Positions 1-64,000 of a stretch of DNA of 64,000 nt are shown here, one piece after another (position 1 is the first letter of the stretch; every line of letters starts with the position of its first letter). The stretch is from an uncultured Bacteroidota bacterium. GTDB taxonomy: Bacteria; Bacteroidota; Bacteroidia; Flavobacteriales_D; Sanyastnellaceae. A program made the translations under genes and the position numbers. The notes below the pieces were generated by a model that saw nothing but the letters and a program-made list of their open reading frames with translations, did no database searches and was not told where the DNA came from. The stretch spans positions 1-64,000 of the forward strand of contig CAIZGX010000035.1 of the NCBI GenBank assembly GCA_903932685.1. Direction: 5' to 3'.

Positions 1-135
1 CTAACTGAAAGTGAAGCGCGTCAAGAACTAAAAAACCTTCGTTCGATTTACCCGAATGCCTTTCTCGTAAAAGGACATATTGAGCCGCCAAACTTGAACT
101 ACTACATCAATACGATCAAGGATTCCGAAAACTGA
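1..135 (+). CDS. C-terminal end of an upstream gene, possibly SPOR-domain protein (partial)
   Basis: The frame is open from the first base and ends at a TGA at 133-135, giving 44 residues without a start, so this is the tail of a gene lying mostly outside the window. The text EARQELKNLRSIYPNAFLVK resembles the last helix and strand of SPOR domains (peptidoglycan-binding, about 70 residues), where a helix is followed by an Asp/Asn-Ala-Phe-Val/Leu-Val strand. The SPOR call is a pattern impression from very little sequence. That this is a real coding tail is more secure, because the next gene follows after a normal short gap. Confidence 0.45.
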   Translation, partial: LTESEARQELKNLRSIYPNAFLVKGHIEPPNLNYYINTIKDSEN

Positions 136-204
136 TCTCTCAATTTGAGAAACGTCAGTTCTCGAATTGCCTTTGCTCATGTATTTTTCTTTCCCCTTCA
201 TTCG

Positions 205-212
205 TAACTTCG
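205..212 (+). promoter_or_regulatory. Candidate -7 box for hmgA-hpd
   Basis: TAACTTCG matches the Bacteroidota -7 element TAnnTTTG with one change (T to C) and ends only 4 bases before the hmgA ATG. No clear -33 TTG sits 17-21 bases upstream. If used, the transcript would be nearly leaderless. Confidence 0.35.
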
Positions 213-216
213 CCCC

Positions 217-1371
217 ATGCCTATTTACCATTCACTCGGAAAAATACCTTCGAAACGTCACACTACGTTTTATAAGGAATCTGGCGAATTGCATTACGAA
301 CAGCTTTTCGGCACAGAAGGATTCACCGGTATGTCTTCGTTGCTCTATCACCTGCACAGACCTACCCAAATTAAAAGCATTAGCGCACCTGTGGACGTCT
401 CGCCAGTAGCTGCGGTACACCATAACATTGAGCCTAGAATGCTCAGCGGATTCAATGTCGCGCCAAAAGACGATTTCTTAGACAGTAGAACGGTGTTACT
501 GTTCAACCATGACTTGCACATTTCAGTTGCTGCGCCGCGCAAAAGTTTGACGGACTATTTCTACAAAAACGCCGATGCTGACGAGGTTATTTTCATTCAT
601 CGCGGCTCTGGAAAATTGCGCACTTTCATAGGTAATATACCTTTTGAATACGGAGACTACTTAGTCATTCCAAGAGGAATGATTTATCAAATCGATTTCG
701 ACACCGAAGACAATCGCCTATTTATTGTTGAAAGTTTTTCACCCATTGTTACACCAAAGCGATACAGAAATCAATTCGGACAATTGTTAGAGAGCTCGCC
801 GTTTTGCGAACGCGATATCAAGCGTCCGTCTGAACTCGAAACGCACGACGAGAAAGGTGATTTCACCATGAAAATAAGAAAGGAAAATCACATGCACACC
901 CTCGTGTATGCAACACATCCTTTCGACGTTGCAGGATGGGATGGTTATAACTACCCATATGCATTTTCAATACACAATTTCGAACCCATTACTGGACGAA
1001 TTCACCAACCTCCTCCGGTGCATCAAACATTCGAAGGACATAACTTCGTAATCTGCTCTTTCGTTCCAAGATTATACGATTATCATCCAGACTCTATTCC
1101 CGCTCCATACAACCACAGCAACATCGATTCAGACGAAGTTTTGTACTATGTAGACGGCGATTTCATGAGCAGAAACCACATTGAAAAAGGATTCATTTCC
1201 CTTCACCCAGGTGGTATTCCACACGGACCGCACCCCGGTGCTTATGAAAGAAGCATTGGTCAAAAAGAAACGCAAGAACTTGCGGTGATGATTGACCCTT
1301 TCAGACCGCTTCGCATTACCGAAGCAGCTCTTCAAATCAACGATCCAAATTATATTAAAAGCTGGTTATAA
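217..1371 (+). CDS. hmgA: Homogentisate 1,2-dioxygenase
   Basis: This is the iron-dependent ring-cleaving enzyme that converts homogentisate to maleylacetoacetate in tyrosine and phenylalanine breakdown. The 384-residue length is in the range of the short Bacteroidota form. The double cupin fold is recognisable. Near residue 300, PYNHSNIDSDEVLYYV carries a likely His and Glu iron-ligand pair, and HPGGIPHGPHPG about 30 residues later carries the remaining His of the family's His-Glu-His site. The stop overlaps the start of the 4-hydroxyphenylpyruvate dioxygenase gene as TAATG, so the two consecutive pathway steps are probably translationally coupled. Confidence 0.93.
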   Translation: MPIYHSLGKIPSKRHTTFYKESGELHYEQLFGTEGFTGMSSLLYHLHRPTQIKSISAPVDVSPVAAVHHNIEPRMLSGFNVAPKDDFLDSRTVLLFNHDLHISVAAPRKSLTDYFYKNADADEVIFIHRGSGKLRTFIGNIPFEYGDYLVIPRGMIYQIDFDTEDNRLFIVESFSPIVTPKRYRNQFGQLLESSPFCERDIKRPSELETHDEKGDFTMKIRKENHMHTLVYATHPFDVAGWDGYNYPYAFSIHNFEPITGRIHQPPPVHQTFEGHNFVICSFVPRLYDYHPDSIPAPYNHSNIDSDEVLYYVDGDFMSRNHIEKGFISLHPGGIPHGPHPGAYERSIGQKETQELAVMIDPFRPLRITEAALQINDPNYIKSWL

Positions 1372-2510
1372 TGAATGTTTACGACGCAGGTTCAGAAATA
1401 GAAAAAATATTTCCTGACGCACAAGATTTCTTACCTCTACTAGGTACCGACTACGTTGAATTGTATGTTGGAAATGCAAAACAGTCCGCACACTATTACA
1501 TGAGTGCTTGGGGATTCAAACCTCTTGCTTATCGCGGATTAGAAACCGGTTCGAAAGATGCCGTTTCATACGTCCTTCAACAAGATAAAATTCGCTTGGT
1601 TTTAACCACCGCTTTGGGTCCAGGTGGCCCCATTAACGAGCACGTGAACCAACACGGAGACGGTGTTAAAGTCATTGCTTTAATGGTTGAAGATGCCACC
1701 AAGGCATGGGAAGAAACCACCGTTCGCGGTGGTGAAACATGTCTTGACCCTATTCGCTTGAACGATGCAAATGGAGAAATTATACTAAGCGGAATTCGCA
1801 CTTACGGAGAAACCTTTCACTACTTCGTAGAACGCAAAAATTACACCGGCGTTTTCATGCCCGGCTATGTGAAGTGGGAACCTGCATATCAGCCCAAAGA
1901 AGTTGGACTGAAATACATTGACCACATGGTGGGGAATGTGGGCTGGAACGAAATGAACAAGTGGGTTGAATTCTACGCGAAAGTGATGGGATTCACGCAG
2001 TTGGTGAGCTTCGACGACAAAGACATTTCTACTGAATACACTGCGTTAATGAGTAAGGTAATGGCGAACGGAAACGGTCGCGTTAAATTCCCAATTAACG
2101 AGCCTGCAGAAGGAAGAAAGAAAAGTCAAATTGAAGAATACATTCAATTCTACAACGGTGCCGGCGTGCAGCACATTGCGGTTGCAACCAATAACATTAT
2201 TGAAACAGTTACCGCTTTAAAAAATAACGGTGTTGAATTCTTAACAGTACCGAACACTTACTACGAAACCGTTTTAGATCGTGTTGGAAAAATTGATGAA
2301 GACCTTGCTCCGCTTCAGGAACTTGGCATCTTAATCGATCGTGACGACGAAGGCTACTTGCTTCAAATCTTCACGAAACCTGTTCTCGACAGACCAACCA
2401 TGTTTTTTGAAATCATTCAAAGAAAAGGTGCGCAATCTTTCGGAAAAGGAAACTTCAAAGCACTTTTTGAATCCATCGAACGCGAGCAAGAAAGACGCGG
2501 AACACTATAA
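1371..2510 (+). CDS. hpd: 4-hydroxyphenylpyruvate dioxygenase
   Basis: The enzyme makes homogentisate from 4-hydroxyphenylpyruvate, the step just before HmgA. It is a two-domain vicinal-oxygen-chelate protein of 379 residues. The 2-His-1-Glu iron site is complete: His185 in YIDHMVGNV, His268 in VQHIAVAT and Glu347 in MFFEIIQRKG. The C-terminal GNFKALFESIEREQ is the usual closing helix of the family. The ATG shares a base with the hmgA stop (TAATG). Together the pair forms a tyrosine-catabolism operon; the downstream isomerase and fumarylacetoacetase are not in the window. Confidence 0.95.
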   Translation: MNVYDAGSEIEKIFPDAQDFLPLLGTDYVELYVGNAKQSAHYYMSAWGFKPLAYRGLETGSKDAVSYVLQQDKIRLVLTTALGPGGPINEHVNQHGDGVKVIALMVEDATKAWEETTVRGGETCLDPIRLNDANGEIILSGIRTYGETFHYFVERKNYTGVFMPGYVKWEPAYQPKEVGLKYIDHMVGNVGWNEMNKWVEFYAKVMGFTQLVSFDDKDISTEYTALMSKVMANGNGRVKFPINEPAEGRKKSQIEEYIQFYNGAGVQHIAVATNNIIETVTALKNNGVEFLTVPNTYYETVLDRVGKIDEDLAPLQELGILIDRDDEGYLLQIFTKPVLDRPTMFFEIIQRKGAQSFGKGNFKALFESIEREQERRGTL

Positions 2511-2513
2511 TTC

Positions 2514-3737
2514 GTGAAGCTATCGCTCTTCATTGCTAGACGCTATTTGTTCGCGAAAAAATCGCGAAACATAATAAATGCCATATCGCTCATCTCTATG
2601 AGCGTTGTGGCATTTGTTGCTTGTGCAATGATTCTCGTAATGAGCGCCTTCAATGGCCTTGAACTTCTTATCGAAGACCTATTCTCGAGCTTCGATGCTC
2701 CCATTACGATCGTTGCAAAACAAGGAATTCAAATCGAAGAGAAATCTATTCCGTTTGAAAAAATTCAACAACTCGAAGGTGTCACAGTCATTGGAAAAGT
2801 TATTGAAAACGACGCGTGGTTGCAATACAACAATTCCAACACAGTGGCCACCATTAAAGGAATTGAAGCAACTTACTTAAAAACCTTGCCCACAGACAGC
2901 ATGGTCTATGCGGGCGAGTTTTTGTTGGAAGAAGATTCAGCCAATTACGCTGTGGTTGGACTTGGTGTGCGCGGAGAATTGCAATTCCCAACTTCCCTTC
3001 AACCACCCGTTATTCTGAACATTAAAACACCAGTTGCGGGCCGAAGACTTTCAACCAACCGTGAAAACGCATTCAACGAAACGAATCTGCGTGTAACCGG
3101 AATCTTCACCGCGAATGCTGAACTCGATAAGAAATATATTTTCCTTCCTTTCCGATTAGCGCGCGAGCTGTACGAAATGGATTCAACTTTAACAGCTTTA
3201 GAAATTCAGACTTCTCCAAATACCGATTTATCCAAGTTGAAGGAAGAACTTCAAGCGTTGCTTCCCAACCTCAACGTTCAAACAAGGGAAGACAAAAACG
3301 TTTTGGTGTACAAAACCAACGAGAGTGAAAAATGGGCAACATATCTCATTTTAGTATTCATTCTAATTATTGCAAGCTTCAACATCTTAGCTTCACTTAC
3401 TTTACTCATTATTGAAAAGAAAAAAGACATTCATGTTATGTACAGCATGGGCGCTACCAAAGCTACCATTCGCAACATTTTCATTTTAGAAGGTGTGTTC
3501 ATTAACCTTACAGGTGCGCTAGTTGGAACTGTCCTTGGGCTAACGCTTACCTATCTTCAACAAACTGTAGGATTGGTGCGCATGCAAGGCGCTGTGGTCG
3601 AGTTTTATCCGGTACACATCATTCCTTCATCCGTTGCATTAATTTTCTTGACTGTCTGCACCATTGGCAGCGTCTTTTGCCTTGTGTTCGTTCCGGCTTT
3701 ATTGAAAAAATTTCAATACAACAAGTCGCAAGACTAA
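2514..3737 (+). CDS. LolC/LolE-family ABC transporter permease
   Basis: An inner-membrane permease of the FtsX/MacB superfamily, 407 residues. The N-terminus has a short cytoplasmic segment with FIARRYLFAKKSRN, then a membrane helix (about residues 22-45), a large periplasmic domain to about residue 270, and three C-terminal helices; this is the LolC/E plan. LolC/E proteins extract lipoproteins from the inner membrane with a LolD ATPase, but no ATPase gene is adjacent, so the substrate is inferred. The start is a GTG 4 bases after the hpd stop. The stop overlaps that of the convergent dprA gene. A second paralogue lies at 16915-18444. Confidence 0.8.
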   Translation: MKLSLFIARRYLFAKKSRNIINAISLISMSVVAFVACAMILVMSAFNGLELLIEDLFSSFDAPITIVAKQGIQIEEKSIPFEKIQQLEGVTVIGKVIENDAWLQYNNSNTVATIKGIEATYLKTLPTDSMVYAGEFLLEEDSANYAVVGLGVRGELQFPTSLQPPVILNIKTPVAGRRLSTNRENAFNETNLRVTGIFTANAELDKKYIFLPFRLARELYEMDSTLTALEIQTSPNTDLSKLKEELQALLPNLNVQTREDKNVLVYKTNESEKWATYLILVFILIIASFNILASLTLLIIEKKKDIHVMYSMGATKATIRNIFILEGVFINLTGALVGTVLGLTLTYLQQTVGLVRMQGAVVEFYPVHIIPSSVALIFLTVCTIGSVFCLVFVPALLKKFQYNKSQD

Positions 3738-4813
3738 GCCAGCTCAATTTTATTTCCGGGTAAGCAACGAACCACGCCTTTCAATTCCAATTTCAATAAG
3801 TGAAGCGCTAAATTCTCACCTTCAAATTTCAACTTCAAAACATCTAAATCCAAGGGATTTTCTCGTCGAAGCAAATTGAAAACCTTCGTCTCTTCAACAC
3901 TCAATTCCGGAATAACTAATTGCGTTGCCTTAGAATCTAACTGCCAATTCATAAGCAAACACAACTCCTCTGCAGAGGTAATCAAATGTGCCTTTTGTTG
4001 ACGAATGAGATTGTTACAGCCTCTGCTGTATGCGTCATTCGCTCGACCGGGCAATGCAAAAACTTCCTTATTGAAGTCGTTTGCGAAATTCGCTGTTACA
4101 AGCGCCCCACCCTTCGCCGCCGACTCCACAACAAGCAACGCGTCTGAAAGTGCCGCTATGCATCTGTTTCGCGTCTGAAAATACTCTCGCTCCGCTTTCA
4201 CCGCAGGAGCCAATTCAGAAAATACCAAGCCCGTTTCTTCAATGCGTTGAACCAGCTTGCGGTTTTCTTTCGGATAAATGTTCTCATGTCCGTTGGCTAT
4301 ACAAGCCCACGTAACCAATTTACTTTCTAATGCTGAAGTGTGCGCCTGCGCATCTATTCCAAGAGCCAATCCGCTTATGACCACCACATCTAATTCACGC
4401 AATGAGGCAATGAGTTCATTGCAGAACGATCTGCCATAAGCTGTGGCGTTGCGCGTTCCTACTATGCCAATGGTCCTGGCAGGATTCACCTCAGCATTCC
4501 CTCGCTTGAATAAAAAGACAGGCGCATCATCGAAGTACTTCAATCTGTTTGGGTACCGGGCGCATTCGAAACTTACTATTTCAATTTTATGTTGAAGGGC
4601 TTCGTTCATTTCACGCTCGGCTTTTCTCAGAAATTCAGTTTTGTTCTCTGAATCTAATTTGAAACGAATGGGAAGCTCCCATTTGAAAATGGGAGTATGG
4701 AAAGCGGCTTCCGCCGAACCGAATTTCTCTAGGAGTTTTCGAAACCGAATGGGACCCAAATGTGGCACATTAGAAAGTGCCAACGTATACAGAAGTTGCT
4801 GTGCGTTTGTCAT
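3734..4813 (-). CDS. dprA: DNA-processing protein DprA
   Basis: DprA binds single-stranded DNA entering during natural transformation and loads RecA. The Rossmann-like core is visible: GIVGTRNATAYG, then SGLALGIDAQAH, then NIYPKEN, and QTRNRCIAALSDALLVVE. A C-terminal winged-helix-like segment (SVEETKVFNLLRRENPLDLD) follows. The usual AVLGxGxDxxYP segment is altered to ACIANGHENIYP, a divergent form. I chose the ATG at 4813 (MTNAQQLLYTLAL). Another in-frame ATG at 4828 would add five residues, but a near -7 box (GAATTTTG) lies between the two. The terminal stop shares bases with the convergent permease gene. Confidence 0.88.
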   Translation of the reverse strand: MTNAQQLLYTLALSNVPHLGPIRFRKLLEKFGSAEAAFHTPIFKWELPIRFKLDSENKTEFLRKAEREMNEALQHKIEIVSFECARYPNRLKYFDDAPVFLFKRGNAEVNPARTIGIVGTRNATAYGRSFCNELIASLRELDVVVISGLALGIDAQAHTSALESKLVTWACIANGHENIYPKENRKLVQRIEETGLVFSELAPAVKAEREYFQTRNRCIAALSDALLVVESAAKGGALVTANFANDFNKEVFALPGRANDAYSRGCNNLIRQQKAHLITSAEELCLLMNWQLDSKATQLVIPELSVEETKVFNLLRRENPLDLDVLKLKFEGENLALHLLKLELKGVVRCLPGNKIELA

Positions 4814-4876
4814 GGGCACAAAATTCATGAAAGGCGCTCAACACCTGCACAAACACTTATGCCATAAAAGAGAATA

Positions 4877-5620
4877 TTATTTCTGCTGAATAAACAATTC
4901 GATAGCCTTACTCATGCTTGGCGCCTTTGGGTTCGGTGCCATAACATCTATACGAAGCTTCGCGTTTTCAACTGCCAAAGCAGTGGTTTGTCCGAATACT
5001 GCAATCTTCGTTGTATTCTGTTTGAATTTCGGGAAGTTCTTGAATAACGATTCAATATCTGATGGAGAGAAAAATACCAGCATGTCGTATTTCACATCGG
5101 CCAAATCACTTAAATCACTGCACACCGTTTTATACATGACAGCTTTCGAGAAGTCGATTTTTTCTTTCGTTAAAATTTCAGGAATACTCGGCTTCAACAT
5201 ATCTGAGCATGGAAGCAAAAATTTCTCGGTTTTGTGTTTCTTCACGAAATCCATGATTTCTGCAAAGGTTCCGTTTCCGTAAAAGATTTTTCTTTTTCTA
5301 AACTGCGTATACTTCTGAAGGTAAAATGCAATGGCTTCACTGAGACAAAAATATTTCGTGGCATCGGAAACCGTAATGCGCAAATCTTTCGCTAAACGGA
5401 AATAATGATCCACAGCATTTCTACTGGTGAACAACACAGAAGGGTGTTCTGCATAATCTATTCGTTGCTGACGGAAGTCTTGCCCACTCAGGCCTTCAAC
5501 GTGCACGAAAGGACGATAATCAATTTTTAACTTATGCTTTTTAGCAAGATCTACGTAAGGGTTTTTGTCAGACCCTGGATCTTGTTGCGTAATTAAAATT
5601 GTTTTAATTTTCTCTGCCAT
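4877..5620 (-). CDS. hemD: Uroporphyrinogen-III synthase
   Basis: HemD cyclises hydroxymethylbilane to uroporphyrinogen III in heme and siroheme synthesis. The 247-residue protein has the weakly conserved two-lobe pattern: SVLFTSRNAVDHYFRLAKD near the start of lobe one, the middle section ending FLLPCSDMLKPSIPEIL, and DMLVFFSPSDIESLFKNF near the end. HemD sequences diverge strongly, so the call rests on these patches, on length, and on its place directly downstream of DUF4271, an association seen in many Bacteroidota. The gap to the upstream DUF4271 stop is 22 bases, suggesting co-transcription. Confidence 0.82.
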   Translation of the reverse strand: MAEKIKTILITQQDPGSDKNPYVDLAKKHKLKIDYRPFVHVEGLSGQDFRQQRIDYAEHPSVLFTSRNAVDHYFRLAKDLRITVSDATKYFCLSEAIAFYLQKYTQFRKRKIFYGNGTFAEIMDFVKKHKTEKFLLPCSDMLKPSIPEILTKEKIDFSKAVMYKTVCSDLSDLADVKYDMLVFFSPSDIESLFKNFPKFKQNTTKIAVFGQTTALAVENAKLRIDVMAPNPKAPSMSKAIELFIQQK

Positions 5621-5642
5621 CTCTGAAAGTTGAGGATATCCT

Positions 5643-6314
5643 CTAAAAAACGTTTAGCCAAATTAGTTTCGAAAGCACTGCCCAAGGCAAAACTTCGAAG
5701 GTGCAAAGGTAAAAAAAGATATAGAAAAAAGGTACACCCATTTGCATTGCCGATAACATAGCCTGAATTGCACTTAAAAACGGAACAACAATCAATAAAA
5801 TCAGAGACAAGTTCAAGGCTGTGTCACTCACATTTCCGGTTGAATAAACCGCCAATAACAACGGTACTGTTAGCGCTAACAAAGCAAACCTTGATGTTAA
5901 CGCCAAGTATTTGTTGTAATCTTCTAGTGCTGTTGATGCACCACCTGTGAAGAAGGCAACCATCCACGTCATGACCCATTTGAATCCAAAAAGAGCTACA
6001 ACAATAGCAACACTGATAAGAAATTGATAAAATGGAAGCAACGTAAAGATGTCAGAAAAATAACGTTTGCTAAGAAGAGTAAGCACCAATCCACCCAAAA
6101 GAAAAAAACAAACCAACATCCCGAAATTTTTCCAACCATGCCCCTCTCTTCGTTCTTCCTGCTTGAAAAATCTTCGACTTAATACCGAACGCAAAATCGC
6201 ACGCAATACCGTGTTATCGCGATTTACCCAGGCAACAACACCTAAAGCGAAGACGAAGATGAGTAACATCCAGTCTTCAGAAAGTTGATTGGCTATGCGA
6301 ACGGTAGGGTTCAT
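5643..6314 (-). CDS. DUF4271 multi-pass membrane protein
   Basis: A 223-residue inner-membrane protein with about six hydrophobic helices and a basic loop near residues 40-60 (RSVLSRRFFKQEERREGHG). It fits DUF4271, a Bacteroidota family of unknown function that typically neighbours hemD. Its ATG shares a base with the stop of the upstream pseudouridine synthase gene (TAATG), implying translational coupling. No catalytic motif is evident, and no transporter signature is visible. Confidence 0.75.
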   Translation of the reverse strand: MNPTVRIANQLSEDWMLLIFVFALGVVAWVNRDNTVLRAILRSVLSRRFFKQEERREGHGWKNFGMLVCFFLLGGLVLTLLSKRYFSDIFTLLPFYQFLISVAIVVALFGFKWVMTWMVAFFTGGASTALEDYNKYLALTSRFALLALTVPLLLAVYSTGNVSDTALNLSLILLIVVPFLSAIQAMLSAMQMGVPFFYIFFYLCTFEVLPWAVLSKLIWLNVF

Positions 6315-7807
6315 TAACGAATCATTTTCAAGAATCCGATTTCACCTTCTGTCAATGGTCTATATCTTCCTCTCGTTAATTCCTTCTTCGTTAAACCAGC
6401 GTACATGACACGATCCAATTTTACAACGGTATAACCGAAGTGCTCGAACATGCGACGTACAATTCTATTTCTTCCACTGTGAATGCGAATACCTACTTGC
6501 TTTTTAGCGTTCACCCCTTCCACATACTCAATCTCATCTGCTTTAATGAAGCCGTCGTCTAAGACAAACCCTTCACGCATTTGATCCACGTGCTCAGATC
6601 TTACTTTCTGATCGGTTTCAACATGATACAATTTCGGGAATTCGTGTTTCGGATGCATGAGGCGTTTCGCCAATTCTCCGTCGTTCGTAAACAACAACAA
6701 ACCAGTTGTTGCTCTATCCAATCTTCCAACCGGATAAATACGTTCAACACACGCGTCTTTCACTAAATCCATTACTGTTCTTCTTCCTTCAGGATCTTCC
6801 ATTGTGGTAAGGAAGCCTTTCGGTTTATTCAACAAGAAATAACGTAATTTTTCTGGACGAAGAACAGCATCGTCGTACTTCACAACGTCGTTCTTCGGAT
6901 CTATTTTCAATCCCAATTCTTTCACAACAACACCATTCACATTCACCAAACCCAGTTCTATCAACTGATCGGCTTCGCGACGTGAGGCAATTCCGGCATT
7001 GCTTAAGAATTTATTCAGACGAATTAATCCTTCGCGCTCGGTCTTGCTTATGTATGCTTTTTCTGGAACGAACTCCTTGTGAAGTCCGCCACTTTTTTCT
7101 CTTTTTTTCTCTTCTTTTACACGCTCACGAGCGTTTGAACGATACGGCTTCGGCGCATCTTCGTCGCGCACAAATTTCTTCGGCGCTTCTGTGCGTTTAG
7201 GTCTTGTGCCCAAAACATTCTTTCCTCTATCGTGACGGCTAGTGTCCTTCGGGGCCTTTGCAGGGCGCTCGGGACGTGCTGCAGCTTTCGGTTCTGGACG
7301 TTCCGCGTTATAACGACTTTCGTTTCTTCCGCCTGTTCGGTTTGAACGTCCACCGCCTGTTGGTCTTGCGCCACCTCTTCCACCTTCACTTCTTCCCTCA
7401 CCGCGTGCAGGGCGATCGGAATAAGCCGGACGGTCACTGCGCTCTGGTCTTTCCGATCCTGAGCGAGCAGGACGTTCTGGTCTAGCAGAACCTGAACGAA
7501 CGGGACGGTCGGGTCTAGACGAAGCTCCTCCACGTGCAGGACGATCGGGTCTGTCAGAACCTGAACGAACGGGACGGTCGGGTCTCGACGAAGCTCCTCC
7601 ACGTGCAGGACGATCGGGTCTGTCAGAACCTGAACGAACGGGACGGTCGGGTCTCGACGAAGCAGGACGTTCAGGACGCTCTGATCTAGAAGAACTCGAG
7701 CGTTCAGGACGCTCTGGACGAGCTCCTCTTTCCGGACGTTCCGATTTTGAAGAACCCGAACGAGCAGGGCGCTCGCTGCGAGAACGATTTGGTTTTGGAT
7801 TAGGCAT
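6314..7807 (-). CDS. rluB: RluB-type rRNA pseudouridine synthase with long Arg/Pro/Ser disordered head
   Basis: The C-terminal half is a standard RsuA/RluB enzyme. An S4 RNA-binding domain begins near residue 258 (LIRLNKFLSNAGIASRREAD). The catalytic-Asp motif GRLDRATTGLLLFTNDGE follows, and the fold closes with RIVRRMFEHFGY. Such enzymes isomerise uridine in large-subunit rRNA. The N-terminal 240 residues are highly basic low-complexity sequence rich in RPERP/DRPxR, including a 23-residue unit repeated about 2.6 times. This is roughly double the length of a minimal RluB (about 240-290 aa). The head probably binds RNA non-specifically (inference). It is preceded by a TATTTTTG promoter box in the rplY terminator tail. 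Confidence 0.9.
   Translation of the reverse strand: MPNPKPNRSRSERPARSGSSKSERPERGARPERPERSSSSRSERPERPASSRPDRPVRSGSDRPDRPARGGASSRPDRPVRSGSDRPDRPARGGASSRPDRPVRSGSARPERPARSGSERPERSDRPAYSDRPARGEGRSEGGRGGARPTGGGRSNRTGGRNESRYNAERPEPKAAARPERPAKAPKDTSRHDRGKNVLGTRPKRTEAPKKFVRDEDAPKPYRSNARERVKEEKKREKSGGLHKEFVPEKAYISKTEREGLIRLNKFLSNAGIASRREADQLIELGLVNVNGVVVKELGLKIDPKNDVVKYDDAVLRPEKLRYFLLNKPKGFLTTMEDPEGRRTVMDLVKDACVERIYPVGRLDRATTGLLLFTNDGELAKRLMHPKHEFPKLYHVETDQKVRSEHVDQMREGFVLDDGFIKADEIEYVEGVNAKKQVGIRIHSGRNRIVRRMFEHFGYTVVKLDRVMYAGLTKKELTRGRYRPLTEGEIGFLKMIR
7486..7663. repeat. 69-bp tandem repeat inside the rluB head
   Basis: Near-identical 69-bp units begin at 7486, 7555 and 7624, each opening with cagaacctgaacgaacggg on the plus strand; the third is incomplete (to about 7663). 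The one difference I see between units is at the tctAgac/tctCgac position. The period is 23 codons, so length changes by slippage would keep the reading frame. Confidence 0.9.
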
Positions 7808-7822
7808 AATGAATTATTAATG

Positions 7823-7830
7823 CAAAAATA
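7823..7830 (-). promoter_or_regulatory. -7 promoter box of rluB within the rplY terminator tail
   Basis: On the minus strand the sequence is TATTTTTG, an exact TAnnTTTG match, 15 bases before the rluB ATG. It is also the U-rich tail immediately following the hairpin at 7830-7861. Confidence 0.55.
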
Positions 7831-7861
7831 AAGGGACACCTTCAAATTGAGGTGTCCCTTT
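7830..7861 (-). terminator. Rho-independent terminator after rplY
   Basis: The arms AAAGGGACACCT (7830-7841) and AGGTGTCCCTTT (7850-7861) pair perfectly over 12 bp around an 8-base loop. On the minus strand the hairpin is followed by TATTTTTGC. It lies 16 bases past the rplY stop. Confidence 0.85.
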
Positions 7862-7877
7862 TTTAATTGGGCGAAAA

Positions 7878-8474
7878 TTATTTTTTCTTCTTTCCTTCTG
7901 GTGCTTTGTCTGCAGTTGCAGCAGCAATAGAAGCACGAGTTGCTTGCACTGCAACAACAGCAGCAGCATCAGCTTCCAATACTTTACAACCAGGGATAGC
8001 AATTTCACGAATACGAATCATATCACCAATTTTCAAATGTGTGATATCAAGCATAATCTCGTTTGGAAGTTCTTCAGGCTTTCCGAATACACGTACCTTA
8101 CGGTAGTTGATCGCTAAACGACCACCCGACTTCACTCCTTCAGAGTTACCTGTTACGCGAACAGGCAACGCTGTTTTAACTTCTTTTCCAGGAACCAATT
8201 CCAATACGTCCATGTGAACAACTTTGTCTGTTACTGGGTGACGTTGAACTTCTTGAATAAGACCATGACGAACTGTTCCGTCGATTTCGATTAACAATTC
8301 CAAGGTGTCTGAAGACGCCATGATTTTGTCCATTACTTTGGTGGTAATGCTAAAGTGTGTAGAAGAGCCACCACCGTAGATAACGCCAGGAATGTCTCCT
8401 TTGCGACGTAGTTCTGCAGCATTTTGTCTTCCTACGCTCTCGCGTAGAGAGCCGCTCAATGAAAATTGCTTCAT
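7878..8474 (-). CDS. rplY: 50S ribosomal protein L25, long CTC-type
   Basis: L25 binds 5S rRNA in the large ribosomal subunit. At 198 residues this is the long general-stress (CTC) form: an N-terminal L25 beta-barrel (about residues 1-90, with RRKGDIPGVIYGGG and HPVTDKVVHMDVLEL) followed by a TL5-like beta domain (GVKSGGRLAINYRKVRVFG). The tail is Ala-rich and ends PEGKKKK. It lies 11 bases downstream of prs; prs-rplY is a common bacterial pairing and the two probably share the prs promoter. A strong terminator follows. Confidence 0.95.
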   Translation of the reverse strand: MKQFSLSGSLRESVGRQNAAELRRKGDIPGVIYGGGSSTHFSITTKVMDKIMASSDTLELLIEIDGTVRHGLIQEVQRHPVTDKVVHMDVLELVPGKEVKTALPVRVTGNSEGVKSGGRLAINYRKVRVFGKPEELPNEIMLDITHLKIGDMIRIREIAIPGCKVLEADAAAVVAVQATRASIAAATADKAPEGKKKK

Positions 8475-8485
8475 GTTATTTGATT

Positions 8486-9427
8486 TTAAGAGATAATAAA
8501 TTTCGAACTGATACTTTTGTTTTCAATCAGGTTTTGAAGCACACTCGCGAATAATTCGGAAATGTCTAACACCGTGATTTTATCTTTTTGCTTTCCTTCT
8601 TTCAAAGGAACGCTGTTGGTCACAATTAATTCCTTCAACACTGAATCTTGAATGCGCTCATAAGCAGGACCACTCATGACAGCATGGGTGCACATGGCTC
8701 TTACGCTTAAGGCACCGTGTTCCATCATCATCTCAGCAGCTTTGCATAACGTTCCTGCTGTGTCTACCATATCGTCTACGATAATCACATCTTTTCCTCT
8801 CACATCACCAATCACGGTCATGCTTTCAATCTGGTTAGCAGCTTTGCGTTGCTTGTAGCAGATAGCAAGGTCACAACCTAAAATTTTTGCGTAAGCACTT
8901 GCACGTTTTGTTCCTCCGGTATCAGGCGCCGCAATAACCAAGTTGGTCATGTTTTTTGCCTGAAGGAAAGGAATCATAATGGTGCTTGCGTACAAGTGAT
9001 CCACTGGCACTTCGAAGAATCCTTGAATTTGCTCTGCGTGAAGGTCCATGGTAATCACACGGTCAACACCAGCAGCAGTCAATAAGTTTGCAACAAGCTT
9101 TGCTCCAATTGGAACACGTGGCTTGTCTTTTCTGTCTTGTCTTGCCAATCCGAAGTACGGCATAACAGCAACAATACGCTTAGCAGACGCGCGTTTCGCG
9201 GCATCTATTAAGAGTAAAAGTTCCATTAAATTGTCTTGCGGTGGGAAGGTAGACTGAACGATAATCACGTCTTTTCCACGCACGGTTTCTTCAATAGACG
9301 GAGAAAATTCGCCGTCGCTGAAGCGTTGAATCAATACGTTTCCGAGCTCTGTTCCAAAGGAATGAGCAATGCCTTCGCCTAAGTATTTAGACGCCGAGCC
9401 AGAAAGAATTTTAACCATGTCGTTCAT
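8486..9427 (-). CDS. prs: Ribose-phosphate pyrophosphokinase
   Basis: Prs makes phosphoribosyl pyrophosphate from ribose 5-phosphate and ATP, feeding nucleotide, His, Trp and NAD synthesis. The 313-residue length is typical. Visible are the flexible-loop and ATP-site region GLARQDRKDKPRVPIGAKLV, the metal site VITMDLHAEQIQGFF, and the PRPP loop GKDVIIVDDMVDTAGTL. The first Met is used here; Met4 (MVKILSGS) is a close alternative. A well-formed promoter (TTG-N19-TATCTTTG) lies 22 bases upstream. Confidence 0.97.
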   Translation of the reverse strand: MNDMVKILSGSASKYLGEGIAHSFGTELGNVLIQRFSDGEFSPSIEETVRGKDVIIVQSTFPPQDNLMELLLLIDAAKRASAKRIVAVMPYFGLARQDRKDKPRVPIGAKLVANLLTAAGVDRVITMDLHAEQIQGFFEVPVDHLYASTIMIPFLQAKNMTNLVIAAPDTGGTKRASAYAKILGCDLAICYKQRKAANQIESMTVIGDVRGKDVIIVDDMVDTAGTLCKAAEMMMEHGALSVRAMCTHAVMSGPAYERIQDSVLKELIVTNSVPLKEGKQKDKITVLDISELFASVLQNLIENKSISSKFIIS

Positions 9428-9449
9428 AACAGTACCTTAAAAAGGAGTG

Positions 9450-9479
9450 CAAAGATAGTTAATTTATTGAGAATGACAA
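9450..9479 (-). promoter_or_regulatory. prs-rplY promoter (TTG-N19-TATCTTTG)
   Basis: The minus strand reads TTG (9479-9477), 19 bases, then TATCTTTG (9457-9450), an exact match to both boxes of the Bacteroidota housekeeping sigma factor consensus. It is the cleanest promoter in the window. Confidence 0.7.
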
Positions 9480-9514
9480 GGGGAAGGAGATTGAATTCAC
9501 TATTTCCATGAGGT

Positions 9515-9841
9515 TCAATACAGTTTGTCGAAAAACTGAAACCACGGTCGTTTTAATACTTTTCCTAAAATATTAACCCAAAACAAACAGCCCATTGGAA
9601 CAATGAGGAAGGATAATTTATTGAATTGCCAGGCCCCTTGAAAATCAAGGTGAATCAAGTGCATAACTCCTCGCGTAAGTCCACAACCAAGGCATTCGAT
9701 ATCAAGGAATACTTTAGAAGGGCAAATCGAAGTGCCAAAATCGAAATAATTGATGGGCAACAACAGAAACAAAAAAGGCCCAAGAATGATTGTCATCCTC
9801 AGGCCATATTTTAAGTAATTCAAACTTTTACTTTTTTCCAA
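9515..9841 (-). CDS. DUF2752 membrane protein
   Basis: A 108-residue protein with three predicted membrane helices. Between helices one and two it has CPSKVFLDIECLGCGLTRG, the CxGCGxTR signature of DUF2752, a family of unknown function common in Bacteroidota and Actinobacteria. Its start lies inside the end of the upstream Pmp3-tailed lipoprotein gene (14-base overlap), so the two are probably co-expressed. The conserved Cys cluster suggests metal or disulfide chemistry, but no function is established. Confidence 0.75.
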   Translation of the reverse strand: MEKSKSLNYLKYGLRMTIILGPFLFLLLPINYFDFGTSICPSKVFLDIECLGCGLTRGVMHLIHLDFQGAWQFNKLSFLIVPMGCLFWVNILGKVLKRPWFQFFDKLY

Positions 9842-10412
9842 AAATATTCACTAGCGCATGGATTAATCCTGGGATTCCACACAATAAAGTAAGGAGAAGG
9901 TTGGTAGTAACTTTTTTGGTCCAACTGCCCTCATGCATATACATTGCAATTGTGCACCCAAAAGGCACCAATAGAATTAACAAGACATATACCCAAGATT
10001 CAGGCTCACTGCCATTTTGAGTATCACTAACAGACGATTGAACCGCAGCAACTGCTGACTCGTTTGCAACTAAAGATGAAACTTCTTTCTTAAATTCTTT
10101 AATTGCTTGCTTAACTTCTTTCTTTGAAGCTTGTAGATCCTTATCAACAACTACAGCTTGAACTCTAGCATCTGTTGCAACAGGAGCTGCTACATTTTCA
10201 ATAGGAGCAGTCACTTCATTTGACATTGCCAATTGACCTTCATTTGTTGTAGGTTGCTCAGTAGCAGGTTTCTCAACATTTGATTTTGTTTGTCCTTGAT
10301 GAACGCCTTTCCATTCAATTGACAAACCTGGTTGATAAACACGTTGTTGAATCGTGCAAGATGCCAGAAGCATCGTGATTGCCGTTAAGGCAAGGAAGAG
10401 ATTTTTTTTCAT
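9828..10412 (-). CDS. Lipoprotein with C-terminal YqaE/Pmp3-like membrane domain
   Basis: The N-terminus is a lipoprotein signal (MKKNLFLALTAITMLLASC, Cys19). A Thr/Glu/Ala-rich linker of about 110 residues follows, including a Lys-rich helical stretch KEVKQAIKEFKKEV. The last 55 residues have two hydrophobic helices ending LLCGIPGLIHALVNIF, which matches the IPGxIHA signature of YqaE/Pmp3 small membrane proteins (stress-related, about 55 residues when free-standing). A lipid-anchored protein carrying this tail is unusual: one end should be an anchored lipoprotein and the other inserted in a membrane. Function unknown. Confidence 0.75.
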   Translation of the reverse strand: MKKNLFLALTAITMLLASCTIQQRVYQPGLSIEWKGVHQGQTKSNVEKPATEQPTTNEGQLAMSNEVTAPIENVAAPVATDARVQAVVVDKDLQASKKEVKQAIKEFKKEVSSLVANESAVAAVQSSVSDTQNGSEPESWVYVLLILLVPFGCTIAMYMHEGSWTKKVTTNLLLTLLCGIPGLIHALVNIFGKK

Positions 10413-10444
10413 TTTGATTGATTATTTGCTTTTTGGTTGATTAA

Positions 10445-10762
10445 TTAATACAACTTAACTGTCTTGCAACCTTCCGTAATGGTGACTGAACCCGACCAGG
10501 TAGCTGATCCGTCAGAAGCGGTATAGTTGTAAGACCCGGCATCTAAGCCATTGAAAACCGCGCAACCAGATGTTGCGCAAGATGGCGCACTGCCATATTC
10601 AGAGGTAATGTTTGAGGTTACTCCGTCTACAGATACAACGGTTATACCGTAACCGCTGCCTGTTTCTTGCCAAAAAGTAACATCTCCTGTTTTGTTTTTA
10701 CCGCATCCGGCTAGCGATACAGCAACTATTGCTACAACCGCAAAAAATAGATTTCTTTTCAT
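10445..10762 (-). CDS. Small Cys-containing lipoprotein, unknown function
   Basis: From the ATG at 10762 the protein is 105 residues with a clear lipobox (MKRNLFFAVVAIVAVSLAGC, Cys20). An upstream in-frame ATG at 10837 would put 25 non-signal residues ahead of the signal peptide and crosses the putative operator, so it is rejected. The mature part is Gly/Ser/Thr-rich and beta-like, with a SCATSGCAVFNGLDAGSYNY patch, TWSGSVTITEGC and the end KTVKLY. Three Cys besides the lipid anchor could form a disulfide. The shape suggests a small Ig-like or PEGA-like surface domain (inference). It is divergent from the XRE regulator at 10891, with three palindromes between. Confidence 0.75.
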   Translation of the reverse strand: MKRNLFFAVVAIVAVSLAGCGKNKTGDVTFWQETGSGYGITVVSVDGVTSNITSEYGSAPSCATSGCAVFNGLDAGSYNYTASDGSATWSGSVTITEGCKTVKLY

Positions 10763-10778
10763 AAAGTTGTTTTTTAAT

Positions 10779-10796
10779 GTTGTACAATAATACAAC
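10779..10796. promoter_or_regulatory. Palindrome 1, GTTGT-N8-ACAAC (putative operator)
   Basis: GTTGT at 10779-10783 and ACAAC at 10792-10796 are separated by 8 bases; the inner bases extend pairing by one (A/T). It lies 16 bases upstream of the lipoprotein ATG and covers a near -7 box on the minus strand (TATTATTG, one mismatch). Confidence 0.6.
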
Positions 10797-10820
10797 TCAA
10801 ACCGAATTGACCTAACGTTT

Positions 10821-10838
10821 GTTGTAAAAAAAAACAAC
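10821..10838. promoter_or_regulatory. Palindrome 2, GTTGT-N8-ACAAC (putative operator)
   Basis: GTTGT at 10821-10825 and ACAAC at 10834-10838, spaced by 8 A residues. It starts 42 bases after palindrome 1, about four helical turns, so the sites face the same side of the DNA. Confidence 0.6.
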
Positions 10839-10840
10839 TC

Positions 10841-10858
10841 GTTGTGTTATATAACAAC
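10841..10858. promoter_or_regulatory. Palindrome 3, GTTGT-N8-ACAAC (putative operator)
   Basis: GTTGT at 10841-10845 and ACAAC at 10854-10858, 8 bases apart, enclosing the perfect 12-mer TGTTATATAACA (10845-10856). It starts 20 bases after palindrome 2, about two helical turns, and ends 32 bases before the XRE regulator ATG. Confidence 0.6.
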
Positions 10859-10890
10859 AGCTTACCATTGGGCTGTAGCAATTTTGCCTC

Positions 10891-11187
10891 ATGAAAAAGG
10901 GCTATTCGATAGAAAAAGAGTTCTTGTCTAAAGTGGGCGAAAAAGTCAAGCTGTACCGAACAAAAAAACAATTGACCCTTCAAGAATTCGGTGAAGATAT
11001 TGGGCTAGACAAGGGAAATACCCAGCGATTAGAGAACGGCAAGAACATGACCCTATCAACACTCTTCAAAATTGCCGCTATTCTAGAAGTTAATCCCAGG
11101 GACATACTCGACTTCCCTCTTGATTTCAAAATTCAAGACGTAGAGAAATTCATTCAAGAAAAAAAAGAAAAAAAATCGAAGAAGTAA
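10891..11187 (+). CDS. XRE-family helix-turn-helix regulator
   Basis: A 98-residue DNA-binding protein. The HTH_3 fold spans about residues 14-70: KVKLYRTKKQLTLQEFGEDI forms helices 1-2, DKGNTQRLENGKNM the recognition region, and STLFKIAAILEVNPRDIL helices 4-5. The C-terminus is a short Lys-rich tail (EKKEKKSKK) with no ligand domain. It is divergent from the small lipoprotein gene, and three GTTGT-N8-ACAAC palindromes lie between. XRE regulators commonly bind ACAA/TTGT half-sites, so autoregulation plus control of the lipoprotein is likely (inference). The gene ends 1 base before the convergent pth stop. Confidence 0.88.
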   Translation: MKKGYSIEKEFLSKVGEKVKLYRTKKQLTLQEFGEDIGLDKGNTQRLENGKNMTLSTLFKIAAILEVNPRDILDFPLDFKIQDVEKFIQEKKEKKSKK

Positions 11188-11188
11188 C

Positions 11189-11752
11189 CTACTTCGAATT
11201 AAACGTGTTCATGGTAAGAGCCAAACCAATGAACGCAAACGACAAACATCCTTGAGCCGATTTCTGAACCACAGCCTCTAAACCTACTTTCTCCTCTGGG
11301 TTCCAAGCGCCTAAAACGTAATCCACTTGCTGACCTTTATCGAATTCCTTCCCTACACCCACGCGAATGCGCGCGTAATCTCCCGTATTTAAAATCTGCT
11401 GAATGTGCTTCAAGCCGTTGTGCCCACCGTCGCTGCCCTTACCGCGCATGCGAACCTTTCCAAAAGGCAAAGCCAAATCATCTGTTACTACCATAACATG
11501 CTCCAACGAAATCTTCTCTTGCTGCATCCAATAGCGCACAGCATTTCCAGACAAATTCATGTAGGTGGAAGGCTTAATGACAATGAATGTCTTTCCCTTC
11601 GAACGAAATTCTGTTTTGTCGGCGTAACGCTCTGTAGAAAAAGTAGCGTTATGTTTTGCCGCTAACTCGTCGGCAACCAAGAACCCAATGTTATGACGGG
11701 TATTCGCGTATTCAGCGCCTATGTTTCCCAGTCCAACAATTAAGAACTTCAT
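11189..11752 (-). CDS. pth: Peptidyl-tRNA hydrolase
   Basis: Pth releases tRNA from drop-off peptidyl-tRNA. The 187-residue protein shows all family landmarks: FLIVGLGNIGAEYANTRHNI with the catalytic His in TRHNIGF, KPSTYMNLSGNAV, VVTDDLALPFGKVRMRGKG, and SDGGHNGLKHI. It sits directly downstream of a methyltransferase gene (2-base gap) on the same strand and abuts the convergent XRE gene. Confidence 0.97.
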   Translation of the reverse strand: MKFLIVGLGNIGAEYANTRHNIGFLVADELAAKHNATFSTERYADKTEFRSKGKTFIVIKPSTYMNLSGNAVRYWMQQEKISLEHVMVVTDDLALPFGKVRMRGKGSDGGHNGLKHIQQILNTGDYARIRVGVGKEFDKGQQVDYVLGAWNPEEKVGLEAVVQKSAQGCLSFAFIGLALTMNTFNSK

Positions 11753-11753
11753 C

Positions 11754-12554
11754 TTACTTCCAAGCTTTTACAATTAATCCTGTTCCTGTGCTATGCGATC
11801 CTTTCACATCGAACACATTCAACAACAACGCGAATGGCATCGTTATCAAATAATACATGGGCAACACAATGAAAAACACCTTCGACTTATTCAACATGAG
11901 CATGGGATACTTCATAGACAACTTCCAAGAAATCTTACCCGGAGCACCGTAACTGTATCGCGCATCAACTTTCGAGAATCCTGCACGAAGACATTTCTCT
12001 TCAATCTCATCAATGCCATAACCATCGCGAACGTGCTCTTCAATAAACGAAGTCTCTCCGTCATCGTGCACGTCACTTCCACCCATATTGCTCGGCGTAC
12101 TAATCAAAAGCATGCCTCCAGTTTTCAAACTGTTGCAATAGTTGGTCAACACCTGAACGTCTTCTTCAATGTGCTCCATAACGTCTACGCACAAAACCAC
12201 ATCAAATTTTTCCGGTTGAACGAACGTTACGAGATCTCCCACTTCAAACTTCACTTGCTTCTTTCCCAATTGTTGGAAGAACGCATTGCAATCGGCAACC
12301 TGCTCTTCCTTCACATCTACCGCTAAAATCTCGGCTTGCGAAAACTTCTTGCTCATCCAGAACGAATACTGTCCGAATCCAGAACCAGCATCCAAAATAT
12401 TCTTCACGCCACTACCATTGAGTTTTCTGAGCTCACTGCGTATGTGCCATGAACGAAGAAGCAACACATCTAATAAAAAATAAAATAACTCACGCAATAA
12501 CGGAGTGCTATTGAAAACACTTCCTAAACTGCGTTTAATAGGATCGTAATGCAT
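11754..12554 (-). CDS. Class I SAM-dependent methyltransferase
   Basis: A 266-residue protein with the class I fold: motif I ILDAGSGFGQYSFWMS (about residue 54), the acidic SAM-ribose position in ILAVDVKEEQVADC, and FDVVLCVDVMEHIEED, typical of Methyltransf_11/23 families. A hydrophobic segment near the C-terminus (FFIVLPMYYLITMPFALLLN) suggests membrane association, as in methyltransferases acting on lipids or quinones. The substrate cannot be read from the sequence. It lies 2 bases downstream of rbfA and 2 bases upstream of pth, within one transcription unit. Confidence 0.8.
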   Translation of the reverse strand: MHYDPIKRSLGSVFNSTPLLRELFYFLLDVLLLRSWHIRSELRKLNGSGVKNILDAGSGFGQYSFWMSKKFSQAEILAVDVKEEQVADCNAFFQQLGKKQVKFEVGDLVTFVQPEKFDVVLCVDVMEHIEEDVQVLTNYCNSLKTGGMLLISTPSNMGGSDVHDDGETSFIEEHVRDGYGIDEIEEKCLRAGFSKVDARYSYGAPGKISWKLSMKYPMLMLNKSKVFFIVLPMYYLITMPFALLLNVFDVKGSHSTGTGLIVKAWK

Positions 12555-12556
12555 GC

Positions 12557-12895
12557 TTACTTCTTCAATAAATTATCAATCGTCTCGTAGTAATCCAACG
12601 AGTCGTCTATGTAATACTGCAACTCAGGAACTTTGCGCATTTGCTTTCCAACCTTCAACCCCAATTCTCTTTTTACAGAAGAATGGTTCTGTTTCAACAA
12701 TTTCAACGCCTCATCTTTTTTGTCTGAAGGAAAAACGCTGATGTAAATGCGCGCTAAACTTAAATCGGGCGCCACACGGGTTTGCGTGATGGTTACCATG
12801 CTTCCACCTAACCATTCGCGTGCATTTTGTTGAAACAACACTGCCAACTCGCGTTTAATTAATGATCCGAATTTTTCTAATCGTACTCCTGCCAT
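12557..12895 (-). CDS. rbfA: Ribosome-binding factor A
   Basis: RbfA is a KH-like assembly factor for the 30S subunit that helps mature the 5' end of 16S rRNA. The 112-residue protein begins MAGVRLEKFGSLIKRELAVL and contains VTITQTRVAPDLSLARIYIS and RKVPELQYYIDDSLDY, all hallmark RbfA segments. The ATG at 12895 is chosen over an upstream one at 12910 because an exact -7 box (TACCTTTG) lies immediately upstream at 12900-12907, leaving almost no leader. Confidence 0.95.
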   Translation of the reverse strand: MAGVRLEKFGSLIKRELAVLFQQNAREWLGGSMVTITQTRVAPDLSLARIYISVFPSDKKDEALKLLKQNHSSVKRELGLKVGKQMRKVPELQYYIDDSLDYYETIDNLLKK

Positions 12896-12899
12896 AATG

Positions 12900-12907
12900 C
12901 AAAGGTA
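12900..12907 (-). promoter_or_regulatory. -7 promoter box of rbfA
   Basis: The minus strand reads TACCTTTG, an exact TAnnTTTG match, and its last base is 4 bases from the rbfA ATG. The resulting mRNA would be leaderless or nearly so. No good -33 TTG is visible. Confidence 0.5.
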
Positions 12908-12949
12908 CAACAGGATGTATTTGATTGTTTTTTGCTTTTACTTTGCGCC

Positions 12950-13432
12950 ATGGAAATTACCCACGTTCGAAAAGGAACGAAAGCCGATTTACGCGAAGCT
13001 CTTGATCTGATTCAAGAATTGGCGGTATATGAAAAAGAGCCGGAAGCAGTTGTGGTATCTGCGGAACAAATGGAAACCTGGGGATTTCAGGAAAATCCGT
13101 ATTTCGAATTTTTTGTTGCAGAGCGAAATGAACAAATCCTAGGCATTGCTTTTTATTACATTCGCTACAGCACCTGGAAAGGTCCAATGATTTATTTGGA
13201 AGACATTGTGGTGAAGGAAGAAGTCCGCGGCAACGGCATTGGCGCACGCTTGTTTGAAGCGGTTGCAAATATTTGCGCTGAACGGAATTTCCACGGAATG
13301 ACATGGCAAGTGCTCGATTGGAATGAACCCGCATTGAATTTTTACAAAAAGTACAATGCTACTTTTTCAGCCGAATGGTTAAACGGATATTTATTTACTG
13401 AACAAATAAGAGAGGCATCATGGCACAAATAA
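12950..13432 (+). CDS. GNAT acetyltransferase, diamine-acetyltransferase (SSAT)-like
   Basis: An acetyl-CoA-dependent N-acetyltransferase of 160 residues. The order and wording resemble spermidine/spermine acetyltransferases: the N-terminal RKGTKADLREALDLIQELAV, FYYIRYSTWKGPMIYLEDIV, the acetyl-CoA loop VVKEEVRGNGIGARLFEAV, and MTWQVLDWNEPALNFYKKYN. The substrate is probably a polyamine or small amine (inference). The start at 12950 (MEITHV) is preferred to one 18 bases upstream because the sequence just before it (TACTTTGC) looks like a promoter box. The last 13 bases overlap the aspartokinase gene. Confidence 0.85.
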   Translation: MEITHVRKGTKADLREALDLIQELAVYEKEPEAVVVSAEQMETWGFQENPYFEFFVAERNEQILGIAFYYIRYSTWKGPMIYLEDIVVKEEVRGNGIGARLFEAVANICAERNFHGMTWQVLDWNEPALNFYKKYNATFSAEWLNGYLFTEQIREASWHK

Positions 13433-14700
13433 CAGTGCATAAATTCGGAGGAGCTTCGGTTCGAAATGCTGAAGCAGTGCGCAATGTGTGTTCTATTCTA
13501 AACCAATTTCCAGAAAATAAAATTGTGATTGTTTCTGCCATGGGCAAAACTACCAACGCCCTGGAAACCATTCACAAGAAGCGCTTCGAAGGAAAAGATT
13601 TCGAAAAAGAACTTCAAGACATCTTCGAATTTCATTTCAATATTGCGAAAGAATTGGAAGTCGAAACAGACACCGATTGGCTTTTGGTTTTCGATACTCT
13701 GTCTCAAATTTGCAAGAAGGAAATAGAAGGGGGTTTCGATGAAGAGTATGACCGCATTATCGGATACGGCGAGTATCTGTCGACTGCGATAGTGAATGCG
13801 TGCTTCAAGAAAAACAGTCTTTCTTCGAAGCGATTGAACAGCGCTGATTATATAGTAACAGACTCGCGATTTCGCGATGCGCGCGTGCTTTGGGACAAGA
13901 GCGAAGAGAAAGTTGCTGCGCTTCGTCAAGAATTCGATAATCATGCAACGCTTGTCCTTCAGGGGTTTATCGGATCTTCCGAAGAAGGGAACCTGACTTC
14001 ATTAGGCCGAGAGGGTTCGGATTTTTCAGCGGCGATTTTCGCGTATTTGTTGAATGCGGAGTCGGTAACGATTTGGAAGGATGTACCCGGTTTATTGAAT
14101 GCCGATCCGAAATGTTTCCAGCCTACCCAATTGTTGAAAGAGATTTCCTTCCGCGAAGCCGTGGAATTGGCTTATTTCGGAGCAAGTGTCATTCATCCAA
14201 GAACCATTAAGCCGCTTCAAAACAAAAACATTCCACTTTTCATTAAATCGTTCTTAAATCCAACTGCAGAAGGAACGCGAATTGTAGAGAAGGCAAATTC
14301 AGAATTGGAAGTAGCTTCGTATATATTGAAACAAAATCAAACGCTAGTTTCCATTTCAACCAAAGATTTCAGTTTTGTGGTGGAGGACAACCTCACTTTC
14401 ATCTTCAACACCTTCGCTAACTTGGGCATTCACGTGCACATGATGGAAAACTCAGCGCTGAACTTTTCAGTTTGTATTCCATCTGATTCAGATAAATTAA
14501 TAGCGCTCGTTGAACAGTTGAGCGACTTTCATGTTAGATACAACGACAAGGTTTCAATTTTAACGATTCGCCACCCGAAGCCAATGGTTATGCAACAACT
14601 TCTTCAATACAAAGAAGTATTGCTTGAGCAAAGAAATCGAACCACCGTTCGGTTTGTTATTCGGGGAAATTGGAATTTACCAGAACCCATTAAAGAATAA
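13420..14700 (+). CDS. lysC: Aspartate kinase (monofunctional)
   Basis: Catalyses phosphorylation of aspartate, the first step towards Lys, Thr and Met. The N-terminal kinase signature is ITVHKFGGASVRNAEAV; the body has LGREGSDFSAAIFAYLLNA and VTIWKDVPGLLNADP, and FGASVIHPRTIKPL closes the kinase domain. An ACT-type regulatory region follows from about residue 300 (LVSISTKDFSF, FANLGIHVHMMENS). At 426 residues it lacks a homoserine dehydrogenase fusion. It begins inside the GNAT gene (13-base overlap) and is followed 4 bases later by cobalamin adenosyltransferase. Confidence 0.93.
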   Translation: MAQITVHKFGGASVRNAEAVRNVCSILNQFPENKIVIVSAMGKTTNALETIHKKRFEGKDFEKELQDIFEFHFNIAKELEVETDTDWLLVFDTLSQICKKEIEGGFDEEYDRIIGYGEYLSTAIVNACFKKNSLSSKRLNSADYIVTDSRFRDARVLWDKSEEKVAALRQEFDNHATLVLQGFIGSSEEGNLTSLGREGSDFSAAIFAYLLNAESVTIWKDVPGLLNADPKCFQPTQLLKEISFREAVELAYFGASVIHPRTIKPLQNKNIPLFIKSFLNPTAEGTRIVEKANSELEVASYILKQNQTLVSISTKDFSFVVEDNLTFIFNTFANLGIHVHMMENSALNFSVCIPSDSDKLIALVEQLSDFHVRYNDKVSILTIRHPKPMVMQQLLQYKEVLLEQRNRTTVRFVIRGNWNLPEPIKE

Positions 14701-14704
14701 GAGT

Positions 14705-15250
14705 ATGAAGATTTACACGAAGAAAGGAGACGATGGAAAAACAATGTTATTGGGCGGAACTCGACTTCCGAAGCACCATATACGCATCGCAGCCTACGGC
14801 GATATTGACGAATTGAATTCGTTCATTGGTCTAGTGGCGGATCTACTTCCTTCACACCAACAAATTCTTCGTGAAATTCAAAACAATCTTTTTGTGGTTG
14901 GAAGCCATTTTGCAACAGAGCCTGATCAAGCAGAGAAAATTCAATTACCAGCCCTTCCTGAAAACGCAGCTGAAATTCTTGAAATGGAGATTGATCGAAT
15001 GACAGCCCTGCTTCCTGAATTGAAGCATTTCATTCTTCCTGGTGGACATGCAACTGTTTCACACATTCACATTGCGCGAACCGTCTGCAGAAGAACGGAA
15101 CGCACTGCTACTGCCCTTGCAGAGCTTTCAACCGTGAATCCGATTTTCATTCAATATCTGAATAGACTTTCCGATTATTTGTTCACTCTTTCTCGCGCTG
15201 CTGCGCACGAACTTGGTGCTGAAGAAAACAAGTGGCTTCCGAAAAAATAA
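14705..15250 (+). CDS. Cob(I)alamin adenosyltransferase, PduO type
   Basis: Transfers adenosyl from ATP to cob(I)alamin, making coenzyme B12. The 181-residue protein starts MKIYTKKGDDGKTMLLGG, the ATP-binding N-terminus of the PduO family, and has YGDIDELNSFIGL and CRRTERTATAL with the conserved Arg/Glu helix. The start at 14705 is set by homology; a longer in-frame extension would overlap aspartokinase. The cofactor would serve methylmalonyl-CoA mutase, consistent with the methylmalonyl-CoA epimerase gene at 39.7 kb. The gene ends 2 bases from the convergent MORN-repeat gene. Confidence 0.93.
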   Translation: MKIYTKKGDDGKTMLLGGTRLPKHHIRIAAYGDIDELNSFIGLVADLLPSHQQILREIQNNLFVVGSHFATEPDQAEKIQLPALPENAAEILEMEIDRMTALLPELKHFILPGGHATVSHIHIARTVCRRTERTATALAELSTVNPIFIQYLNRLSDYLFTLSRAAAHELGAEENKWLPKK

Positions 15251-15252
15251 GA

Positions 15253-15648
15253 TTAAAAACTTCGTTCCGAGACGAGGTTACCGTCTTTGAATAAACTCTG
15301 CTTAATTAGTTTTCCCTCTTCGTTATAGTCTAGAAACACACCGTTCTCTTTTCCTTTGGTGTAATACTGATTGCTTTTTAATTTGCCATTCGGGTAATAA
15401 TACTTCCACGAGCCCTCTTCAATGGAACGCTTGTAGAATCCTTCCCACTCTAAATTTCCATTTGAATAGTACACCTCTTCCTTCACAATTTCACCTGTTG
15501 TGTTTTTCATATATACAACAACGTAAGGCTTTCCGTTCGGATGCTTTCGAGCAACATCACGGGTGGTGTTTTCCAACTGCGCGAATGCACTTTTTCCACT
15601 TAAAAAAAATGCAATGGAAAGAAGAAAAAGTTTAATTGAAATATTCAT
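15253..15648 (-). CDS. Secreted MORN/YwqK-repeat protein
   Basis: A 131-residue protein with a signal peptide (MNISIKLFLLSIAFFLSG ... SAFA) and three to four MORN-like units of about 23 residues: YYSNGNLEWEGFYKR, YYPNGKLKSNQYY, YNEEGKLIKQSLF. Databases often name this family 'YwqK antitoxin', but there is no toxin partner and the protein is exported, so a toxin-antitoxin role is unlikely. The ATG at 15648 directly precedes the signal peptide; a longer frame upstream overlaps namZ. The gene lies 2 bases past the namZ stop. Confidence 0.75.
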   Translation of the reverse strand: MNISIKLFLLSIAFFLSGKSAFAQLENTTRDVARKHPNGKPYVVVYMKNTTGEIVKEEVYYSNGNLEWEGFYKRSIEEGSWKYYYPNGKLKSNQYYTKGKENGVFLDYNEEGKLIKQSLFKDGNLVSERSF

Positions 15649-15650
15649 AT

Positions 15651-16820
15651 TTAATTGAAATCGGTGTAGAGTAAATACTTTTTTCTTATTGCCTTGTAGG
15701 CATCTAAATCGTTCTGCCAAGAGAGGCGAATAACATCCTCTCCAACACCTCCAATTATCTGCTTCCTTAGTTGGGTTGTCCCAGCTAACTTATCGAAAAA
15801 ATTGGCAGACGTGAAAAACTTATCTTTATTCGGATAGTCTGAATACATGCTAATGAGCCATGAAAGATTCAATTGCGTGGGACGTTTCTCGAAACTAACC
15901 TTCGCTCCCTTGCAAAGTTGATTCTCGAAAGGGGGATTGGTAGACACGCCAGGTATTTCTTTCGGGGTGAAAGTAGTTTCACCCACTTTACAATTTGGAA
16001 ATCCAAATTGCTGAAAGGGAAGATCTGTTCCTCGTCCTATGCTTATGCTTGTTCCTTCAAACCAGCATAAACTTGGATAAGCGTAAATGGAAGTGATGTT
16101 GGGTAAGTTTGGAGAAGGCTTGATTGGCAATTCGAAATAAGAATTGTGAGTATAATCGCTGCAGGGGATAACCGTTAGTTCGCAAGATTTTCCACCACTT
16201 AGCCAACCTTCCCCACTGATCATTTCCGCTAATTCACCGAGTGTGCATCCGTGTACAATTGGAATGGGAAGCTGCCCCACAAACGAATACAACTTTTTAT
16301 CTGTCATTACCGGTCCGTCAACGTAGTAACCATTCGGATTTGGTCGATCTAAAACAACTACAGCCTTTTTGCTTAAAACCGCTGCTTCCATAACCTCTTG
16401 CATGGTGGCCAAAAAAGTATAGAACCGAACCCCAACATCTTGAATATCGAAAACAATCACATCTACATCGGCGAGCATCTCTGCAGTAGGTCTTGTATGA
16501 TTTCCGTATAATGAAATAATGGGAAGCTTCGTTTTTTTATCCGTGCCGTCATTCACATGATCACCGTTCCCGGCTTCGCCTCGAAAACCATGCTCAGGCG
16601 CGAATATTTTCACCACTTGAATTCCACTTGATAAAAGTGTGTCTACTAAGTGAACATTTCCAATTACACTGGTCTGATTGGCTACAACAGCCACGCGCGT
16701 ATTCCTCAATAATCCAAAGTAGGCGCCTGTGTTTGAGGCACCCGAGACTTGCGCAAGCACCTGAACCATGCTTAACAGTAAAACAACAAATAATATGAGA
16801 TGAAAACGAATGTGTTTCAT
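15651..16820 (-). CDS. namZ: Exo-beta-N-acetylmuramidase NamZ (DUF1343)
   Basis: A secreted glycoside hydrolase family (DUF1343; characterised as NamZ) that removes terminal MurNAc from peptidoglycan fragments. The 389-residue protein has a signal peptide ending VQVLAQ, then VAVVANQTSVIG, IFAPEHGFRGEAGNGDHV, VIVFDIQDVGVRFYTFLATM, VVLDRPNPNGYYVDGPV and GRGTDLPFQQFGFP, all well-conserved family segments including the Glu in PEHGFRG. The start at 16820 is chosen because AAAATTTG, a near -7 box, lies between it and an upstream ATG at 16841. Confidence 0.9.
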   Translation of the reverse strand: MKHIRFHLILFVVLLLSMVQVLAQVSGASNTGAYFGLLRNTRVAVVANQTSVIGNVHLVDTLLSSGIQVVKIFAPEHGFRGEAGNGDHVNDGTDKKTKLPIISLYGNHTRPTAEMLADVDVIVFDIQDVGVRFYTFLATMQEVMEAAVLSKKAVVVLDRPNPNGYYVDGPVMTDKKLYSFVGQLPIPIVHGCTLGELAEMISGEGWLSGGKSCELTVIPCSDYTHNSYFELPIKPSPNLPNITSIYAYPSLCWFEGTSISIGRGTDLPFQQFGFPNCKVGETTFTPKEIPGVSTNPPFENQLCKGAKVSFEKRPTQLNLSWLISMYSDYPNKDKFFTSANFFDKLAGTTQLRKQIIGGVGEDVIRLSWQNDLDAYKAIRKKYLLYTDFN

Positions 16821-16899
16821 GGGCACACAAATTTTGTTCATTCTTAACCAAAATCGAACCGAAATAAATGAAGTTAGTAACTTTCCAATGTCGAAGTCC

Positions 16900-16907
16900 T
16901 AACTTTG
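16900..16907 (+). promoter_or_regulatory. -7 promoter box of the second LolC/E-type gene
   Basis: TAACTTTG exactly matches TAnnTTTG and ends 7 bases before the ATG at 16915. The -33 region has no clear TTG at 19 bases. Confidence 0.45.
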
Positions 16908-16914
16908 AGCCGCA

Positions 16915-18444
16915 ATGAAATCTTTTAAACTAGCCTCTTTCTTAGCTTTTCGCATGTTGAAGGCAAGCGACGATGGGCCTATTTCTAAGCCAATTGTCCG
17001 CATTGCTATGTGGGGAGTAGCAATAGGAATTGCACTTATGATACTTGCATTGGCCGTTGTGAAAGGATTTCAATCGGAGGTGCGACAAAAAGTTATAGGA
17101 TTCGGCGGACATTTTCAAATTGTTTCAAACGGTGATAATGCCGCACAAGAATCGGTGCCGTTGCTTTACGATAAAACCTTAATTCAAGAATTAAAGAAAA
17201 TTACAGGCATAAAAAACATCAGTGTTTATGCGCAAAAGCCTGCCATTGTGGAGTCAAAGGCTGGATTGTCAGGTGTTGTTGCGAAGGGAATCGAGGAACA
17301 ATACGACACCACTTTTTTGCACAGTGTACTTACGCAAGGAAGAATCATGAAGTTGACTTACGAAGCGGATACACTTCCTGAAGCTGAAATTGTTTTGTCT
17401 GAATATATTGCCAATCGACTAGCGCTTCAATTGGGACAGAAGATGAGTTTATATATCGTGAATAGCGAAGACGACATTCAACAACAAAATTTCACGCTGG
17501 TTGGAACCTATAAAACGGAACTCGAAGAGTATGACGAGAAATTTATTTTCGTTCACCTCGCCTATCTGCAGCAATTCGGTGGATGGGGACTTCAAGGACA
17601 AATTGTGGTAGATACGGCAACGGTTCCGTTGCTCACTTTCATTACTCCTATTGGCTTCGGGAACAACGGAGAATTCGAACAACATTGGCTCGACGGAAGG
17701 CCTGCTAAGGATCCTATCTATTATTTGGAAATGCGCGACACTACCTTCGGTTTAATTACGACTGCGCCTTATCAAATTCCGGACACCACTTACGTTCACC
17801 TAAAATTCCCAGCTCACGGCGAGAATGAATTCGTTACTCCGCGATGGACTTATTCGAACTTACGCGGAAGCGAAGTGAATTACATTGGTGGGTATGAAGT
17901 TCAAGTTGAAAATTATGAAGCGCTTGAGCAAGTGAGAGATCCCTTGTGGGAAGCTATTCCGTATGATTTGTTCGTCATTCCCCTCACCGACCGCAATCCA
18001 GAAATCTTTGCTTGGTTGGAAATGTTAGACGTCAACGTTGCAATCATTGTGGTTCTAATGGTCGTGCTATCCATTGTGAACATGACCTCTGCATTGCTTA
18101 TTCTCATTCTCGAGAGACAATCGTTTATTGGAACATTAAAATCCATGGGATTACCGAATCCAATTTTGTTGCGCGTCTTCCTTTGGCACGCTGCACACAT
18201 CATTGGAAAGGGTGTAATAATTGGAAATGTCCTCGGTATTGGAATCGCTCTGTTTCAGAAATACACCGGGTTTTTCAAATTAGATCCAGCGAATTACTAC
18301 GTTTCTGAAATTCCCATTCTCATGAATCCCACGGAAATAGTTGTGTTGAATGCGCTTACGCTTTGCGTTTGCGTATTAGCCATGATTCTTCCATCGCTGT
18401 ATGTATCAACCTTCCGACCAGCAGAGTCGATCAGAAAAAATTAA
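16915..18444 (+). CDS. LolC/LolE-family ABC transporter permease (second paralogue)
   Basis: A 509-residue inner-membrane permease, longer than the paralogue at 2514 because of a bigger periplasmic domain. It has an N-terminal helix (IAMWGVAIGIALMILALAVV), a periplasmic region from about residue 50 to 375, then three helices beginning VNVAIIVVLMVVLSIVNMTS, with LERQSFIGTLKSMG in the coupling-helix position of FtsX-type permeases and a C-terminal RPAESIRKN. Lipoprotein release is the likely role, by family. The LolD ATPase is not nearby. It ends 23 bases before the cystathionine beta-synthase-like gene. Confidence 0.82.
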   Translation: MKSFKLASFLAFRMLKASDDGPISKPIVRIAMWGVAIGIALMILALAVVKGFQSEVRQKVIGFGGHFQIVSNGDNAAQESVPLLYDKTLIQELKKITGIKNISVYAQKPAIVESKAGLSGVVAKGIEEQYDTTFLHSVLTQGRIMKLTYEADTLPEAEIVLSEYIANRLALQLGQKMSLYIVNSEDDIQQQNFTLVGTYKTELEEYDEKFIFVHLAYLQQFGGWGLQGQIVVDTATVPLLTFITPIGFGNNGEFEQHWLDGRPAKDPIYYLEMRDTTFGLITTAPYQIPDTTYVHLKFPAHGENEFVTPRWTYSNLRGSEVNYIGGYEVQVENYEALEQVRDPLWEAIPYDLFVIPLTDRNPEIFAWLEMLDVNVAIIVVLMVVLSIVNMTSALLILILERQSFIGTLKSMGLPNPILLRVFLWHAAHIIGKGVIIGNVLGIGIALFQKYTGFFKLDPANYYVSEIPILMNPTEIVVLNALTLCVCVLAMILPSLYVSTFRPAESIRKN

Positions 18445-18455
18445 ATCTCCTAACC

Positions 18456-18463
18456 TACCTTCG
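18456..18463 (+). promoter_or_regulatory. Candidate -7 box of the cysteine/cystathionine synthase gene
   Basis: TACCTTCG (TAnnTTTG with T to C) lies 4 bases before the ATG at 18468, as for hmgA and rbfA. Confidence 0.35.
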
Positions 18464-18467
18464 CAGT

Positions 18468-19445
18468 ATGAAGTATCACGAAAATATTCTTGGAACCATT
18501 GGCAATACACCTATGGTGAAATTAAACACCATAGTGAAAGACATTCCAGCGTTAGTGTTGGCAAAAGTGGAAACCTTTAATCCTGGCAATTCAATCAAAG
18601 ACCGTATGGCGTTGAAGATGATTGAAGATGCGGAAAAAGATGGGAGATTGAAACCAGGAGGAACCATTATCGAAGGAACTTCTGGTAACACGGGAATGGG
18701 CTTGGCCATTGCGGCTATCATGAAAGGATACAAGTGCATTTTTACAAGTACCGATAAGCAGAGTAAAGAAAAGTTCGATGCACTTCGTGCGTTAGGGGCA
18801 GAAGTTATAGTTTGTCCAACCGATGTGGATCCAGAAGATCCTCGCTCATACTATAGCGTTTCTTCTCGTCTTGAAAAAGAAACACCAAATTCTTGGAAGC
18901 CGAATCAGTATGACAATCCGAGCAATGCTCAAGCGCATTACGAATCTACTGGTCCAGAGATTTGGGATCAAACAGATGGTAAGATTACACACTTGGTTGT
19001 AGGTGTTGGAACAGGTGGAACTATTTCTGGAACTGCTCGTTTCTTGAAAGAGAAAAATCCGAATATTCAAGTGTTGGGAATTGACACTTACGGCTCGGTT
19101 TTCAAAAAATACAAAGAGACTGGTGAATTCGATAAGAATGAAATCTATAGTTATGTCACCGAAGGAATTGGTGAAGATTTCCTTCCTGAAAATGTTGACT
19201 TCAATTTAATTGATCATTTCGAAAAAGTAACAGACAAAGACGCCGCCATATACACACGAAAGGTTTCCAAAGAAGAAGGCATCTTTGCTGGAAACAGCGC
19301 TGGATCTGCCATGGCGGGTGTCATTCAAATGAAAGATAGATTCAAAGAAGGAGATGTTGTGGTAGTCATTTTTCACGACCACGGAACTCGCTACTTAGGC
19401 AAGATGTTCAACGACGATTGGATGAAATCGAAAGGTTGGTTATAA
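18468..19445 (+). CDS. PLP-dependent cysteine synthase / cystathionine beta-synthase-like enzyme
   Basis: A fold-type II PLP enzyme of 325 residues. The PLP lysine is Lys44 in NPGNSIKDRM; the substrate loop is EGTSGNTGMGLAIAA; the phosphate loop is VGVGTGGTISGTARFL. Several segments follow the catalytic core of eukaryotic cystathionine beta-synthase more than CysK: MIEDAEKDGRLKPGG, VTEGIGEDFLPENVD and the end DDWMKSKGWL. The regulatory CBS domains are absent. It could thus make cystathionine from serine and homocysteine, or act as O-acetylserine sulfhydrylase; sequence alone does not settle this. It is convergent with rocD, 10 bases apart. Confidence 0.88.
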   Translation: MKYHENILGTIGNTPMVKLNTIVKDIPALVLAKVETFNPGNSIKDRMALKMIEDAEKDGRLKPGGTIIEGTSGNTGMGLAIAAIMKGYKCIFTSTDKQSKEKFDALRALGAEVIVCPTDVDPEDPRSYYSVSSRLEKETPNSWKPNQYDNPSNAQAHYESTGPEIWDQTDGKITHLVVGVGTGGTISGTARFLKEKNPNIQVLGIDTYGSVFKKYKETGEFDKNEIYSYVTEGIGEDFLPENVDFNLIDHFEKVTDKDAAIYTRKVSKEEGIFAGNSAGSAMAGVIQMKDRFKEGDVVVVIFHDHGTRYLGKMFNDDWMKSKGWL

Positions 19446-19455
19446 CCCTTTCGTT

Positions 19456-20697
19456 TTACTTCTTGGCGTGAGCTTTAATGACGTTTGAAATAATTTCAAC
19501 GCATTGCATAATCTCGGCTTCAGTGATACACAGCGGCGGAGCAAAACGGATAATGTTTCCGTGGGTTGGCTTGGCCAGTAAACCATTCTTCGCAAGGTCT
19601 ACACAAATATTCCAAGCCGCTTCACTTTCTTCGTTATCATCAATCACCACAGCGTTCAACAATCCTTTCCCGCGAACAAGCGTAACCAACGAAACTTCGC
19701 TTTGAAGTTTTCTCATTTCGCTTCTGAATAATTCTCCTAAGCGCTCTGCGTTTTCTGCCATGTTTTCATCTCGAAGTACTTCCAACGCGGCTGTTGCAAC
19801 TGCGCAAGCCAATGGATTTCCGCCGTAGGTGCTGCCGTGCTCACCTGGCTTGATCGTAAGGATAATTTCATTGCTTGAAAGAACCGCACTTACCGGAAGA
19901 ACTCCTCCTGAAAGCGCTTTTCCTAGAACTAAAATATCGGGCTTTACATTTTCATGATCGCAAGCCAACATCTTTCCTGTACGTGCCAATCCAGTTTGAA
20001 CCTCATCGGCAATCATCAACACATTGTGCTTCGTGCACAACGCACGCACTCCCGCTAAATATCCTTCATGCGGAACAACCACGCCCGCTTCCCCTTGAAT
20101 AGGTTCGAACATGAATCCAGCAATGTTCGGATCGCTCGACAAACAAGCCTCTAACGCACTTAAATCATTGTAAGGAATAGATAGAAAACCAGGCATATAA
20201 GGACCAAAGCCTGCATAACTGCTAGGATCCTGAGAGGTAGAAATTGCAGCCAATGTTCTTCCCCAAAAATTCCCTTCTACAAAAACTACTTTCGCTTGGT
20301 TATCTGCAATGCCCTTCACTTTGTATCCCCACTTCCGCGCCAGTTTCACTGCTGTTTCACCGCCTTCCACTCCTGTATTCATTGGAAGTACTTTTTCATA
20401 ACCGAAGTATTCAGTAATGAACTTTTCATACGTCCCTAATTCGCTGTTGTAAAACGCACGAGAAGTGAGTGTCACTTTCTCAGCTTGATCTTTCAATGCT
20501 TGAATAATCTTCGGATGGCAGTGTCCTTGATTCACTGCAGAATAAGCCGAAAGAAAATCGAAATACTCCTTCCCTTCTAAATCCCAAACCTTCGCGCCTT
20601 TCCCCTTCGCAATGACTACCGGAATCGGATGGTAATTGTGAGCTCCATAATTGTCTTCCAATTCCATGGCTTGCGCCGAAGTAAGATTTGAATTCAT
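19456..20697 (-). CDS. rocD: Ornithine--oxo-acid aminotransferase
   Basis: A class III aminotransferase that converts ornithine to glutamate semialdehyde in arginine/proline metabolism. The 413-residue protein has the ornithine-specific start [14 protein letters not shown], the PLP region [35 protein letters not shown], the Schiff-base Lys in [19 protein letters not shown], and [17 protein letters not shown]. It is divergent from ndk; a TAAATTCG box lies 16 bases upstream of its ATG. Confidence 0.95.
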
Positions 20698-20713
20698 CTC
20701 AGTTAATTTTCAG

Positions 20714-20721
20714 CGAATTTA
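20714..20721 (-). promoter_or_regulatory. Candidate -7 box of rocD
   Basis: The minus strand reads TAAATTCG (one change from TAnnTTTG), 16 bases before the rocD ATG and within the 64-base divergent gap shared with ndk. Confidence 0.35.
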
Positions 20722-20735
20722 GAATGGGAATGTTG

Positions 20736-20743
20736 TATTTTTG
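20736..20743 (+). promoter_or_regulatory. -7 promoter box of ndk
   Basis: TATTTTTG is an exact TAnnTTTG match, 18 bases before the ndk ATG at 20762. The in-frame ATG at 20741 overlaps this box, supporting the shorter start. Confidence 0.5.
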
Positions 20744-20761
20744 CAATCCAAAATATTTATT

Positions 20762-21181
20762 ATGTCAGGAAACCGCACTTTTACGATGATTAAGCCAGAT
20801 GCAACAGCTGCTGGTAACACAGGAAAAATCATTGACAAAATCATTGAGTCAGGATTCACTATCCGCGCAATGAAATTAACACAACTTACTCTAGAAGATG
20901 CTTCTCGTTTTTACGAGGTTCACAAAGAGCGTTCATTCTACGGAGAATTAGTAGAATACATGACGAGCGGACCAATCGTGGCTGCTATTCTTGAAAAAGA
21001 TAACGCTGTTGAAAGCTTCAGAACACTTATTGGTGCTACTGATCCTACAAAAGCAGACGAAGGAACTATCCGTCGCATGTTTGCTACAAGTATTGCGGCT
21101 AACGCAGTTCACGGTTCAGATAGCGACGAGAATGCGGCCATTGAAGGTTCATTCTTCTTCTCTAAGCGCGAGCAAGTTTAA
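20762..21181 (+). CDS. ndk: Nucleoside diphosphate kinase
   Basis: Ndk equilibrates nucleoside triphosphates through a phospho-His. The 139-residue protein starts [19 protein letters not shown] and contains [39 protein letters not shown], and the active-site His in [12 protein letters not shown]. The start at 20762 begins at the conserved N-terminus; a frame extension of seven codons upstream overlaps the promoter box. A rho-independent terminator follows 28 bases later. Confidence 0.97.
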
Positions 21182-21208
21182 GTTTTTAAATAAAAACTGA
21201 AAAAACAT

Positions 21209-21237
21209 CGGGAGCTCGCTTTAATTAGCAGCTCCCG
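21209..21237 (+). terminator. Rho-independent terminator after ndk
   Basis: CGGGAGCT (21209-21216) pairs with AGCTCCCG (21230-21237), with further GCT/AGC pairing inside, followed by the T-rich ATTTATTTTT. The tail contains the icd promoter box. Confidence 0.8.
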
Positions 21238-21240
21238 ATT

Positions 21241-21248
21241 TATTTTTG
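21241..21248 (+). promoter_or_regulatory. -7 promoter box of icd within the ndk terminator tail
   Basis: TATTTTTG, an exact TAnnTTTG match, lies in the T-rich tail of the preceding hairpin and 19 bases upstream of the icd ATG. Confidence 0.5.
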
Positions 21249-21267
21249 TACCCTAATCAATCAAGAC

Positions 21268-22497
21268 ATGAATAAAATCAAAGTAGCCAATCCCATTGTT
21301 GAAATGGATGGCGATGAAATGACTCGTATCATTTGGAAATACATTAAAGACAAATTAATTCTTCCATACGTAGAACTCGACATTAAATATTTCGATTTAG
21401 GAATGGAGAATCGTGATGCTACCGAGGACCGCGTAACTGTTGAGTCTGCAGAAGCTACTTTGAAATACAATGTCGCGGTTAAGTGCGCCACCATCACTCC
21501 TGACGAAGCGCGTGTTCAAGAATTTGGTTTGAAGAAAATGTGGAAGTCACCAAACGGAACCATTCGTAACATTATAGGTGGAACTGTTTTCCGTGAGCCA
21601 ATCATTTGTAACAACATTCCGAAGTTGGTTCCAGGTTGGACGAAACCGATTAACATTGGTCGTCACGCCTTTGGAGACCAATACCGTGCTACGGATACTG
21701 TAATCAAAGGGAAAGGAAAATTAACCATGACCTACACCCCTGAAGACGGCGGTGAAACAAAGTCTTGGGAAGTCTTTAACTTCGATGGCGACGGTGTTGC
21801 AATGGCTATGTACAACACAGACGAGAGCATTTATGGTTTCGCTCGCAGTTGTTTCAACCAAGCCATTATGCGCAATTGGAATTTATATTTCTCTTCTAAG
21901 AATACTATTTTGAAACACTACGACGGACGTTTCAAAGACATCTTTGAAGAAGTATATCAGAATGAATTCAAATCAAAATTCGCTGAGTTAGGTATCACCT
22001 ACGAACATCGTTTAATTGATGATATGGTTGCATTCTGCTTGAAGAGCGACGGAGGATTTGTTTGGGCTTGCAAGAACTACGACGGAGACGTTCAAAGTGA
22101 TATCGTAGCGCAAGGATTCGGTTCATTGGGACTTATGACTTCAGCATTAATTACTCCAGATGGAATGACTATGGAAGCGGAAGCGGCTCACGGAACAGTG
22201 ACACGCCACTACCGTCAGCACCAACAAGGAAAGAAAACTTCTACCAATCCGATAGCTTCTATTTTTGCATGGACTCAAGGTCTTGCTTTCCGCGGAAAAT
22301 TAGACAGCAACCAAGAGTTAATCACTTTTGCGCAAACACTTGAAACGGTTTGTGTTGATTTGGTTCAAGGTGGAAAAATGACAAAGGACCTTGCCGTTTG
22401 CATTCACGGAAGTGAGACACGTGAAGAACATTATTTAACCACTGAAGATTTCCTTGATGCTATTGATCAAGAATTAAAGAATCGATTATCGAATTAA
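21268..22497 (+). CDS. icd: NADP-dependent isocitrate dehydrogenase, eukaryotic-type
   Basis: Oxidises isocitrate to 2-oxoglutarate in the TCA cycle. At 409 residues this is the homodimeric type II form resembling mitochondrial and cytosolic enzymes rather than E. coli Icd: [71 protein letters not shown], and [20 protein letters not shown], the NADP-binding region. Flanked by terminators on both sides, it is probably monocistronic. Confidence 0.96.
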
Positions 22498-22520
22498 TTC
22501 GAATAGAATAACCTTATGAA

Positions 22521-22548
22521 AAGACTCGCTTCGGCGGGTCTTTTTTTT
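22521..22548 (+). terminator. Terminator after icd, possibly bidirectional
   Basis: AAGACTCGC (22521-22529) pairs with GCGGGTCTT (22534-22542, one G-T pair) around a TTCG loop, followed by eight T (22541-22548). The opposite strand ends in TCTTTT, and the convergent lipoprotein gene stops at 22547, so it may serve both. Confidence 0.85.
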
Positions 22549-23047
22549 ATGGCTTTAAATAAACAGGAGAATATACTGTGTTGGAAAAATTTAAATCTCT
22601 ATCGCAAATGCGCACTGAAAATCTACAGGTGTCAAATCCGCTATTTAAGTAATAGCCTGGGTACATCTGAACGGTAATGGTGCCCTTTTGTGTTTTGTTC
22701 TGACCAGGCGGTGTTGCCCACGGCACGCGGTAATAGAACGGAACTGCATTCGGATTTAAACAAGGTTCTTCGCTTATTTGCATCCATGTTCCATTGCGCA
22801 ATTCCTCGTAAATACAAAACAAATTGTAACGCGTATCGCATGCGCCGAAAACTCCTGAAGTATCAGACTGACCGAGACCTACATTTCCATCTCCGTCAAT
22901 AAAATCGACTTGTAAAAAAGCGCTGTCGCTGCTCACTGTTAAGCGTACAGCCTCAATGCTCGGCTCATCTGGATAAGTCTCCACCTTTAAGCAGCTGCTC
23001 ACTAAGAGAGTAAGGAAAATAAAAAGTAGTGTCCCAATCTTTCGCAT
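22547..23047 (-). CDS. Predicted lipoprotein, unknown function
   Basis: A 166-residue protein with a lipoprotein signal (MRKIGTLLFIFLTLLVSSC, Cys19). The mature part contains LQVDFIDGDGNVGLGQSDTSG, a segment common in conserved Bacteroidota lipoproteins where an Asp-rich loop may bind calcium, then a beta-rich remainder with four more Cys ending FSNTVYSPVYLKP. It lies in its own unit, convergent with icd and divergent from the acyl-activating gene. No function can be assigned. Confidence 0.75.
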   Translation of the reverse strand: MRKIGTLLFIFLTLLVSSCLKVETYPDEPSIEAVRLTVSSDSAFLQVDFIDGDGNVGLGQSDTSGVFGACDTRYNLFCIYEELRNGTWMQISEEPCLNPNAVPFYYRVPWATPPGQNKTQKGTITVQMYPGYYLNSGFDTCRFSVRICDRDLNFSNTVYSPVYLKP

Positions 23048-23082
23048 CTTTGTAAAGATAAAGAACGAAAGGTATTTCAGTG

Positions 23083-24057
23083 ATGAACAAAATGGATTTT
23101 ACACAAACAACTTCCGAAAATTTTAACACGCTTGCGCTAGCGACTTTTCAGAAGCAACTTGATAAATCCTCAGTTTACAAGGCCTTTTGCAAGGCCCTTG
23201 GCAAAGATTCTCTGGCAATTAACTCTTGGAAAGAAATTCCGTTTTTACCTATTTCGTTTTTCAAAACCCATCGCGTCTGTCAAGACCGGCCTATTGTCCA
23301 CACCTTCGAGAGTAGCGGCACAGGCGGAAATCGAAGTCAGCATTTAGTCAACGATCTTTCACTTTACGAGCAATCATTTTTCCCCACCTTCAAGAAATAT
23401 TTGGAAACACCCGTTGAAGAAGTCAGCCTTTTAGCGTTGCTTCCTTCTTACTTGGAAAGAAATAATTCTTCTTTGGTCTATATGGTGAATGCCTTGTTGC
23501 CGCATGCGCACAAGACTTCTGGTTTTTTCTTAAATGATTTCACCACTTTGAAGAATAAGCTCGAAGAGAATGAAAAAAATGAAGTTAAAACACTGTTGAT
23601 CGGAGTGTCATTTGCCTTGTTGGATTTTTCAGAACAATTCCCAATGGTATTAAAGCACACCACTATCATGGAAACCGGTGGGATGAAGGGAAGAAGAGAA
23701 GAGCTTACAAGAACTGAGCTACACGCTCAGCTTTGTCAGGCCTTTCAAGTGAATGTAATTCACAGTGAGTATGGAATGACTGAACTTTTTTCTCAAGCGT
23801 ATTCCAAGGGGAACGGCGTGTTTGAATGTCCACCCTGGATGAAAGTCGTTTGCAGAGATCTTCAAGACCCTCTTGCACTTTTACCTAATGGTAAAAGAGG
23901 GGCATTGAATATTATAGACTTGGCCAATCAGAATTCTTGTGCCTTTATTGCCACTGAAGACCTGGGCATTGTCCATGAAAATGGAACCTTCGAAATACTC
24001 GGAAGAATGAATCACGCCGAGATTAGAGGATGTAATTTACTTTTTTCAGAATCCTAG
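23083..24057 (+). CDS. LuxE/PaaK-like acyl-activating (acyl-protein synthetase) family protein
   Basis: A 324-residue protein of the ANL adenylating superfamily resembling LuxE acyl-protein synthetases. Visible are EIPFLPISFFKTHRVC, the Ser/Gly-rich nucleotide loop TFESSGTGGNRSQ, IMETGGMKGRREELTR, and VIHSEYGMTELFSQAYS, the A5-like motif. It should activate a fatty acid or other carboxylate as acyl-AMP. No LuxC/LuxD reductase genes are present, so no bioluminescence role is implied; in flavobacteria such stand-alone genes are annotated only as acyl transferases. The ATG at 23083 is used. Confidence 0.78.
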   Translation: MNKMDFTQTTSENFNTLALATFQKQLDKSSVYKAFCKALGKDSLAINSWKEIPFLPISFFKTHRVCQDRPIVHTFESSGTGGNRSQHLVNDLSLYEQSFFPTFKKYLETPVEEVSLLALLPSYLERNNSSLVYMVNALLPHAHKTSGFFLNDFTTLKNKLEENEKNEVKTLLIGVSFALLDFSEQFPMVLKHTTIMETGGMKGRREELTRTELHAQLCQAFQVNVIHSEYGMTELFSQAYSKGNGVFECPPWMKVVCRDLQDPLALLPNGKRGALNIIDLANQNSCAFIATEDLGIVHENGTFEILGRMNHAEIRGCNLLFSES

Positions 24058-24164
24058 GCAACCATTTATTTTCTTCCTCGTCTTAATTATAGAAGTTTCT
24101 AACTTCTTAAGCCGAATTGAAATGTGTTGGGCAGGACAATTGGGTGATATGATTTCCTAAACAA

Positions 24165-24201
24165 AATAAGCAGGGGGTTCCAAAGGGAACCCCTGCTTAT
24201 T
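24165..24201 (-). terminator. Strong terminator between tyrS and the acyl-activating gene
   Basis: AATAAGCAGGGGGTTCC (24165-24181) pairs with GGAACCCCTGCTTATT (24186-24201) with one bulged G. It begins directly after the tyrS stop and is followed on the minus strand by TTATTTTG. It may also stop transcripts from 23083-24057 about 110 bases downstream. The rest of this 144-base gap shows nothing. Confidence 0.85.
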
Positions 24202-25479
24202 TTAAAGACATTTCAACAAGAAGTAATTTTTCTTGCCACGTTGAAGAATGATCAACTCTCCGTGAATCAAATGACTTGAATCAATCTTGGTATCAATCCC
24301 AATTTTTTCTTTATTCACCGCAATGCTATTCTCTTGTAACGCTCGTCTGGCTTCGCCTTTAGAAGGAAGGAATCCTGAGTTAACGAGAACGTCGACGATT
24401 TCTGCACCCGCTTCTATTTCAGTTTTGCTTATTGTACCCTGCGGAACACCTTCGAAAATATCTAATAACATTTCCTTCGGTAACGAATCGAATGTACTGT
24501 CTTTCGAGAATAAAATTCCTGAAGCCTGAATGGCCTGGGTCATATCTGATGCGCTATGCACCCGCGTTGTTATATCTTCTGCCAAAGCCTTTTGAAGAGC
24601 GCGCATACCAGGGTCTAGCGCATGTTGCGCTTCCAATGCTTCAATTTCTTCTTTTCCTTTCAAGGTGAAAATGCGAATGAAATTCTTCGCATCCTCATCG
24701 CTCGCATTCAACCAAAACTGATAAAATTTATAAGGTGAAGTGCGTGCAGCGTCGAGCCACACATTCCCACTTTCCGTTTTTCCGAATTTCGTTCCGTCTG
24801 CCTTTTTTATAAGCGGGGTAGTCAATGCAAATGCACTTCCTCCGTCTATTCTACGAATCAATTCAGTACCTGTAGTAATGTTTCCCCACTGATCTGAACC
24901 GCCCATTTGCATGGTTATCCCATGATTCTTCCACAAATAATAAAAGTCGTAACCTTGAATAAGTTGGTAGGTAAATTCGGTGAAACTCATCCCCTCGCGA
25001 TCCTCACCGCTGATTCGATTCTTCACGGAATCCTTCGCCATCATGTAGTTCACCGTTAAACGTTTCCCTACATCGCGAATGAATTCTAAGAATCCCATTT
25101 CTTTAAACCAATCGTAGTTATTTACGATTTCCGCAGAGCGATCTCCGCAATTAAAATCTAGAAACCGCTCTAACTGTTTTTGCTGACATTCTTGGTTATA
25201 GCGCAACTCCTCTTCCCCCAACAAATTTCTTTCCGCTGATTTTCCGCTGGGATCACCAACCATTCCAGTTGCGCCACCTATAAGGGCTACAGGCTTGTGT
25301 CCACTTTGTTGAAAATGAAGAAGGGTCATAATTTGAACCATATTCCCCACTCCCAAAGAGCTCGCCGTTGGATCGAATCCGATATATGCTTTGCGCATTT
25401 GCGCATTCAAGTGGGCCTCAGTCTCTGGAATGCTTGTGTGTAACATTCCTCGCCATTGCAACTCCTCTACAAAATTCAT
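24202..25479 (-). CDS. tyrS: Tyrosyl-tRNA synthetase
   Basis: Charges tRNA-Tyr. The 425-residue protein is the bacterial TyrRS: YIGFDPTASSLGVGNMVQ contains the HIGH-equivalent site (degenerate, LGVGN), then GGATGMVGDPSGKSAER, QGYDFYYLWKNHGITMQMGG and SDQWGNITTG. The KMSKS-equivalent is KFGKTESGN. A C-terminal S4 domain (SGFLPSKGEARRALQEN) binds the long variable arm. The promoter TTG-N21-TATTTTCG lies just upstream, partly in the murF end. Confidence 0.97.
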   Translation of the reverse strand: MNFVEELQWRGMLHTSIPETEAHLNAQMRKAYIGFDPTASSLGVGNMVQIMTLLHFQQSGHKPVALIGGATGMVGDPSGKSAERNLLGEEELRYNQECQQKQLERFLDFNCGDRSAEIVNNYDWFKEMGFLEFIRDVGKRLTVNYMMAKDSVKNRISGEDREGMSFTEFTYQLIQGYDFYYLWKNHGITMQMGGSDQWGNITTGTELIRRIDGGSAFALTTPLIKKADGTKFGKTESGNVWLDAARTSPYKFYQFWLNASDEDAKNFIRIFTLKGKEEIEALEAQHALDPGMRALQKALAEDITTRVHSASDMTQAIQASGILFSKDSTFDSLPKEMLLDIFEGVPQGTISKTEIEAGAEIVDVLVNSGFLPSKGEARRALQENSIAVNKEKIGIDTKIDSSHLIHGELIILQRGKKNYFLLKCL

Positions 25480-25493
25480 CTTTTATTTTTTTA

Positions 25494-25525
25494 CGAAAAT
25501 ACAACCATTAAATCACTTCCTTCAA
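25494..25525 (-). promoter_or_regulatory. tyrS promoter (TTG-N21-TATTTTCG)
   Basis: On the minus strand a TTG (25525-25523) is followed after 21 bases by TATTTTCG (25501-25494), 14 bases before the tyrS ATG. The -33 element lies inside the end of murF. Confidence 0.45.
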
Positions 25526-26776
25526 TTGTTCCAAACGCATTCCGCGTGAACCTTTCAACAAAACTATTTTATCATTCACTTCATTCAACCGCAAATATTC
25601 CAGTGCATTCTGTGCATTCAAAAGTTCCGTGGCACCCACTGATTGAAATTCTTTACCGACAAAAATTCCTTGAAGACCAAGCTCTTTTGTGAGCTCAAAA
25701 ATCTTTCTATGTTCTACCTCTGCGTATTCACCCATTTCGAACATATCACCAATGATGAAAAAGGTATTCTCCATTTTAGAAAGACTGACCAAGGCCGCTT
25801 CCATGCTACTTGGATTGGCGTTGTAAGCATCAAGAATAACTTTATTCTTCCCAGAATTCCACCACTGACTGCGATTGTTCTCGGGGGTATAAGATTCAAT
25901 TGCTTTGCACATCTGCTCAGAAGAAACTCCGAACTCATATCCAACTGCAATGGCTGTAGCCATGTTAAATAAGTTGTACGTCCCTGCCATTTGCGCGTGA
26001 CAAGTATATGGACTATCGTCGGAAGGAGCGCTAAACTCAAAAGAGAGGGTAGGATGTTCAGCTACCGTCTGCAGATGAAATCCGCCCGTTTTGAATCCAT
26101 ATTTTTTATGTTGAATGGATTCCGCCATGGTATTGAGATGAACCAATTCAGTATTCACCAGACACATTCCACCGTGGGAATTAACATAATCGAATAGTTC
26201 TCCCTTTCCTTTAATTATTCCCTCTACTCCGCCGAATCCTTCTAAATGAGCTTTACCAATATTTGTAATGATCCCGTAATCCGGCATAGCGTATTCGCAG
26301 TAAGAAGCGATTTCTTTTTGGTGATTCGCTCCCATTTCGATAATTGCCATTTCACAATCAGCAGGAACAGCCAAAAGCGAGAGTGGAACACCAATGTGAT
26401 TGTTGAGGTTGCCGTGAGTAGCGAAGGTCTTGTACTTCATGCTTAACACTTCACGCATGAGCTCTTTCGTGGTAGTCTTTCCATTGCTTCCGGTTATCCC
26501 GATAACAGGAAATGTAAAAGTTTCGCGGTAGCGCTTTGCTAGCGCTTGAAGGGTATGTAAACTATTTTCTACACAGACGGTTCGATCTGAAGAAACATTT
26601 ACTTCTTCGTCTACGATCACTAGCGAGGCGCCTGAATCCAGCGCCTGCTGGGCAAAATGATTCCCATTGAAATTATCTCCTTTCAATGCAAAAAAAACAT
26701 CATTCGTTCGGACATTACGAGTATCTGTTGTGACGCTTCGTACTTCTAGAAATTTTTTAAAAATGAATTCGATCAT
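25508..26776 (-). CDS. murF: UDP-N-acetylmuramoyl-tripeptide--D-alanyl-D-alanine ligase
   Basis: MurF adds D-Ala-D-Ala to the UDP-MurNAc-tripeptide in cell-wall synthesis. The 422-residue protein has the Mur-ligase plan: SVTTDTRNVRTNDVFFALKG, the ATP loop GITGSNGKTTTKELMREVL, MGANHQKEIASYCEYA, the carbamyl-Lys region TNIGKAHLEGFG, and LDAYNANPSSMEAAL. The start at 26776 (MIEFIFKKFLE) is favoured over 26794, which lies in the gldJ terminator. In many Bacteroidota gldJ and murF are neighbours. Confidence 0.95.
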   Translation of the reverse strand: MIEFIFKKFLEVRSVTTDTRNVRTNDVFFALKGDNFNGNHFAQQALDSGASLVIVDEEVNVSSDRTVCVENSLHTLQALAKRYRETFTFPVIGITGSNGKTTTKELMREVLSMKYKTFATHGNLNNHIGVPLSLLAVPADCEMAIIEMGANHQKEIASYCEYAMPDYGIITNIGKAHLEGFGGVEGIIKGKGELFDYVNSHGGMCLVNTELVHLNTMAESIQHKKYGFKTGGFHLQTVAEHPTLSFEFSAPSDDSPYTCHAQMAGTYNLFNMATAIAVGYEFGVSSEQMCKAIESYTPENNRSQWWNSGKNKVILDAYNANPSSMEAALVSLSKMENTFFIIGDMFEMGEYAEVEHRKIFELTKELGLQGIFVGKEFQSVGATELLNAQNALEYLRLNEVNDKIVLLKGSRGMRLEQLKEVI

Positions 26777-26790
26777 GGTGCTAAAATAAA

Positions 26791-26812
26791 ACACCCCGCT
26801 GATGCGGGGTGT
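26791..26812 (-). terminator. Terminator after gldJ
   Basis: ACACCCCGC (26791-26799) and GCGGGGTGT (26804-26812) pair perfectly around TGAT; the minus strand continues TTTTATTTT. It lies between the gldJ stop (26837) and the murF ATG (26776). The tail TATTTTAG is one base off a -7 box, so it may double as the murF promoter. Confidence 0.85.
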
Positions 26813-26836
26813 AATGTTTTGATATTTTTGAAAAGA

Positions 26837-28597
26837 TTATTCTTCTCCTTTCGCTCCGATACCCGATGGTGAACCTACGCGGTCCATAGCGCAACGGAAT
26901 CCGAGAGAACGACTCGATTTTCTTTCATCCATAAATCTTCTTGTACTTGGAATGTTGTAATACACACGGTCTTCCCAGCTGCCGCCTTTGTACACGCGTG
27001 ATCTGTTATTCACCAAGGTTGTCTTACCATAGTCATACATGCGATCTGCACGATTTTCAAAATCGGCATCCAAGTATTTTGAACTACTTTGGAAATCACC
27101 ATCATTGAAATCAATGTTGTCTGCTTTACGGTAATTCGTTCTGTTGATGTTTTCTTCCAACGAAACGTTTCTCATTTTCTGACGACCTGAAGTGCTTACG
27201 ATGAAGTTCTCAATGTTATCGATCATTGTGTAAGCGATGTCTGCTTCAGAACTACGAATCAACTCCATAATTTCATCCATGATAGCCATAGACTCTTCTT
27301 CACGACGCTGGTCGCGCTTTTCAATTGCTTGACCAATTTTTACTAAACTCTGATCCAACACTTGAATATCTTTCTCTCCGTATTTGCTACGTGTAATCAA
27401 AGAAGAATCTTGCAAGCTCTCCAAGTACTTTTTAACTTCATCTACATCGTAAACGTTGTACGTTAACTTGTCTGCAACAGTACCATCACTATTAAGCGTT
27501 TTCGTCTTGTAAACGTTACCTCTGTATGGACGGAATTCAGAACGATCATCGTCTGTAAGCGGACGATAAACGTCAGCTACCCACTCAGAAACATTACCAG
27601 CCATGTTATATAAACCAAAATCGTTTGGTGGGTATTGGTAAACAGGGGCAGTAATGTCCGCGTTATCGTTTAAGTAACCAGCAACACCCATTGCATCTCC
27701 AGTTCCACGCATGAAGTTCGCGCGCATGGTTCCGAAGTATTCCGTTCCGTTGTCTCCGTTACGAACGTAGTGACCATTCCATGGATATGTTCTACGATCT
27801 GTAATTAATTCTTGATATGAGTTTCCAATAAGAGCCATTGCTGCATATTCCCACTCAGCCTCATTAGGCAAGCGGTAGCGTGGCAATAAAATTCCATCTT
27901 CCATCCTTACTTTACGGAAAGGATCTCCTTTAGGATTATAGTTTGGAAGACCTTCTCCCAATTGCTCTCCTTCGTATTGTCCGTTGAAATATGTTTCTGT
28001 AGTGAAGTGCTCATCTGCACCTTGTGCTGCCAAGTTGTGTGCTAGGAAGCCCTCACGAACAAGGATTTGCTCGTTTACGCGGTCTGTTCTCCAAGAGCAG
28101 TAGTCATTGGCTTGTAACCAGCTCACCCCTACGACAGGATAGTCCTGATAAGCTGGGTGACGCAAGTACAACTCTACGTATTTCTCCATGTCTTGGTCTT
28201 TTTGTCTCCAGCAGTTGGTATCTGGAAGCGCGCGACCAATTAATTCTGGGTAAGAATCTTCGTAAACCATCTCTAACCAGCGCAGATAATCTAACCAATG
28301 TTGGTTAGTTACCTCTGTTTCATCCATATAGAATGAACTCACGGTTACAGGGGTTTGCAGGTTATCCCAGGTGTAGTTTACGTCATCTTCAACGCGACCC
28401 ATTGAGAAGCGACCGCCTTCAATGAACACTAAACCTGGACCGGTTTCTTGACCAGCATACTCAACACGATCGAAACCTCCGTTGTCGGGATTGTTGTATT
28501 CCCAACCTGTTGCGGTAGAACGATTCTCTTCGCATGAGTTAAGAACAACCATACCTGAGAGGGCGAGTGTTGTAAGGGCTAATTTAAAGTTTTTCAT
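26837..28597 (-). CDS. gldJ: Gliding motility lipoprotein GldJ
   Basis: GldJ is an outer-membrane-associated lipoprotein needed for gliding and for stability of the type IX secretion core (GldK family). The 586-residue protein has a lipobox (GMVVLNSC, Cys22) and a sulfatase-modifying-factor (FGE) domain from about residue 54: GLVFIEGGRFSMGRVEDD, FYMDETEVTNQHWLDYL, YRLPNEAEWEYAA, LYNMAGNVSEWVADVY, then after a helical insertion with IEKRDQRREEESMAIMDEIM it resumes with VYKGGSWEDRVYY and SLGFRCAMDRVG. The split of the FGE fold by an acidic/basic helical insert is the GldJ feature. It is followed by a terminator and murF. Confidence 0.93.
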   Translation of the reverse strand: MKNFKLALTTLALSGMVVLNSCEENRSTATGWEYNNPDNGGFDRVEYAGQETGPGLVFIEGGRFSMGRVEDDVNYTWDNLQTPVTVSSFYMDETEVTNQHWLDYLRWLEMVYEDSYPELIGRALPDTNCWRQKDQDMEKYVELYLRHPAYQDYPVVGVSWLQANDYCSWRTDRVNEQILVREGFLAHNLAAQGADEHFTTETYFNGQYEGEQLGEGLPNYNPKGDPFRKVRMEDGILLPRYRLPNEAEWEYAAMALIGNSYQELITDRRTYPWNGHYVRNGDNGTEYFGTMRANFMRGTGDAMGVAGYLNDNADITAPVYQYPPNDFGLYNMAGNVSEWVADVYRPLTDDDRSEFRPYRGNVYKTKTLNSDGTVADKLTYNVYDVDEVKKYLESLQDSSLITRSKYGEKDIQVLDQSLVKIGQAIEKRDQRREEESMAIMDEIMELIRSSEADIAYTMIDNIENFIVSTSGRQKMRNVSLEENINRTNYRKADNIDFNDGDFQSSSKYLDADFENRADRMYDYGKTTLVNNRSRVYKGGSWEDRVYYNIPSTRRFMDERKSSRSLGFRCAMDRVGSPSGIGAKGEE

Positions 28598-28639
28598 GAT
28601 TTCCTATTTTATGAAATAACTGTTGGGTTTCTTATATAA

Positions 28640-29626
28640 CTAAAAAGAAGGACACGCTATTGTGCGGAACTTCGGTTTTCTTGGGCGACAATCGAAATTA
28701 ATTCCCAAAGACACCTCGTGTGATCCGCCTGTAGCAGGAGTCAATGCGCTAACAGTAATGTCATAACTGTAACCTACACGAATGTTGTCGTTTTGTAATC
28801 CCAATGTTGCAATGAAGCTATCGCTGTAACGCTGTCCAAATAACAAACCGCGGAACCAAACTCCAGCAACTATAGGACCTTTGGTTATGTACATACCCAA
28901 GTTCAATTGTTGGAATTCACCTTGACGGCGATAAAGAATATTCGGAGAAAGCGTGCTCGAGTCTTTATATTTCTGTTTAATAGGAATAACTGCTCCAGCG
29001 TGAACGGTATATTTCATTGGAAGACGAGAAGTACCTACAATCAAACTTTCGTTAGGCTCATTCAAGTGGTGAACAGCGAAACCTCCGTAAAAAGTTTGGC
29101 TAAAACCAAGAACCCCAGCTGAGAAGTCAATGTTTTTAACGCTTCCACCACGTGGAATATCATTTGTTTCATAGATAAATCCTTTGCGCGGATCAATCAT
29201 ATCACCGAAGGTAAGCTTACTCCAGTCCAAAGATTTCTGGAAGTATGACGCTTGGAAACCTGCTTTTATGCTGAATTTACGATTAATGGCTTGTTGGTAG
29301 GAGTAGATTCCACTCACAGTTGTGGTGTTCAGCGTGTTTTGAGCGGCACGGTCATTCATGACCATAATGCCTAAACCACCTGAAACTGTTTCAACGTGCT
29401 GGTCATAACTGGCACACGTCGTAACGTAAGCACCTGTTAATGATGGCCATTGGTTTCTGTAGTTCATCACAAAACGCGGGCATTTTGAAGTCCCCGCAAA
29501 TGCTGGGTTCAAGTAAAGTGGGTTTGAGTAAAACTGTGTGAACTCGGGATCCTGGGCCATAACGTTAGTTACACCCATTATACAGATCATGAACCCTAAG
29601 AATTTTAATTTCATCGCAATCTTCAT
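28640..29626 (-). CDS. PorP/SprF-family outer-membrane protein
   Basis: A 328-residue outer-membrane beta-barrel with signal peptide (GFMICIMGVTNVMAQ) and the family's opening DPEFTQFYSNPLYLNPAFAG, then RNQWPSL and GLGIMVMNDRAAQ, ending in a beta-barrel. PorP/SprF proteins attach to the GldK/GldN ring or to specific secreted adhesins such as SprB in type IX secretion. It lies 42 bases upstream of gldJ on the same strand, probably co-transcribed, and divergent from porU. Which cargo it serves is unknown; no SprB-like giant adhesin gene is adjacent. Confidence 0.88.
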   Translation of the reverse strand: MKIAMKLKFLGFMICIMGVTNVMAQDPEFTQFYSNPLYLNPAFAGTSKCPRFVMNYRNQWPSLTGAYVTTCASYDQHVETVSGGLGIMVMNDRAAQNTLNTTTVSGIYSYQQAINRKFSIKAGFQASYFQKSLDWSKLTFGDMIDPRKGFIYETNDIPRGGSVKNIDFSAGVLGFSQTFYGGFAVHHLNEPNESLIVGTSRLPMKYTVHAGAVIPIKQKYKDSSTLSPNILYRRQGEFQQLNLGMYITKGPIVAGVWFRGLLFGQRYSDSFIATLGLQNDNIRVGYSYDITVSALTPATGGSHEVSLGINFDCRPRKPKFRTIACPSF

Positions 29627-29717
29627 CCGAAAGTTTGTAAAAAAATATTCGATTTGAATAGCAATTATACAACATTTTTGCTTTCAAATAACATGAGGCC
29701 TAAACAATAAATTGGAA

Positions 29718-29725
29718 TAACTTTG
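29718..29725 (+). promoter_or_regulatory. -7 promoter box of porU
   Basis: TAACTTTG, an exact TAnnTTTG match, lies 39 bases before the porU ATG in the 138-base divergent gap with the PorP/SprF gene. No convincing -33 TTG accompanies it. Confidence 0.4.
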
Positions 29726-29764
29726 GTTATTGGCAGGCCTCAAAGCAAAACCTCAGACGATTAA

Positions 29765-32700
29765 ATGCGAACGATTAAGTTACTACTACTATGTTTATCA
29801 GCTATTTGCACAGCGAATGCCTCGGCGCAAGAAATACTTGTGCCTGAGCAAAAAATTCAATGGCAAGACATTCAACAAAACAGAATCAATTACTCTGTGG
29901 TCGGTGACCTTTGCCCCTCCCTCATTATTTCTAGCAATTCCACTCTTCCGTTTTTCGCCTTTCGCGCTGCAGCATCCAAAGGCGAAAAACACATCGCCCC
30001 AATTTTAGCAAACGTTTCTAGCGCAGAAATAAGTTCATCGTATTTCGACCAAGATCAAATTCTGTTGTTAACGGATGAATTTCGTGTTGAAGTAGAATCG
30101 GTTCAATCCGACTTGAAAAACAATCAGGTCGTTACAGTAATTCCTTTCAGGAAAAGAAATGGGAAAATAGAGCGCCTGATTTCTTTCGAAGTTTTAGCCA
30201 CAACTTCTTTCAGCGACAATCAGAAAAACAATTACACGTATGCTGAACACAGCGTCCTGTCGGAAGGTGATGTGTACAAAATTGCCCTTGCGAAAGATGG
30301 CGTTTACAAAATAGACCGAAGCTTTTTAGAAGGTCTTGGCATTTCTCTTTCTGGATTGGATCCAAATACAATTAATATTTATGGAAATGGCGGGGCTCTT
30401 ATTCCGGAAAAAAACTTCGTAGATAAAGCAGATGATTTGGTGAAAAACGCCATTCACATTCAAGGTGAATCAGATGGTGTTTTCAATGCCAACGATTATA
30501 TTCTCTTTTATGGAAAAGGTTCAGATAAATGGACGCTTGCTCAAGACGACGGAATTGGTCGTAAGCGTTGGTTTCATACTAAACATTATTACAGCGATTC
30601 GGCTTACTATTTCATAAAAATTAACGACACAGACCCACTTCGAATTTCAACCGAAAACAATGGCGCTGTCGCCAATAGAATTTCAGATTCTTTTCAAGAT
30701 TTTTTATATGTTGAAACCGATCAGTACAGCCCCGCAAAATCAGGACGAGAATTTTATGGCGATTTGTATGATGCTGTGCTTTCGGGATCATATACATTTA
30801 GTTTTCAAAATGTAAAAACTACTGAGCCTGCCAGTATGGATTTCAGTGCAATTGCAAGGACAATTGGTGGCAGCTCAATTTTCACAGCAACAATTCAAGG
30901 AAATGTGAATTCCATTTCCATCGGAAACGTTACAGACTCACCTACTTCTCAGGTTGCACGTACCGGAAGAATTAACACTTCTTTCCTTCCAACCAATGGA
31001 AATTTCAATGTTTCCGTTGGGTTTAATAAAGGCAATGCAGATGCCAAAGGTTGGCTAGATTACATATGTATGAACGCCACTCAACAATTGAAGATGCAGG
31101 GCACGCAAATGCGTTTTCGCGATACAACTTCTGTTGGGATGGGGAACATTACTGAGTTTCAAATTTCAGAGCAATCGTATGCTGTGAATGAAATTTGGGA
31201 CATCACAAATTTCACCTCGCCTGTTCGTATGACACTTACTGCCAGCGGCGCGCTTTCAACATGGACTTCTGCAACTGATCAGTTGAAAGAATTCGTGGCT
31301 TTTGCATCCAGTTTTTACACACCGACTCCGATAGGAAAAGTTGAAAATCAGGATTTACACGGTTGGGCGAGCACCGATTTAATAATTATTAGCTCGCCAG
31401 TTCTTATGCCTGTGGCAGAAGAGATTTCAGCCATTCACAAAGCGCAAGGACAATCCGTTCAAGTAGCTACTCCTAGTCAAATTTTCAATGAATTTTCGAG
31501 TGGGAATCCAGATGCCATGGCTTTCAGACAGCTTGTAAAAATGCAATACGACCGGGCGAACGGTGGCAAGCGCGCTCCTAAGAATTTGCTCATTTTGGGT
31601 GATGGGGATTATTCACGCAACAAAGGACTCGTAAACCACGAAGGAACAAATGTTCTTGTCTTCGAGTCGAACAACTCACTTTCACCAACTAGTAGTTATG
31701 TAAGTGATGATTACTTCGTTATGGTCTCTCCGCTTGAGGACGGGAACGCAACGGGATTACTTGATTGTGGCGTAGGTCGAATTCCTGCGGGATCGCTTGA
31801 TGAGGCCTATGGCTACTTGGGGAAAATAAAAGCATATGTCTCAGAAAACACTTCGAGCAACGGAGGAGCTTATTGCTTGGGTGATGTTCAGGATTCTCCA
31901 TACGGAAACTGGAGAAACGTTGTGACATTTGTTTCCGATGATCAAGACGGAAGTGGCGGTGCATATGAGCAAGTTCACTTGAATTCAGCAAATTCACTTG
32001 CCAACATTGTAAAAACGAATCATCCCGAATACGACATTTCGAAACTATACATGGATGCCTTTACACAAATATCTACTCCGGGAGGGGAGAGATATGTGGA
32101 CGGTGAAAAAGCCATTCAGCAGCGTGTTCAAAGTGGATCTTTGTTACTTACCTACATTGGTCACGGGGGAGAAAGAGGTTGGGCACATGAACGTATTTTG
32201 GACCTTCCGACTATTGAAGGATTCACAAACAAATATCGCTTGCCTATTTTCTTAACTGCAACTTGCGAATTAGCCCGTTACGACGATCCTGAGTTTAAAT
32301 CTGCAGGAGAGCTTTTGGTTATGAATGCAAACGGCGGTGCTATTGCTATGCTTACCACAACGCGCATTGTATTTAGCGGTGAAAACTATGAAATGGATTT
32401 AGCATTTTTTGAGCACGCCCTGCACAGTGAAAACGGGTCGGTTAAAACACTGGGAGAATTAAACATGCTCACGAAAAATGGTGTATCTATTGGAAACGAT
32501 AGTAAGCCTAATTTCAGCCTACTTGGTGACCCTGCGCTGACAATGGTTTACCCGAAGTTAAATGTGCAAACAACGCACATTAACAGCATTGAATTGGCTT
32601 CGTTCACAGATACCTTAAAAGCTCTTGAAGAAGTCGAATTCAAAGGAAAAGTAACTGATAGCAATGGAAATTTCCTTAACAATTTCAACGGGTTTATATA

Positions 32701-33646
32701 CCCAACTGTTTTCGACAAAGAATCGAAAGTAATTACACAGAACAATGATCAGAATGGTGAGGAGGGGCAATTCCAAGAATTCTCTTCTTTCAACAAAATA
32801 ATTTATCGCGGTAAAGCAAGCGTAAGTAACGGAGAATTTTCATTCAAGTTCATTGTTCCGTTCGATATTAATTATTCTGTTGATAGCGCACGTGTGAGCT
32901 ATTATACTGTTTCTGGAAATAAGGACGGTAATGGATACTGTGAAGCATTCAAAATTGGAAGTTTGAATCCGAATGCGCAACTAAACACCGTTGGACCAGA
33001 GATATCATTATTCCTAAACGATTCCACATTTGTAAGCGGAGGTTCTACGAATACTGCACCGATTATTCTTGCTAAACTTCAAGACGAAAATGGAATCAAT
33101 ACTGTTGGAAACGGTGTCGGACACAACCTCACTGCTATTATTGACGGCAACTCTGCCAAACCAATTGTTTTGAATGATTTCTACGAATCTGATTTAGACA
33201 CTTATACAAGCGGTGAAGTTCGTTATCCCTTAAGCACACTTTCTCTTGGCGATCACACACTAACCGTAAAGGCCTGGGATGTCTTCAACAATAGCAATGA
33301 GGAGACCATTCAATTCCGAGTGGAAGAGGATTCCAAAGTTGCGCTAAGTCACTTGCTGAATTATCCGAATCCGTTTACCACGAATACGAGCTTCATCTAC
33401 GAGCACAATCAAGCCTGCCAGCAGCTCGATGCACGTGTTCAGATTTTCACGGTAAGTGGAAAATTGGTTAAGACCATTGAATCGTCTTTCTACGCAACAG
33501 GATTCAGAGGTCAGGACATTCCTTGGGATGGAAAAGATGACTTCGGAAATGCCATTGGTAAGGGAACGTATATCTACAAACTAGAACTCCGAAATGAAAA
33601 AGGCCAGCGCGCTGAATCGTTTCAAAAATTGGTAATTTTAAAATAA
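29765..33646 (+). CDS. porU: Type IX secretion system sortase PorU
   Basis: PorU is the surface protease that removes C-terminal signals from type IX cargo and attaches the cargo to lipopolysaccharide. The 1293-residue protein has a signal peptide (LLLLCLSAICTANASA), a long N-terminal beta region, a gingipain-like C25 peptidase domain from about residue 535, and a C-terminal FlgD-like Ig fold (LNYPNPFTTNTSF, IPWDGKDDFGN, GKGTYIYKLELRN). The catalytic dyad is visible as His800 in YIGHGGERG and Cys834 in LTATCELARYDD. It is followed 39 bases later by porV, its shuttle partner, an arrangement typical of the phylum. Confidence 0.95.
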   Translation: MRTIKLLLLCLSAICTANASAQEILVPEQKIQWQDIQQNRINYSVVGDLCPSLIISSNSTLPFFAFRAAASKGEKHIAPILANVSSAEISSSYFDQDQILLLTDEFRVEVESVQSDLKNNQVVTVIPFRKRNGKIERLISFEVLATTSFSDNQKNNYTYAEHSVLSEGDVYKIALAKDGVYKIDRSFLEGLGISLSGLDPNTINIYGNGGALIPEKNFVDKADDLVKNAIHIQGESDGVFNANDYILFYGKGSDKWTLAQDDGIGRKRWFHTKHYYSDSAYYFIKINDTDPLRISTENNGAVANRISDSFQDFLYVETDQYSPAKSGREFYGDLYDAVLSGSYTFSFQNVKTTEPASMDFSAIARTIGGSSIFTATIQGNVNSISIGNVTDSPTSQVARTGRINTSFLPTNGNFNVSVGFNKGNADAKGWLDYICMNATQQLKMQGTQMRFRDTTSVGMGNITEFQISEQSYAVNEIWDITNFTSPVRMTLTASGALSTWTSATDQLKEFVAFASSFYTPTPIGKVENQDLHGWASTDLIIISSPVLMPVAEEISAIHKAQGQSVQVATPSQIFNEFSSGNPDAMAFRQLVKMQYDRANGGKRAPKNLLILGDGDYSRNKGLVNHEGTNVLVFESNNSLSPTSSYVSDDYFVMVSPLEDGNATGLLDCGVGRIPAGSLDEAYGYLGKIKAYVSENTSSNGGAYCLGDVQDSPYGNWRNVVTFVSDDQDGSGGAYEQVHLNSANSLANIVKTNHPEYDISKLYMDAFTQISTPGGERYVDGEKAIQQRVQSGSLLLTYIGHGGERGWAHERILDLPTIEGFTNKYRLPIFLTATCELARYDDPEFKSAGELLVMNANGGAIAMLTTTRIVFSGENYEMDLAFFEHALHSENGSVKTLGELNMLTKNGVSIGNDSKPNFSLLGDPALTMVYPKLNVQTTHINSIELASFTDTLKALEEVEFKGKVTDSNGNFLNNFNGFIYPTVFDKESKVITQNNDQNGEEGQFQEFSSFNKIIYRGKASVSNGEFSFKFIVPFDINYSVDSARVSYYTVSGNKDGNGYCEAFKIGSLNPNAQLNTVGPEISLFLNDSTFVSGGSTNTAPIILAKLQDENGINTVGNGVGHNLTAIIDGNSAKPIVLNDFYESDLDTYTSGEVRYPLSTLSLGDHTLTVKAWDVFNNSNEETIQFRVEEDSKVALSHLLNYPNPFTTNTSFIYEHNQACQQLDARVQIFTVSGKLVKTIESSFYATGFRGQDIPWDGKDDFGNAIGKGTYIYKLELRNEKGQRAESFQKLVILK

Positions 33647-33669
33647 TGTGTTGAAGGGTATATGTATGT

Positions 33670-33677
33670 TAAATTTG
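33670..33677 (+). promoter_or_regulatory. -7 promoter box of porV
   Basis: TAAATTTG exactly matches TAnnTTTG, 8 bases before the porV ATG at 33686; a TTG lies 16 bases upstream of it (slightly short spacing). It falls inside the longer frame from 33662 and supports the later start. PorV may be made both from here and from porU read-through. Confidence 0.5.
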
Positions 33678-33685
33678 CACCACGC

Positions 33686-34927
33686 ATGAAAAGTATTTTC
33701 AAAATAAATAGTATAGTCGCAGCCTTGGTTCTATTGACCAATGTAGCCTTCGCGCAACTTACAAATCCAAATGAGTTGAATGGTCGTCAAGCTACCATCA
33801 ACACCATTACTACAGCCGTACCATTTTTAACCATTGCTCCTGACTCTCGCAGTGGTGCACTTGGAGATGCAGGTGTTGCCCTTGATCCGGACGCCAGTAG
33901 CATACATTGGAATCCTTCCAAAATGGCATTTTCGGAGAATGATTTAGACGTTAGTGTTTCCTACTCTCCTTGGTTAAGAGCGTTGGTAAACGACATGAGT
34001 TTGACCTATTTAAGTGCAATTAAAAAATTAAGCAAGACCCAAGCAATTGGCGGATCTCTTCGTTATTTCACTTTGGGAACTATTACTTTCACAGATGAAG
34101 TGGGAAGTAATATTATGGATTTCCGTCCGGCTGAATTCGCCATCGACTTAGCCTATTCGCAAAAGCTTTCAAAGAAATTCTCAGGTGGTATTGCCCTTCG
34201 ATACATCAATTCAAATTTAACAGGACGCACGAATCTTCAAGGAGCTGAAAGTCGCCCAGGGCAATCGGTTGCTGTCGATATTTCAACCTTCTACACCAAC
34301 AATAAGATTAAAATTGCTGGACGTAAATCTCAATTAAATTGGGGATTAAACATTTCGAACATTGGAGCGAAAATGAGTTATACCAATTCAGATAATCGCG
34401 ATTTCATTCCAACTAACATGAGATTAGGAACGGCTATCTCAACCAATCTCGACGACTACAACAAGCTTACTTTTTTGTTTGATTTGAATAAGCTTCTCGT
34501 TCCTTCTCAGCCTATCTATAACAACGGTGGTGACACGATTATTTCCGGATACAATCCGGAAGTTGGAACTGCTACTGGAATGATTCAATCTTTCTACGAT
34601 GCGCCGGGAATGTACGATCCTGAAACAGGGTCAATTGTGGCGGGCAGCAAAATGCGTGAAGAAATTCGCGAGTACAATATTGCTACTGGCTTTGAGTACG
34701 ACTTCGCACAACAGTTCGCTATTCGCTTGGGTTATTTTCATGAGCATTACACTAAAGGAAATCGTCAATTCATTACGTTTGGAGCCGGCTTGCACTACCA
34801 AGTGTTAACCATTGACATGAGTTATTTGGTAAGTACCACTCAACAGAATCCGCTTGCGAATACCTTGCGCTTCAGCCTTCGCTTCAGTGTAGGTGCTAAC
34901 GCTAGAGTTTCTGACCCCATAGAATAA
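33686..34927 (+). CDS. porV: Type IX secretion outer-membrane shuttle protein PorV
   Basis: PorV (LptO) is a FadL-like outer-membrane barrel that receives cargo from the type IX translocon and carries it to PorU. The 413-residue protein has a signal peptide (AALVLLTNVAFAQ) and the hallmark FLTIAPDSRSGALGDAGVAL, SSIHWNPSKMAF, YSPWLRALVNDMSLTYLS and a barrel ending in NTLRFSLRFSVG. The ATG at 33686 is chosen over one at 33662. Its stop overlaps the ispF ATG as TAATG. Confidence 0.95.
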   Translation: MKSIFKINSIVAALVLLTNVAFAQLTNPNELNGRQATINTITTAVPFLTIAPDSRSGALGDAGVALDPDASSIHWNPSKMAFSENDLDVSVSYSPWLRALVNDMSLTYLSAIKKLSKTQAIGGSLRYFTLGTITFTDEVGSNIMDFRPAEFAIDLAYSQKLSKKFSGGIALRYINSNLTGRTNLQGAESRPGQSVAVDISTFYTNNKIKIAGRKSQLNWGLNISNIGAKMSYTNSDNRDFIPTNMRLGTAISTNLDDYNKLTFLFDLNKLLVPSQPIYNNGGDTIISGYNPEVGTATGMIQSFYDAPGMYDPETGSIVAGSKMREEIREYNIATGFEYDFAQQFAIRLGYFHEHYTKGNRQFITFGAGLHYQVLTIDMSYLVSTTQQNPLANTLRFSLRFSVGANARVSDPIE

Positions 34928-35406
34928 TGAAGATTCGCGTAGGATTTGGATACGACGTCCATCAATTAACTGAGAACCGCGAATTGTGGTTAGGCGGAGT
35001 TCAAATTCCCCATGAAAAAGGTGCTTTGGGACATAGCGATGCTGATGTTCTTTTACACGCCATTTGTGACGCTTTGTTAGGCGCAGCAGGAAAACGAGAT
35101 ATCGGATTTTACTTTCCAGATACCTCGTCAGAATTCAAAAATATTGATTCAAAAATTCTTCTTCAACGTACAATCAAAGTCTTGAAAGACGACGGATGGA
35201 AAGTGGGGAACATAGATTCTACGCTATGTATGGAGCGTCCGAAGATTATGTCCTTCGTTCCTGAAATGAAGAAAGTCATTTCAGCTATTTGCGAAATTGA
35301 AGAAGAAGATGTAAGTATTAAAGCTACCACTTCAGAGAAGATGGGTTTTGTTGGAAGAGAAGAAGGTGTGAACGCCTATGCCGTTACCTTGATTCAAAAA
35401 GACTAG
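34927..35406 (+). CDS. ispF: 2-C-methyl-D-erythritol 2,4-cyclodiphosphate synthase
   Basis: IspF forms the cyclic diphosphate in the MEP isoprenoid pathway. The 159-residue length is standard. The zinc ligands Asp9 and His11 are in FGYDVHQLTE and a third His in LGHSDADVLLHAICDALLGA; later GDIGFYF-like KRDIGFYFPD and KATTSEKMGFVGREEG close the active site. It is translationally coupled to porV (TAATG). Its TAG stop is part of a CTAG shared with the convergent radical SAM gene. Confidence 0.97.
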   Translation: MKIRVGFGYDVHQLTENRELWLGGVQIPHEKGALGHSDADVLLHAICDALLGAAGKRDIGFYFPDTSSEFKNIDSKILLQRTIKVLKDDGWKVGNIDSTLCMERPKIMSFVPEMKKVISAICEIEEEDVSIKATTSEKMGFVGREEGVNAYAVTLIQKD

Positions 35407-36416
35407 GCCCAAACTTTTGTTCCTTCCGAACAGTTCTTGCAAATATCTATTTCCTTTCTTCCTTTCAAAAGTTGTTTACGAAACGTAGAATAGGTCTTGC
35501 CCTTCCAAATAGCATTAAAATCCTCCTTCGACAGATTGCCCATTTCGTGGGTGGCGTCTTTGTCGAAACAACACGGAACTACCTTTCCATCCCAAGTGAC
35601 CACTGCCCCACTCCACATGCGCCAACAGTGATTGTCTAACGAAGATTTCACAATGAACTTGCCATTCGAAAGACGCTTATAACGGCTGTACTTCTCTATG
35701 GTTGGAATAAGTGGATTGCCGTTTTCGTAATTGTAAACCTGCGCGGTCTTAAAGCGGATTTCATCTACTTGATATTCATTGGCCAATTGCTTCGCTTCAT
35801 CAATTTGATGTTCGTTCGGACGAACCACCAAGAATTGAAATATGATATGCGGAGTTTTTGAATTTTGATTTTTTCTTGCTTCAACCAAATGCTTGGTGCC
35901 GTCTAACACCTTCTGTAACGAGCCGTGCACGCGGTATTGCTCGTAGACCTCTTGCGAAGTTCCATCGATGGAAATTAGAATGCGATCTAAGCCGGATTGA
36001 ACAATTTCTTGCGCTTTTTTTTCAGTGATGAAATGTGCGTTGGTGGAAGTTGACGTGTAAATTCCTGCATGCGAAGCCTTCGCAATGAATTGTAAAATAT
36101 CGTTGTGAATGAAGGGCTCTCCTTGAAAATAGAAATTCAGATAACTTAATGTTGGGGACAATTGATCGAGCCATCGATTGAAATTTTCCGCCTTTAAATT
36201 TCCTGTGTCGCGCGAGAATTGTTTCAAGCCGGAAGGACATTCAGGACAACCGAGGTTGCAAGCAGTGGTTGGTTCAATGCTCAGAGAAATGGGCATTCCC
36301 CAAGGCTTCGACGATTTAAAAATTCGCGAAAAATAAAAACCTATATAAACAAGCAAAGCGTTTGTTAAACGCTTTGCTGTTATTGTTTTTTGAATGAATC
36401 GAAGGAATTCCTTCAT
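35403..36416 (-). CDS. Radical SAM/SPASM-domain protein
   Basis: A 337-residue radical SAM enzyme. The [4Fe-4S] motif is TTACNLGCPECPSG (Cys53, Cys57, Cys60), followed by NFYFQGEPFIHNDI and ILISIDGTSQEVYEQYRVHG, typical of the fold. A C-terminal SPASM-type region has the Cys-rich VPCCFDKDATHEMGN and EIDICKNCSEG, for auxiliary clusters. SPASM enzymes modify peptides, enzymes or nucleic acids, but no small peptide substrate gene is beside it. It lies 6 bases downstream of the large DUF2723 gene, so probably in the same transcript. Substrate unknown. Confidence 0.85.
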   Translation of the reverse strand: MKEFLRFIQKTITAKRLTNALLVYIGFYFSRIFKSSKPWGMPISLSIEPTTACNLGCPECPSGLKQFSRDTGNLKAENFNRWLDQLSPTLSYLNFYFQGEPFIHNDILQFIAKASHAGIYTSTSTNAHFITEKKAQEIVQSGLDRILISIDGTSQEVYEQYRVHGSLQKVLDGTKHLVEARKNQNSKTPHIIFQFLVVRPNEHQIDEAKQLANEYQVDEIRFKTAQVYNYENGNPLIPTIEKYSRYKRLSNGKFIVKSSLDNHCWRMWSGAVVTWDGKVVPCCFDKDATHEMGNLSKEDFNAIWKGKTYSTFRKQLLKGRKEIDICKNCSEGTKVWA

Positions 36417-36422
36417 TCCATT

Positions 36423-39400
36423 TTAGAATTTACCTTGACTCCTTCTAACGTTCGACAAAGAATCGAATCGTTCTTGACCGAGTACTTTAATCAACGAGTC
36501 ACGCACCTTCATTTGCGCCTCCATGGCTTCTTTCTTTCCGCGCTCTTCTTTCATCAACTCAAGAAGCCCAACGTTATCTAAAGCCGCTTCGTGTGCCGCG
36601 CGCATATTCTTCGCGGCCTCTGAACCTGGAATATATGCTTCCATGTCTTTCACAAGTTCTTCGTTCACAAATGCACTCATTTGCATTTTGCGCTCAATGG
36701 TTTTCTGCTCTGCTTTGGTAAGCGATTCATAATAATCGAGCATTTGATTGTTCAATGCGAATACACGCTCTGCCAATTTCGTGGCGGTTTGTAGATCTCC
36801 TGCTTTGAATAAGAGCTCTGCAGTTTGCCACATGATTTGCGGCTGATCGTAAGGCGCATTCTTTTCAGGAAGTGAATTGATAGACTTGTTCAATACGGCA
36901 ACAGCTTTGTCCATTTTGTTTTCAATGATGAACTGCTCTGCTAGGTTATTCATTTGCATGCGCAAGTTGGTTACCATGCGGCGATTGTTTTCATCGAGGT
37001 AAATGTCTTTCGTATCGATATTTCCCCAGAGGAATTTATTCATTACGTTGTCGTACATCAATTCAGAGACTACGCCACCGGTCATGTTGTCGCGATCGTA
37101 ATCTGCGTGATAGATTGGTGTAAGACGATACGCCAATCCTTCCAACTGGAAGTAAGGCTCAAGTCCCATATATGCCTCGGAGCCTGTTGTAACAGCGAAG
37201 TAGATTGGGCGCTCCCAGTTGTTGTGAACGATTAAGTCCATAACCATCAATTGCGCTTTAGTTATGAATTGACGAGGGCTTTCTCCATCGTCATCCATTA
37301 ATGCAAAGCTCATGGTACTTACCAATGAATCGTTCGCGCCAACGTATTGACTGAACTTCGCTTGGTTCTCTTTCGACACAGCGTAAGAGAATTGATAGTT
37401 CGGCATAACACTGAATTTCTTGTAACCGAAGTCTTGAATTTTCGCGTCATCTAAACAATACGCCAATGCCTCTTCCAATGGAGTTAATGCAGAGTCTGAA
37501 TTCAATACGATTAAATCGCGGGTGCCTTGACGGTATTTGAATTCAGGAATGGAGAACGGTACAGGAGCACTTTCGTATTGACGGCGTTTCATTTGATCGA
37601 TGTACCAATCGGTATTCAATAATGAAAGGTTCACTACACGAACATCGGTACGAACGCCTTCCACTTCTTGTGCATACCACAATGGAAATGTATCGTTGTC
37701 TCCGTTGGTGAAGATGATGGCGTTGGGTTGAAGTGAATTGAGATAGTTCTTCGCCATGTCGATTCCTGTTCTGCGGTCTGAACGATCGTGATCATCCCAA
37801 CCTTGCGCAGCCATTAAAATTGGCGCAACAAGAGTAAGCCCGAAAGCCAATCCTGCAATTGCTGTTGAAGGAATCTTCTTTAACACCAACTTCAACCAGA
37901 AATAAATGGCGGTTACACCCAAGCCAATCCATATGGCAAACGCATAGAACGATCCTGCATAGGCATAGTCGCGTTCACGCGGCTGAAGCGGAGTTTGGTT
38001 CAAGTATACCACAATAGCGAATCCTGTTAACACGAACAGAAGTCCGACTACAATGAAGTCGCTTCTGTGACGAAGTAATTGATATACCAATCCGAGTAAT
38101 CCAATTAAAAGCGGAATCATGTAGTAGGAATTGTTCGCCTTGCTGTTCTTCGATAATTCTGGAACAAACTCTTGATTTCCAAGACGGGCTTCATCGTAGA
38201 AACCGATACCTGTCTTCCAGTTTCCATCTACGAAATCTCCGTGACCTTGGGTGTCGTTTTGTTTACCTGCGAAGTTCCACATGAAGTAGCGCCAGTACAT
38301 CCAATTGACTTGGTAGCTGAAGAAGTAGCCCATGTTCTCACCGAAAGTTGGTGTACGCTTGAGGTCTTTCAATTCTGCCCAAATTTTATATTGTTGAATG
38401 TGACTTCCTTGACTGCTGTACATGCGCGGGAACACATGCGTTTGAGTGTAGTTTGGTTCGGTAGCCTTCTTCTCGCCTGTTTCTAAATACTCTTCCTTCA
38501 CCATTAATTTCTGACCGGTGTTGTTGGAAATGTATTGCTCGGCTTCGAATCTGTTTTTGAATGAAATCACCAACTTGCTTTTGTTGTTGTCTTCACGCAC
38601 GCTGTATGATTTCACGTACACTTCGTTTCCATCTACATACGGTTTGTTGCGCACTTGAGGTGTGTTGAAGTATTGTCCGCGAAGAAGAGGACGATCACCG
38701 TACTGCTCACGATTCATGTATGAAACCAAAGCGAAGAAGTTGTTGGGTTTGTTTTCGTTCATTGGCGTATCTGCCTGTGAACGAATTACAATTGTTGCAA
38801 AAGTTGTGTATCCAATTAATGCAACGCCAATGCTCCAAGTAAGTGTGTTCACTGCTACCCATCCGCGTTTCTTCGAATAGATAATTAATGCAACTAGACC
38901 GCCAATTAGAATTAATGCATAGAAGAATACCCCTGTGTTGAAAGGCATTCCAAGTGTGTTCGTGAAGAAACGTTCAAACCAGGCTGCAATTTGAATCGAC
39001 CATATTAAGATAACGGTTTGCATAAGGAACAACAATCCCAAAGCAACTCCTGAAGTAATGGCAACGCCTTTCCAAGAGAATGTGTTCTTCTTAAAATAAT
39101 ACACAAAACAGATTGCAGGAATAGCCAACAAGTTCAGTAAGTGAACACCGATTGACAATCCCATGAGGTAAGCAATTAAGATGATCCAACGCAAGTTGCT
39201 TGGCTCATCGGCTTCACTTTCCCATTTCAAAATAGCCCAGAATACAACTGCAGTGAATAAGGATGACATAGCGTAAACCTCTCCTTCAACAGCACTGAAC
39301 CAAAACGTATCGCTGAACGCGTAGGCAAATCCTCCGATTAATCCGGCTGCAAAAATGATTAGGTTTTTGTTGTCGCTTTGGTCTCCGTCTTTATCAACCA

Positions 39401-39707
39401 TTTTCTTCGCGAGGTGCGTAATGGTCCAGAAGAGAAACATGATGGTTGCTCCGGAAGAAACTGCCGAAAGTGAATTGATGGCGTAAGGAACATTCTCTAC
39501 TCCAACGAATGCTGAAAACAAACGCGCTATAAGCATGAACAAAGGCGCCCCTGGAGGGTGACCAACTTCTAGTTTATAAGCCGAGGCAATGAACTCACCA
39601 CAATCCCAGAAAGGCATGGTTGGTTCGAGGGTCATCATGTACACAGCGGTTGCTGCCATAAACATGAACCAACCTAAAATAATGTTTGCACGTTGAAACG
39701 AAATCAT
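36423..39707 (-). CDS. DUF2723 multi-pass membrane protein (GT-C glycosyltransferase-like)
   Basis: A 1094-residue protein. The first 330 or so residues hold about eight membrane helices and the opening TLEPTMPFWDCGEFIASAYK, with a first-loop acidic pair and HPPGAPLF; this is the start of DUF2723, distantly like protein O-mannosyltransferases (GT-C). More helices lie near residues 535-650, with LNQTPLQPRERDYAYAGSFY between. The soluble C-terminal part has FTNGDNDTFPLWYAQEVEG and a helical end. A role in adding a sugar from a lipid carrier to a periplasmic acceptor is a family-level inference. A TATCTTCG box lies 20 bases before its ATG. Confidence 0.82.
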   Translation of the reverse strand: MISFQRANIILGWFMFMAATAVYMMTLEPTMPFWDCGEFIASAYKLEVGHPPGAPLFMLIARLFSAFVGVENVPYAINSLSAVSSGATIMFLFWTITHLAKKMVDKDGDQSDNKNLIIFAAGLIGGFAYAFSDTFWFSAVEGEVYAMSSLFTAVVFWAILKWESEADEPSNLRWIILIAYLMGLSIGVHLLNLLAIPAICFVYYFKKNTFSWKGVAITSGVALGLLFLMQTVILIWSIQIAAWFERFFTNTLGMPFNTGVFFYALILIGGLVALIIYSKKRGWVAVNTLTWSIGVALIGYTTFATIVIRSQADTPMNENKPNNFFALVSYMNREQYGDRPLLRGQYFNTPQVRNKPYVDGNEVYVKSYSVREDNNKSKLVISFKNRFEAEQYISNNTGQKLMVKEEYLETGEKKATEPNYTQTHVFPRMYSSQGSHIQQYKIWAELKDLKRTPTFGENMGYFFSYQVNWMYWRYFMWNFAGKQNDTQGHGDFVDGNWKTGIGFYDEARLGNQEFVPELSKNSKANNSYYMIPLLIGLLGLVYQLLRHRSDFIVVGLLFVLTGFAIVVYLNQTPLQPRERDYAYAGSFYAFAIWIGLGVTAIYFWLKLVLKKIPSTAIAGLAFGLTLVAPILMAAQGWDDHDRSDRRTGIDMAKNYLNSLQPNAIIFTNGDNDTFPLWYAQEVEGVRTDVRVVNLSLLNTDWYIDQMKRRQYESAPVPFSIPEFKYRQGTRDLIVLNSDSALTPLEEALAYCLDDAKIQDFGYKKFSVMPNYQFSYAVSKENQAKFSQYVGANDSLVSTMSFALMDDDGESPRQFITKAQLMVMDLIVHNNWERPIYFAVTTGSEAYMGLEPYFQLEGLAYRLTPIYHADYDRDNMTGGVVSELMYDNVMNKFLWGNIDTKDIYLDENNRRMVTNLRMQMNNLAEQFIIENKMDKAVAVLNKSINSLPEKNAPYDQPQIMWQTAELLFKAGDLQTATKLAERVFALNNQMLDYYESLTKAEQKTIERKMQMSAFVNEELVKDMEAYIPGSEAAKNMRAAHEAALDNVGLLELMKEERGKKEAMEAQMKVRDSLIKVLGQERFDSLSNVRRSQGKF

Positions 39708-39727
39708 AATCTTAATTTGAAGTGAGG

Positions 39728-39735
39728 CGAAGATA
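39728..39735 (-). promoter_or_regulatory. Candidate -7 box of the DUF2723 gene
   Basis: The minus strand reads TATCTTCG, one change from TAnnTTTG, 20 bases before the ATG. No TTG is visible at the -33 position. Confidence 0.3.
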
Positions 39736-39743
39736 CATTTTTT

Positions 39744-40142
39744 TTAGACGCGTTCTTGACACAATTCCACCAAAACTGAATTGCTACTTTTCGGATGAAG
39801 AAAGGCGATGAGCTTGTTGTCTGCACCTTCTTTCGGAGCTTCGTGAATCATGGTGAAACCCTCGGATTTCAATCGTTCTATTTCAGCATAAATATCTTGA
39901 ACTTCGAAGGCAATGTGATGCATTCCTTCTTTGTTCTTTTCGAGAAATTTTGCAATGGCGCTATCGGGAGAAGTGGCTTGAACAAGTTCTATTTTGGAGT
40001 CACCCACTTGGAAGAACGAAGTAATGACATTTTCAGATTCCACGCGTTCTTCCTTATATGGTTTTACGCCAAGCAGAGCAGAAAATATTTCGTTCGAGGC
40101 AGCAATGTCTTTCACTGCAATTCCAATGTGTTCGATTTTCAT
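39744..40142 (-). CDS. mce: Methylmalonyl-CoA epimerase
   Basis: Interconverts (R)- and (S)-methylmalonyl-CoA, linking propionate metabolism to the TCA cycle through the B12-dependent mutase. The 132-residue VOC-fold protein starts KIEHIGIAVKDIAASNEIF with the metal His4, has KIELVQATSPDSAIAKFLE and GMHHIAFEVQDIYAEIERL (second His), and closes with SNSVLVELCQ, where Glu is a metal ligand. It lies 7 bases after the Rieske-like gene. The cobalamin adenosyltransferase at 14.7 kb makes the cofactor for the partner mutase, which is not in the window. Confidence 0.95.
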   Translation of the reverse strand: MKIEHIGIAVKDIAASNEIFSALLGVKPYKEERVESENVITSFFQVGDSKIELVQATSPDSAIAKFLEKNKEGMHHIAFEVQDIYAEIERLKSEGFTMIHEAPKEGADNKLIAFLHPKSSNSVLVELCQERV

Positions 40143-40149
40143 AAAACAA

Positions 40150-40587
40150 TTAATTATACAAATGAAGATATCCGGTTACCGCATTGTAATCGGCGTTGTA
40201 CTGAAGCAAATTGTAATTTGCTGGACCGTTGATTAAGCTTCCGTCTGATAGCAACCACTTACTTCCTGAGCAAGTATCTGAAATGGTAACGTTGTCTGTG
40301 TTTACTTGGACATAACACGGATTGTCGGGATTGTAAGTGCTTCTTGCGTCGAAGACAGAAAACACATCGATGTCGTTTCGGTAAATAATTAAATCTACTG
40401 TGTTCCCGTCATAATAAAGCCATCCGGTTGGCACGGTGAGGTCGAAGAAAGAAGGCTCGAAAACATTAACGTAAATGGAAAATGAAATCTGACTGAGCAT
40501 TTGACTTCGATCAGTGCAGGAATGAATTGGAACGAACAGAAGTCCTAAGAATAAAAATCCTATTATGAGCTTTTTGACCTTATCCAT
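40150..40587 (-). CDS. Rieske-fold-like lipoprotein lacking [2Fe-2S] ligands
   Basis: A 145-residue exported protein with a near-lipobox (FVPIHSC, Cys24). The middle and end follow Rieske ferredoxin order: FSVFDARSTYNPDNPC (residues 76-91), SDTCSGSKWLLSDG (103-116), then INGPANYNLLQY (119-130), which fits the GPA...L..Y closing motif. In true Rieske proteins these regions carry CxH and CxxH; here the aligned positions are Ser83, Tyr85, Asp104 and Ser107. Cys91 and Cys106 sit where bc1-type Rieske proteins have their structural disulfide. So the fold appears kept and the cluster lost. The gene overlaps tsaB by 8 bases. Confidence 0.6.
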   Translation of the reverse strand: MDKVKKLIIGFLFLGLLFVPIHSCTDRSQMLSQISFSIYVNVFEPSFFDLTVPTGWLYYDGNTVDLIIYRNDIDVFSVFDARSTYNPDNPCYVQVNTDNVTISDTCSGSKWLLSDGSLINGPANYNLLQYNADYNAVTGYLHLYN

Positions 40588-41230
40588 TCAACGTGTTTTT
40601 TTTCGATTCGGTTGGAACAAATTCCTTCATGTAGAAAGGTTCAATTTGCGCCATGTGTTCTTCAAATTTAGCGGAAGAATTTGGTAATAACCCTATAAAA
40701 TGTTTGGCACTTGGCGATATTGCTTTTACCTCATCTTCCTTCCACATAAAATCATTTACTTTAAACGCAGCATCTCCAATAAAAATTGCCTTTTCAATTC
40801 CAAGATTGGCTCTCCATTCTTCATTCAGCGTAGCGAATGACCAACTTCCATTTGAATACACATAGGCGTCGTTTCTTCGTGCATCGATTAAAGCGACAGG
40901 GGTAAAACCGTTTTCACTTCCAACCGAATTAACCAAAAGTTCTCCTGTTGTTATGGTAATCAAACCTATGTTTAAAGCATATGCTAAGCCTTTGGCGGCC
41001 GTCACTCCAATGCGCAAACCGGTATATGAGCCTGGGCCAATTCCAACTGCGATTCCAGTTAAATCAGTTGGCTTTAGATTGTTTCGATCGAGTAAGTCTT
41101 TCACCATTTGATGCAGCGCTTCAGCATGAACGAATTCAGTTTCTTCGCGTTCCAAAAGATCTACAAGAGCGTTATCTTTTATGAGCGCAACACTGCAATT
41201 CCGCGTAGCGGTTTCCAAACACAAATACAT
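40580..41230 (-). CDS. tsaB: tRNA threonylcarbamoyladenosine biosynthesis protein TsaB
   Basis: TsaB is the ASKHA-fold partner of TsaD in making t6A37 on ANN-decoding tRNAs. The 216-residue protein has YLCLETATRNCSVALIKD, the His region EFVHAEALHQMVKDLL, AVGIGPGSYTGLRIGVTAAK and LIDARRNDAYVY, all standard. Its ATG overlaps the stop of the efflux adaptor (TAATG), placing an essential gene in the efflux transcript. Its end overlaps the Rieske-like gene. Confidence 0.95.
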   Translation of the reverse strand: MYLCLETATRNCSVALIKDNALVDLLEREETEFVHAEALHQMVKDLLDRNNLKPTDLTGIAVGIGPGSYTGLRIGVTAAKGLAYALNIGLITITTGELLVNSVGSENGFTPVALIDARRNDAYVYSNGSWSFATLNEEWRANLGIEKAIFIGDAAFKVNDFMWKEDEVKAISPSAKHFIGLLPNSSAKFEEHMAQIEPFYMKEFVPTESKKNTLNG

Positions 41231-42501
41231 TATTTTTTCTCCTCTAGCTTAATTGCATCGCCGTTTTCGAGATCTTTCGATAAGAGTTCATATGGACCTG
41301 TTACAATTTCTTCTCCTTCATTCAATCCGTTTGTAATTTGAATAAATGTTCCGTCCTGAATTCCGGTTTGAACTTGTTTCATCTCAACCGTATTGTCGGC
41401 TTTCTTCACGAACACCACTGTTAAAGAAATATTATTTTGAAGTGAATCTGCGCGTGTGGTCACAGCAGCTGTAGGCACCGAAAGCGCTTGATTGGCTTCG
41501 TCTGTGTGAATTTTCACTGTAGCGCTCATGCCTGGTTTAAAGGGGGAATTGTTTTCCGAATTCCCATTCACGCCTGCATATGATTCTTTCACGATTTTCA
41601 CTTTCACCGAGAAGTTTGTCACTTGCTCTGTACTTGCAGCCAGACCTTGTCCCGAGTTTAACGCCGAATAACCTACTTCCGTTACAACACCTTTGAACGT
41701 TTGATCGCTAAAGGCGTCTATTTCAACATCCGCAGTATCTCCGACTTGCACATGCACGATGTCGGTTTCGTTCACTTCCAAGTCAATTTCCATTTCATTC
41801 AAAACAGAAACCTTCATGATTACATCTCCGCTCATCATGTTGTTTCCGAGAACGGTTTCACCGAGCTCTTTTGCGAGAGCAGTAACAGTTCCAGAAATAG
41901 GAGCAACGATTGTAGTTCTTCTCAAATTTTCTTGTGCTTCGCTCTTTCCTGCGTCGGCGCTTGCTATGGAAAAGTTTGCGCTGTGCACGCTCTCTTCAGC
42001 GGCTTCAACTTCTGCCACTGCCGTTTCTAAAGCACTGCTTGCGTTGTCGTATTCGGCTTGTGATATTGCTTTTTGTTCAATCAATTTCGAAAGTCTTGCA
42101 AGGGTAGTTTCCTGCAAACGTTTTTGTGCTTTCGCTTGTGTTAAGCGAGCTTTCGCGCTTGACAAATTACTCTTAGCAGTATTCAAAGCCGCTTCTGCGC
42201 GACTGAGTGCAGAGACATATAAATCGGGATTGATGCGAACAAGTAATTGTCCCTTTTGCACAAAATCTCCTTCTTTCACGGGCAGTTCAACAATTTGTCC
42301 GGATACTTCCGATTGAATTTTTACTTCCACAGATGGCTGTACTTTTCCGCTTGCGGCAACAACTTCACTTAGATTTCTATACTCAGCTTTTCCAATGGTA
42401 ACCACCTGCGCATCACCTGAACCGAAGAGCATAGGCATTACAACAACCGCAATAATCAAAACGATTACTGAAATCCAGATCCATCTTTTTTTGTTTTTCA
42501 T
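41230..42501 (-). CDS. HlyD/MacA-like periplasmic efflux adaptor
   Basis: A 423-residue membrane-fusion protein with an N-terminal membrane anchor (WIWISVIVLIIAVVVMPMLF), a lipoyl-like half (SGQIVELPVKEGDFVQKGQL), a coiled-coil hairpin of about 90 residues rich in Ala/Gln/Lys (residues 105-190), the second lipoyl half (APISGTVTALAKELGE) and beta-barrel plus membrane-proximal domains. It should bridge an inner-membrane pump to TolC. Its start overlaps the upstream tolC-like gene by 4 bases, but no RND or MacB pump gene follows; the next gene is tsaB. Confidence 0.9.
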   Translation of the reverse strand: MKNKKRWIWISVIVLIIAVVVMPMLFGSGDAQVVTIGKAEYRNLSEVVAASGKVQPSVEVKIQSEVSGQIVELPVKEGDFVQKGQLLVRINPDLYVSALSRAEAALNTAKSNLSSAKARLTQAKAQKRLQETTLARLSKLIEQKAISQAEYDNASSALETAVAEVEAAEESVHSANFSIASADAGKSEAQENLRRTTIVAPISGTVTALAKELGETVLGNNMMSGDVIMKVSVLNEMEIDLEVNETDIVHVQVGDTADVEIDAFSDQTFKGVVTEVGYSALNSGQGLAASTEQVTNFSVKVKIVKESYAGVNGNSENNSPFKPGMSATVKIHTDEANQALSVPTAAVTTRADSLQNNISLTVVFVKKADNTVEMKQVQTGIQDGTFIQITNGLNEGEEIVTGPYELLSKDLENGDAIKLEEKK

Positions 42502-43928
42502 GGTTGTGACATTAGAGGGACTCCCATGTAGAAGTCGATTATTTTTCGTTTAAAAATCCAGTCGTATTTGCTTCGAACAAAATTCGATTCAGCTTGCTGC
42601 AAGCGGTTGCGGGCATCGAGATATTCAGCCATACCGACAACACCTTGATTGAATCGAAGTTCGTTCCAATCGAACGCAAGGTGACTTGCTTCTACTGCCT
42701 TTTGTGTAGCCTCGTAATTGGCTTTTGCGCGCGTTACGTCGAGATACGCTTTACGAACTTCTTGCTCTAACTGCACTTTGGTTTGCTGAACCGTTAACTC
42801 ATTATCTGCACGAGCCAATTCTGCGCGTTTAATATTCACGTCGTTTGAAAAGCCGTTGAACAAGGGAAGGGTTAAGCTGAAGAAGAGCGATTGGTTAACG
42901 TTGTCTTTCAATTGATTGCTGAAAGGCTTGGTGGTGTAGTCGTCTACATTGTAAATGGCTTGCGGAAATGAGAAGACGTATTGATTCGAGCCGAACACTT
43001 GTCCAATTGGAAAGGCCAAAGAATCGGGCGATCCGGTTAGTACCTTCGATGCACCTGAGTAACCCGAACCGTAAGAATAGCTCATACTTAGTCGAGGCGA
43101 CATTCCGCCTTTGGCAATGCTCAAGTTTAAATTACTTGATGCCAGTGATAACTCCGCCGACTTTATTTGTGGGAAGGTTGACAAGGCATTTTGAACACAC
43201 TGCGTCATGTCAGGGATCTGCTCAGCAATGTTGAATGCCGAAGGGTCTGCTTGAATGGAAAAGCTTCTCTGCTCCTGCTCTGTTAACTGCATCAATTGAG
43301 CAATATCGAGAATAGCGGATTGTACATTGTTTCCTGCAGAAATACAATTGGCTTCGTCTGAAAACAATTGCGCCTCAATGTCGCGAAGACTTCCTTCGGC
43401 GGCGCTGCCAGCATTCACTAAATCTTTTATACGCTTAACTTGTTCCTTTGTGCGATTGAGCGTGAGTTCTGAAGATGCTTGAAGTTCTTTGGTCAACAAC
43501 ACATTCAAATAAGCAACGGAGACTTGAAGCGCCAATTGATTGCGTTGGTAATCGAAGGTGAGCATTTGCGCACGCGTATCAACTTGCGCCTTCTTGTATT
43601 GATTCACATTTTGCAAACCTGAAAAGAGGGTAACGCTTGTTGAGAGACCAAGGCTATTGCTCTGAATACGCTGCGTTGCGAACTGATTGGTGAAAGGGTC
43701 AATACGTTGTCCCCAGTTGTATCCGTGTGAAACTTGCCCGTTTAAGTTGGGAAGGAAATTTCCCATGGCTTGCTCTTGATTGAGCTTGGTTTGTTCTAGC
43801 CCAAGACTGTTTCTTTTCAAGCCAATATTTCGTTCTATGGCTGTTCCAACGCATTGCTGCAAGGTCCATTGAGCGTTAGAAAAGTGACTTCCTAAAATGA
43901 CCAAGAAAATAAGGAAACAACGCTTCAT
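42498..43928 (-). CDS. TolC-family outer-membrane efflux protein
   Basis: A 476-residue exported protein (signal peptide FLIFLVILGSHFSNAQ) with the duplicated OEP helices of TolC: WTLQQCVGTAIERNIGLKRN at the start of repeat one, LAVSVAYLNVL-like LALQVSVAYLNVLLT, and in repeat two FFSLTLPLFNGFSNDVNIKRA and LEQEVRKAYLDVTRAKANYE. It forms the outer-membrane channel of a tripartite pump or type I exporter with the adaptor encoded immediately downstream (4-base overlap). The gap to the upstream small CxxC gene is about 60 bases. Confidence 0.9.
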   Translation of the reverse strand: MKRCFLIFLVILGSHFSNAQWTLQQCVGTAIERNIGLKRNSLGLEQTKLNQEQAMGNFLPNLNGQVSHGYNWGQRIDPFTNQFATQRIQSNSLGLSTSVTLFSGLQNVNQYKKAQVDTRAQMLTFDYQRNQLALQVSVAYLNVLLTKELQASSELTLNRTKEQVKRIKDLVNAGSAAEGSLRDIEAQLFSDEANCISAGNNVQSAILDIAQLMQLTEQEQRSFSIQADPSAFNIAEQIPDMTQCVQNALSTFPQIKSAELSLASSNLNLSIAKGGMSPRLSMSYSYGSGYSGASKVLTGSPDSLAFPIGQVFGSNQYVFSFPQAIYNVDDYTTKPFSNQLKDNVNQSLFFSLTLPLFNGFSNDVNIKRAELARADNELTVQQTKVQLEQEVRKAYLDVTRAKANYEATQKAVEASHLAFDWNELRFNQGVVGMAEYLDARNRLQQAESNFVRSKYDWIFKRKIIDFYMGVPLMSQP

Positions 43929-43989
43929 AAATCTTTAAAATTTCCGAATATCACTAGACATTCGGTATTCAAAGGTAATTGAAGTTCTT

Positions 43990-44229
43990 TTAATTCGCTT
44001 TGAAGAAATTCGCGATTCGCTTCCTAAAAAATACAATGGCAAGGACTGCCAAAAGTGTATAAGGAATGAGCATTAAATACAGTATTCCTGTGTTTAACCC
44101 TTCAGCTAAACTGCCTGAAGAGTTTTGACTTGCCGTTTCAGCAGTAGCCTTGCACATCGCGCATTGCGCGTATGTCGCAACATTCAACGTAAAGAAAAAT
44201 AGTACTACGAAAAGCTTTTTCATGCTCAT
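43990..44229 (-). CDS. Small exported CxxC membrane protein of the oxidase-assembly cluster
   Basis: A 79-residue protein with a signal peptide or anchor (MKKLFVVLFFFTLNVATYAQ), a CAMCKA motif right after it (CxxC), a Ser/Asn-rich linker and a C-terminal membrane helix (LNTGILYLMLIPYTLLAVLAIVFF) ending in basic residues. The start ATG at 44229 overlaps the DUF420 stop as ATGA; an ATG two codons on (44223) is an alternative. The CxxC facing the periplasm beside SCO and DUF420 genes suggests copper handling or thiol exchange during oxidase assembly (inference). Not a recognised named family. Confidence 0.7.
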   Translation of the reverse strand: MSMKKLFVVLFFFTLNVATYAQCAMCKATAETASQNSSGSLAEGLNTGILYLMLIPYTLLAVLAIVFFRKRIANFFKAN

Positions 44230-44768
44230 TGGTAATAGGGTGAAATCATTAAGTAAACAATAACACCTGTAACGGCAACATAGAACCAAATGGGCCAGGT
44301 GTATTTCGCCAATTTCTTATGAGCAGGAAACTCAGCTATTAAAGCCCGGTATGCGGTAAATAGAATGAAAGGAAGAATAATAGCCGCCAATACAATGTGT
44401 GTTGAAAGGATTATCAAGTAGAATGTTCTTAATGAATGGTCTTTCGGAAACTCAGTTTCTCCAGCGAACATGTGGTGTCCGATGTAGGTCACCAAGAAAA
44501 TTACACTCAAGTAAATTGCTCCTTTCATTAATTTCTTGTGCAATTCAAAGTTCTTTTTCTTCACCGCAACAAGCGCCGCAACAAGCAGAACGGAAACGGT
44601 TCCATTGATGAGTGCATTCGCTTTGGCCAGCAAGTGAACATCGAATCCTAGATCGACGTTTGTGAACTTCAGATAGCGCAATGACACGACTACTAGGAAT
44701 ACAACTGCTGATACGAGATAGATAAGGGTCTTCGCGAGCTTATCGTTCTTTTTCAATTCTGCTTTCAT
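44226..44768 (-). CDS. DUF420 membrane protein (oxidase-assembly associated)
   Basis: A 180-residue protein with about five membrane helices and conserved His in VTYIGHHMFAGETEFPKD, STHIVLAAI and AHKKLAKYTWPIWFYVAVTG; this is DUF420, related to CtaM-type assembly factors of heme-copper oxidases. The His residues suggest a heme or copper site (inference). It lies 4 bases downstream of the SCO gene and is coupled to the next small gene by ATGA. Its place in the cluster supports a role in cytochrome oxidase biogenesis. Confidence 0.85.
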   Translation of the reverse strand: MKAELKKNDKLAKTLIYLVSAVVFLVVVSLRYLKFTNVDLGFDVHLLAKANALINGTVSVLLVAALVAVKKKNFELHKKLMKGAIYLSVIFLVTYIGHHMFAGETEFPKDHSLRTFYLIILSTHIVLAAIILPFILFTAYRALIAEFPAHKKLAKYTWPIWFYVAVTGVIVYLMISPYYQ

Positions 44769-44772
44769 AGTC

Positions 44773-45435
44773 TTATTTCTTTAGTAACAAATGTAAATCA
44801 CTAAACAACTGATCCACCGCTTTTGTTGAGGTGCCGTCGTAATATCCTCTAATTCTCCCCTCTTGATCTATCAATGCAATCTGATCAGTGTGAAAGAAAC
44901 CGCCTTGTGCGGTGTCAGAAGGAAATGCTGTGAGTTTGTATCCTTCTTTCGCTTGCCAGTATATGTCTTCTTCGTTTCCTGTCACGAAATTCCAATTGGA
45001 ATAATCTGCACCCATTCGATTGCCGTATGCTTTAAGCGCTTCGGGGGTATCGTTCTTTGGATCTACCGTATGAGAAAGGAGGACAACTTGGTCGTTGATG
45101 TTTTCAGCTTTCACTGAATGTTGCAGACGTGCCATTTGCGAGGATAGCATGGGGCAGATGCTGGTACAGTTGGTGAAGAAAAAATCGACAACAGCAATTT
45201 TCCCTAACATAAAATCATTCGTAATGAGAATCCCTTCTTGATTGGTAAAAGCAAACAATGGAATTGGATCGTAAACTGTATCAGAGATGCCTTCCCCCTT
45301 TTCGTTGTATTTGATTTCAATTCCGAAATCACCGAAATAGGGCAATGTTCTTTCTTTCTGGTTAGTTGACTTCCCCGGATCGGTGCATGCAGCAAGGGCA
45401 ACAAAAGCAACTAGTAAAATACGCTTAGTATCCAC
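44773..45435 (-). CDS. SCO1/SenC-family copper chaperone lipoprotein
   Basis: SCO proteins deliver copper to, or reduce the thiols of, the CuA site in oxidase subunit II. The 220-residue protein has a lipobox (LVAFVALAAC, Cys17), a thioredoxin fold and all three copper ligands: Cys90 and Cys94 in FTNCTSICPML and His182 in GGFFHTDQIALID. Its first 11 bases overlap the preceding ligandless SCO-like gene, and DUF420 follows 4 bases after. The tandem is transcribed with the cox genes. Confidence 0.95.
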   Translation of the reverse strand: MDTKRILLVAFVALAACTDPGKSTNQKERTLPYFGDFGIEIKYNEKGEGISDTVYDPIPLFAFTNQEGILITNDFMLGKIAVVDFFFTNCTSICPMLSSQMARLQHSVKAENINDQVVLLSHTVDPKNDTPEALKAYGNRMGADYSNWNFVTGNEEDIYWQAKEGYKLTAFPSDTAQGGFFHTDQIALIDQEGRIRGYYDGTSTKAVDQLFSDLHLLLKK

Positions 45436-46066
45436 GTTTAATTTTTCTCTTTTTATTTAAGATTGCCACGTCCTCCATGAGGTTTTCAAAATGATACTCT
45501 GTGTTTCCGTATAGACCTCGAATATGGCCAGACTCATCTACCAGTCGAAAAACTGCCTCATTTTTCAAATCTTGAATGAGGAAGCCATTACGAACGAATG
45601 CGGCCATAGCTGCTGAATCTCCTTGAAGGAATTGCCACTTAGCTTTATTGTTGGAGTACCTCAAATTCTGCGTTACATATCCTTTAACGGCAGCCGTATC
45701 TGAATATCCGTTTGGATCGAAACAAATTATACTAATATCTGGTTCCATTCGGAATTTAAAATTCGGAATGAGCAATCTCTCTGTAATTTTAGGAAGGTTT
45801 GGATCTTCGAAATCTACGAATGCTGCTATCCAAATTTTGCCCATCAATGAATCTCGATTGATGAGTTGGTTTTCTTGGTTTACAAATGCAAAATCTGAAA
45901 TCTGATAGTCCGACGTTTCACATCCGGCGTCACAGTTCGGACCGAAATACAGGGGTTCACTAAAATTGTGCTTGCCCAATGGTCCCAGAACAATGAGCAG
46001 AGTTAGTGGAATAAAAAAAAGCATACCCACCAATAGGATATACTTTTTTAATTTTTTGTTTTTCAT
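45425..46066 (-). CDS. SCO-like thioredoxin-fold protein lacking copper ligands
   Basis: A 213-residue protein with an N-terminal membrane anchor. It aligns with the neighbouring SCO protein: FAFVNQENQLINRDSLMGKI against FAFTNQEGILITNDFMLGKI, and RLVDESGHIRGLYGNTE against ALIDQEGRIRGYYDGTS. But the CxxxC site is replaced (FVDFEDPNLPKITERL) and the copper His is gone (NEAVFRLVD). A separate Cys pair, NCDAGCETS, lies just outside the anchor near residue 45. This looks like a duplicated SCO whose chemistry has moved or been lost. It overlaps the true SCO gene by 11 bases. Confidence 0.8.
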   Translation of the reverse strand: MKNKKLKKYILLVGMLFFIPLTLLIVLGPLGKHNFSEPLYFGPNCDAGCETSDYQISDFAFVNQENQLINRDSLMGKIWIAAFVDFEDPNLPKITERLLIPNFKFRMEPDISIICFDPNGYSDTAAVKGYVTQNLRYSNNKAKWQFLQGDSAAMAAFVRNGFLIQDLKNEAVFRLVDESGHIRGLYGNTEYHFENLMEDVAILNKKRKIKRGY

Positions 46067-46077
46067 TGCTCTTCTGC

Positions 46078-46455
46078 TTAGCCGAAGATGTTGTGCCCTT
46101 CTTGCACACTTACCCCTTCATACAAACCAATAAAGATTAAGTACATGATGAATATAACATAAGGCAGAAGAACTACATACTTGAGGTTCTTTCTTTCGTC
46201 ACCAAGGTGCATAAAAATCAGAACAATGTAGGCCGCTTTCACCAAGGTCAGCACTAAGAAAGTCAACTTGATAGTTTCCCATGTGAATGTTCCATTTCTT
46301 TTGAATGCAACACCCATGAATACTTCAATGATTGTGATCACTGTTAAAAGTACAGTTACCGCATATAATTTCTTACGAATTTGCTTTCCAGCAGCTTCGT
46401 CGTGTTTTGCATTCAGAGCATAGCTCTCGTTTACAATAAGGTCATCTCTTTCCAT
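46078..46455 (-). CDS. Cytochrome c oxidase subunit IV-family protein
   Basis: A 125-residue protein with three membrane helices, beginning at the ATG at 46455 (MERDDLIVNESYALNAKHDE); a longer frame would overlap coxC. It has RKKLYAVTVLLTVITIIEVF, KLTFLVLTLVKAAYIVLIFM followed by HLGDERKNLKYV, the conserved part of the bacterial caa3 subunit IV / prokaryotic COX4 family. It is the small accessory subunit of the aa3/caa3-type oxidase and sits between subunit III and the SCO-like genes. Confidence 0.88.
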   Translation of the reverse strand: MERDDLIVNESYALNAKHDEAAGKQIRKKLYAVTVLLTVITIIEVFMGVAFKRNGTFTWETIKLTFLVLTLVKAAYIVLIFMHLGDERKNLKYVVLLPYVIFIMYLIFIGLYEGVSVQEGHNIFG

Positions 46456-46469
46456 GATAATCAGTAATA

Positions 46470-47498
46470 TTAGATAAGGTAGAAGAATGTGAATACGAAT
46501 ACCCAAACAAGGTCAACGAAGTGCCAGTACAATCCGATTTTCTCAATCATTTCGTAGTGCCCGCGAGCTTCGAAAACACCTTTAACAGCCATTAACCAAA
46601 CAATGAGATTAATAAGAACTCCAGTGAACACGTGGAAACCGTGGAAGCCGGTTACAAAGAAGAAGAAATTTGCATATTGCTGTTGAATAGCGTATTCGTT
46701 GTTGGCCCAAATACTTGCTCCAAACGTCATTGAGCCTGTTTGCATTGACGCCCAAATCTTTTTAGCATCGTCGCCTTTGACAACCAACTTACGAAGGTCT
46801 TTTCCGTCTTTGTGCTCAAGTGTGTATTTGTTCAAAATGATTTCCTCTGGAACCATTGTCGAAATGTCTTCGTGTGTTTCAGCAGTAGCGTGTTCGCCAT
46901 GTCCACCGTGAGCGTCATGAGAAACAGGCTCTTTTGCAGCTTCCATAGCGTGCTCATACTTGTGACCGAAGTCGCTCGTCATGTGAACCCAAGAACCATT
47001 GTCTAATGTAATTTGATAGGTATTTCCAGCATCATCTGCAGCAGCAACAGTCATAGGTTGGTTAATTTGGAAACCACCACCAGAACCGTGAATGAAGTGC
47101 GACCACTCCCACGCTTGTGAACCCAAGAAAATGAAACCTCCAATAATGGTATATCCCAACCACTTCACGACACCTTTCTTATCCATACGGTGTCCGGCCT
47201 CTACAGCCAATACCATTGTAACAGAAGAGATAATTAAGATAAAGGTCATTAATGCTACATACATCAACGGATAAGATCCGTGTAACCCAGGTAGGGCTTC
47301 GAAAACTTGTTCACCTACAGGCCACAAGTCTGAGCTTCCATGACGAATTACTCCGTAAGCTGTAAGTAATCCGCTAAATGTGAGGGCATCCGAAACGAGG
47401 AAAAACCACATCATCATTTTACCATAAGAAACGCTAAAAGGAGAACGGTTACCTCCCCATAATTCGTCCTTCGTTACATGTTCTGATTGACCTGACAT
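46470..47498 (-). CDS. coxC: Cytochrome c oxidase subunit III with His-rich loop
   Basis: A 342-residue oxidase subunit. The subunit III helices are intact: GKMMMWFFLVSDALTFSGLL, MYVALMTFILIISSVTMVLA, GFIFLGSQAWEWSHFI, FFFFVTGFHGFHVFTGVLIN and KIGLYWHFVDLVWVFVFTFF. Between helices four and five (about residues 138-275) is a long soluble insertion with a His cluster: HDAHGGHGEHATAETHED, residues 194-211, plus His172, 179 and 183. The loop could bind metal (inference). It is the second of two adjacent subunit III genes; Bacteroidota commonly carry such a pair. Confidence 0.93.
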   Translation of the reverse strand: MSGQSEHVTKDELWGGNRSPFSVSYGKMMMWFFLVSDALTFSGLLTAYGVIRHGSSDLWPVGEQVFEALPGLHGSYPLMYVALMTFILIISSVTMVLAVEAGHRMDKKGVVKWLGYTIIGGFIFLGSQAWEWSHFIHGSGGGFQINQPMTVAAADDAGNTYQITLDNGSWVHMTSDFGHKYEHAMEAAKEPVSHDAHGGHGEHATAETHEDISTMVPEEIILNKYTLEHKDGKDLRKLVVKGDDAKKIWASMQTGSMTFGASIWANNEYAIQQQYANFFFFVTGFHGFHVFTGVLINLIVWLMAVKGVFEARGHYEMIEKIGLYWHFVDLVWVFVFTFFYLI

Positions 47499-47607
47499 AA
47501 TTGTAAATGAAATTTGGCTGCAATTTTACTTCAAAAGCATCAATTTAGGAAAGAGAATCGGCATTTTTTACTATTTTGAACAATTCTGAATAAGCCAAAT
47601 GTGGCGT

Positions 47608-48387
47608 TTAGTAGATATAAAAAATGAAGAAGAACAAGTAAATCCAAAGGATTCCCATGAAATGCCAATACATTCCGTTGGAATTCAGGCTAATCCATTT
47701 GTCTTTGTTTAACTTCCCGTTCTTGAGTCTAAATAGGTTTATAAGCAGATAAATGAGTCCGCAAAGTAAGTGCGCAATGTGCAGGTAGATCAATACGCTC
47801 AGCATAGCTCCAGATGCATTGAAAGTGGTTAAAACTTCCAAGGTTTTGTCTTCACGTGACTGATCGGGGCGGATATAATAATAGTTATCTCCTTCTTTTG
47901 TGAGCTTCTGACCATTCAATTCGAAATAATAATTCGAACCGTACTCACCGTTCAACTTACCCAAGGTGTTCCAACGCGATTGCTTAAGACCTTGTTCGGT
48001 TTGTGTAATGGTGTTTCCCATTCCCATGGAAGCCATTTCGTTCCATCCTCTATTCTGAGTAAAAACGAATGCTATTCCCAAGATGAACGTTGCCAAAGTC
48101 AGGTACAATGCCTTAGATTGACTTCCTGCTTTCAGGGCTTTTAAAGCCATAATGAGCGTTACACTGCTTAAAACAATCAGCGCATTTCCAACCCAAAAAA
48201 TACTTGGTGGTTGAATGTGCACCCACAATAGTTTTCCATAAAGCACCATGATGGCACTGGTAATTCCGCCGAAGAGCATGACCACTGCAAATATAACTAG
48301 CCAAACAATCATCTTTTTCGCGCGTAGTTCTACTTCCGGGTTCTGTCCTTCAAAAGGATTAATTTGTTTAAAGTCTGTGTTTTCCAT
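47608..48387 (-). CDS. Heme-copper oxidase subunit III (first of the pair)
   Basis: A 259-residue subunit III-type protein. Helices are visible at residues 26-50, 63-83, 93-112, 194-218 and 236-258; YLHIAHLLCGLIYLLINLF and SLNSNGMYWHFMGILWIYLF are typical. A polar insertion of about 75 residues lies between helices three and four (residues 114-190), in the same place as the loop in the second copy but without His enrichment. Its start meets the ctaB stop (shared base at 48387). With coxC, it forms a duplicated subunit III block. Confidence 0.88.
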   Translation of the reverse strand: MENTDFKQINPFEGQNPEVELRAKKMIVWLVIFAVVMLFGGITSAIMVLYGKLLWVHIQPPSIFWVGNALIVLSSVTLIMALKALKAGSQSKALYLTLATFILGIAFVFTQNRGWNEMASMGMGNTITQTEQGLKQSRWNTLGKLNGEYGSNYYFELNGQKLTKEGDNYYYIRPDQSREDKTLEVLTTFNASGAMLSVLIYLHIAHLLCGLIYLLINLFRLKNGKLNKDKWISLNSNGMYWHFMGILWIYLFFFIFYIY

Positions 48388-49283
48388 TAGATTTTATCTA
48401 TTACGTATGCAATTTGAACAATGGGTAAATAAAAGAATGAAGCAAACATAACTCTGCGTGCATTCAACAAGGTTGGTTCTTTAAATAAGTTGTAGGCGAG
48501 GTATGACATTCCGATACCAGCTGCAGAAACAATAACTGCAGCAAGGTCTCCAACCATAGGTGTTTCAAGAGGAAGAGTCCACGGAAGCAGACTCACAGGA
48601 ATGAGAAAAAAGCTGTAGACCATGATTTGGAAGGCGGTCTTTTGATCGGGCATTCCGTTAAAGGGCAGAAGTTTATAACCACCTCGGTTATAGTCTTCAT
48701 GCGACACCCAAGCAATGGCCCAGAAGTGAGGGAACTGCCACATGAACTGCACTGCGAATAAGATTCCAGCTTCAAGACCGAAGTGATTGGTAGCAGCTAC
48801 ATATCCGAGCATAGGTGCAATTGCCCCCGGAAAAGCGCCAATAAAAACAGCCCAAGGAGTAACGCGCTTTAATGGGGTGTATATAAATGCGTAAGAGAGA
48901 AAAGCTGCAAAACCGAGAATTCCTGAAGCGGTGTTCAAGTAGTAAAACAGAATGAAAATACCCAATCCTGCTGCGGTTAACGAAACGAACCAAGCCCCTA
49001 ATGGTGAGATTCTATTCGTTGGAAGCGGACGAGTTCTTGTGCGATGCATAAGAGCGTCCCATTGACGTTCGAGCACTTGATTGACACCGTTGCTTCCTCC
49101 CGTTAACAAAAATCCTGCAAGAATAAGCCAACCCAACTTAGAATACTCCCACTCCTTTGCCCCCATTTCGTAAGAAAGCACACATGAAACAACTACCAAG
49201 AAAGACAGGCGCAGCTTGAATAAATCCAAAGCAGCTTTAATCTTCTCCATAACACCTGATTTCTCTTCGACCGAAACTTCCAT
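48387..49283 (-). CDS. ctaB: Protoheme IX farnesyltransferase
   Basis: Makes heme O from heme B, the cofactor step for aa3/bo3-type oxidases. The 298-residue UbiA-family membrane protein has the first Asp motif NGVNQVLERQWDALMHRTRTR (NxxxDxxxD-type) and the second in WVSHEDYNRGGYKLLP, with nine or so membrane helices and FIGAFPGAIAPMLGYVA. It opens the oxidase cluster, about 20 bases after a TACTTTTG promoter box. No heme A synthase, subunit I or subunit II gene is within the window. Confidence 0.95.
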   Translation of the reverse strand: MEVSVEEKSGVMEKIKAALDLFKLRLSFLVVVSCVLSYEMGAKEWEYSKLGWLILAGFLLTGGSNGVNQVLERQWDALMHRTRTRPLPTNRISPLGAWFVSLTAAGLGIFILFYYLNTASGILGFAAFLSYAFIYTPLKRVTPWAVFIGAFPGAIAPMLGYVAATNHFGLEAGILFAVQFMWQFPHFWAIAWVSHEDYNRGGYKLLPFNGMPDQKTAFQIMVYSFFLIPVSLLPWTLPLETPMVGDLAAVIVSAAGIGMSYLAYNLFKEPTLLNARRVMFASFFYLPIVQIAYVIDKI

Positions 49284-49304
49284 TTCCGCTTATCTCAATT
49301 TTTG

Positions 49305-49331
49305 CAAAAGTACTGCTTAATTGTCCTTCAA
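49305..49331 (-). promoter_or_regulatory. Promoter of the cytochrome oxidase cluster
   Basis: The minus strand reads TTG (49331-49329), 16 bases, TACTTTTG (49312-49305), the -7 box being an exact TAnnTTTG match. It lies directly after the stop of the upstream RemB-like gene and 21 bases before ctaB. The spacing is a little short of 19. Confidence 0.5.
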
Positions 49332-49334
49332 TAA

Positions 49335-50747
49335 TTAATAATCCCAACGACGAACTTGGCTAAGTCCTTTGCGAATTCCAACCATAAGCCAAGCCTCTTT
49401 GAACGGTTCTACGCGTCTGTCTTCCGAGCGATAGCGAGCAAATCCAAAAACCTGTAATGTAGGAGTTACTTGGCAAGCAGCTTCAGCATTCACCACAAAC
49501 AAAGTGCTTCGGTTTCCTTGAAGAATGTTGTTTCCGTATATACTCCATGGATTCACATAGGACTGGAAAATATTCCCTCCGACATTGCGATTGGAATCTC
49601 TACCGAAGGCCGCCCAAACGATACTGGCTGAATAATTCCATTTAGCGCGACTGTATTTCGCCGAAGTGTACCACTCGTAAAAATTTGCACCGAGCGGATG
49701 AGCAAGCGGTTGGCCCATGTGCTCCCAAGCCTGAACTTCGCTGCCGTGGGTGTAGGTAAAGGGACGAACAAAGGACCATTCCGTAAATAAAGAAAGTCCG
49801 CTTACTTTTTTCGGATTGACATACATTCCGAATTGCATTCCGAATTTATTTCCCCACCAACCGTTTCTATTTCGAATTTCACTCAATAAAAACTCATCAA
49901 GAATAACTTGTCCATAGATTCCAAACTCGCCGCTGTGTGCATACTTCCATGAAACTCCGAGCAATACGTTGTCGGCAGAACCTTGCGAGAATTCGACAGG
50001 ACGATAGAACAAAAACGGGTTCAAATAATGAAGATCCAACTCTCTTTGACTCGCAGAATCTCGCGCTTGCCAAACCACCATTTCATGTGCAGCTATCGAC
50101 CACTTTTTATTGATTTTCCACTCGAGGGTGTGAACCGCCATGTATTTTGGATTTAAATCGAAATGATCACCCATGCGCTGGTAACTATGGGTTCTCGACC
50201 AAAGATTGGTGAATGTAAATTTCTTCCCAACCTTCGTTTCCAATTTCATAAATGGAAGAGCACTTGCGCTGCTTGAAAGAACAAGTGAGCGGTAGCCGTA
50301 TCCTATGTTTTGTCTGGAATTTCCCGCTGACCAGGTGAAGTGCTTACTCAGCTTTCTTGAGTAAACTATTTCCGGAATAGCTGCAAAAACAGTGGCGCCA
50401 GAATCTGCCGTCATCACTCGTCCGTAATTCGGAAGGGTTCCCAATGAATCTAGGTAACGCCTGTTAAATTCAGGAAGATGAAAAACGGCGCCGGTTAAGT
50501 TCAATGAAAGTCTATTCTTTCCTTTTTCAAAAACGTTGGTGTAGTTGATGAATGCTGAATAACCCAGATTGGAAATTTCGCGCGAACGATCGAGCCCAGC
50601 AGCAAATTCAAAATTCAATTTTGAAATCACGGTGTCTTTTTCAACTTTTAATAAAGTAGCGTAACGTAACTCATTGAACAATGAGTCTTGAGAAAACACG
50701 ACATTAATCGCTGTTAAAAGTAAGAGTATAGCAATGAATTTTTTCAC
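49335..50747 (-). CDS. RemB/Wzi-like outer-membrane beta-barrel protein
   Basis: A 470-residue exported protein (signal peptide FIAILLLLTAINVVFSQ) made of amphipathic beta strands. The segment YLNPFLFYRPVEFSQGSADN, with VLLGVSWKY after it, recalls capsule-assembly protein Wzi and the flavobacterial gliding accessory protein RemB. Aromatic strand ends and a final basic-aromatic tail (VRRWDY) fit an outer-membrane barrel. The RemB/Wzi link is from pattern memory; gliding or polysaccharide binding is inferred. It is divergent from the Rsh gene and upstream of ctaB by 51 bases, with a promoter between. Confidence 0.65.
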   Translation of the reverse strand: MKKFIAILLLLTAINVVFSQDSLFNELRYATLLKVEKDTVISKLNFEFAAGLDRSREISNLGYSAFINYTNVFEKGKNRLSLNLTGAVFHLPEFNRRYLDSLGTLPNYGRVMTADSGATVFAAIPEIVYSRKLSKHFTWSAGNSRQNIGYGYRSLVLSSSASALPFMKLETKVGKKFTFTNLWSRTHSYQRMGDHFDLNPKYMAVHTLEWKINKKWSIAAHEMVVWQARDSASQRELDLHYLNPFLFYRPVEFSQGSADNVLLGVSWKYAHSGEFGIYGQVILDEFLLSEIRNRNGWWGNKFGMQFGMYVNPKKVSGLSLFTEWSFVRPFTYTHGSEVQAWEHMGQPLAHPLGANFYEWYTSAKYSRAKWNYSASIVWAAFGRDSNRNVGGNIFQSYVNPWSIYGNNILQGNRSTLFVVNAEAACQVTPTLQVFGFARYRSEDRRVEPFKEAWLMVGIRKGLSQVRRWDY

Positions 50748-50844
50748 GAAGGGAAGATAGAACAGTCTTTCAAAACACGCATTGTTAATAGCTAATAAGT
50801 TTCACAATTTTATGTTGAAAGAATAGCCTTTAATTTGTGTAGTT

Positions 50845-53064
50845 ATGGCGAAAATAGAAATTGATTTAGAAGAAGAGAATCGAGAGATTCTTCGCAGATA
50901 CCGCGCACTCTTACGCGTTTGTTACCGCTCGAAAACTCGTGCCGATCGTGCGCGGATTAGGAAAGCCTTCGAGCTTTCCGTAGATGCCCACAAAGACATG
51001 CGTCGCAAGAGCGGTGAACCCTACATCTACCACCCGATTGCTGTGGCGAAAATCGCCGCAGAAGAATTGGGTCTCGACACCATGAGCATCGTCTGTGCAT
51101 TGCTTCACGATACTGTCGAAGACAGCGAAATAACGCTCGACGATATTCAAAGACAGTTCGGAAAAAAAGAACGCGTTATTATCGACGGCCTGACAAAGAT
51201 TTCCGGCGTTGCAGACCTGAGCTCTAGCGATCAGGCCGAGAACTTTCGAAAGATGCTTCTGACGCTGTCAGATGACGTGCGCGTGATCCTCATCAAACTC
51301 GCCGATCGTCTGCACAACATGCGCACGCTCGATCACATGCGAAGAGACAAGCAATTGAAAATTGCCAGTGAAACCCTTTTCATGTATGCCCCACTAGCCC
51401 ATCGTCTTGGTCTGTACAACGTCAAAACAGAGCTTGAAGATTTAAGCTTGAAATTTACAGATCCAGAAGCCTACGACGAGATCGTTACAAAACTTCAAAA
51501 GACGCAGGCCGTTCGAACAAGATTCATTAATCAATTCACGCTTCCTATTCGACGAGCGCTCGATGAGCAAGGACTGATTTATGAAATCAAAAGCCGAACA
51601 AAAAGCATCTTCAGCATCTACAATAAGATTCACACGAAGGGAGTTCCGTTTGAAGAAATCTATGACTTATTCGCCATTCGAATTATTTTAAAGACTCCTC
51701 CTGAAATGGAGAAAACAGACTGCTGGCGCGTGTACTCTGTTGTAACAGATTTCTATCAGCCCAGCCCTGAACGTTTGCGCGATTGGATAAGCATTCCAAA
51801 GAGCAGCGGTTACGAATCGCTGCATACAACCGTCATGTCTCCAACCGGAAAATGGGTGGAAGTTCAGATACGCAGCGAACGCATGGATGACATTTCCGAA
51901 AAAGGCTACGCCGCACATTGGAAATACAAAGACGCCGTTGAAAGTCCGGAAAGCAAACTCGATAAATGGCTTGGACAAATTAGAGATGTGCTTGAAGCGC
52001 CGAGCGACAATGCCATTGAATTCATAGACAACTTCAAACTTTCACTTTTCAGCGAAGAGATATACGTCTTCACGCCAAGTGGCGATTTGAAAACGCTTCC
52101 TGTTGGATCAACTACACTTGACTTCGCATTTCTGATTCACTCTCAAATAGGCCACCAGTGCATTGGAGCGAAGGTGAACCATAAGCTCGAGCCTTTAAGC
52201 TACAAATTGAGTAGCGGTGATCAGGTTGAAATTTTAACTTCAAAAAAGCAACATCCGAAGGAAGAATGGCTGAACATTGTCATTACCGCTTCTGCCCGAC
52301 AAAAAATTAAAACTGCGCTTAAAGAAGAGAAGAAACAAATTTCCGAAGAAGGAAAAGAAATGTTGAAGCGCAGATTCAATTCACTTAAAATAACTTGGGG
52401 AAGCAAGAACATCGATGAATTCGTTCGAGCATACCAATGCATTACAGCCATTGATTTCTATTACAAAATTGCAAAGGGCAGAATTGAATTAAAAAAACTG
52501 AAACCGCATACCGTTGAAGGTGATCGCATTCGTTTCGAAAGACACGCCCAAACGGAAAAGAATGAGGAGACTACACAACTTGTCACAACAGCACCGTCTA
52601 CTGGCGACACGGTATTGATTGGCGACGACAAGCAAAAAGTCGACTTCAGTTTAGCGCCGTGCTGCAACCCCATTCCGGGAGACGAGGTATTCGGTTTTAT
52701 TACTGTTTCGGAAGGAATAAAAATTCATCGCACGAATTGTCCTAACGCGCAAGAGCTCATGAGCAAATATGCTTATCGGGTTATTAAAGCGAAATGGAGC
52801 AGCAACGATTTGGTTCAGTTCGAAGTGGGATTGAAGTTCTCTGGAACAGACGACGTGGGTCTGGTTCAGAAAATAACCAACATCATATCTACCGACATGA
52901 ACGTGAATATGCGTGCCATTTCATTTGAAGCGCGCGACGGCATATTTGAAGGAAAGATGGTAGTCTTGGTGCACGATACAGAGCACCTGAATCATTTGAT
53001 CAAAAACCTAAAAGATGTAGATGGGGTCTTAACGGTCGATCGTATTGAGAGTGAATTTGCTTAA
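50845..53064 (+). CDS. rsh: Bifunctional (p)ppGpp synthetase/hydrolase (Rsh)
   Basis: A 739-residue RelA/SpoT homologue. The HD hydrolase domain is intact (YIYHPIAVAKIAAEELG; His88-Asp89 and Glu92-Asp93 in LLHDTVEDSE; ADRLHNMRTL), so it can degrade (p)ppGpp. The synthetase domain has KSRTKSIFSIYNKIHTK, IYDLFAIRIIL and GYESLHTTVMSPTGKWVE. A TGS domain follows (VFTPSGDLKTLPVGSTTLDF), then a Cys-containing segment (APCCNPIPGDE) and a C-terminal ACT domain (SFEARDGIFEGKM). This is the single long Rsh expected in Bacteroidota. It is 29 bases upstream of the PcrB-type gene. Confidence 0.96.
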   Translation: MAKIEIDLEEENREILRRYRALLRVCYRSKTRADRARIRKAFELSVDAHKDMRRKSGEPYIYHPIAVAKIAAEELGLDTMSIVCALLHDTVEDSEITLDDIQRQFGKKERVIIDGLTKISGVADLSSSDQAENFRKMLLTLSDDVRVILIKLADRLHNMRTLDHMRRDKQLKIASETLFMYAPLAHRLGLYNVKTELEDLSLKFTDPEAYDEIVTKLQKTQAVRTRFINQFTLPIRRALDEQGLIYEIKSRTKSIFSIYNKIHTKGVPFEEIYDLFAIRIILKTPPEMEKTDCWRVYSVVTDFYQPSPERLRDWISIPKSSGYESLHTTVMSPTGKWVEVQIRSERMDDISEKGYAAHWKYKDAVESPESKLDKWLGQIRDVLEAPSDNAIEFIDNFKLSLFSEEIYVFTPSGDLKTLPVGSTTLDFAFLIHSQIGHQCIGAKVNHKLEPLSYKLSSGDQVEILTSKKQHPKEEWLNIVITASARQKIKTALKEEKKQISEEGKEMLKRRFNSLKITWGSKNIDEFVRAYQCITAIDFYYKIAKGRIELKKLKPHTVEGDRIRFERHAQTEKNEETTQLVTTAPSTGDTVLIGDDKQKVDFSLAPCCNPIPGDEVFGFITVSEGIKIHRTNCPNAQELMSKYAYRVIKAKWSSNDLVQFEVGLKFSGTDDVGLVQKITNIISTDMNVNMRAISFEARDGIFEGKMVVLVHDTEHLNHLIKNLKDVDGVLTVDRIESEFA

Positions 53065-53093
53065 TGCACACTCATCTTTCGTATTTTTGAAAC

Positions 53094-53828
53094 ATGACCC
53101 CTGCCGGAAAAATAGAATTGTTGCTTCATTCAAAGAAAAAACAATTGGCCGTTCTCATTGATCCAGATAAATGGAACAGTGAAAACGCGAAGCAGCAAGG
53201 TGAACTATACAAAGCAGCGGGAGTAGATTTTTTATTGGTGGGCGGAAGCTTGAATGCGGCTTCCGATTTTAATGAACGCGTTGAATACTTGCGCAAATCC
53301 TGCCCTCTACCTCTGGTTCTTTTTCCAGGTCATCCGTTGCAGTTAACGAAACATGTAGATGCCACACTTTTTCTTTCTTTGATATCTGGAAGAAATGCAG
53401 AATTCCTCATTGGTCATCAGGTTGTTTCTGCTCCCTATTTGCACGAATGGAAACAGGAAGTTATTCCAACCGGATATATGTTGGTTAATGGTGGAAATAC
53501 GACAACAGCTATTTACATTAGTCAGACCGTTCCACTTCCGAACGATAAACCTGAAGTCGCCGCGGCAACAGCGCTTGCTGGAAAATACTTGGGACTTCGT
53601 TGCTTCTTTTTAGATACTGGCAGCGGCGCAGATTTTCCAGTTTCTCAAGAGTTGATTTACGCAGTTAAAAAGGCCACCCAACTTCCCGTTATCGTAGGTG
53701 GAGGAATTGTAAATGAGCAACAAGCCCATGCTGCTTGGCAAGCCGGCGCCGATGTAGTTGTAATGGGGACCGCAGTAGAACAGAATCCTGAAATACTTTT
53801 CGAAATACAAAAATTGAACGCCCTATGA
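53094..53828 (+). CDS. Geranylgeranylglyceryl/heptaprenylglyceryl phosphate synthase (PcrB-like)
   Basis: A TIM-barrel prenyltransferase that joins a polyprenyl diphosphate to glycerol 1-phosphate. The 244-residue protein has LAVLIDPDKWNSENAKQQ, DFLLVGGSLNAASDF, PLVLFPGHPLQLT, FLSLISGRN, IPTGYMLVNGG, FLDTGSGADFPV, and the phosphate-binding IVGGGIVNEQQAHAAW, as in group II GGGP synthases of Bacteroidota. It makes an archaeal-like ether lipid in vitro in family members; the cell role is uncertain. Its end overlaps the HaaO gene by 4 bases. Confidence 0.88.
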   Translation: MTPAGKIELLLHSKKKQLAVLIDPDKWNSENAKQQGELYKAAGVDFLLVGGSLNAASDFNERVEYLRKSCPLPLVLFPGHPLQLTKHVDATLFLSLISGRNAEFLIGHQVVSAPYLHEWKQEVIPTGYMLVNGGNTTTAIYISQTVPLPNDKPEVAAATALAGKYLGLRCFFLDTGSGADFPVSQELIYAVKKATQLPVIVGGGIVNEQQAHAAWQAGADVVVMGTAVEQNPEILFEIQKLNAL

Positions 53829-54352
53829 TTCGCAGACCTTTCAACTTAAAAAAATGGATTGAAGAAAATAGACACTTGCTTCAGCCACCTGTCGGGAATA
53901 AAAATTTATATGTTGAATCGGAAGACTATGTGATCATGATTGTTGGCGGTCCAAACGCACGCAAAGACTATCACTTCAACGAAACAGAAGAATGGTTTTT
54001 TCAAATCGAAGGCAGCGTTATGATCGGTGTTCAAGAAGATGGCAAAGCTGTAGATATTGAGGTGAAGGAAGGTGAAATGTTTTTGCTTCCGCCTAGAACT
54101 CCTCACCAACCCCGAAGAGGAGAAGGCACCGTTGGAATTGTGATCGAAGTAAAGCGTGCTGACCGCGAGTTAAAAGATGGACTGTTGTGGTTTTGTGAAA
54201 AGTGTAATCACCCGCTTCACGAAACCTATTTCGTTTTGGAAAACATTGAAAAAGATTTCTTACCTCGCTTTAGAGAATTTTATGGCAGTGAAGAGATGAG
54301 AACATGCAAATCATGCGGACATATGATGGAAACGGATCCTAAGTTCGTTTAA
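53825..54352 (+). CDS. nbaC: 3-hydroxyanthranilate 3,4-dioxygenase
   Basis: A cupin dioxygenase that opens 3-hydroxyanthranilate in the kynurenine route to quinolinate/NAD or in tryptophan breakdown. The 175-residue protein has the iron site in DYHFNETEEWFFQIEG (His and Glu) and PPRTPHQPRRGEG (second His), and a C-terminal rubredoxin-like site with two CxxC pairs: FCEKCNHPLHE and CKSCGHMME. This C-terminal iron site marks the bacterial form. It overlaps the PcrB-type gene (ATGA-style), and is convergent with envC, 3 bases apart. Confidence 0.93.
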   Translation: MIRRPFNLKKWIEENRHLLQPPVGNKNLYVESEDYVIMIVGGPNARKDYHFNETEEWFFQIEGSVMIGVQEDGKAVDIEVKEGEMFLLPPRTPHQPRRGEGTVGIVIEVKRADRELKDGLLWFCEKCNHPLHETYFVLENIEKDFLPRFREFYGSEEMRTCKSCGHMMETDPKFV

Positions 54353-54355
54353 TTC

Positions 54356-55771
54356 TTAACGGCGCTTTAACCACAGTTCTGGGTTTTGCGGAACCCAACC
54401 AGCCTCGGAAACTTTCCCCAATTCAAAGTGAAGCACATACCCTTCACCATTGTCGGCTACATTTCCAATTTTATCTTTTGTGTTGACTTTAGAACCAACA
54501 GAGACGTAGACGTTCTGCAGTCCACTATACACCGTCTTGTACGCTCCGTGAGTCACAATGACATTCATGCCAGCACCTTGAATGTTGAACACACTCGTGA
54601 CAGTGCCATTAAAAACCGTAAAGATTTCAGCATTCGCTGAAGTAATAAAATCTACTCCTTTGTTGTTGACTTCGATACCAGCAATGCTCTCGTGTGCATG
54701 TCGACCAAACTTTGAGCCAATGGCTCCCGAAGGGACAGGCCAAGGCAAGCTTCCTTTATTTTGTTCGAATACTGTATTTGCTAAAACAACTTCCGGTGCA
54801 CTTTCAAATTTCGGCGCTGCATTTTCGATTGGCTTAGGGGGAGTGACCGCCGCAGATGGTGCGTTTGTTTTCACCGGAGCTGACGTTCCTGTAGCATTAG
54901 CAGAAGCATTATTCGAAGCTGTAGCATTCGCAGTAGCTCTGCGCTGATCTTCCTTCCTCTTTTCGTCCGCCGCGCGCGCCTTCTCTGCCTCTTGCTTGCG
55001 AATACGTTCATTCTCCACGGCAATTTCCTGACGAACAACCTCTTCAATTTTCGCAGTTAACTGTCGACGCTCCAATTCCTTCTGACGTTGAATTTCACGC
55101 AATTTTCCCTCTTCTGATTTTAGCAAAGTCAATTTTTCTTGCTGTTGAACTTTGTTCTGGGCTATTTCATTTCGCTCGCTTAATTCAGCGCTCGAAAGAG
55201 ACAACTTCGTGCGCTTGTTTCCTTCCAACATAGAAATATTCTCGGATATTTCTCGCTGGCCATTCTTCATTTGTTGGGCATGGAATTTTCTATTCTCAGC
55301 GTACTGTTTCAAAAGTTGAACACGCTTCACGGCTTGGAAAAAATCTGTTGAAGAAAGAATGAATGCCAATTTCGAATAGGACGAACGCTGCTTATAGCTG
55401 TTGTATATCATTTTCGCGTATTCAGATTTTAAATCTTGAATACTCTTCTCCAACTCAACCACTCTGCCTTCACCCGTTTTAATCTCGTTGTCTATTGTTC
55501 CCAATTCAGCATTGATAGATCGGATGAGCTCTTCGCGCAAGCGAATTTGTTCATTCAAGAGTGATAATTCAGCTGAAGCATTTCGCTGATCTGCTTGGTA
55601 TTCTTGAATAAGCTGTTTTGTTCGCGCTATCTCCTCATTGAGTTCACTTCTTCTGGAAGTTAATTCTGCCTTTTTTGTCTGTGCGAACACCCATTGAAAA
55701 GTAATGCCTGAACAAACAAGAATCAGCACCAAGAGTGCATGCGAAACATGTGATTTATTCAGTCCTTTCAT
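54356..55771 (-). CDS. EnvC-like murein hydrolase activator (M23/LytM fold, zinc ligands missing)
   Basis: A 471-residue exported protein with signal peptide (HALLVLILVCSGITFQWVFA), long coiled coils (about residues 30-125 and 155-260), an Ala/Asn/Pro-rich linker, and a C-terminal LytM domain from about 340 (LPWPVPSGAIGSKFGRH). In active M23 enzymes the zinc site is HxxxD and HxH; here the matching places read NNKGVDF and YVLHFEL, so at least two His are absent. This fits EnvC/NlpD-type activators of amidases at division, not a peptidase. It is downstream of a DUF4292 gene. Confidence 0.88.
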   Translation of the reverse strand: MKGLNKSHVSHALLVLILVCSGITFQWVFAQTKKAELTSRRSELNEEIARTKQLIQEYQADQRNASAELSLLNEQIRLREELIRSINAELGTIDNEIKTGEGRVVELEKSIQDLKSEYAKMIYNSYKQRSSYSKLAFILSSTDFFQAVKRVQLLKQYAENRKFHAQQMKNGQREISENISMLEGNKRTKLSLSSAELSERNEIAQNKVQQQEKLTLLKSEEGKLREIQRQKELERRQLTAKIEEVVRQEIAVENERIRKQEAEKARAADEKRKEDQRRATANATASNNASANATGTSAPVKTNAPSAAVTPPKPIENAAPKFESAPEVVLANTVFEQNKGSLPWPVPSGAIGSKFGRHAHESIAGIEVNNKGVDFITSANAEIFTVFNGTVTSVFNIQGAGMNVIVTHGAYKTVYSGLQNVYVSVGSKVNTKDKIGNVADNGEGYVLHFELGKVSEAGWVPQNPELWLKRR

Positions 55772-55773
55772 TC

Positions 55774-56643
55774 TTATTTATTCTTGATTGGATAGTCCTT
55801 GTCGTATTCGAACGAAAAATCATAGTGATTCTGCGTATTTGTTCGAATAATCTTGAAATCGAGCGAAGTCTTTCCTTTTGCATCATCTATTTGAATGTTG
55901 CATTTACGCGGATAGTGGGAAGGATCTTCTTCGTCAAATTCAGAATAATTTATTTGAACCATTCGTTTGGTGCGTAGATCTGTTAATTCACACTTCACCA
56001 CTTTATACAAATTCGATTCAATCCAAAATTTCGAAGAGATCCAATCGTTATCTTCCAGTCGCTTTGGAACTCTTCTTCCATCGCGTGTTACCAAAGAATC
56101 TTGTTCTTCTGAAGCTCTTCGAACCCGACGAGACATTCTCGAGACCAACGTATAATATTCAACGTCTAATTTTTCAATCCCGCTTTTCATCCGCCCTTCT
56201 TCACGACTTAGACCAATTGGATTTCCAATTAATAAATCTTGGAGAGTAGAGAGGTCCAAATCAATTTTCGCAAGATCTGAAAGTTGGTCCACTGATCCCA
56301 AGAAAACATATCTGTCACCGGGAATATCGGAAACCATTTTCAAACTGTCTTTGTCTACAAGCAGTCGCAGCACTTCAATTCCCAATGCTGGACTAATACT
56401 CACAGAAACGGCGCTGTCCTTGCGCATGCGCACAGTCGCTTTGAATCCTTGCTGCTCTTCGCCGCTCGTAAACTCTGCATCGAGCTTCATGCCTAGCCAT
56501 TCAAATTCGAATTTATTCTTGTCTAAATGTCGTGTTAAAAAAGATTGCGTCCTTTCTTTCAAAGGCTCTTGCGTCTCAACAACCTCCTTGCTCTTGCAAG
56601 CAAAAAGAAACGGAATAAAGAGAATGACGATATACTTACTCAA
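55774..56643 (-). CDS. DUF4292 lipoprotein (LolA/LolB-fold-like)
   Basis: A 289-residue lipoprotein (IPFLFACKSKE, Cys16). The body is beta-rich with LDAEFTSGEEQQGFKATVRM, VSISPALGIEVLRLLVDKDS and LQDLLIGNPIGL, the DUF4292 pattern, which in shape resembles outer-membrane lipoprotein carriers of the LolA/LolB type. It is flanked by the TPR lipoprotein gene upstream (8-base overlap) and envC downstream (2-base gap), a block conserved in Bacteroidota that suggests an envelope role. Function not established. Confidence 0.82.
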   Translation of the reverse strand: MSKYIVILFIPFLFACKSKEVVETQEPLKERTQSFLTRHLDKNKFEFEWLGMKLDAEFTSGEEQQGFKATVRMRKDSAVSVSISPALGIEVLRLLVDKDSLKMVSDIPGDRYVFLGSVDQLSDLAKIDLDLSTLQDLLIGNPIGLSREEGRMKSGIEKLDVEYYTLVSRMSRRVRRASEEQDSLVTRDGRRVPKRLEDNDWISSKFWIESNLYKVVKCELTDLRTKRMVQINYSEFDEEDPSHYPRKCNIQIDDAKGKTSLDFKIIRTNTQNHYDFSFEYDKDYPIKNK

Positions 56644-58333
56644 TGAACTTCTTTTGATTAATTTTTTCCTTCAATTTCGGGTGTGTTGGATTTAATTGAA
56701 TTGCCTTATTCCAACATTCCAAAGCTTTTGATTCATTTCCTAGCATGAAATAAGAATCGCCTAAGTGCTCCCATATTTCTTGATCAGTAGAATTCAACTT
56801 AACTGCGATTTCCAATTGCGTCGCCGCGGCTTGGTATTGCTTTTTTTGAAACAAAATAAAACCGAATGTGTCGAGATAAATGGCGTTGTTGGGTTGCATA
56901 GAAACTGCATATTGAACTATACCCAGCGCTTTATCGAGTTGAATTTTTTTAAGTCCGAGGTAATAAGCGTAATTGTTCAAAGCAGTTGCATTGTCTGGAT
57001 TTTGAATGAGAGCCTGCTCGAATGAATTTTCACATTCCGTCCATTTGTTCGTTTTGAAATACACACTTCCCAAAGATGAATAAAACTGCGAGAGTAATTC
57101 AGGATCTTCAATTACCAAATCTCTTCCCGTGGTTAACAATTCCATAGACTTCGAGTAGTCTTGTAGCTTTAAATAACCCAAACCAGTATAATAATACACT
57201 TCTGCATCAGTAGGGAAAAGTTCCAAGGCTTCATTACCAAGTTTCACCAATTCATTCCACTTGCGCAAATGCTTTTGGTTTTCCAACAAGAACTGCCAAA
57301 CCATTACATCGCTTTTGTAAAGAGCTACTGCAAGTGTTAGCATTTCTTCTTGACGAACCAAGTTGTCTTGATGATTCGCTATAAAAGACAATTGCACGAG
57401 GCACTGGTATTCCGATTTGAATTGATTGAATGTTAAATCGAAAATTTCCCAAAGCGGCTTCTTGAATTTCTCGTCTTGATCTGCAAGTTCTTCGTATTTC
57501 TTGAGTACATCTATTGCATCGTACCAAGCTATATCTCCTGATTGAATTGACTTTTTTAACAACTCGTAACTCTTCGCATCGTTTCCTGCGTTGGCTAATT
57601 CACCGCTCTCCTCCAAAAGCAGTTTACCATTGTTCGGAATCATTTCTTTCATGTGAGCCAACCAGCGGGATGCTTCAGCATTCAATTTCATCTCGCGATA
57701 AAATTCCAATAGATGAAAGTAAAATGCATCTTCTACTTTATTCTTCTTTTCGAAACCTTCTAACACCATTCCGGCCTCCTTGAATTTCCCTTGCAAGCTT
57801 AACAATTCAAATCGCTTACGGGCAATGTCCTCGTCTTCTCCTTGAATCGTCGCAAGCTGAGCTAAAACCATTGAAGCTTGGTTCAAGTCATAGCTACCAA
57901 TGACATTCAGGTATTCATTCAAAACTGGTACTGGATTCGCACTATACTTCACTGCTAAATCGAAGTTCTTAATTCCCGCTTTAATGTTTCCGCCGTATAC
58001 CTCGTAATAGGCCAAATCTTTCAAATACCACGGATTCGTTGGTTCCATTTCTACAGCCATTAGAATGTGATCTCTGCCCATCTTCTCGAACTTAGGCAGC
58101 TGAGAAGACAATTTTGAAATTTCATAATGTGCAGCGCTCACTTGCTCATATTTGAGCGCTGTGTTGAAATAGTTGATTGCAATTTCAAAATTGCCAGCCA
58201 TCTTCGCTTTTTCTCCTTCAAAAAAATACTGTTGAAACTTCGCGTGATTTTCATCCGTCACAACAGATTTCTTCGTTGTTCCGCATGCAGCGAGAAGAAC
58301 AAGAGAAAAAAGAAAAAAGATTTTTTTAGTCAT
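56636..58333 (-). CDS. TPR-repeat lipoprotein
   Basis: A 565-residue lipoprotein (signal FFLFSLVLLAAC, Cys17) composed of tetratricopeptide repeats. Good repeat units include EIAINYFNTALKYEQVSAAH, AEVYYYTGLGYLKLQDYSKS, CENSFEQALIQNPDNATALN and QEIWEHLGDSYFMLGNESKA. About 12-14 units fit. It likely scaffolds proteins at the periplasmic face of the outer membrane. The ATG at 58333 immediately precedes the signal peptide; it overlaps the nucleotidyltransferase gene by 8 bases. Confidence 0.85.
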   Translation of the reverse strand: MTKKIFFLFSLVLLAACGTTKKSVVTDENHAKFQQYFFEGEKAKMAGNFEIAINYFNTALKYEQVSAAHYEISKLSSQLPKFEKMGRDHILMAVEMEPTNPWYLKDLAYYEVYGGNIKAGIKNFDLAVKYSANPVPVLNEYLNVIGSYDLNQASMVLAQLATIQGEDEDIARKRFELLSLQGKFKEAGMVLEGFEKKNKVEDAFYFHLLEFYREMKLNAEASRWLAHMKEMIPNNGKLLLEESGELANAGNDAKSYELLKKSIQSGDIAWYDAIDVLKKYEELADQDEKFKKPLWEIFDLTFNQFKSEYQCLVQLSFIANHQDNLVRQEEMLTLAVALYKSDVMVWQFLLENQKHLRKWNELVKLGNEALELFPTDAEVYYYTGLGYLKLQDYSKSMELLTTGRDLVIEDPELLSQFYSSLGSVYFKTNKWTECENSFEQALIQNPDNATALNNYAYYLGLKKIQLDKALGIVQYAVSMQPNNAIYLDTFGFILFQKKQYQAAATQLEIAVKLNSTDQEIWEHLGDSYFMLGNESKALECWNKAIQLNPTHPKLKEKINQKKFIE

Positions 58334-59327
58334 TGTTTTGAATGGAATTGTATGACCCCAAATCAAGTACTCCATTTACACCTGCAACTTGACAATACTC
58401 ATCGATTAATGAATTTGTGAGTTGACAGTTCTCAATTTTACTATTTGATTCAACAGAAGAATTTTCAATTTTTGAATTCGTAAGGGTAACATTGCTTGCA
58501 ATGCTAACGTTCGGACCAACAGTTGCATTGTGAAGAACAACGTTATTTCCGAAATAACACGGTTCAATAATTTTCGAATCTCCTTCCAATTTAACATTGT
58601 GATTTTGTGGAAGTCTTGAAACCACAGAGGCCATGGTCTCTAGAACCGCTGATTTGTTCCCGCAATCCATCCATTCATTCACTTCACCCGGAACAAATTT
58701 CGCTCCTTGCTTCATCATGTTTCGCATGGCGTCTGGTAATTGGTATTCCCCGCCATTCATGATATTGTTGTCGAGTAAATATTGAAGTTCACGTTTCAAC
58801 CACTCACCGTCTTTGAAATAGTAAATGCCTATCATCGCCAAATCTGAAACGAATTCTTGCGGTTTTTCTTGGAAGGAAACAATGGTTCCTTCGGCGTTCA
58901 ATTCAACAACACCAAACTGACGAGGATCTTCGATTTTATTCACCCACAAAACTCCGTCGGCATTTGGATCTAATTTGAAATCGGCACGAAAGAGTGTATC
59001 TGCAAAAGCCACGGTAACCGGACCCGTGAGGGCAGATTCTGCACACAATATCGCATGAGCAGTTCCTAATGCTTGATCTTGGTAATGAATGGTGCCTTTC
59101 GCTCCTAACTGCTCAGCCAAGGCAATTAAATGATTTTCGACTTCCTTCCCAAAGCGTCCAATAATAAACGCAATCTCTTCAACCTTTTCTGTTTGAATGG
59201 AAACAATATCTTCTACAAGTCTTTGGACAATGGGCTTTTCTGCAATGCGAACTAATGGCTTAGGCGTCACTAGCGTATGCGGCCGCAATCTCTTCCCCAT
59301 ACCCGCCATTGGAATAACAATTCTCAT
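58326..59327 (-). CDS. Sugar-phosphate nucleotidyltransferase with hexapeptide tail
   Basis: A 333-residue NTP transferase. The N-terminal motif MRIVIPMAGMGKRLRPHTLV and TPKPLVRIAEKPIVQRLVED form the nucleotide and sugar-phosphate sites; YQDQALGTAHAILCAES and FADTLFRADF follow. The C-terminal 70 residues (NNVVLHNATVGPNVSIAS and so on) form a left-handed beta-helix of hexapeptide repeats. It may be a glucose-1-phosphate thymidylyl- or uridylyltransferase, or a mannose-1-phosphate guanylyltransferase; the substrate cannot be fixed from sequence. The gene follows a terminator after dut. Confidence 0.85.
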   Translation of the reverse strand: MRIVIPMAGMGKRLRPHTLVTPKPLVRIAEKPIVQRLVEDIVSIQTEKVEEIAFIIGRFGKEVENHLIALAEQLGAKGTIHYQDQALGTAHAILCAESALTGPVTVAFADTLFRADFKLDPNADGVLWVNKIEDPRQFGVVELNAEGTIVSFQEKPQEFVSDLAMIGIYYFKDGEWLKRELQYLLDNNIMNGGEYQLPDAMRNMMKQGAKFVPGEVNEWMDCGNKSAVLETMASVVSRLPQNHNVKLEGDSKIIEPCYFGNNVVLHNATVGPNVSIASNVTLTNSKIENSSVESNSKIENCQLTNSLIDEYCQVAGVNGVLDLGSYNSIQNND

Positions 59328-59361
59328 CTATTGAATTTTATTGTCTAACAAAAGAAAGCAA

Positions 59362-59386
59362 AAAGGCCGAAAAAATATCGGCCTTT
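59362..59386 (-). terminator. Terminator between dut and the nucleotidyltransferase
   Basis: AAAGGCCGA (59362-59370) pairs perfectly with TCGGCCTTT (59378-59386) around a 7-base A-rich loop. On the minus strand the hairpin is followed by TTGCTTTCTTTTG. It lies 33 bases past the dut stop. Confidence 0.8.
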
Positions 59387-59419
59387 CAATGAAGTAATGA
59401 ACATTTGAAATTGAATGAA

Positions 59420-59854
59420 TTATTTCACACCCGTACTGCCGAAGCCGCCTGTTCCTCTTTCACTTTCCGAAAGTGAATTTTGTTCTACCCATTCGACTTG
59501 TTCGTGCTTTGCAACAACCATTTGTGCAATGCGTTCGCCGGGTTCTATTGTGAAGGTTTCGTTCGAAAGATTTACTAAAAGAACTTTAATCTCTCCTCGG
59601 TAATCGGCATCAATGGTTCCGGGTGTATTCAAAACCGTAATTCCGTTCTTGAATGCAAGGCCACTTCGTGGACGAATTTGCGCTTCAACACCTACAGGTA
59701 ATTCCATGAATAAACCCGTTGGAATAAGTCTGCGTTCGAGCGATTTTAATTCAACAGAATCTTCAATGTTTGCTCGTAAGTCTAATCCTGCTGCATGCGC
59801 TGTAGCGTATGCTGGAGCAGGATAATTCGATTTGTTAATTAGCGCAACTCTCAT
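59420..59854 (-). CDS. dut: dUTP diphosphatase (dUTPase)
   Basis: Hydrolyses dUTP to dUMP, limiting uracil in DNA. The 144-residue trimeric enzyme has all five motifs: [47 protein letters not shown] and [10 protein letters not shown]. The start at 59854 ([12 protein letters not shown]) is set by homology; its ATG shares a base with the stop of the upstream enoyl-CoA hydratase gene (TAATG). Confidence 0.97.
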
Positions 59855-60636
59855 TATTTCCCTGTGAATATTGGCTTGCGTTTTTCCATAAAGGCAGTTG
59901 TTCCCTCCTTGAAATCTTCGGTTCCGAAACACTTTCCGAACTCTTCTGCTTCCGCTTTCAATCCAACCGATTCGCCATCGAATCCGGCTTGAACCGCGCG
60001 CAAAGCGCTCGATATTGCTGAAGGAGAAAGCTTTTCAATTTTTCCGGCCAAATCAGTTGTGAACTGAATTAGCGCTTCCAATTCAACCACGTGATTCACC
60101 AATCCCCATTGCAACGCATCGGCTGCAGATAGTCTTCCGGCAGTAACAATTAACTCTGTTGCTTTTCCTCTTCCAACCAAACGAGGTAAACGTTGTGTTC
60201 CACCATATCCTGGAATGACGCCTAGAGAAACTTCAGGCAATCCCATTACTGCATTCGATGAAGCCACGCGCATGTGACAGCTCATAGCCAATTCCAATCC
60301 ACCTCCGAAAGCATAACCGTTTACTGCAGCAATGACAGGGGTATTCAAACGTTCAACGAAATTGAACAACTGCTCATGTCCCAACAATGAAAGTTCTTGT
60401 CCTTGTTCAACAGAAAAACTCGCAAATTCTTTAATATCAGCACCTGCTACAAAAGCCTTCTCTCCTGCGCCTGTTAAAACAATTGCTCGAACGTTGTCAT
60501 CTGCCTCCGCATCTGCAAAGGCTGCATGTAACTCTTCAATGGTTGCCTTGTTCAAGGCGTTCATTTGATCGGGTCTGTTTATGGTTATGATGCGCGTTGC
60601 ACCAATGTTTTCAAGAAGTAAAAATTGAAACGACAT
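59854..60636 (-). CDS. Enoyl-CoA hydratase/isomerase family protein
   Basis: A crotonase-fold enzyme of 260 residues that hydrates short-chain enoyl-CoA (for example crotonyl-CoA to 3-hydroxybutyryl-CoA). Motifs: [20 protein letters not shown] (oxyanion-hole Ala/Gly), [20 protein letters not shown] (catalytic Glu helix start), [20 protein letters not shown] with the second catalytic Glu in PEV, and [20 protein letters not shown]. The order and spacing match bacterial crotonases, so hydratase rather than isomerase is likely. Translationally coupled to dut downstream. Confidence 0.92.
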
Positions 60637-60672
60637 GTGATAATTGTTTTTGCGAATTTATTCTAAAAGAGA

Positions 60673-63600
60673 TTAACGAATCACAGTTACGTGTCCAATT
60701 AATTCTTGTCTTCGTTCTATACTGTCGAAAGTCAACTTCCAAGTATAGACATCATTCGGCACGAAGTACTCTTTGTACCCCCCTACCCAAGGCTCATTCG
60801 GGTTATTCGTTTCGAAAATCATGATGCCCCAACGGTCGAAAATTTGAAGATGAAAACCAGTTAAGTTATCTCCAACCACCAAGAACACATCGTTCAGTCC
60901 GTCGCCGTTTGGTGTAATTGCATTCGGGACATATACTGGAAAATATGGACGAACATAAACCGAATCTATTCCTGCACAACCAGTGCTATTTGTGGCAGAC
61001 AAATAGTACCAAGTAGGTTCCGTTGGAACGGCCGTAGGGTATGGACAATCGGTACAAGAGAGTCCTAAAGCGGGAGACCAATTGTAACTCAATCCAAATG
61101 TATTTCCGAATAAGGAAGCGCTTCCCGGATAATCGAAGTATTGATCAGGACCAGCATCTACTTCGGGTAACAGAAGAATGTTCATGTACAACGAATCAGT
61201 GTCGGCGCATCCGTTCACATCTGTTCCAATTACAGTGATCCATTGCGAAAACGGAGCATTCGCTAACGTTGAACTCGCCGAAGCATTCACAACACTGCTA
61301 TACGGCAACCACGAATAAAAATCAGCTCCGCTTGCTTCAATCGGATAGTATCCGCCCAAGCAAACAGTGCCACCTTCGGAAGCCTCGACATTCAAATCAA
61401 TCACATTTATTGACACTTCTGAATTGCCCGCGCCGCAAGAATTCGTAATAGAAACATTGTATGTTATTGAATTATCGGGTGATGCCGTAGGATTTTGAAT
61501 GTTCGTCGCATTCAATCCAGTTAAGGGTGTCCAAGTATATGTCAGTCCCTCTTCAGATTGCAGCACCACGCTTTCACCAAGGCACAATTGAATCGTCGGA
61601 TAAACGACTCCACCGGGAACAGTCTGTTCAACAAAGACATAACAACTGTCTGTGGCTTCACAACCTTCGGGCGTAGTTATGGTGACAAAAAATTGTTCAT
61701 CAACAGTTGGCGTTGCTGTCGTGTTTGCGGTATTCAAAGAACTCAAAGAAGTTGAACTTTGCCACAGATAAGAAACTCCTCCAGATGCTGCAAGTGGTTG
61801 TGAATCTCCGATGCAAATGGTATGATCAGGGCCCGCTTCTGCGACAGGAACAATCACATTCACATAAACTCCTACTGTATCGCTTCCACATGCATTGAAA
61901 TCTGAAACATAATAGTTCTCTGAATTTGCAGGCGTTGCATCGGCAGTGCTTCCGTTTAGGTTTGAAAGTGTTGCATTGTTCAACCACAATAAATTATTCG
62001 AACCGGTTGCGTTAAGCGTAACAGTTTCTCCAAAACAAATGGGATTCACACTTGCGATTGTTGGAGGAATAAATTCGATAATTTGAAGATCCACCGTTGC
62101 GGTATCTGAAACGTAGCAATCATTTATATCGGAAGCAATCATGGAAATTGTAACATTTCCAACTGTATCAAATACGTGACTGGGTTCAAAGGCTGTGCTT
62201 GTAAAACCATCTCCGAAATTCCAAATAAAATCAGAAGCATTCAACGTTCCATTCGTGAATTGGGCAGGAGTTCCTACACAAATTTCAGATGGTCCTTGAA
62301 CATTCGCTATGGCCTCTAACTGTCCCAAATCGAAACGGAAAACTGCCAGGTTACAACCGAAACTGTTGTTGGTTGAGGACCATGCTCCGGGAGTGGTTGG
62401 AAAGTCATCGTTGTTCTGACAACCCGCGCAAACTGCTTGATATACAGATCCACTTTTATCGAAACGAGACGTCCCGCCATCCACGTGTTCCGCACTTGAA
62501 CTTCCTCCGAGAAAAGATCCATAGACCAACTGCGTTGCGCTTGCATTCAGAACGGCCAAATAAAAATCGCTTCCGTCGGTTGTCGATTGAAAAGCATCTG
62601 CTGTAATTGGTAGATTATTCGTGGTGCTGTAATAGGCCAAACATGTTAGTGCAGGACAGGTTAACGAATTTGTATGTCCACCCCACCCACTGAAATAAAT
62701 TTGATTGCAATCACTAACTAGAAATGCAGTCGGTGAAATATCTATTTCCCCGCTGCCGGTTCCAATGGTGGTATTCCAGTTGAGTGTACTTAATATTGGA
62801 TTGTATTGACGAATGAATTGTCCACTGTTAGTCTGACCGTATAACCCTGGAGTTATGCTCATGGTTCCTGCAGTTTGTCCGAGACAATAGACATTATCGT
62901 TTAAATCGGTTTGAATGAAATATGCCTGATCGTATTCTCCTGTACCAATAAACGTTCCTGCAACTGGGGTAAATGTATTTGCATCTATCCGAAGTATAAA
63001 TCCATCCGTTGCACCATTCCAATTGGGATCTTGACCGTTCGAACAGAATGGAAAATTCTGACTTTGGGTTCCTCCTGCTAAAAGCAAATCTCCATCGTTT
63101 GCAAATTCCAATGCATAAATGGCATCTGCACCTGAACCACCGAAATACGATGACCAAAGGAGCATGCTCAAACTCGGATTTAGTTTCGCCACATAACCGT
63201 CACTGTCTCCTCCCCCGTAGTTGGGCTGTGTGGAGCCTCCGGCTATGTCCGAATTACCGCGAACACAAGATCCAATAAATATATTGTTGTTGCCGTCAAC
63301 GTTCACTTCTCCGCGAAAAGCGTCGCCGTAATTGTAGAATAATTCGTTGGCATAATTCAACCCATCATTAGACGCGTCGCCCAAAAAAGTTGACCCCGCC
63401 AAAGTTCCGCTAGCATTGAATTTAGATATGAAAAAATCACAGCCATCTGGATGTCCACTTGTAAAAAACGAGGACATCATTAACGGAGCTCCTCCGTTGA
63501 ATAAGGGTTGGAAAGAGCCCAACGTGGTGGGAAAGTCACTACTTCCAGTTACACCAAAAACGATGATACGATCGAGATTATCTACAACAACGCTATGCGG

Positions 63601-64000
63601 TGTTTCTTGATGAAGTCCGCCTAAGTAAGTGCTATACAAAAGTCCAGATCCCGTTGCATCGAACTTCGATATCGCTACATCGAAATAATTGCCCGCATTG
63701 GGATTAAACGTCGAGCTGAAAGCGTTCGCCGTTATCGGATAATTGTTAGCGAAGACACTTGCGCCTGAAACCAAGTTTCCATTCAAATCATCGCATGCCG
63801 TAAATCCAAAATTATTCGCGGAAGAGCCTATGAATGTTGAGAATGCAATTTCGGGGTCAATGATAAGAGCGAAGTCTGAATCGTATTCACCCAACTCAAA
63901 TTGAATTCGATTTCCTTGCAACACATAATCGCATTTCACTTCAATGAAGTGTCCATTAATAGATTGAAAAGCAAACGGTTTCGACTCGTAAATTCTTCCC
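60673..64000 (-). CDS. Giant secreted beta-propeller/PKD protein with gliding-type (type B) C-terminal domain, partial
   Basis: The reading frame is open to the window edge, so the N-terminus lies beyond position 64000; 1108 codons are seen here. An N-terminal part (FELGEYDSDFALIIDPEIAF) leads into SBBP-type beta-propeller repeats (KFDATGSGLLYSTYLGG, KFNASGTLAGSTFLGD, KLNPSLSMLLWSSYFGG). A PKD domain (FIWNFGDGFTSTAFEPSHVF) follows. Then come several Ig-like repeats of about 80 residues with TCxGxxxxL openings. The end is the gliding-associated CHU_C domain: YVPNAITPNGDGLNDVFLV, LQIFDRWGIMIFET. This marks type IX (type B) cargo for the PorU/PorV system nearby. Confidence 0.9.
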   Translation of the reverse strand, partial: GRIYESKPFAFQSINGHFIEVKCDYVLQGNRIQFELGEYDSDFALIIDPEIAFSTFIGSSANNFGFTACDDLNGNLVSGASVFANNYPITANAFSSTFNPNAGNYFDVAISKFDATGSGLLYSTYLGGLHQETPHSVVVDNLDRIIVFGVTGSSDFPTTLGSFQPLFNGGAPLMMSSFFTSGHPDGCDFFISKFNASGTLAGSTFLGDASNDGLNYANELFYNYGDAFRGEVNVDGNNNIFIGSCVRGNSDIAGGSTQPNYGGGDSDGYVAKLNPSLSMLLWSSYFGGSGADAIYALEFANDGDLLLAGGTQSQNFPFCSNGQDPNWNGATDGFILRIDANTFTPVAGTFIGTGEYDQAYFIQTDLNDNVYCLGQTAGTMSITPGLYGQTNSGQFIRQYNPILSTLNWNTTIGTGSGEIDISPTAFLVSDCNQIYFSGWGGHTNSLTCPALTCLAYYSTTNNLPITADAFQSTTDGSDFYLAVLNASATQLVYGSFLGGSSSAEHVDGGTSRFDKSGSVYQAVCAGCQNNDDFPTTPGAWSSTNNSFGCNLAVFRFDLGQLEAIANVQGPSEICVGTPAQFTNGTLNASDFIWNFGDGFTSTAFEPSHVFDTVGNVTISMIASDINDCYVSDTATVDLQIIEFIPPTIASVNPICFGETVTLNATGSNNLLWLNNATLSNLNGSTADATPANSENYYVSDFNACGSDTVGVYVNVIVPVAEAGPDHTICIGDSQPLAASGGVSYLWQSSTSLSSLNTANTTATPTVDEQFFVTITTPEGCEATDSCYVFVEQTVPGGVVYPTIQLCLGESVVLQSEEGLTYTWTPLTGLNATNIQNPTASPDNSITYNVSITNSCGAGNSEVSINVIDLNVEASEGGTVCLGGYYPIEASGADFYSWLPYSSVVNASASSTLANAPFSQWITVIGTDVNGCADTDSLYMNILLLPEVDAGPDQYFDYPGSASLFGNTFGLSYNWSPALGLSCTDCPYPTAVPTEPTWYYLSATNSTGCAGIDSVYVRPYFPVYVPNAITPNGDGLNDVFLVVGDNLTGFHLQIFDRWGIMIFETNNPNEPWVGGYKEYFVPNDVYTWKLTFDSIERRQELIGHVTVIR

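Follow-up and report, generated by a model that had tools for sequence, protein, structure and literature searches.

The window, by which we mean the whole 64,000-nucleotide stretch analysed here, carries a gene for a lipoprotein that has the Rieske fold and has replaced all four ligands of the [2Fe-2S] cluster; the gene is under purifying selection, and its family is parted from Rieske lipoproteins that keep the ligands. A Rieske annotation is normally taken to mean an electron carrier, and here a large and well-kept group of lipoproteins has the fold without the cofactor. Since relatives with the same ligand loss occur in most of the related genomes under study, an electron-carrier fold seems to have been put to a different use in the cell envelope. 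The reading that we favour, with a probability of about 0.72, is that of a repurposed, cluster-free and non-redox Rieske module, lipid-anchored, which would bind or scaffold an envelope partner through the base of its fold.

Results

The gene is an intact reading frame, present in one copy in the window genome, and its overlap with tsaB, pointed out in the first-pass annotation, amounts to 8 nt (Table 1). That annotation also took the protein to be exported and probably lipid-anchored, and the N-terminus bears this out: a basic n-region is followed by a hydrophobic stretch and then by Cys24 (MDKVKKLIIGFLFLGLLFVPIHSC; lipobox read by eye), which are the features of a bacterial lipoprotein (SPII), and the lipobox Cys is present in all 95 distinct sequences of the family. 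The housekeeping gene tsaB lies directly upstream in 95 of the 97 family loci with enough flanking sequence, and this adjacency is limited to loci near the window's family: the phylum loci that were checked showed no tsaB upstream, nor did 41 of the 80 loci L201-L280. Since the adjacency is kept only there, we read no function from tsaB. The glyoxalase-like gene is found downstream, at a distance of up to 600 nt, in 13 of 94 family loci; in other groups the lipoprotein gene has different neighbours, such as greA- and HIT-like genes (named by eye), and no partner or functional neighbour could be named in the loci examined.

Table 1. Coordinates of the lipoprotein gene, its domains and key residues, and the adjoining genes in the window.
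Feature	Position	Strand	Evidence or remark
Cluster-free Rieske-fold lipoprotein CDS	40150..40587	-	Intact ORF, 145 aa + stop
Sec-type lipoprotein signal peptide, residues 1-24, lipobox Cys24	40516..40587	-	Sequence; Cys24 in 95/95 family sequences; without Tat-like motif
Rieske-fold domain, residues 31-145	40153..40497	-	AlphaFold2 pLDDT 93-98 from residue 31; VIA model range 33-145
Ser83, first cluster-ligand (Cys) position	40339..40341	-	S 51 or A 44 of 95 distinct family sequences
Tyr85, second ligand (His) position	40333..40335	-	Nine different residues among 95
Cys91, structural-disulfide position	40315..40317	-	95/95 family; lost only together with Cys106
Asp104, third ligand (Cys) position	40276..40278	-	95/95 family
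Cys106, structural-disulfide position	40270..40272	-	95/95 family
Ser107, fourth ligand (His) position	40267..40269	-	S 85, G 9, T 1 of 95
C-terminal Asn145, hallmark of the cluster-free clade	40153..40155	-	Asn in 99/103 non-redundant cluster-free rows
tsaB, directly upstream neighbour, overlap 8 nt	40580..41230	-	Genomic neighbour
Glyoxalase-like gene, named mce by eye, 7 nt downstream	39744..40142	-	Neighbour only

Searched as a single sequence, the window protein gave no Rieske match in Pfam, NCBIfam or the PDB, only weak and chance-like ones (phage collar, SH3DP, tail fibre), and no relative in the viral collection. A profile made from a 33-row alignment of the window's family (A1) and searched against the PDB did match Rieske chains by sequence (8hn2, E 3.1e-4; 5cxm, 0.047; 9rk4, 0.064). 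In the profile alignment D104-x-C106-S107 is matched to the CPCH motif of solved Rieske proteins and C91 to their disulfide Cys; the first motif is aligned without gaps and S83 is not placed on the ligand Cys. Positions 83 and 85 were recognised as ligand positions from relatives that read C-T-H (L300) or C-T-Y (L283) there, and relatives are needed for this placement because the loop 85-91 is about three residues longer than the canonical one. The AlphaFold2 model, computed from an alignment of the window protein with 58 relatives from named records, has a mean pLDDT of 90.9 (93-98 per ten-residue block from residue 31) and a pTM of 0.77. With this model Foldseek returned 13 PDB matches at E 0.001 or better, the best being 8hn2 (E 2.8e-5), and VIA gave Z scores of 12.2 to 9rk4 (98 residues, 2.4 Å; residues 35-145), 12.1 to 5cxm, and 11.8 to both AioB 1g8j and 8hn2; the best 50 VIA matches are all Rieske proteins or complexes containing one. 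Membership of the Rieske superfamily, which the first-pass annotation had proposed from the order of the segments and which an unrelated structure would have overturned, is thus found both on structure and, with the family profile, on sequence. Profile, structure search, family-wide conservation and dN/dS agree that the resemblance is more than chance. AlphaFold2 cannot show cluster occupancy.

Curated families fare differently. The window protein matches neither PF00355 nor PF13806 in the Pfam scan, and a scan of the window genome for PF00355 gave no match at E 0.001. PF13806 is touched weakly by 9 of 33 family members (best E 8.3e-4, under the curated cut-off in those shown), L266 lies just over the PF00355 cut-off (21.0 vs 20.3 bits), two cluster-ligand controls lie clearly over it, and Pfam and NCBIfam scans of ten relatives each gave no curated family of their own. 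For many Bacteroidota genes an automatic label, where there is one, would mislead.

The residues that the first-pass annotation assigned to the ligand positions (Ser83, Tyr85, Asp104 and Ser107) and to the structural disulfide (Cys91 and Cys106) are exact, in identity and in coordinates. Among the 95 distinct family sequences (L090, L100 and L101, truncated or unrelated, were left out), Cys24, Cys91, Asp104, Cys106, Trp111 and Asp115-Gly116 are invariant. The four-ligand set CxH ... CxxH is absent from all of them, the only canonical ligand being His85 in 12; position 85 is otherwise Y in 37, F in 27, A in 12, W in 2, with others besides. All 39 cluster-ligand relatives have Cys at position 83, as the definition of that class requires. 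With nine residues admitted at 85, and S/A and S/G/T at 83 and 107, the site is unlike a metal site and, since the four-ligand test fails, we count the protein as a member of the Rieske fold and not as a Rieske iron-sulfur protein. In family f3 (L114-L119) an extra Cys at 82 beside S83 gives the domain an odd number of cysteines.

This copy is no one-off pseudogene, the possibility that could have undone the first-pass annotation: ligand loss is found in 95 of 95 distinct family sequences, and dN/dS lies between 0.010 and 0.083 in 15 pairs drawn from six genus sequences, with synonymous sites near saturation in most pairs. A protein search found a match in 101 of the 114 genomes of the window's family. 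At E 0.001, profile A4, made from the wider relative set, matches 145 of 150 order genomes, covering 54 of 54 genera, and 261 of 296 class genomes. In 25 of these 261, by hand count, the best E is above 1e-20, and the matched proteins there may carry the cluster ligands. Sixty further loci were read, hand-picked from the listed strong matches, with weak matches outside the sample; 59 are without the four-ligand set, and the sixtieth, a deliberately chosen second copy (L336), is canonical. The protein is a widely conserved candidate target for Flavobacterium envelope genetics.

L336, from a genome of the window's genus (G010) that also has the cluster-free L006, is a Tat-type Rieske lipoprotein with all four ligands, and cluster-free and cluster-ligand copies also stand together in G254 (L148, L182), G330 (L138, L185) and G278 (L123, L176). 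In these last three genomes the presence of both types marks them as separate lines, not mutual replacements there.

The wider comparison took in 229 distinct cluster-free and 39 cluster-ligand rows, after removal of five duplicates and of the unclassified L189 and L131; L194 and L195 were left out as Rieske tails of an oxidoreductase, and cluster-free counts over 234 rows include the five duplicates. Of the four canonical ligand letters, 110 of the 229 cluster-free rows have none left, 75 have one and 44 have two, which is the maximum. At 83/85/91/104/106/107 a common pattern is that of the window, S/A-x-C-D-C-S, and 120 rows fit a wider definition of this type (S/A/T at 83, D at 104, no C/H at 107); other common patterns are C-Y-C-D-C-C, C-N-C-C-C-D in a Flavobacteriaceae-like group, and A-H-x-C-K-D. 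L300, which reads C-T-H with D104 and C107, looks like an intermediate. Intermediate states in living relatives offer a stepwise view of how a cofactor is lost and an export route changed while strong selection is kept.

In an unrooted tree of 106 columns, built without the ligand and disulfide columns, a single branch separates the 103 cluster-free rows from the 35 that have the cluster ligands (SH-aLRT 98, and 97 in an earlier 105-row tree). Because the alignment is short and many branches are open (82 of 135 inner branches), we use only this main split. Cluster-bearing Rieske proteins are widespread in life, and from this spread we infer that the direction was loss of the cluster and not gain.

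The two sides of the branch also differ in their signals for export. A Tat-like motif, in its wider pattern, is found in 38 of 39 cluster-ligand and 5 of 229 distinct cluster-free rows (5 of 234 with duplicates), the strict RR form in 24 of 39 vs 0 of 229, RRx[FLIVM] on trimmed starts in 18 of 38 vs 5 of 175, and the Tat-like motif in stop-to-stop frames in 35 of 38 vs 1 of 175; the pattern was tuned after the sequences had been seen and the rows are related, so that Fisher values on these counts are not ordinary probabilities. In the five Tat-like exceptions among the cluster-free rows (L144, L265, L290, L302, L340) the hydrophobic stretch follows the basic residues without a break, in the manner of Sec signals. 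The window genome has TatC. A protein with a cofactor must fold before export and so uses Tat, whereas a cluster-free protein need not, and a Sec-type signal in place of a Tat-like one agrees with loss of the cluster, without proving it. Neither this change of signal nor the spread of the ligand loss over much of the class was visible to the first-pass annotation.

Discussion

We propose that the protein would act as a single Rieske domain, extracytoplasmic and lipid-anchored, that has lost the ability to bind a [2Fe-2S] cluster, and that it would probably be cluster-free when purified and take no part in redox chemistry. The former cluster tip would be a plain pair of loops, stapled in the window protein by one disulfide, C91-C106. 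The surface for binding or scaffolding would lie at the conserved fold base (G62, G65, Y130 and the C-terminal Asn), not at the old cluster tip. We place the function at the base because it is there that the cluster-free rows have conserved residues of their own: among 103 rows, G62 is kept in 99, G65 in 97, P45 in 98, Y130 in 100 and N145 in 99, and the cluster-ligand rows do not share the conserved residues at 45, 62 and 145. The window's genus departs from the GGSRG motif of its relatives, having N62 and D65, which makes a weaker case for that loop as the functional surface in this species.

The first-pass annotation had allowed two roles for a repurposed scaffold, non-redox or disulfide-redox. 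Under the second, which we consider unlikely, C91-C106 would be a redox couple that carries electrons or reports the redox state by thiol chemistry. The pair invites this idea, being invariant in the family and present in 216 of the 229 cluster-free rows, with no row keeping a single one of the two. The invariance holds, however, within the family only: both cysteines are missing in 13 of the 229, five of these having C83/C107 in their place, and no core cysteine at all is left in L309 and L321. It is on account of these 13 and of these two relatives that we favour the non-redox half of the original proposal. The pair is, moreover, structural in cluster-ligand relatives (present in 24 of 38 such rows), and the window protein is without a CxxC motif. 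Neither DsbB nor VKOR was found in the window genome at E 0.001, which counts against a redox couple and weighs also against the C91-C106 disulfide of our own reading; one DSBA-family protein is present.

How the cysteines travel together was followed across the cluster-free rows. On the tree, positions 91 and 106 change 8 times each (inferred changes), and a sign test on independent pairs over supported branches is not significant (3 pairs, p 0.25), so that their joint loss is taken from the raw counts and these inferred changes. C83 occurs with a Cys at 104 or 107 in 97 of the 229 rows, none of the three is found in 122, and C104 stands without C83 in 10; here the sign test had up to 4 informative pairs and was likewise not significant (p 0.125-0.5). 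Of the 103 non-redundant rows, 84 have an even and 19 an odd number of cysteines after residue 28. Two putative disulfides would account for the patterns, one between 91 and 106 that is usually kept and one between 83 and either 104 or 107 that is optional.

A different use of the old tip, the binding of a small molecule or polymer in the emptied cluster pocket, strikes us as distinctly improbable. The tip does keep the invariant D104 and a mostly aromatic residue at 85 (Y 37, F 27, W 2 of 95), but positions 83, 85 and 107 vary between groups, and the fold base is more conserved. Still harder to credit is that a metal or cluster is held by unusual ligands, be they S83, Y85, D104 and S107 or the C, Y, D and C of sister groups. 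The constancy of D104 (found in all 95 family sequences and in 184 of 234 cluster-free rows) could be read in this way, as could sister groups whose four ligand positions are occupied by C83, Y85, D104 and C107 (the pattern CYCDCC stands in 45 of 275 rows). Against it, position 85 takes ten residues in window-type rows, A, F, V and I among them, the Tat-like signal expected for a protein folded around a cofactor in the cytoplasm is missing, and D104 remains after the loss of both neighbouring Cys, in keeping with a structural role. In sister groups two or three Cys persist at the ligand positions or beside them (C83 with C107 or C104), and in these groups metal binding is possible, a point that we weighed against the non-redox scaffold reading. 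Finally, a decaying gene kept by its overlap with tsaB would lose its ligands in just this manner, and it does lie right behind tsaB in 95 of 97 loci, but the dN/dS of 0.01-0.08 in 15 pairs, the invariance of non-ligand residues, the lack of internal stops in any listed family match and the presence of the gene without adjoining tsaB in other groups, such as Flavobacteriaceae-like loci beside greA, refute this as far as sequence can.

Set against known Rieske proteins, the window lipoprotein shares its fold with the b6f/bc-type and soluble Rieske [2Fe-2S] proteins (PetC3 5cxm, Chlorobaculum Rieske 8hn2, Kuenenia kuste4569 9rk4; PF00355; VIA Z 11.8-12.2), and it also has in common with them the motif order, the position of the disulfide Cys pair and the DG and GPA motifs. 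It differs from them in the replacement of all four ligands and in having a Sec lipoprotein signal where they have a Tat-like signal or a membrane anchor. Tat-type Bacteroidota Rieske lipoproteins (part of L150-L192; L336) have the same domain, size, lipobox and phylum and are matched by the same profile; unlike the window protein they own the four ligands (CxH...CxxH) and a Tat-like motif, and they fall on the opposite side of the tree branch; in some genomes (G254, G330, G278, G010) they stand beside cluster-free copies. NirD, the small subunit of assimilatory nitrite reductase (PF13806 Rieske_2; 4aiv), is a Rieske subunit not known to bind a cluster, and it shares the fold (4aiv is Foldseek row 19, E 1.3e-3), but it is a cytoplasmic enzyme subunit and is not known to have a lipobox. 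Orthology with NirD was considered and rejected: the NCBIfam scan placed the window protein in no family, and two distant relatives reached TIGR02378 at E 0.08-0.11, far below the cut-off.

Cluster-free Rieske domains are already known, plant PSB33 being an example. In two papers, PSB33/LIL8/TEF5 of the green lineage is described as having a membrane-bound Rieske-like domain without cluster residues and a role in photosystem II assembly (PMC12164590), and its cluster binding as highly uncertain (PMC8003979). Compared by this description, it is eukaryotic, has transmembrane helices and sits on the stroma side of thylakoids, unlike the window lipoprotein. By analogy, the window lipoprotein may work as do other Rieske modules without a cluster, which act as subunits or take part in assembly. 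A literature search, with most subscription journals outside its reach, found no paper on the lipoprotein family.

A broader scenario for the whole class is more speculative, and we put it forward tentatively, as less likely than not. A Tat-exported Rieske ancestor would have lost its cluster once and then passed to Sec export. C83-C104/C107 would have become a second disulfide, dropped in the window's lineage, which keeps C91-C106, while other lineages would have dropped C91-C106 or both. The outcome would be a usually single-copy lipoprotein in most of class Bacteroidia, with a new function at the fold base and its near-invariant C-terminal Asn, perhaps in a core and so far unnamed step of the envelope.

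Two smaller observations concern the ends of the protein. At the C-terminus, the protein ends exactly in Asn in 94 of the 103 non-redundant cluster-free rows. At the N-terminus, one genus of the window's family, g18 (L085, L092, L093, L094, L096, L097, L098), has TsaB and the lipoprotein in one open frame with no stop between them, the upstream part matching the window's TsaB at E 1e-24 to 1e-28; this shared frame could be either a TsaB-lipoprotein fusion or a case of re-initiation within the frame.
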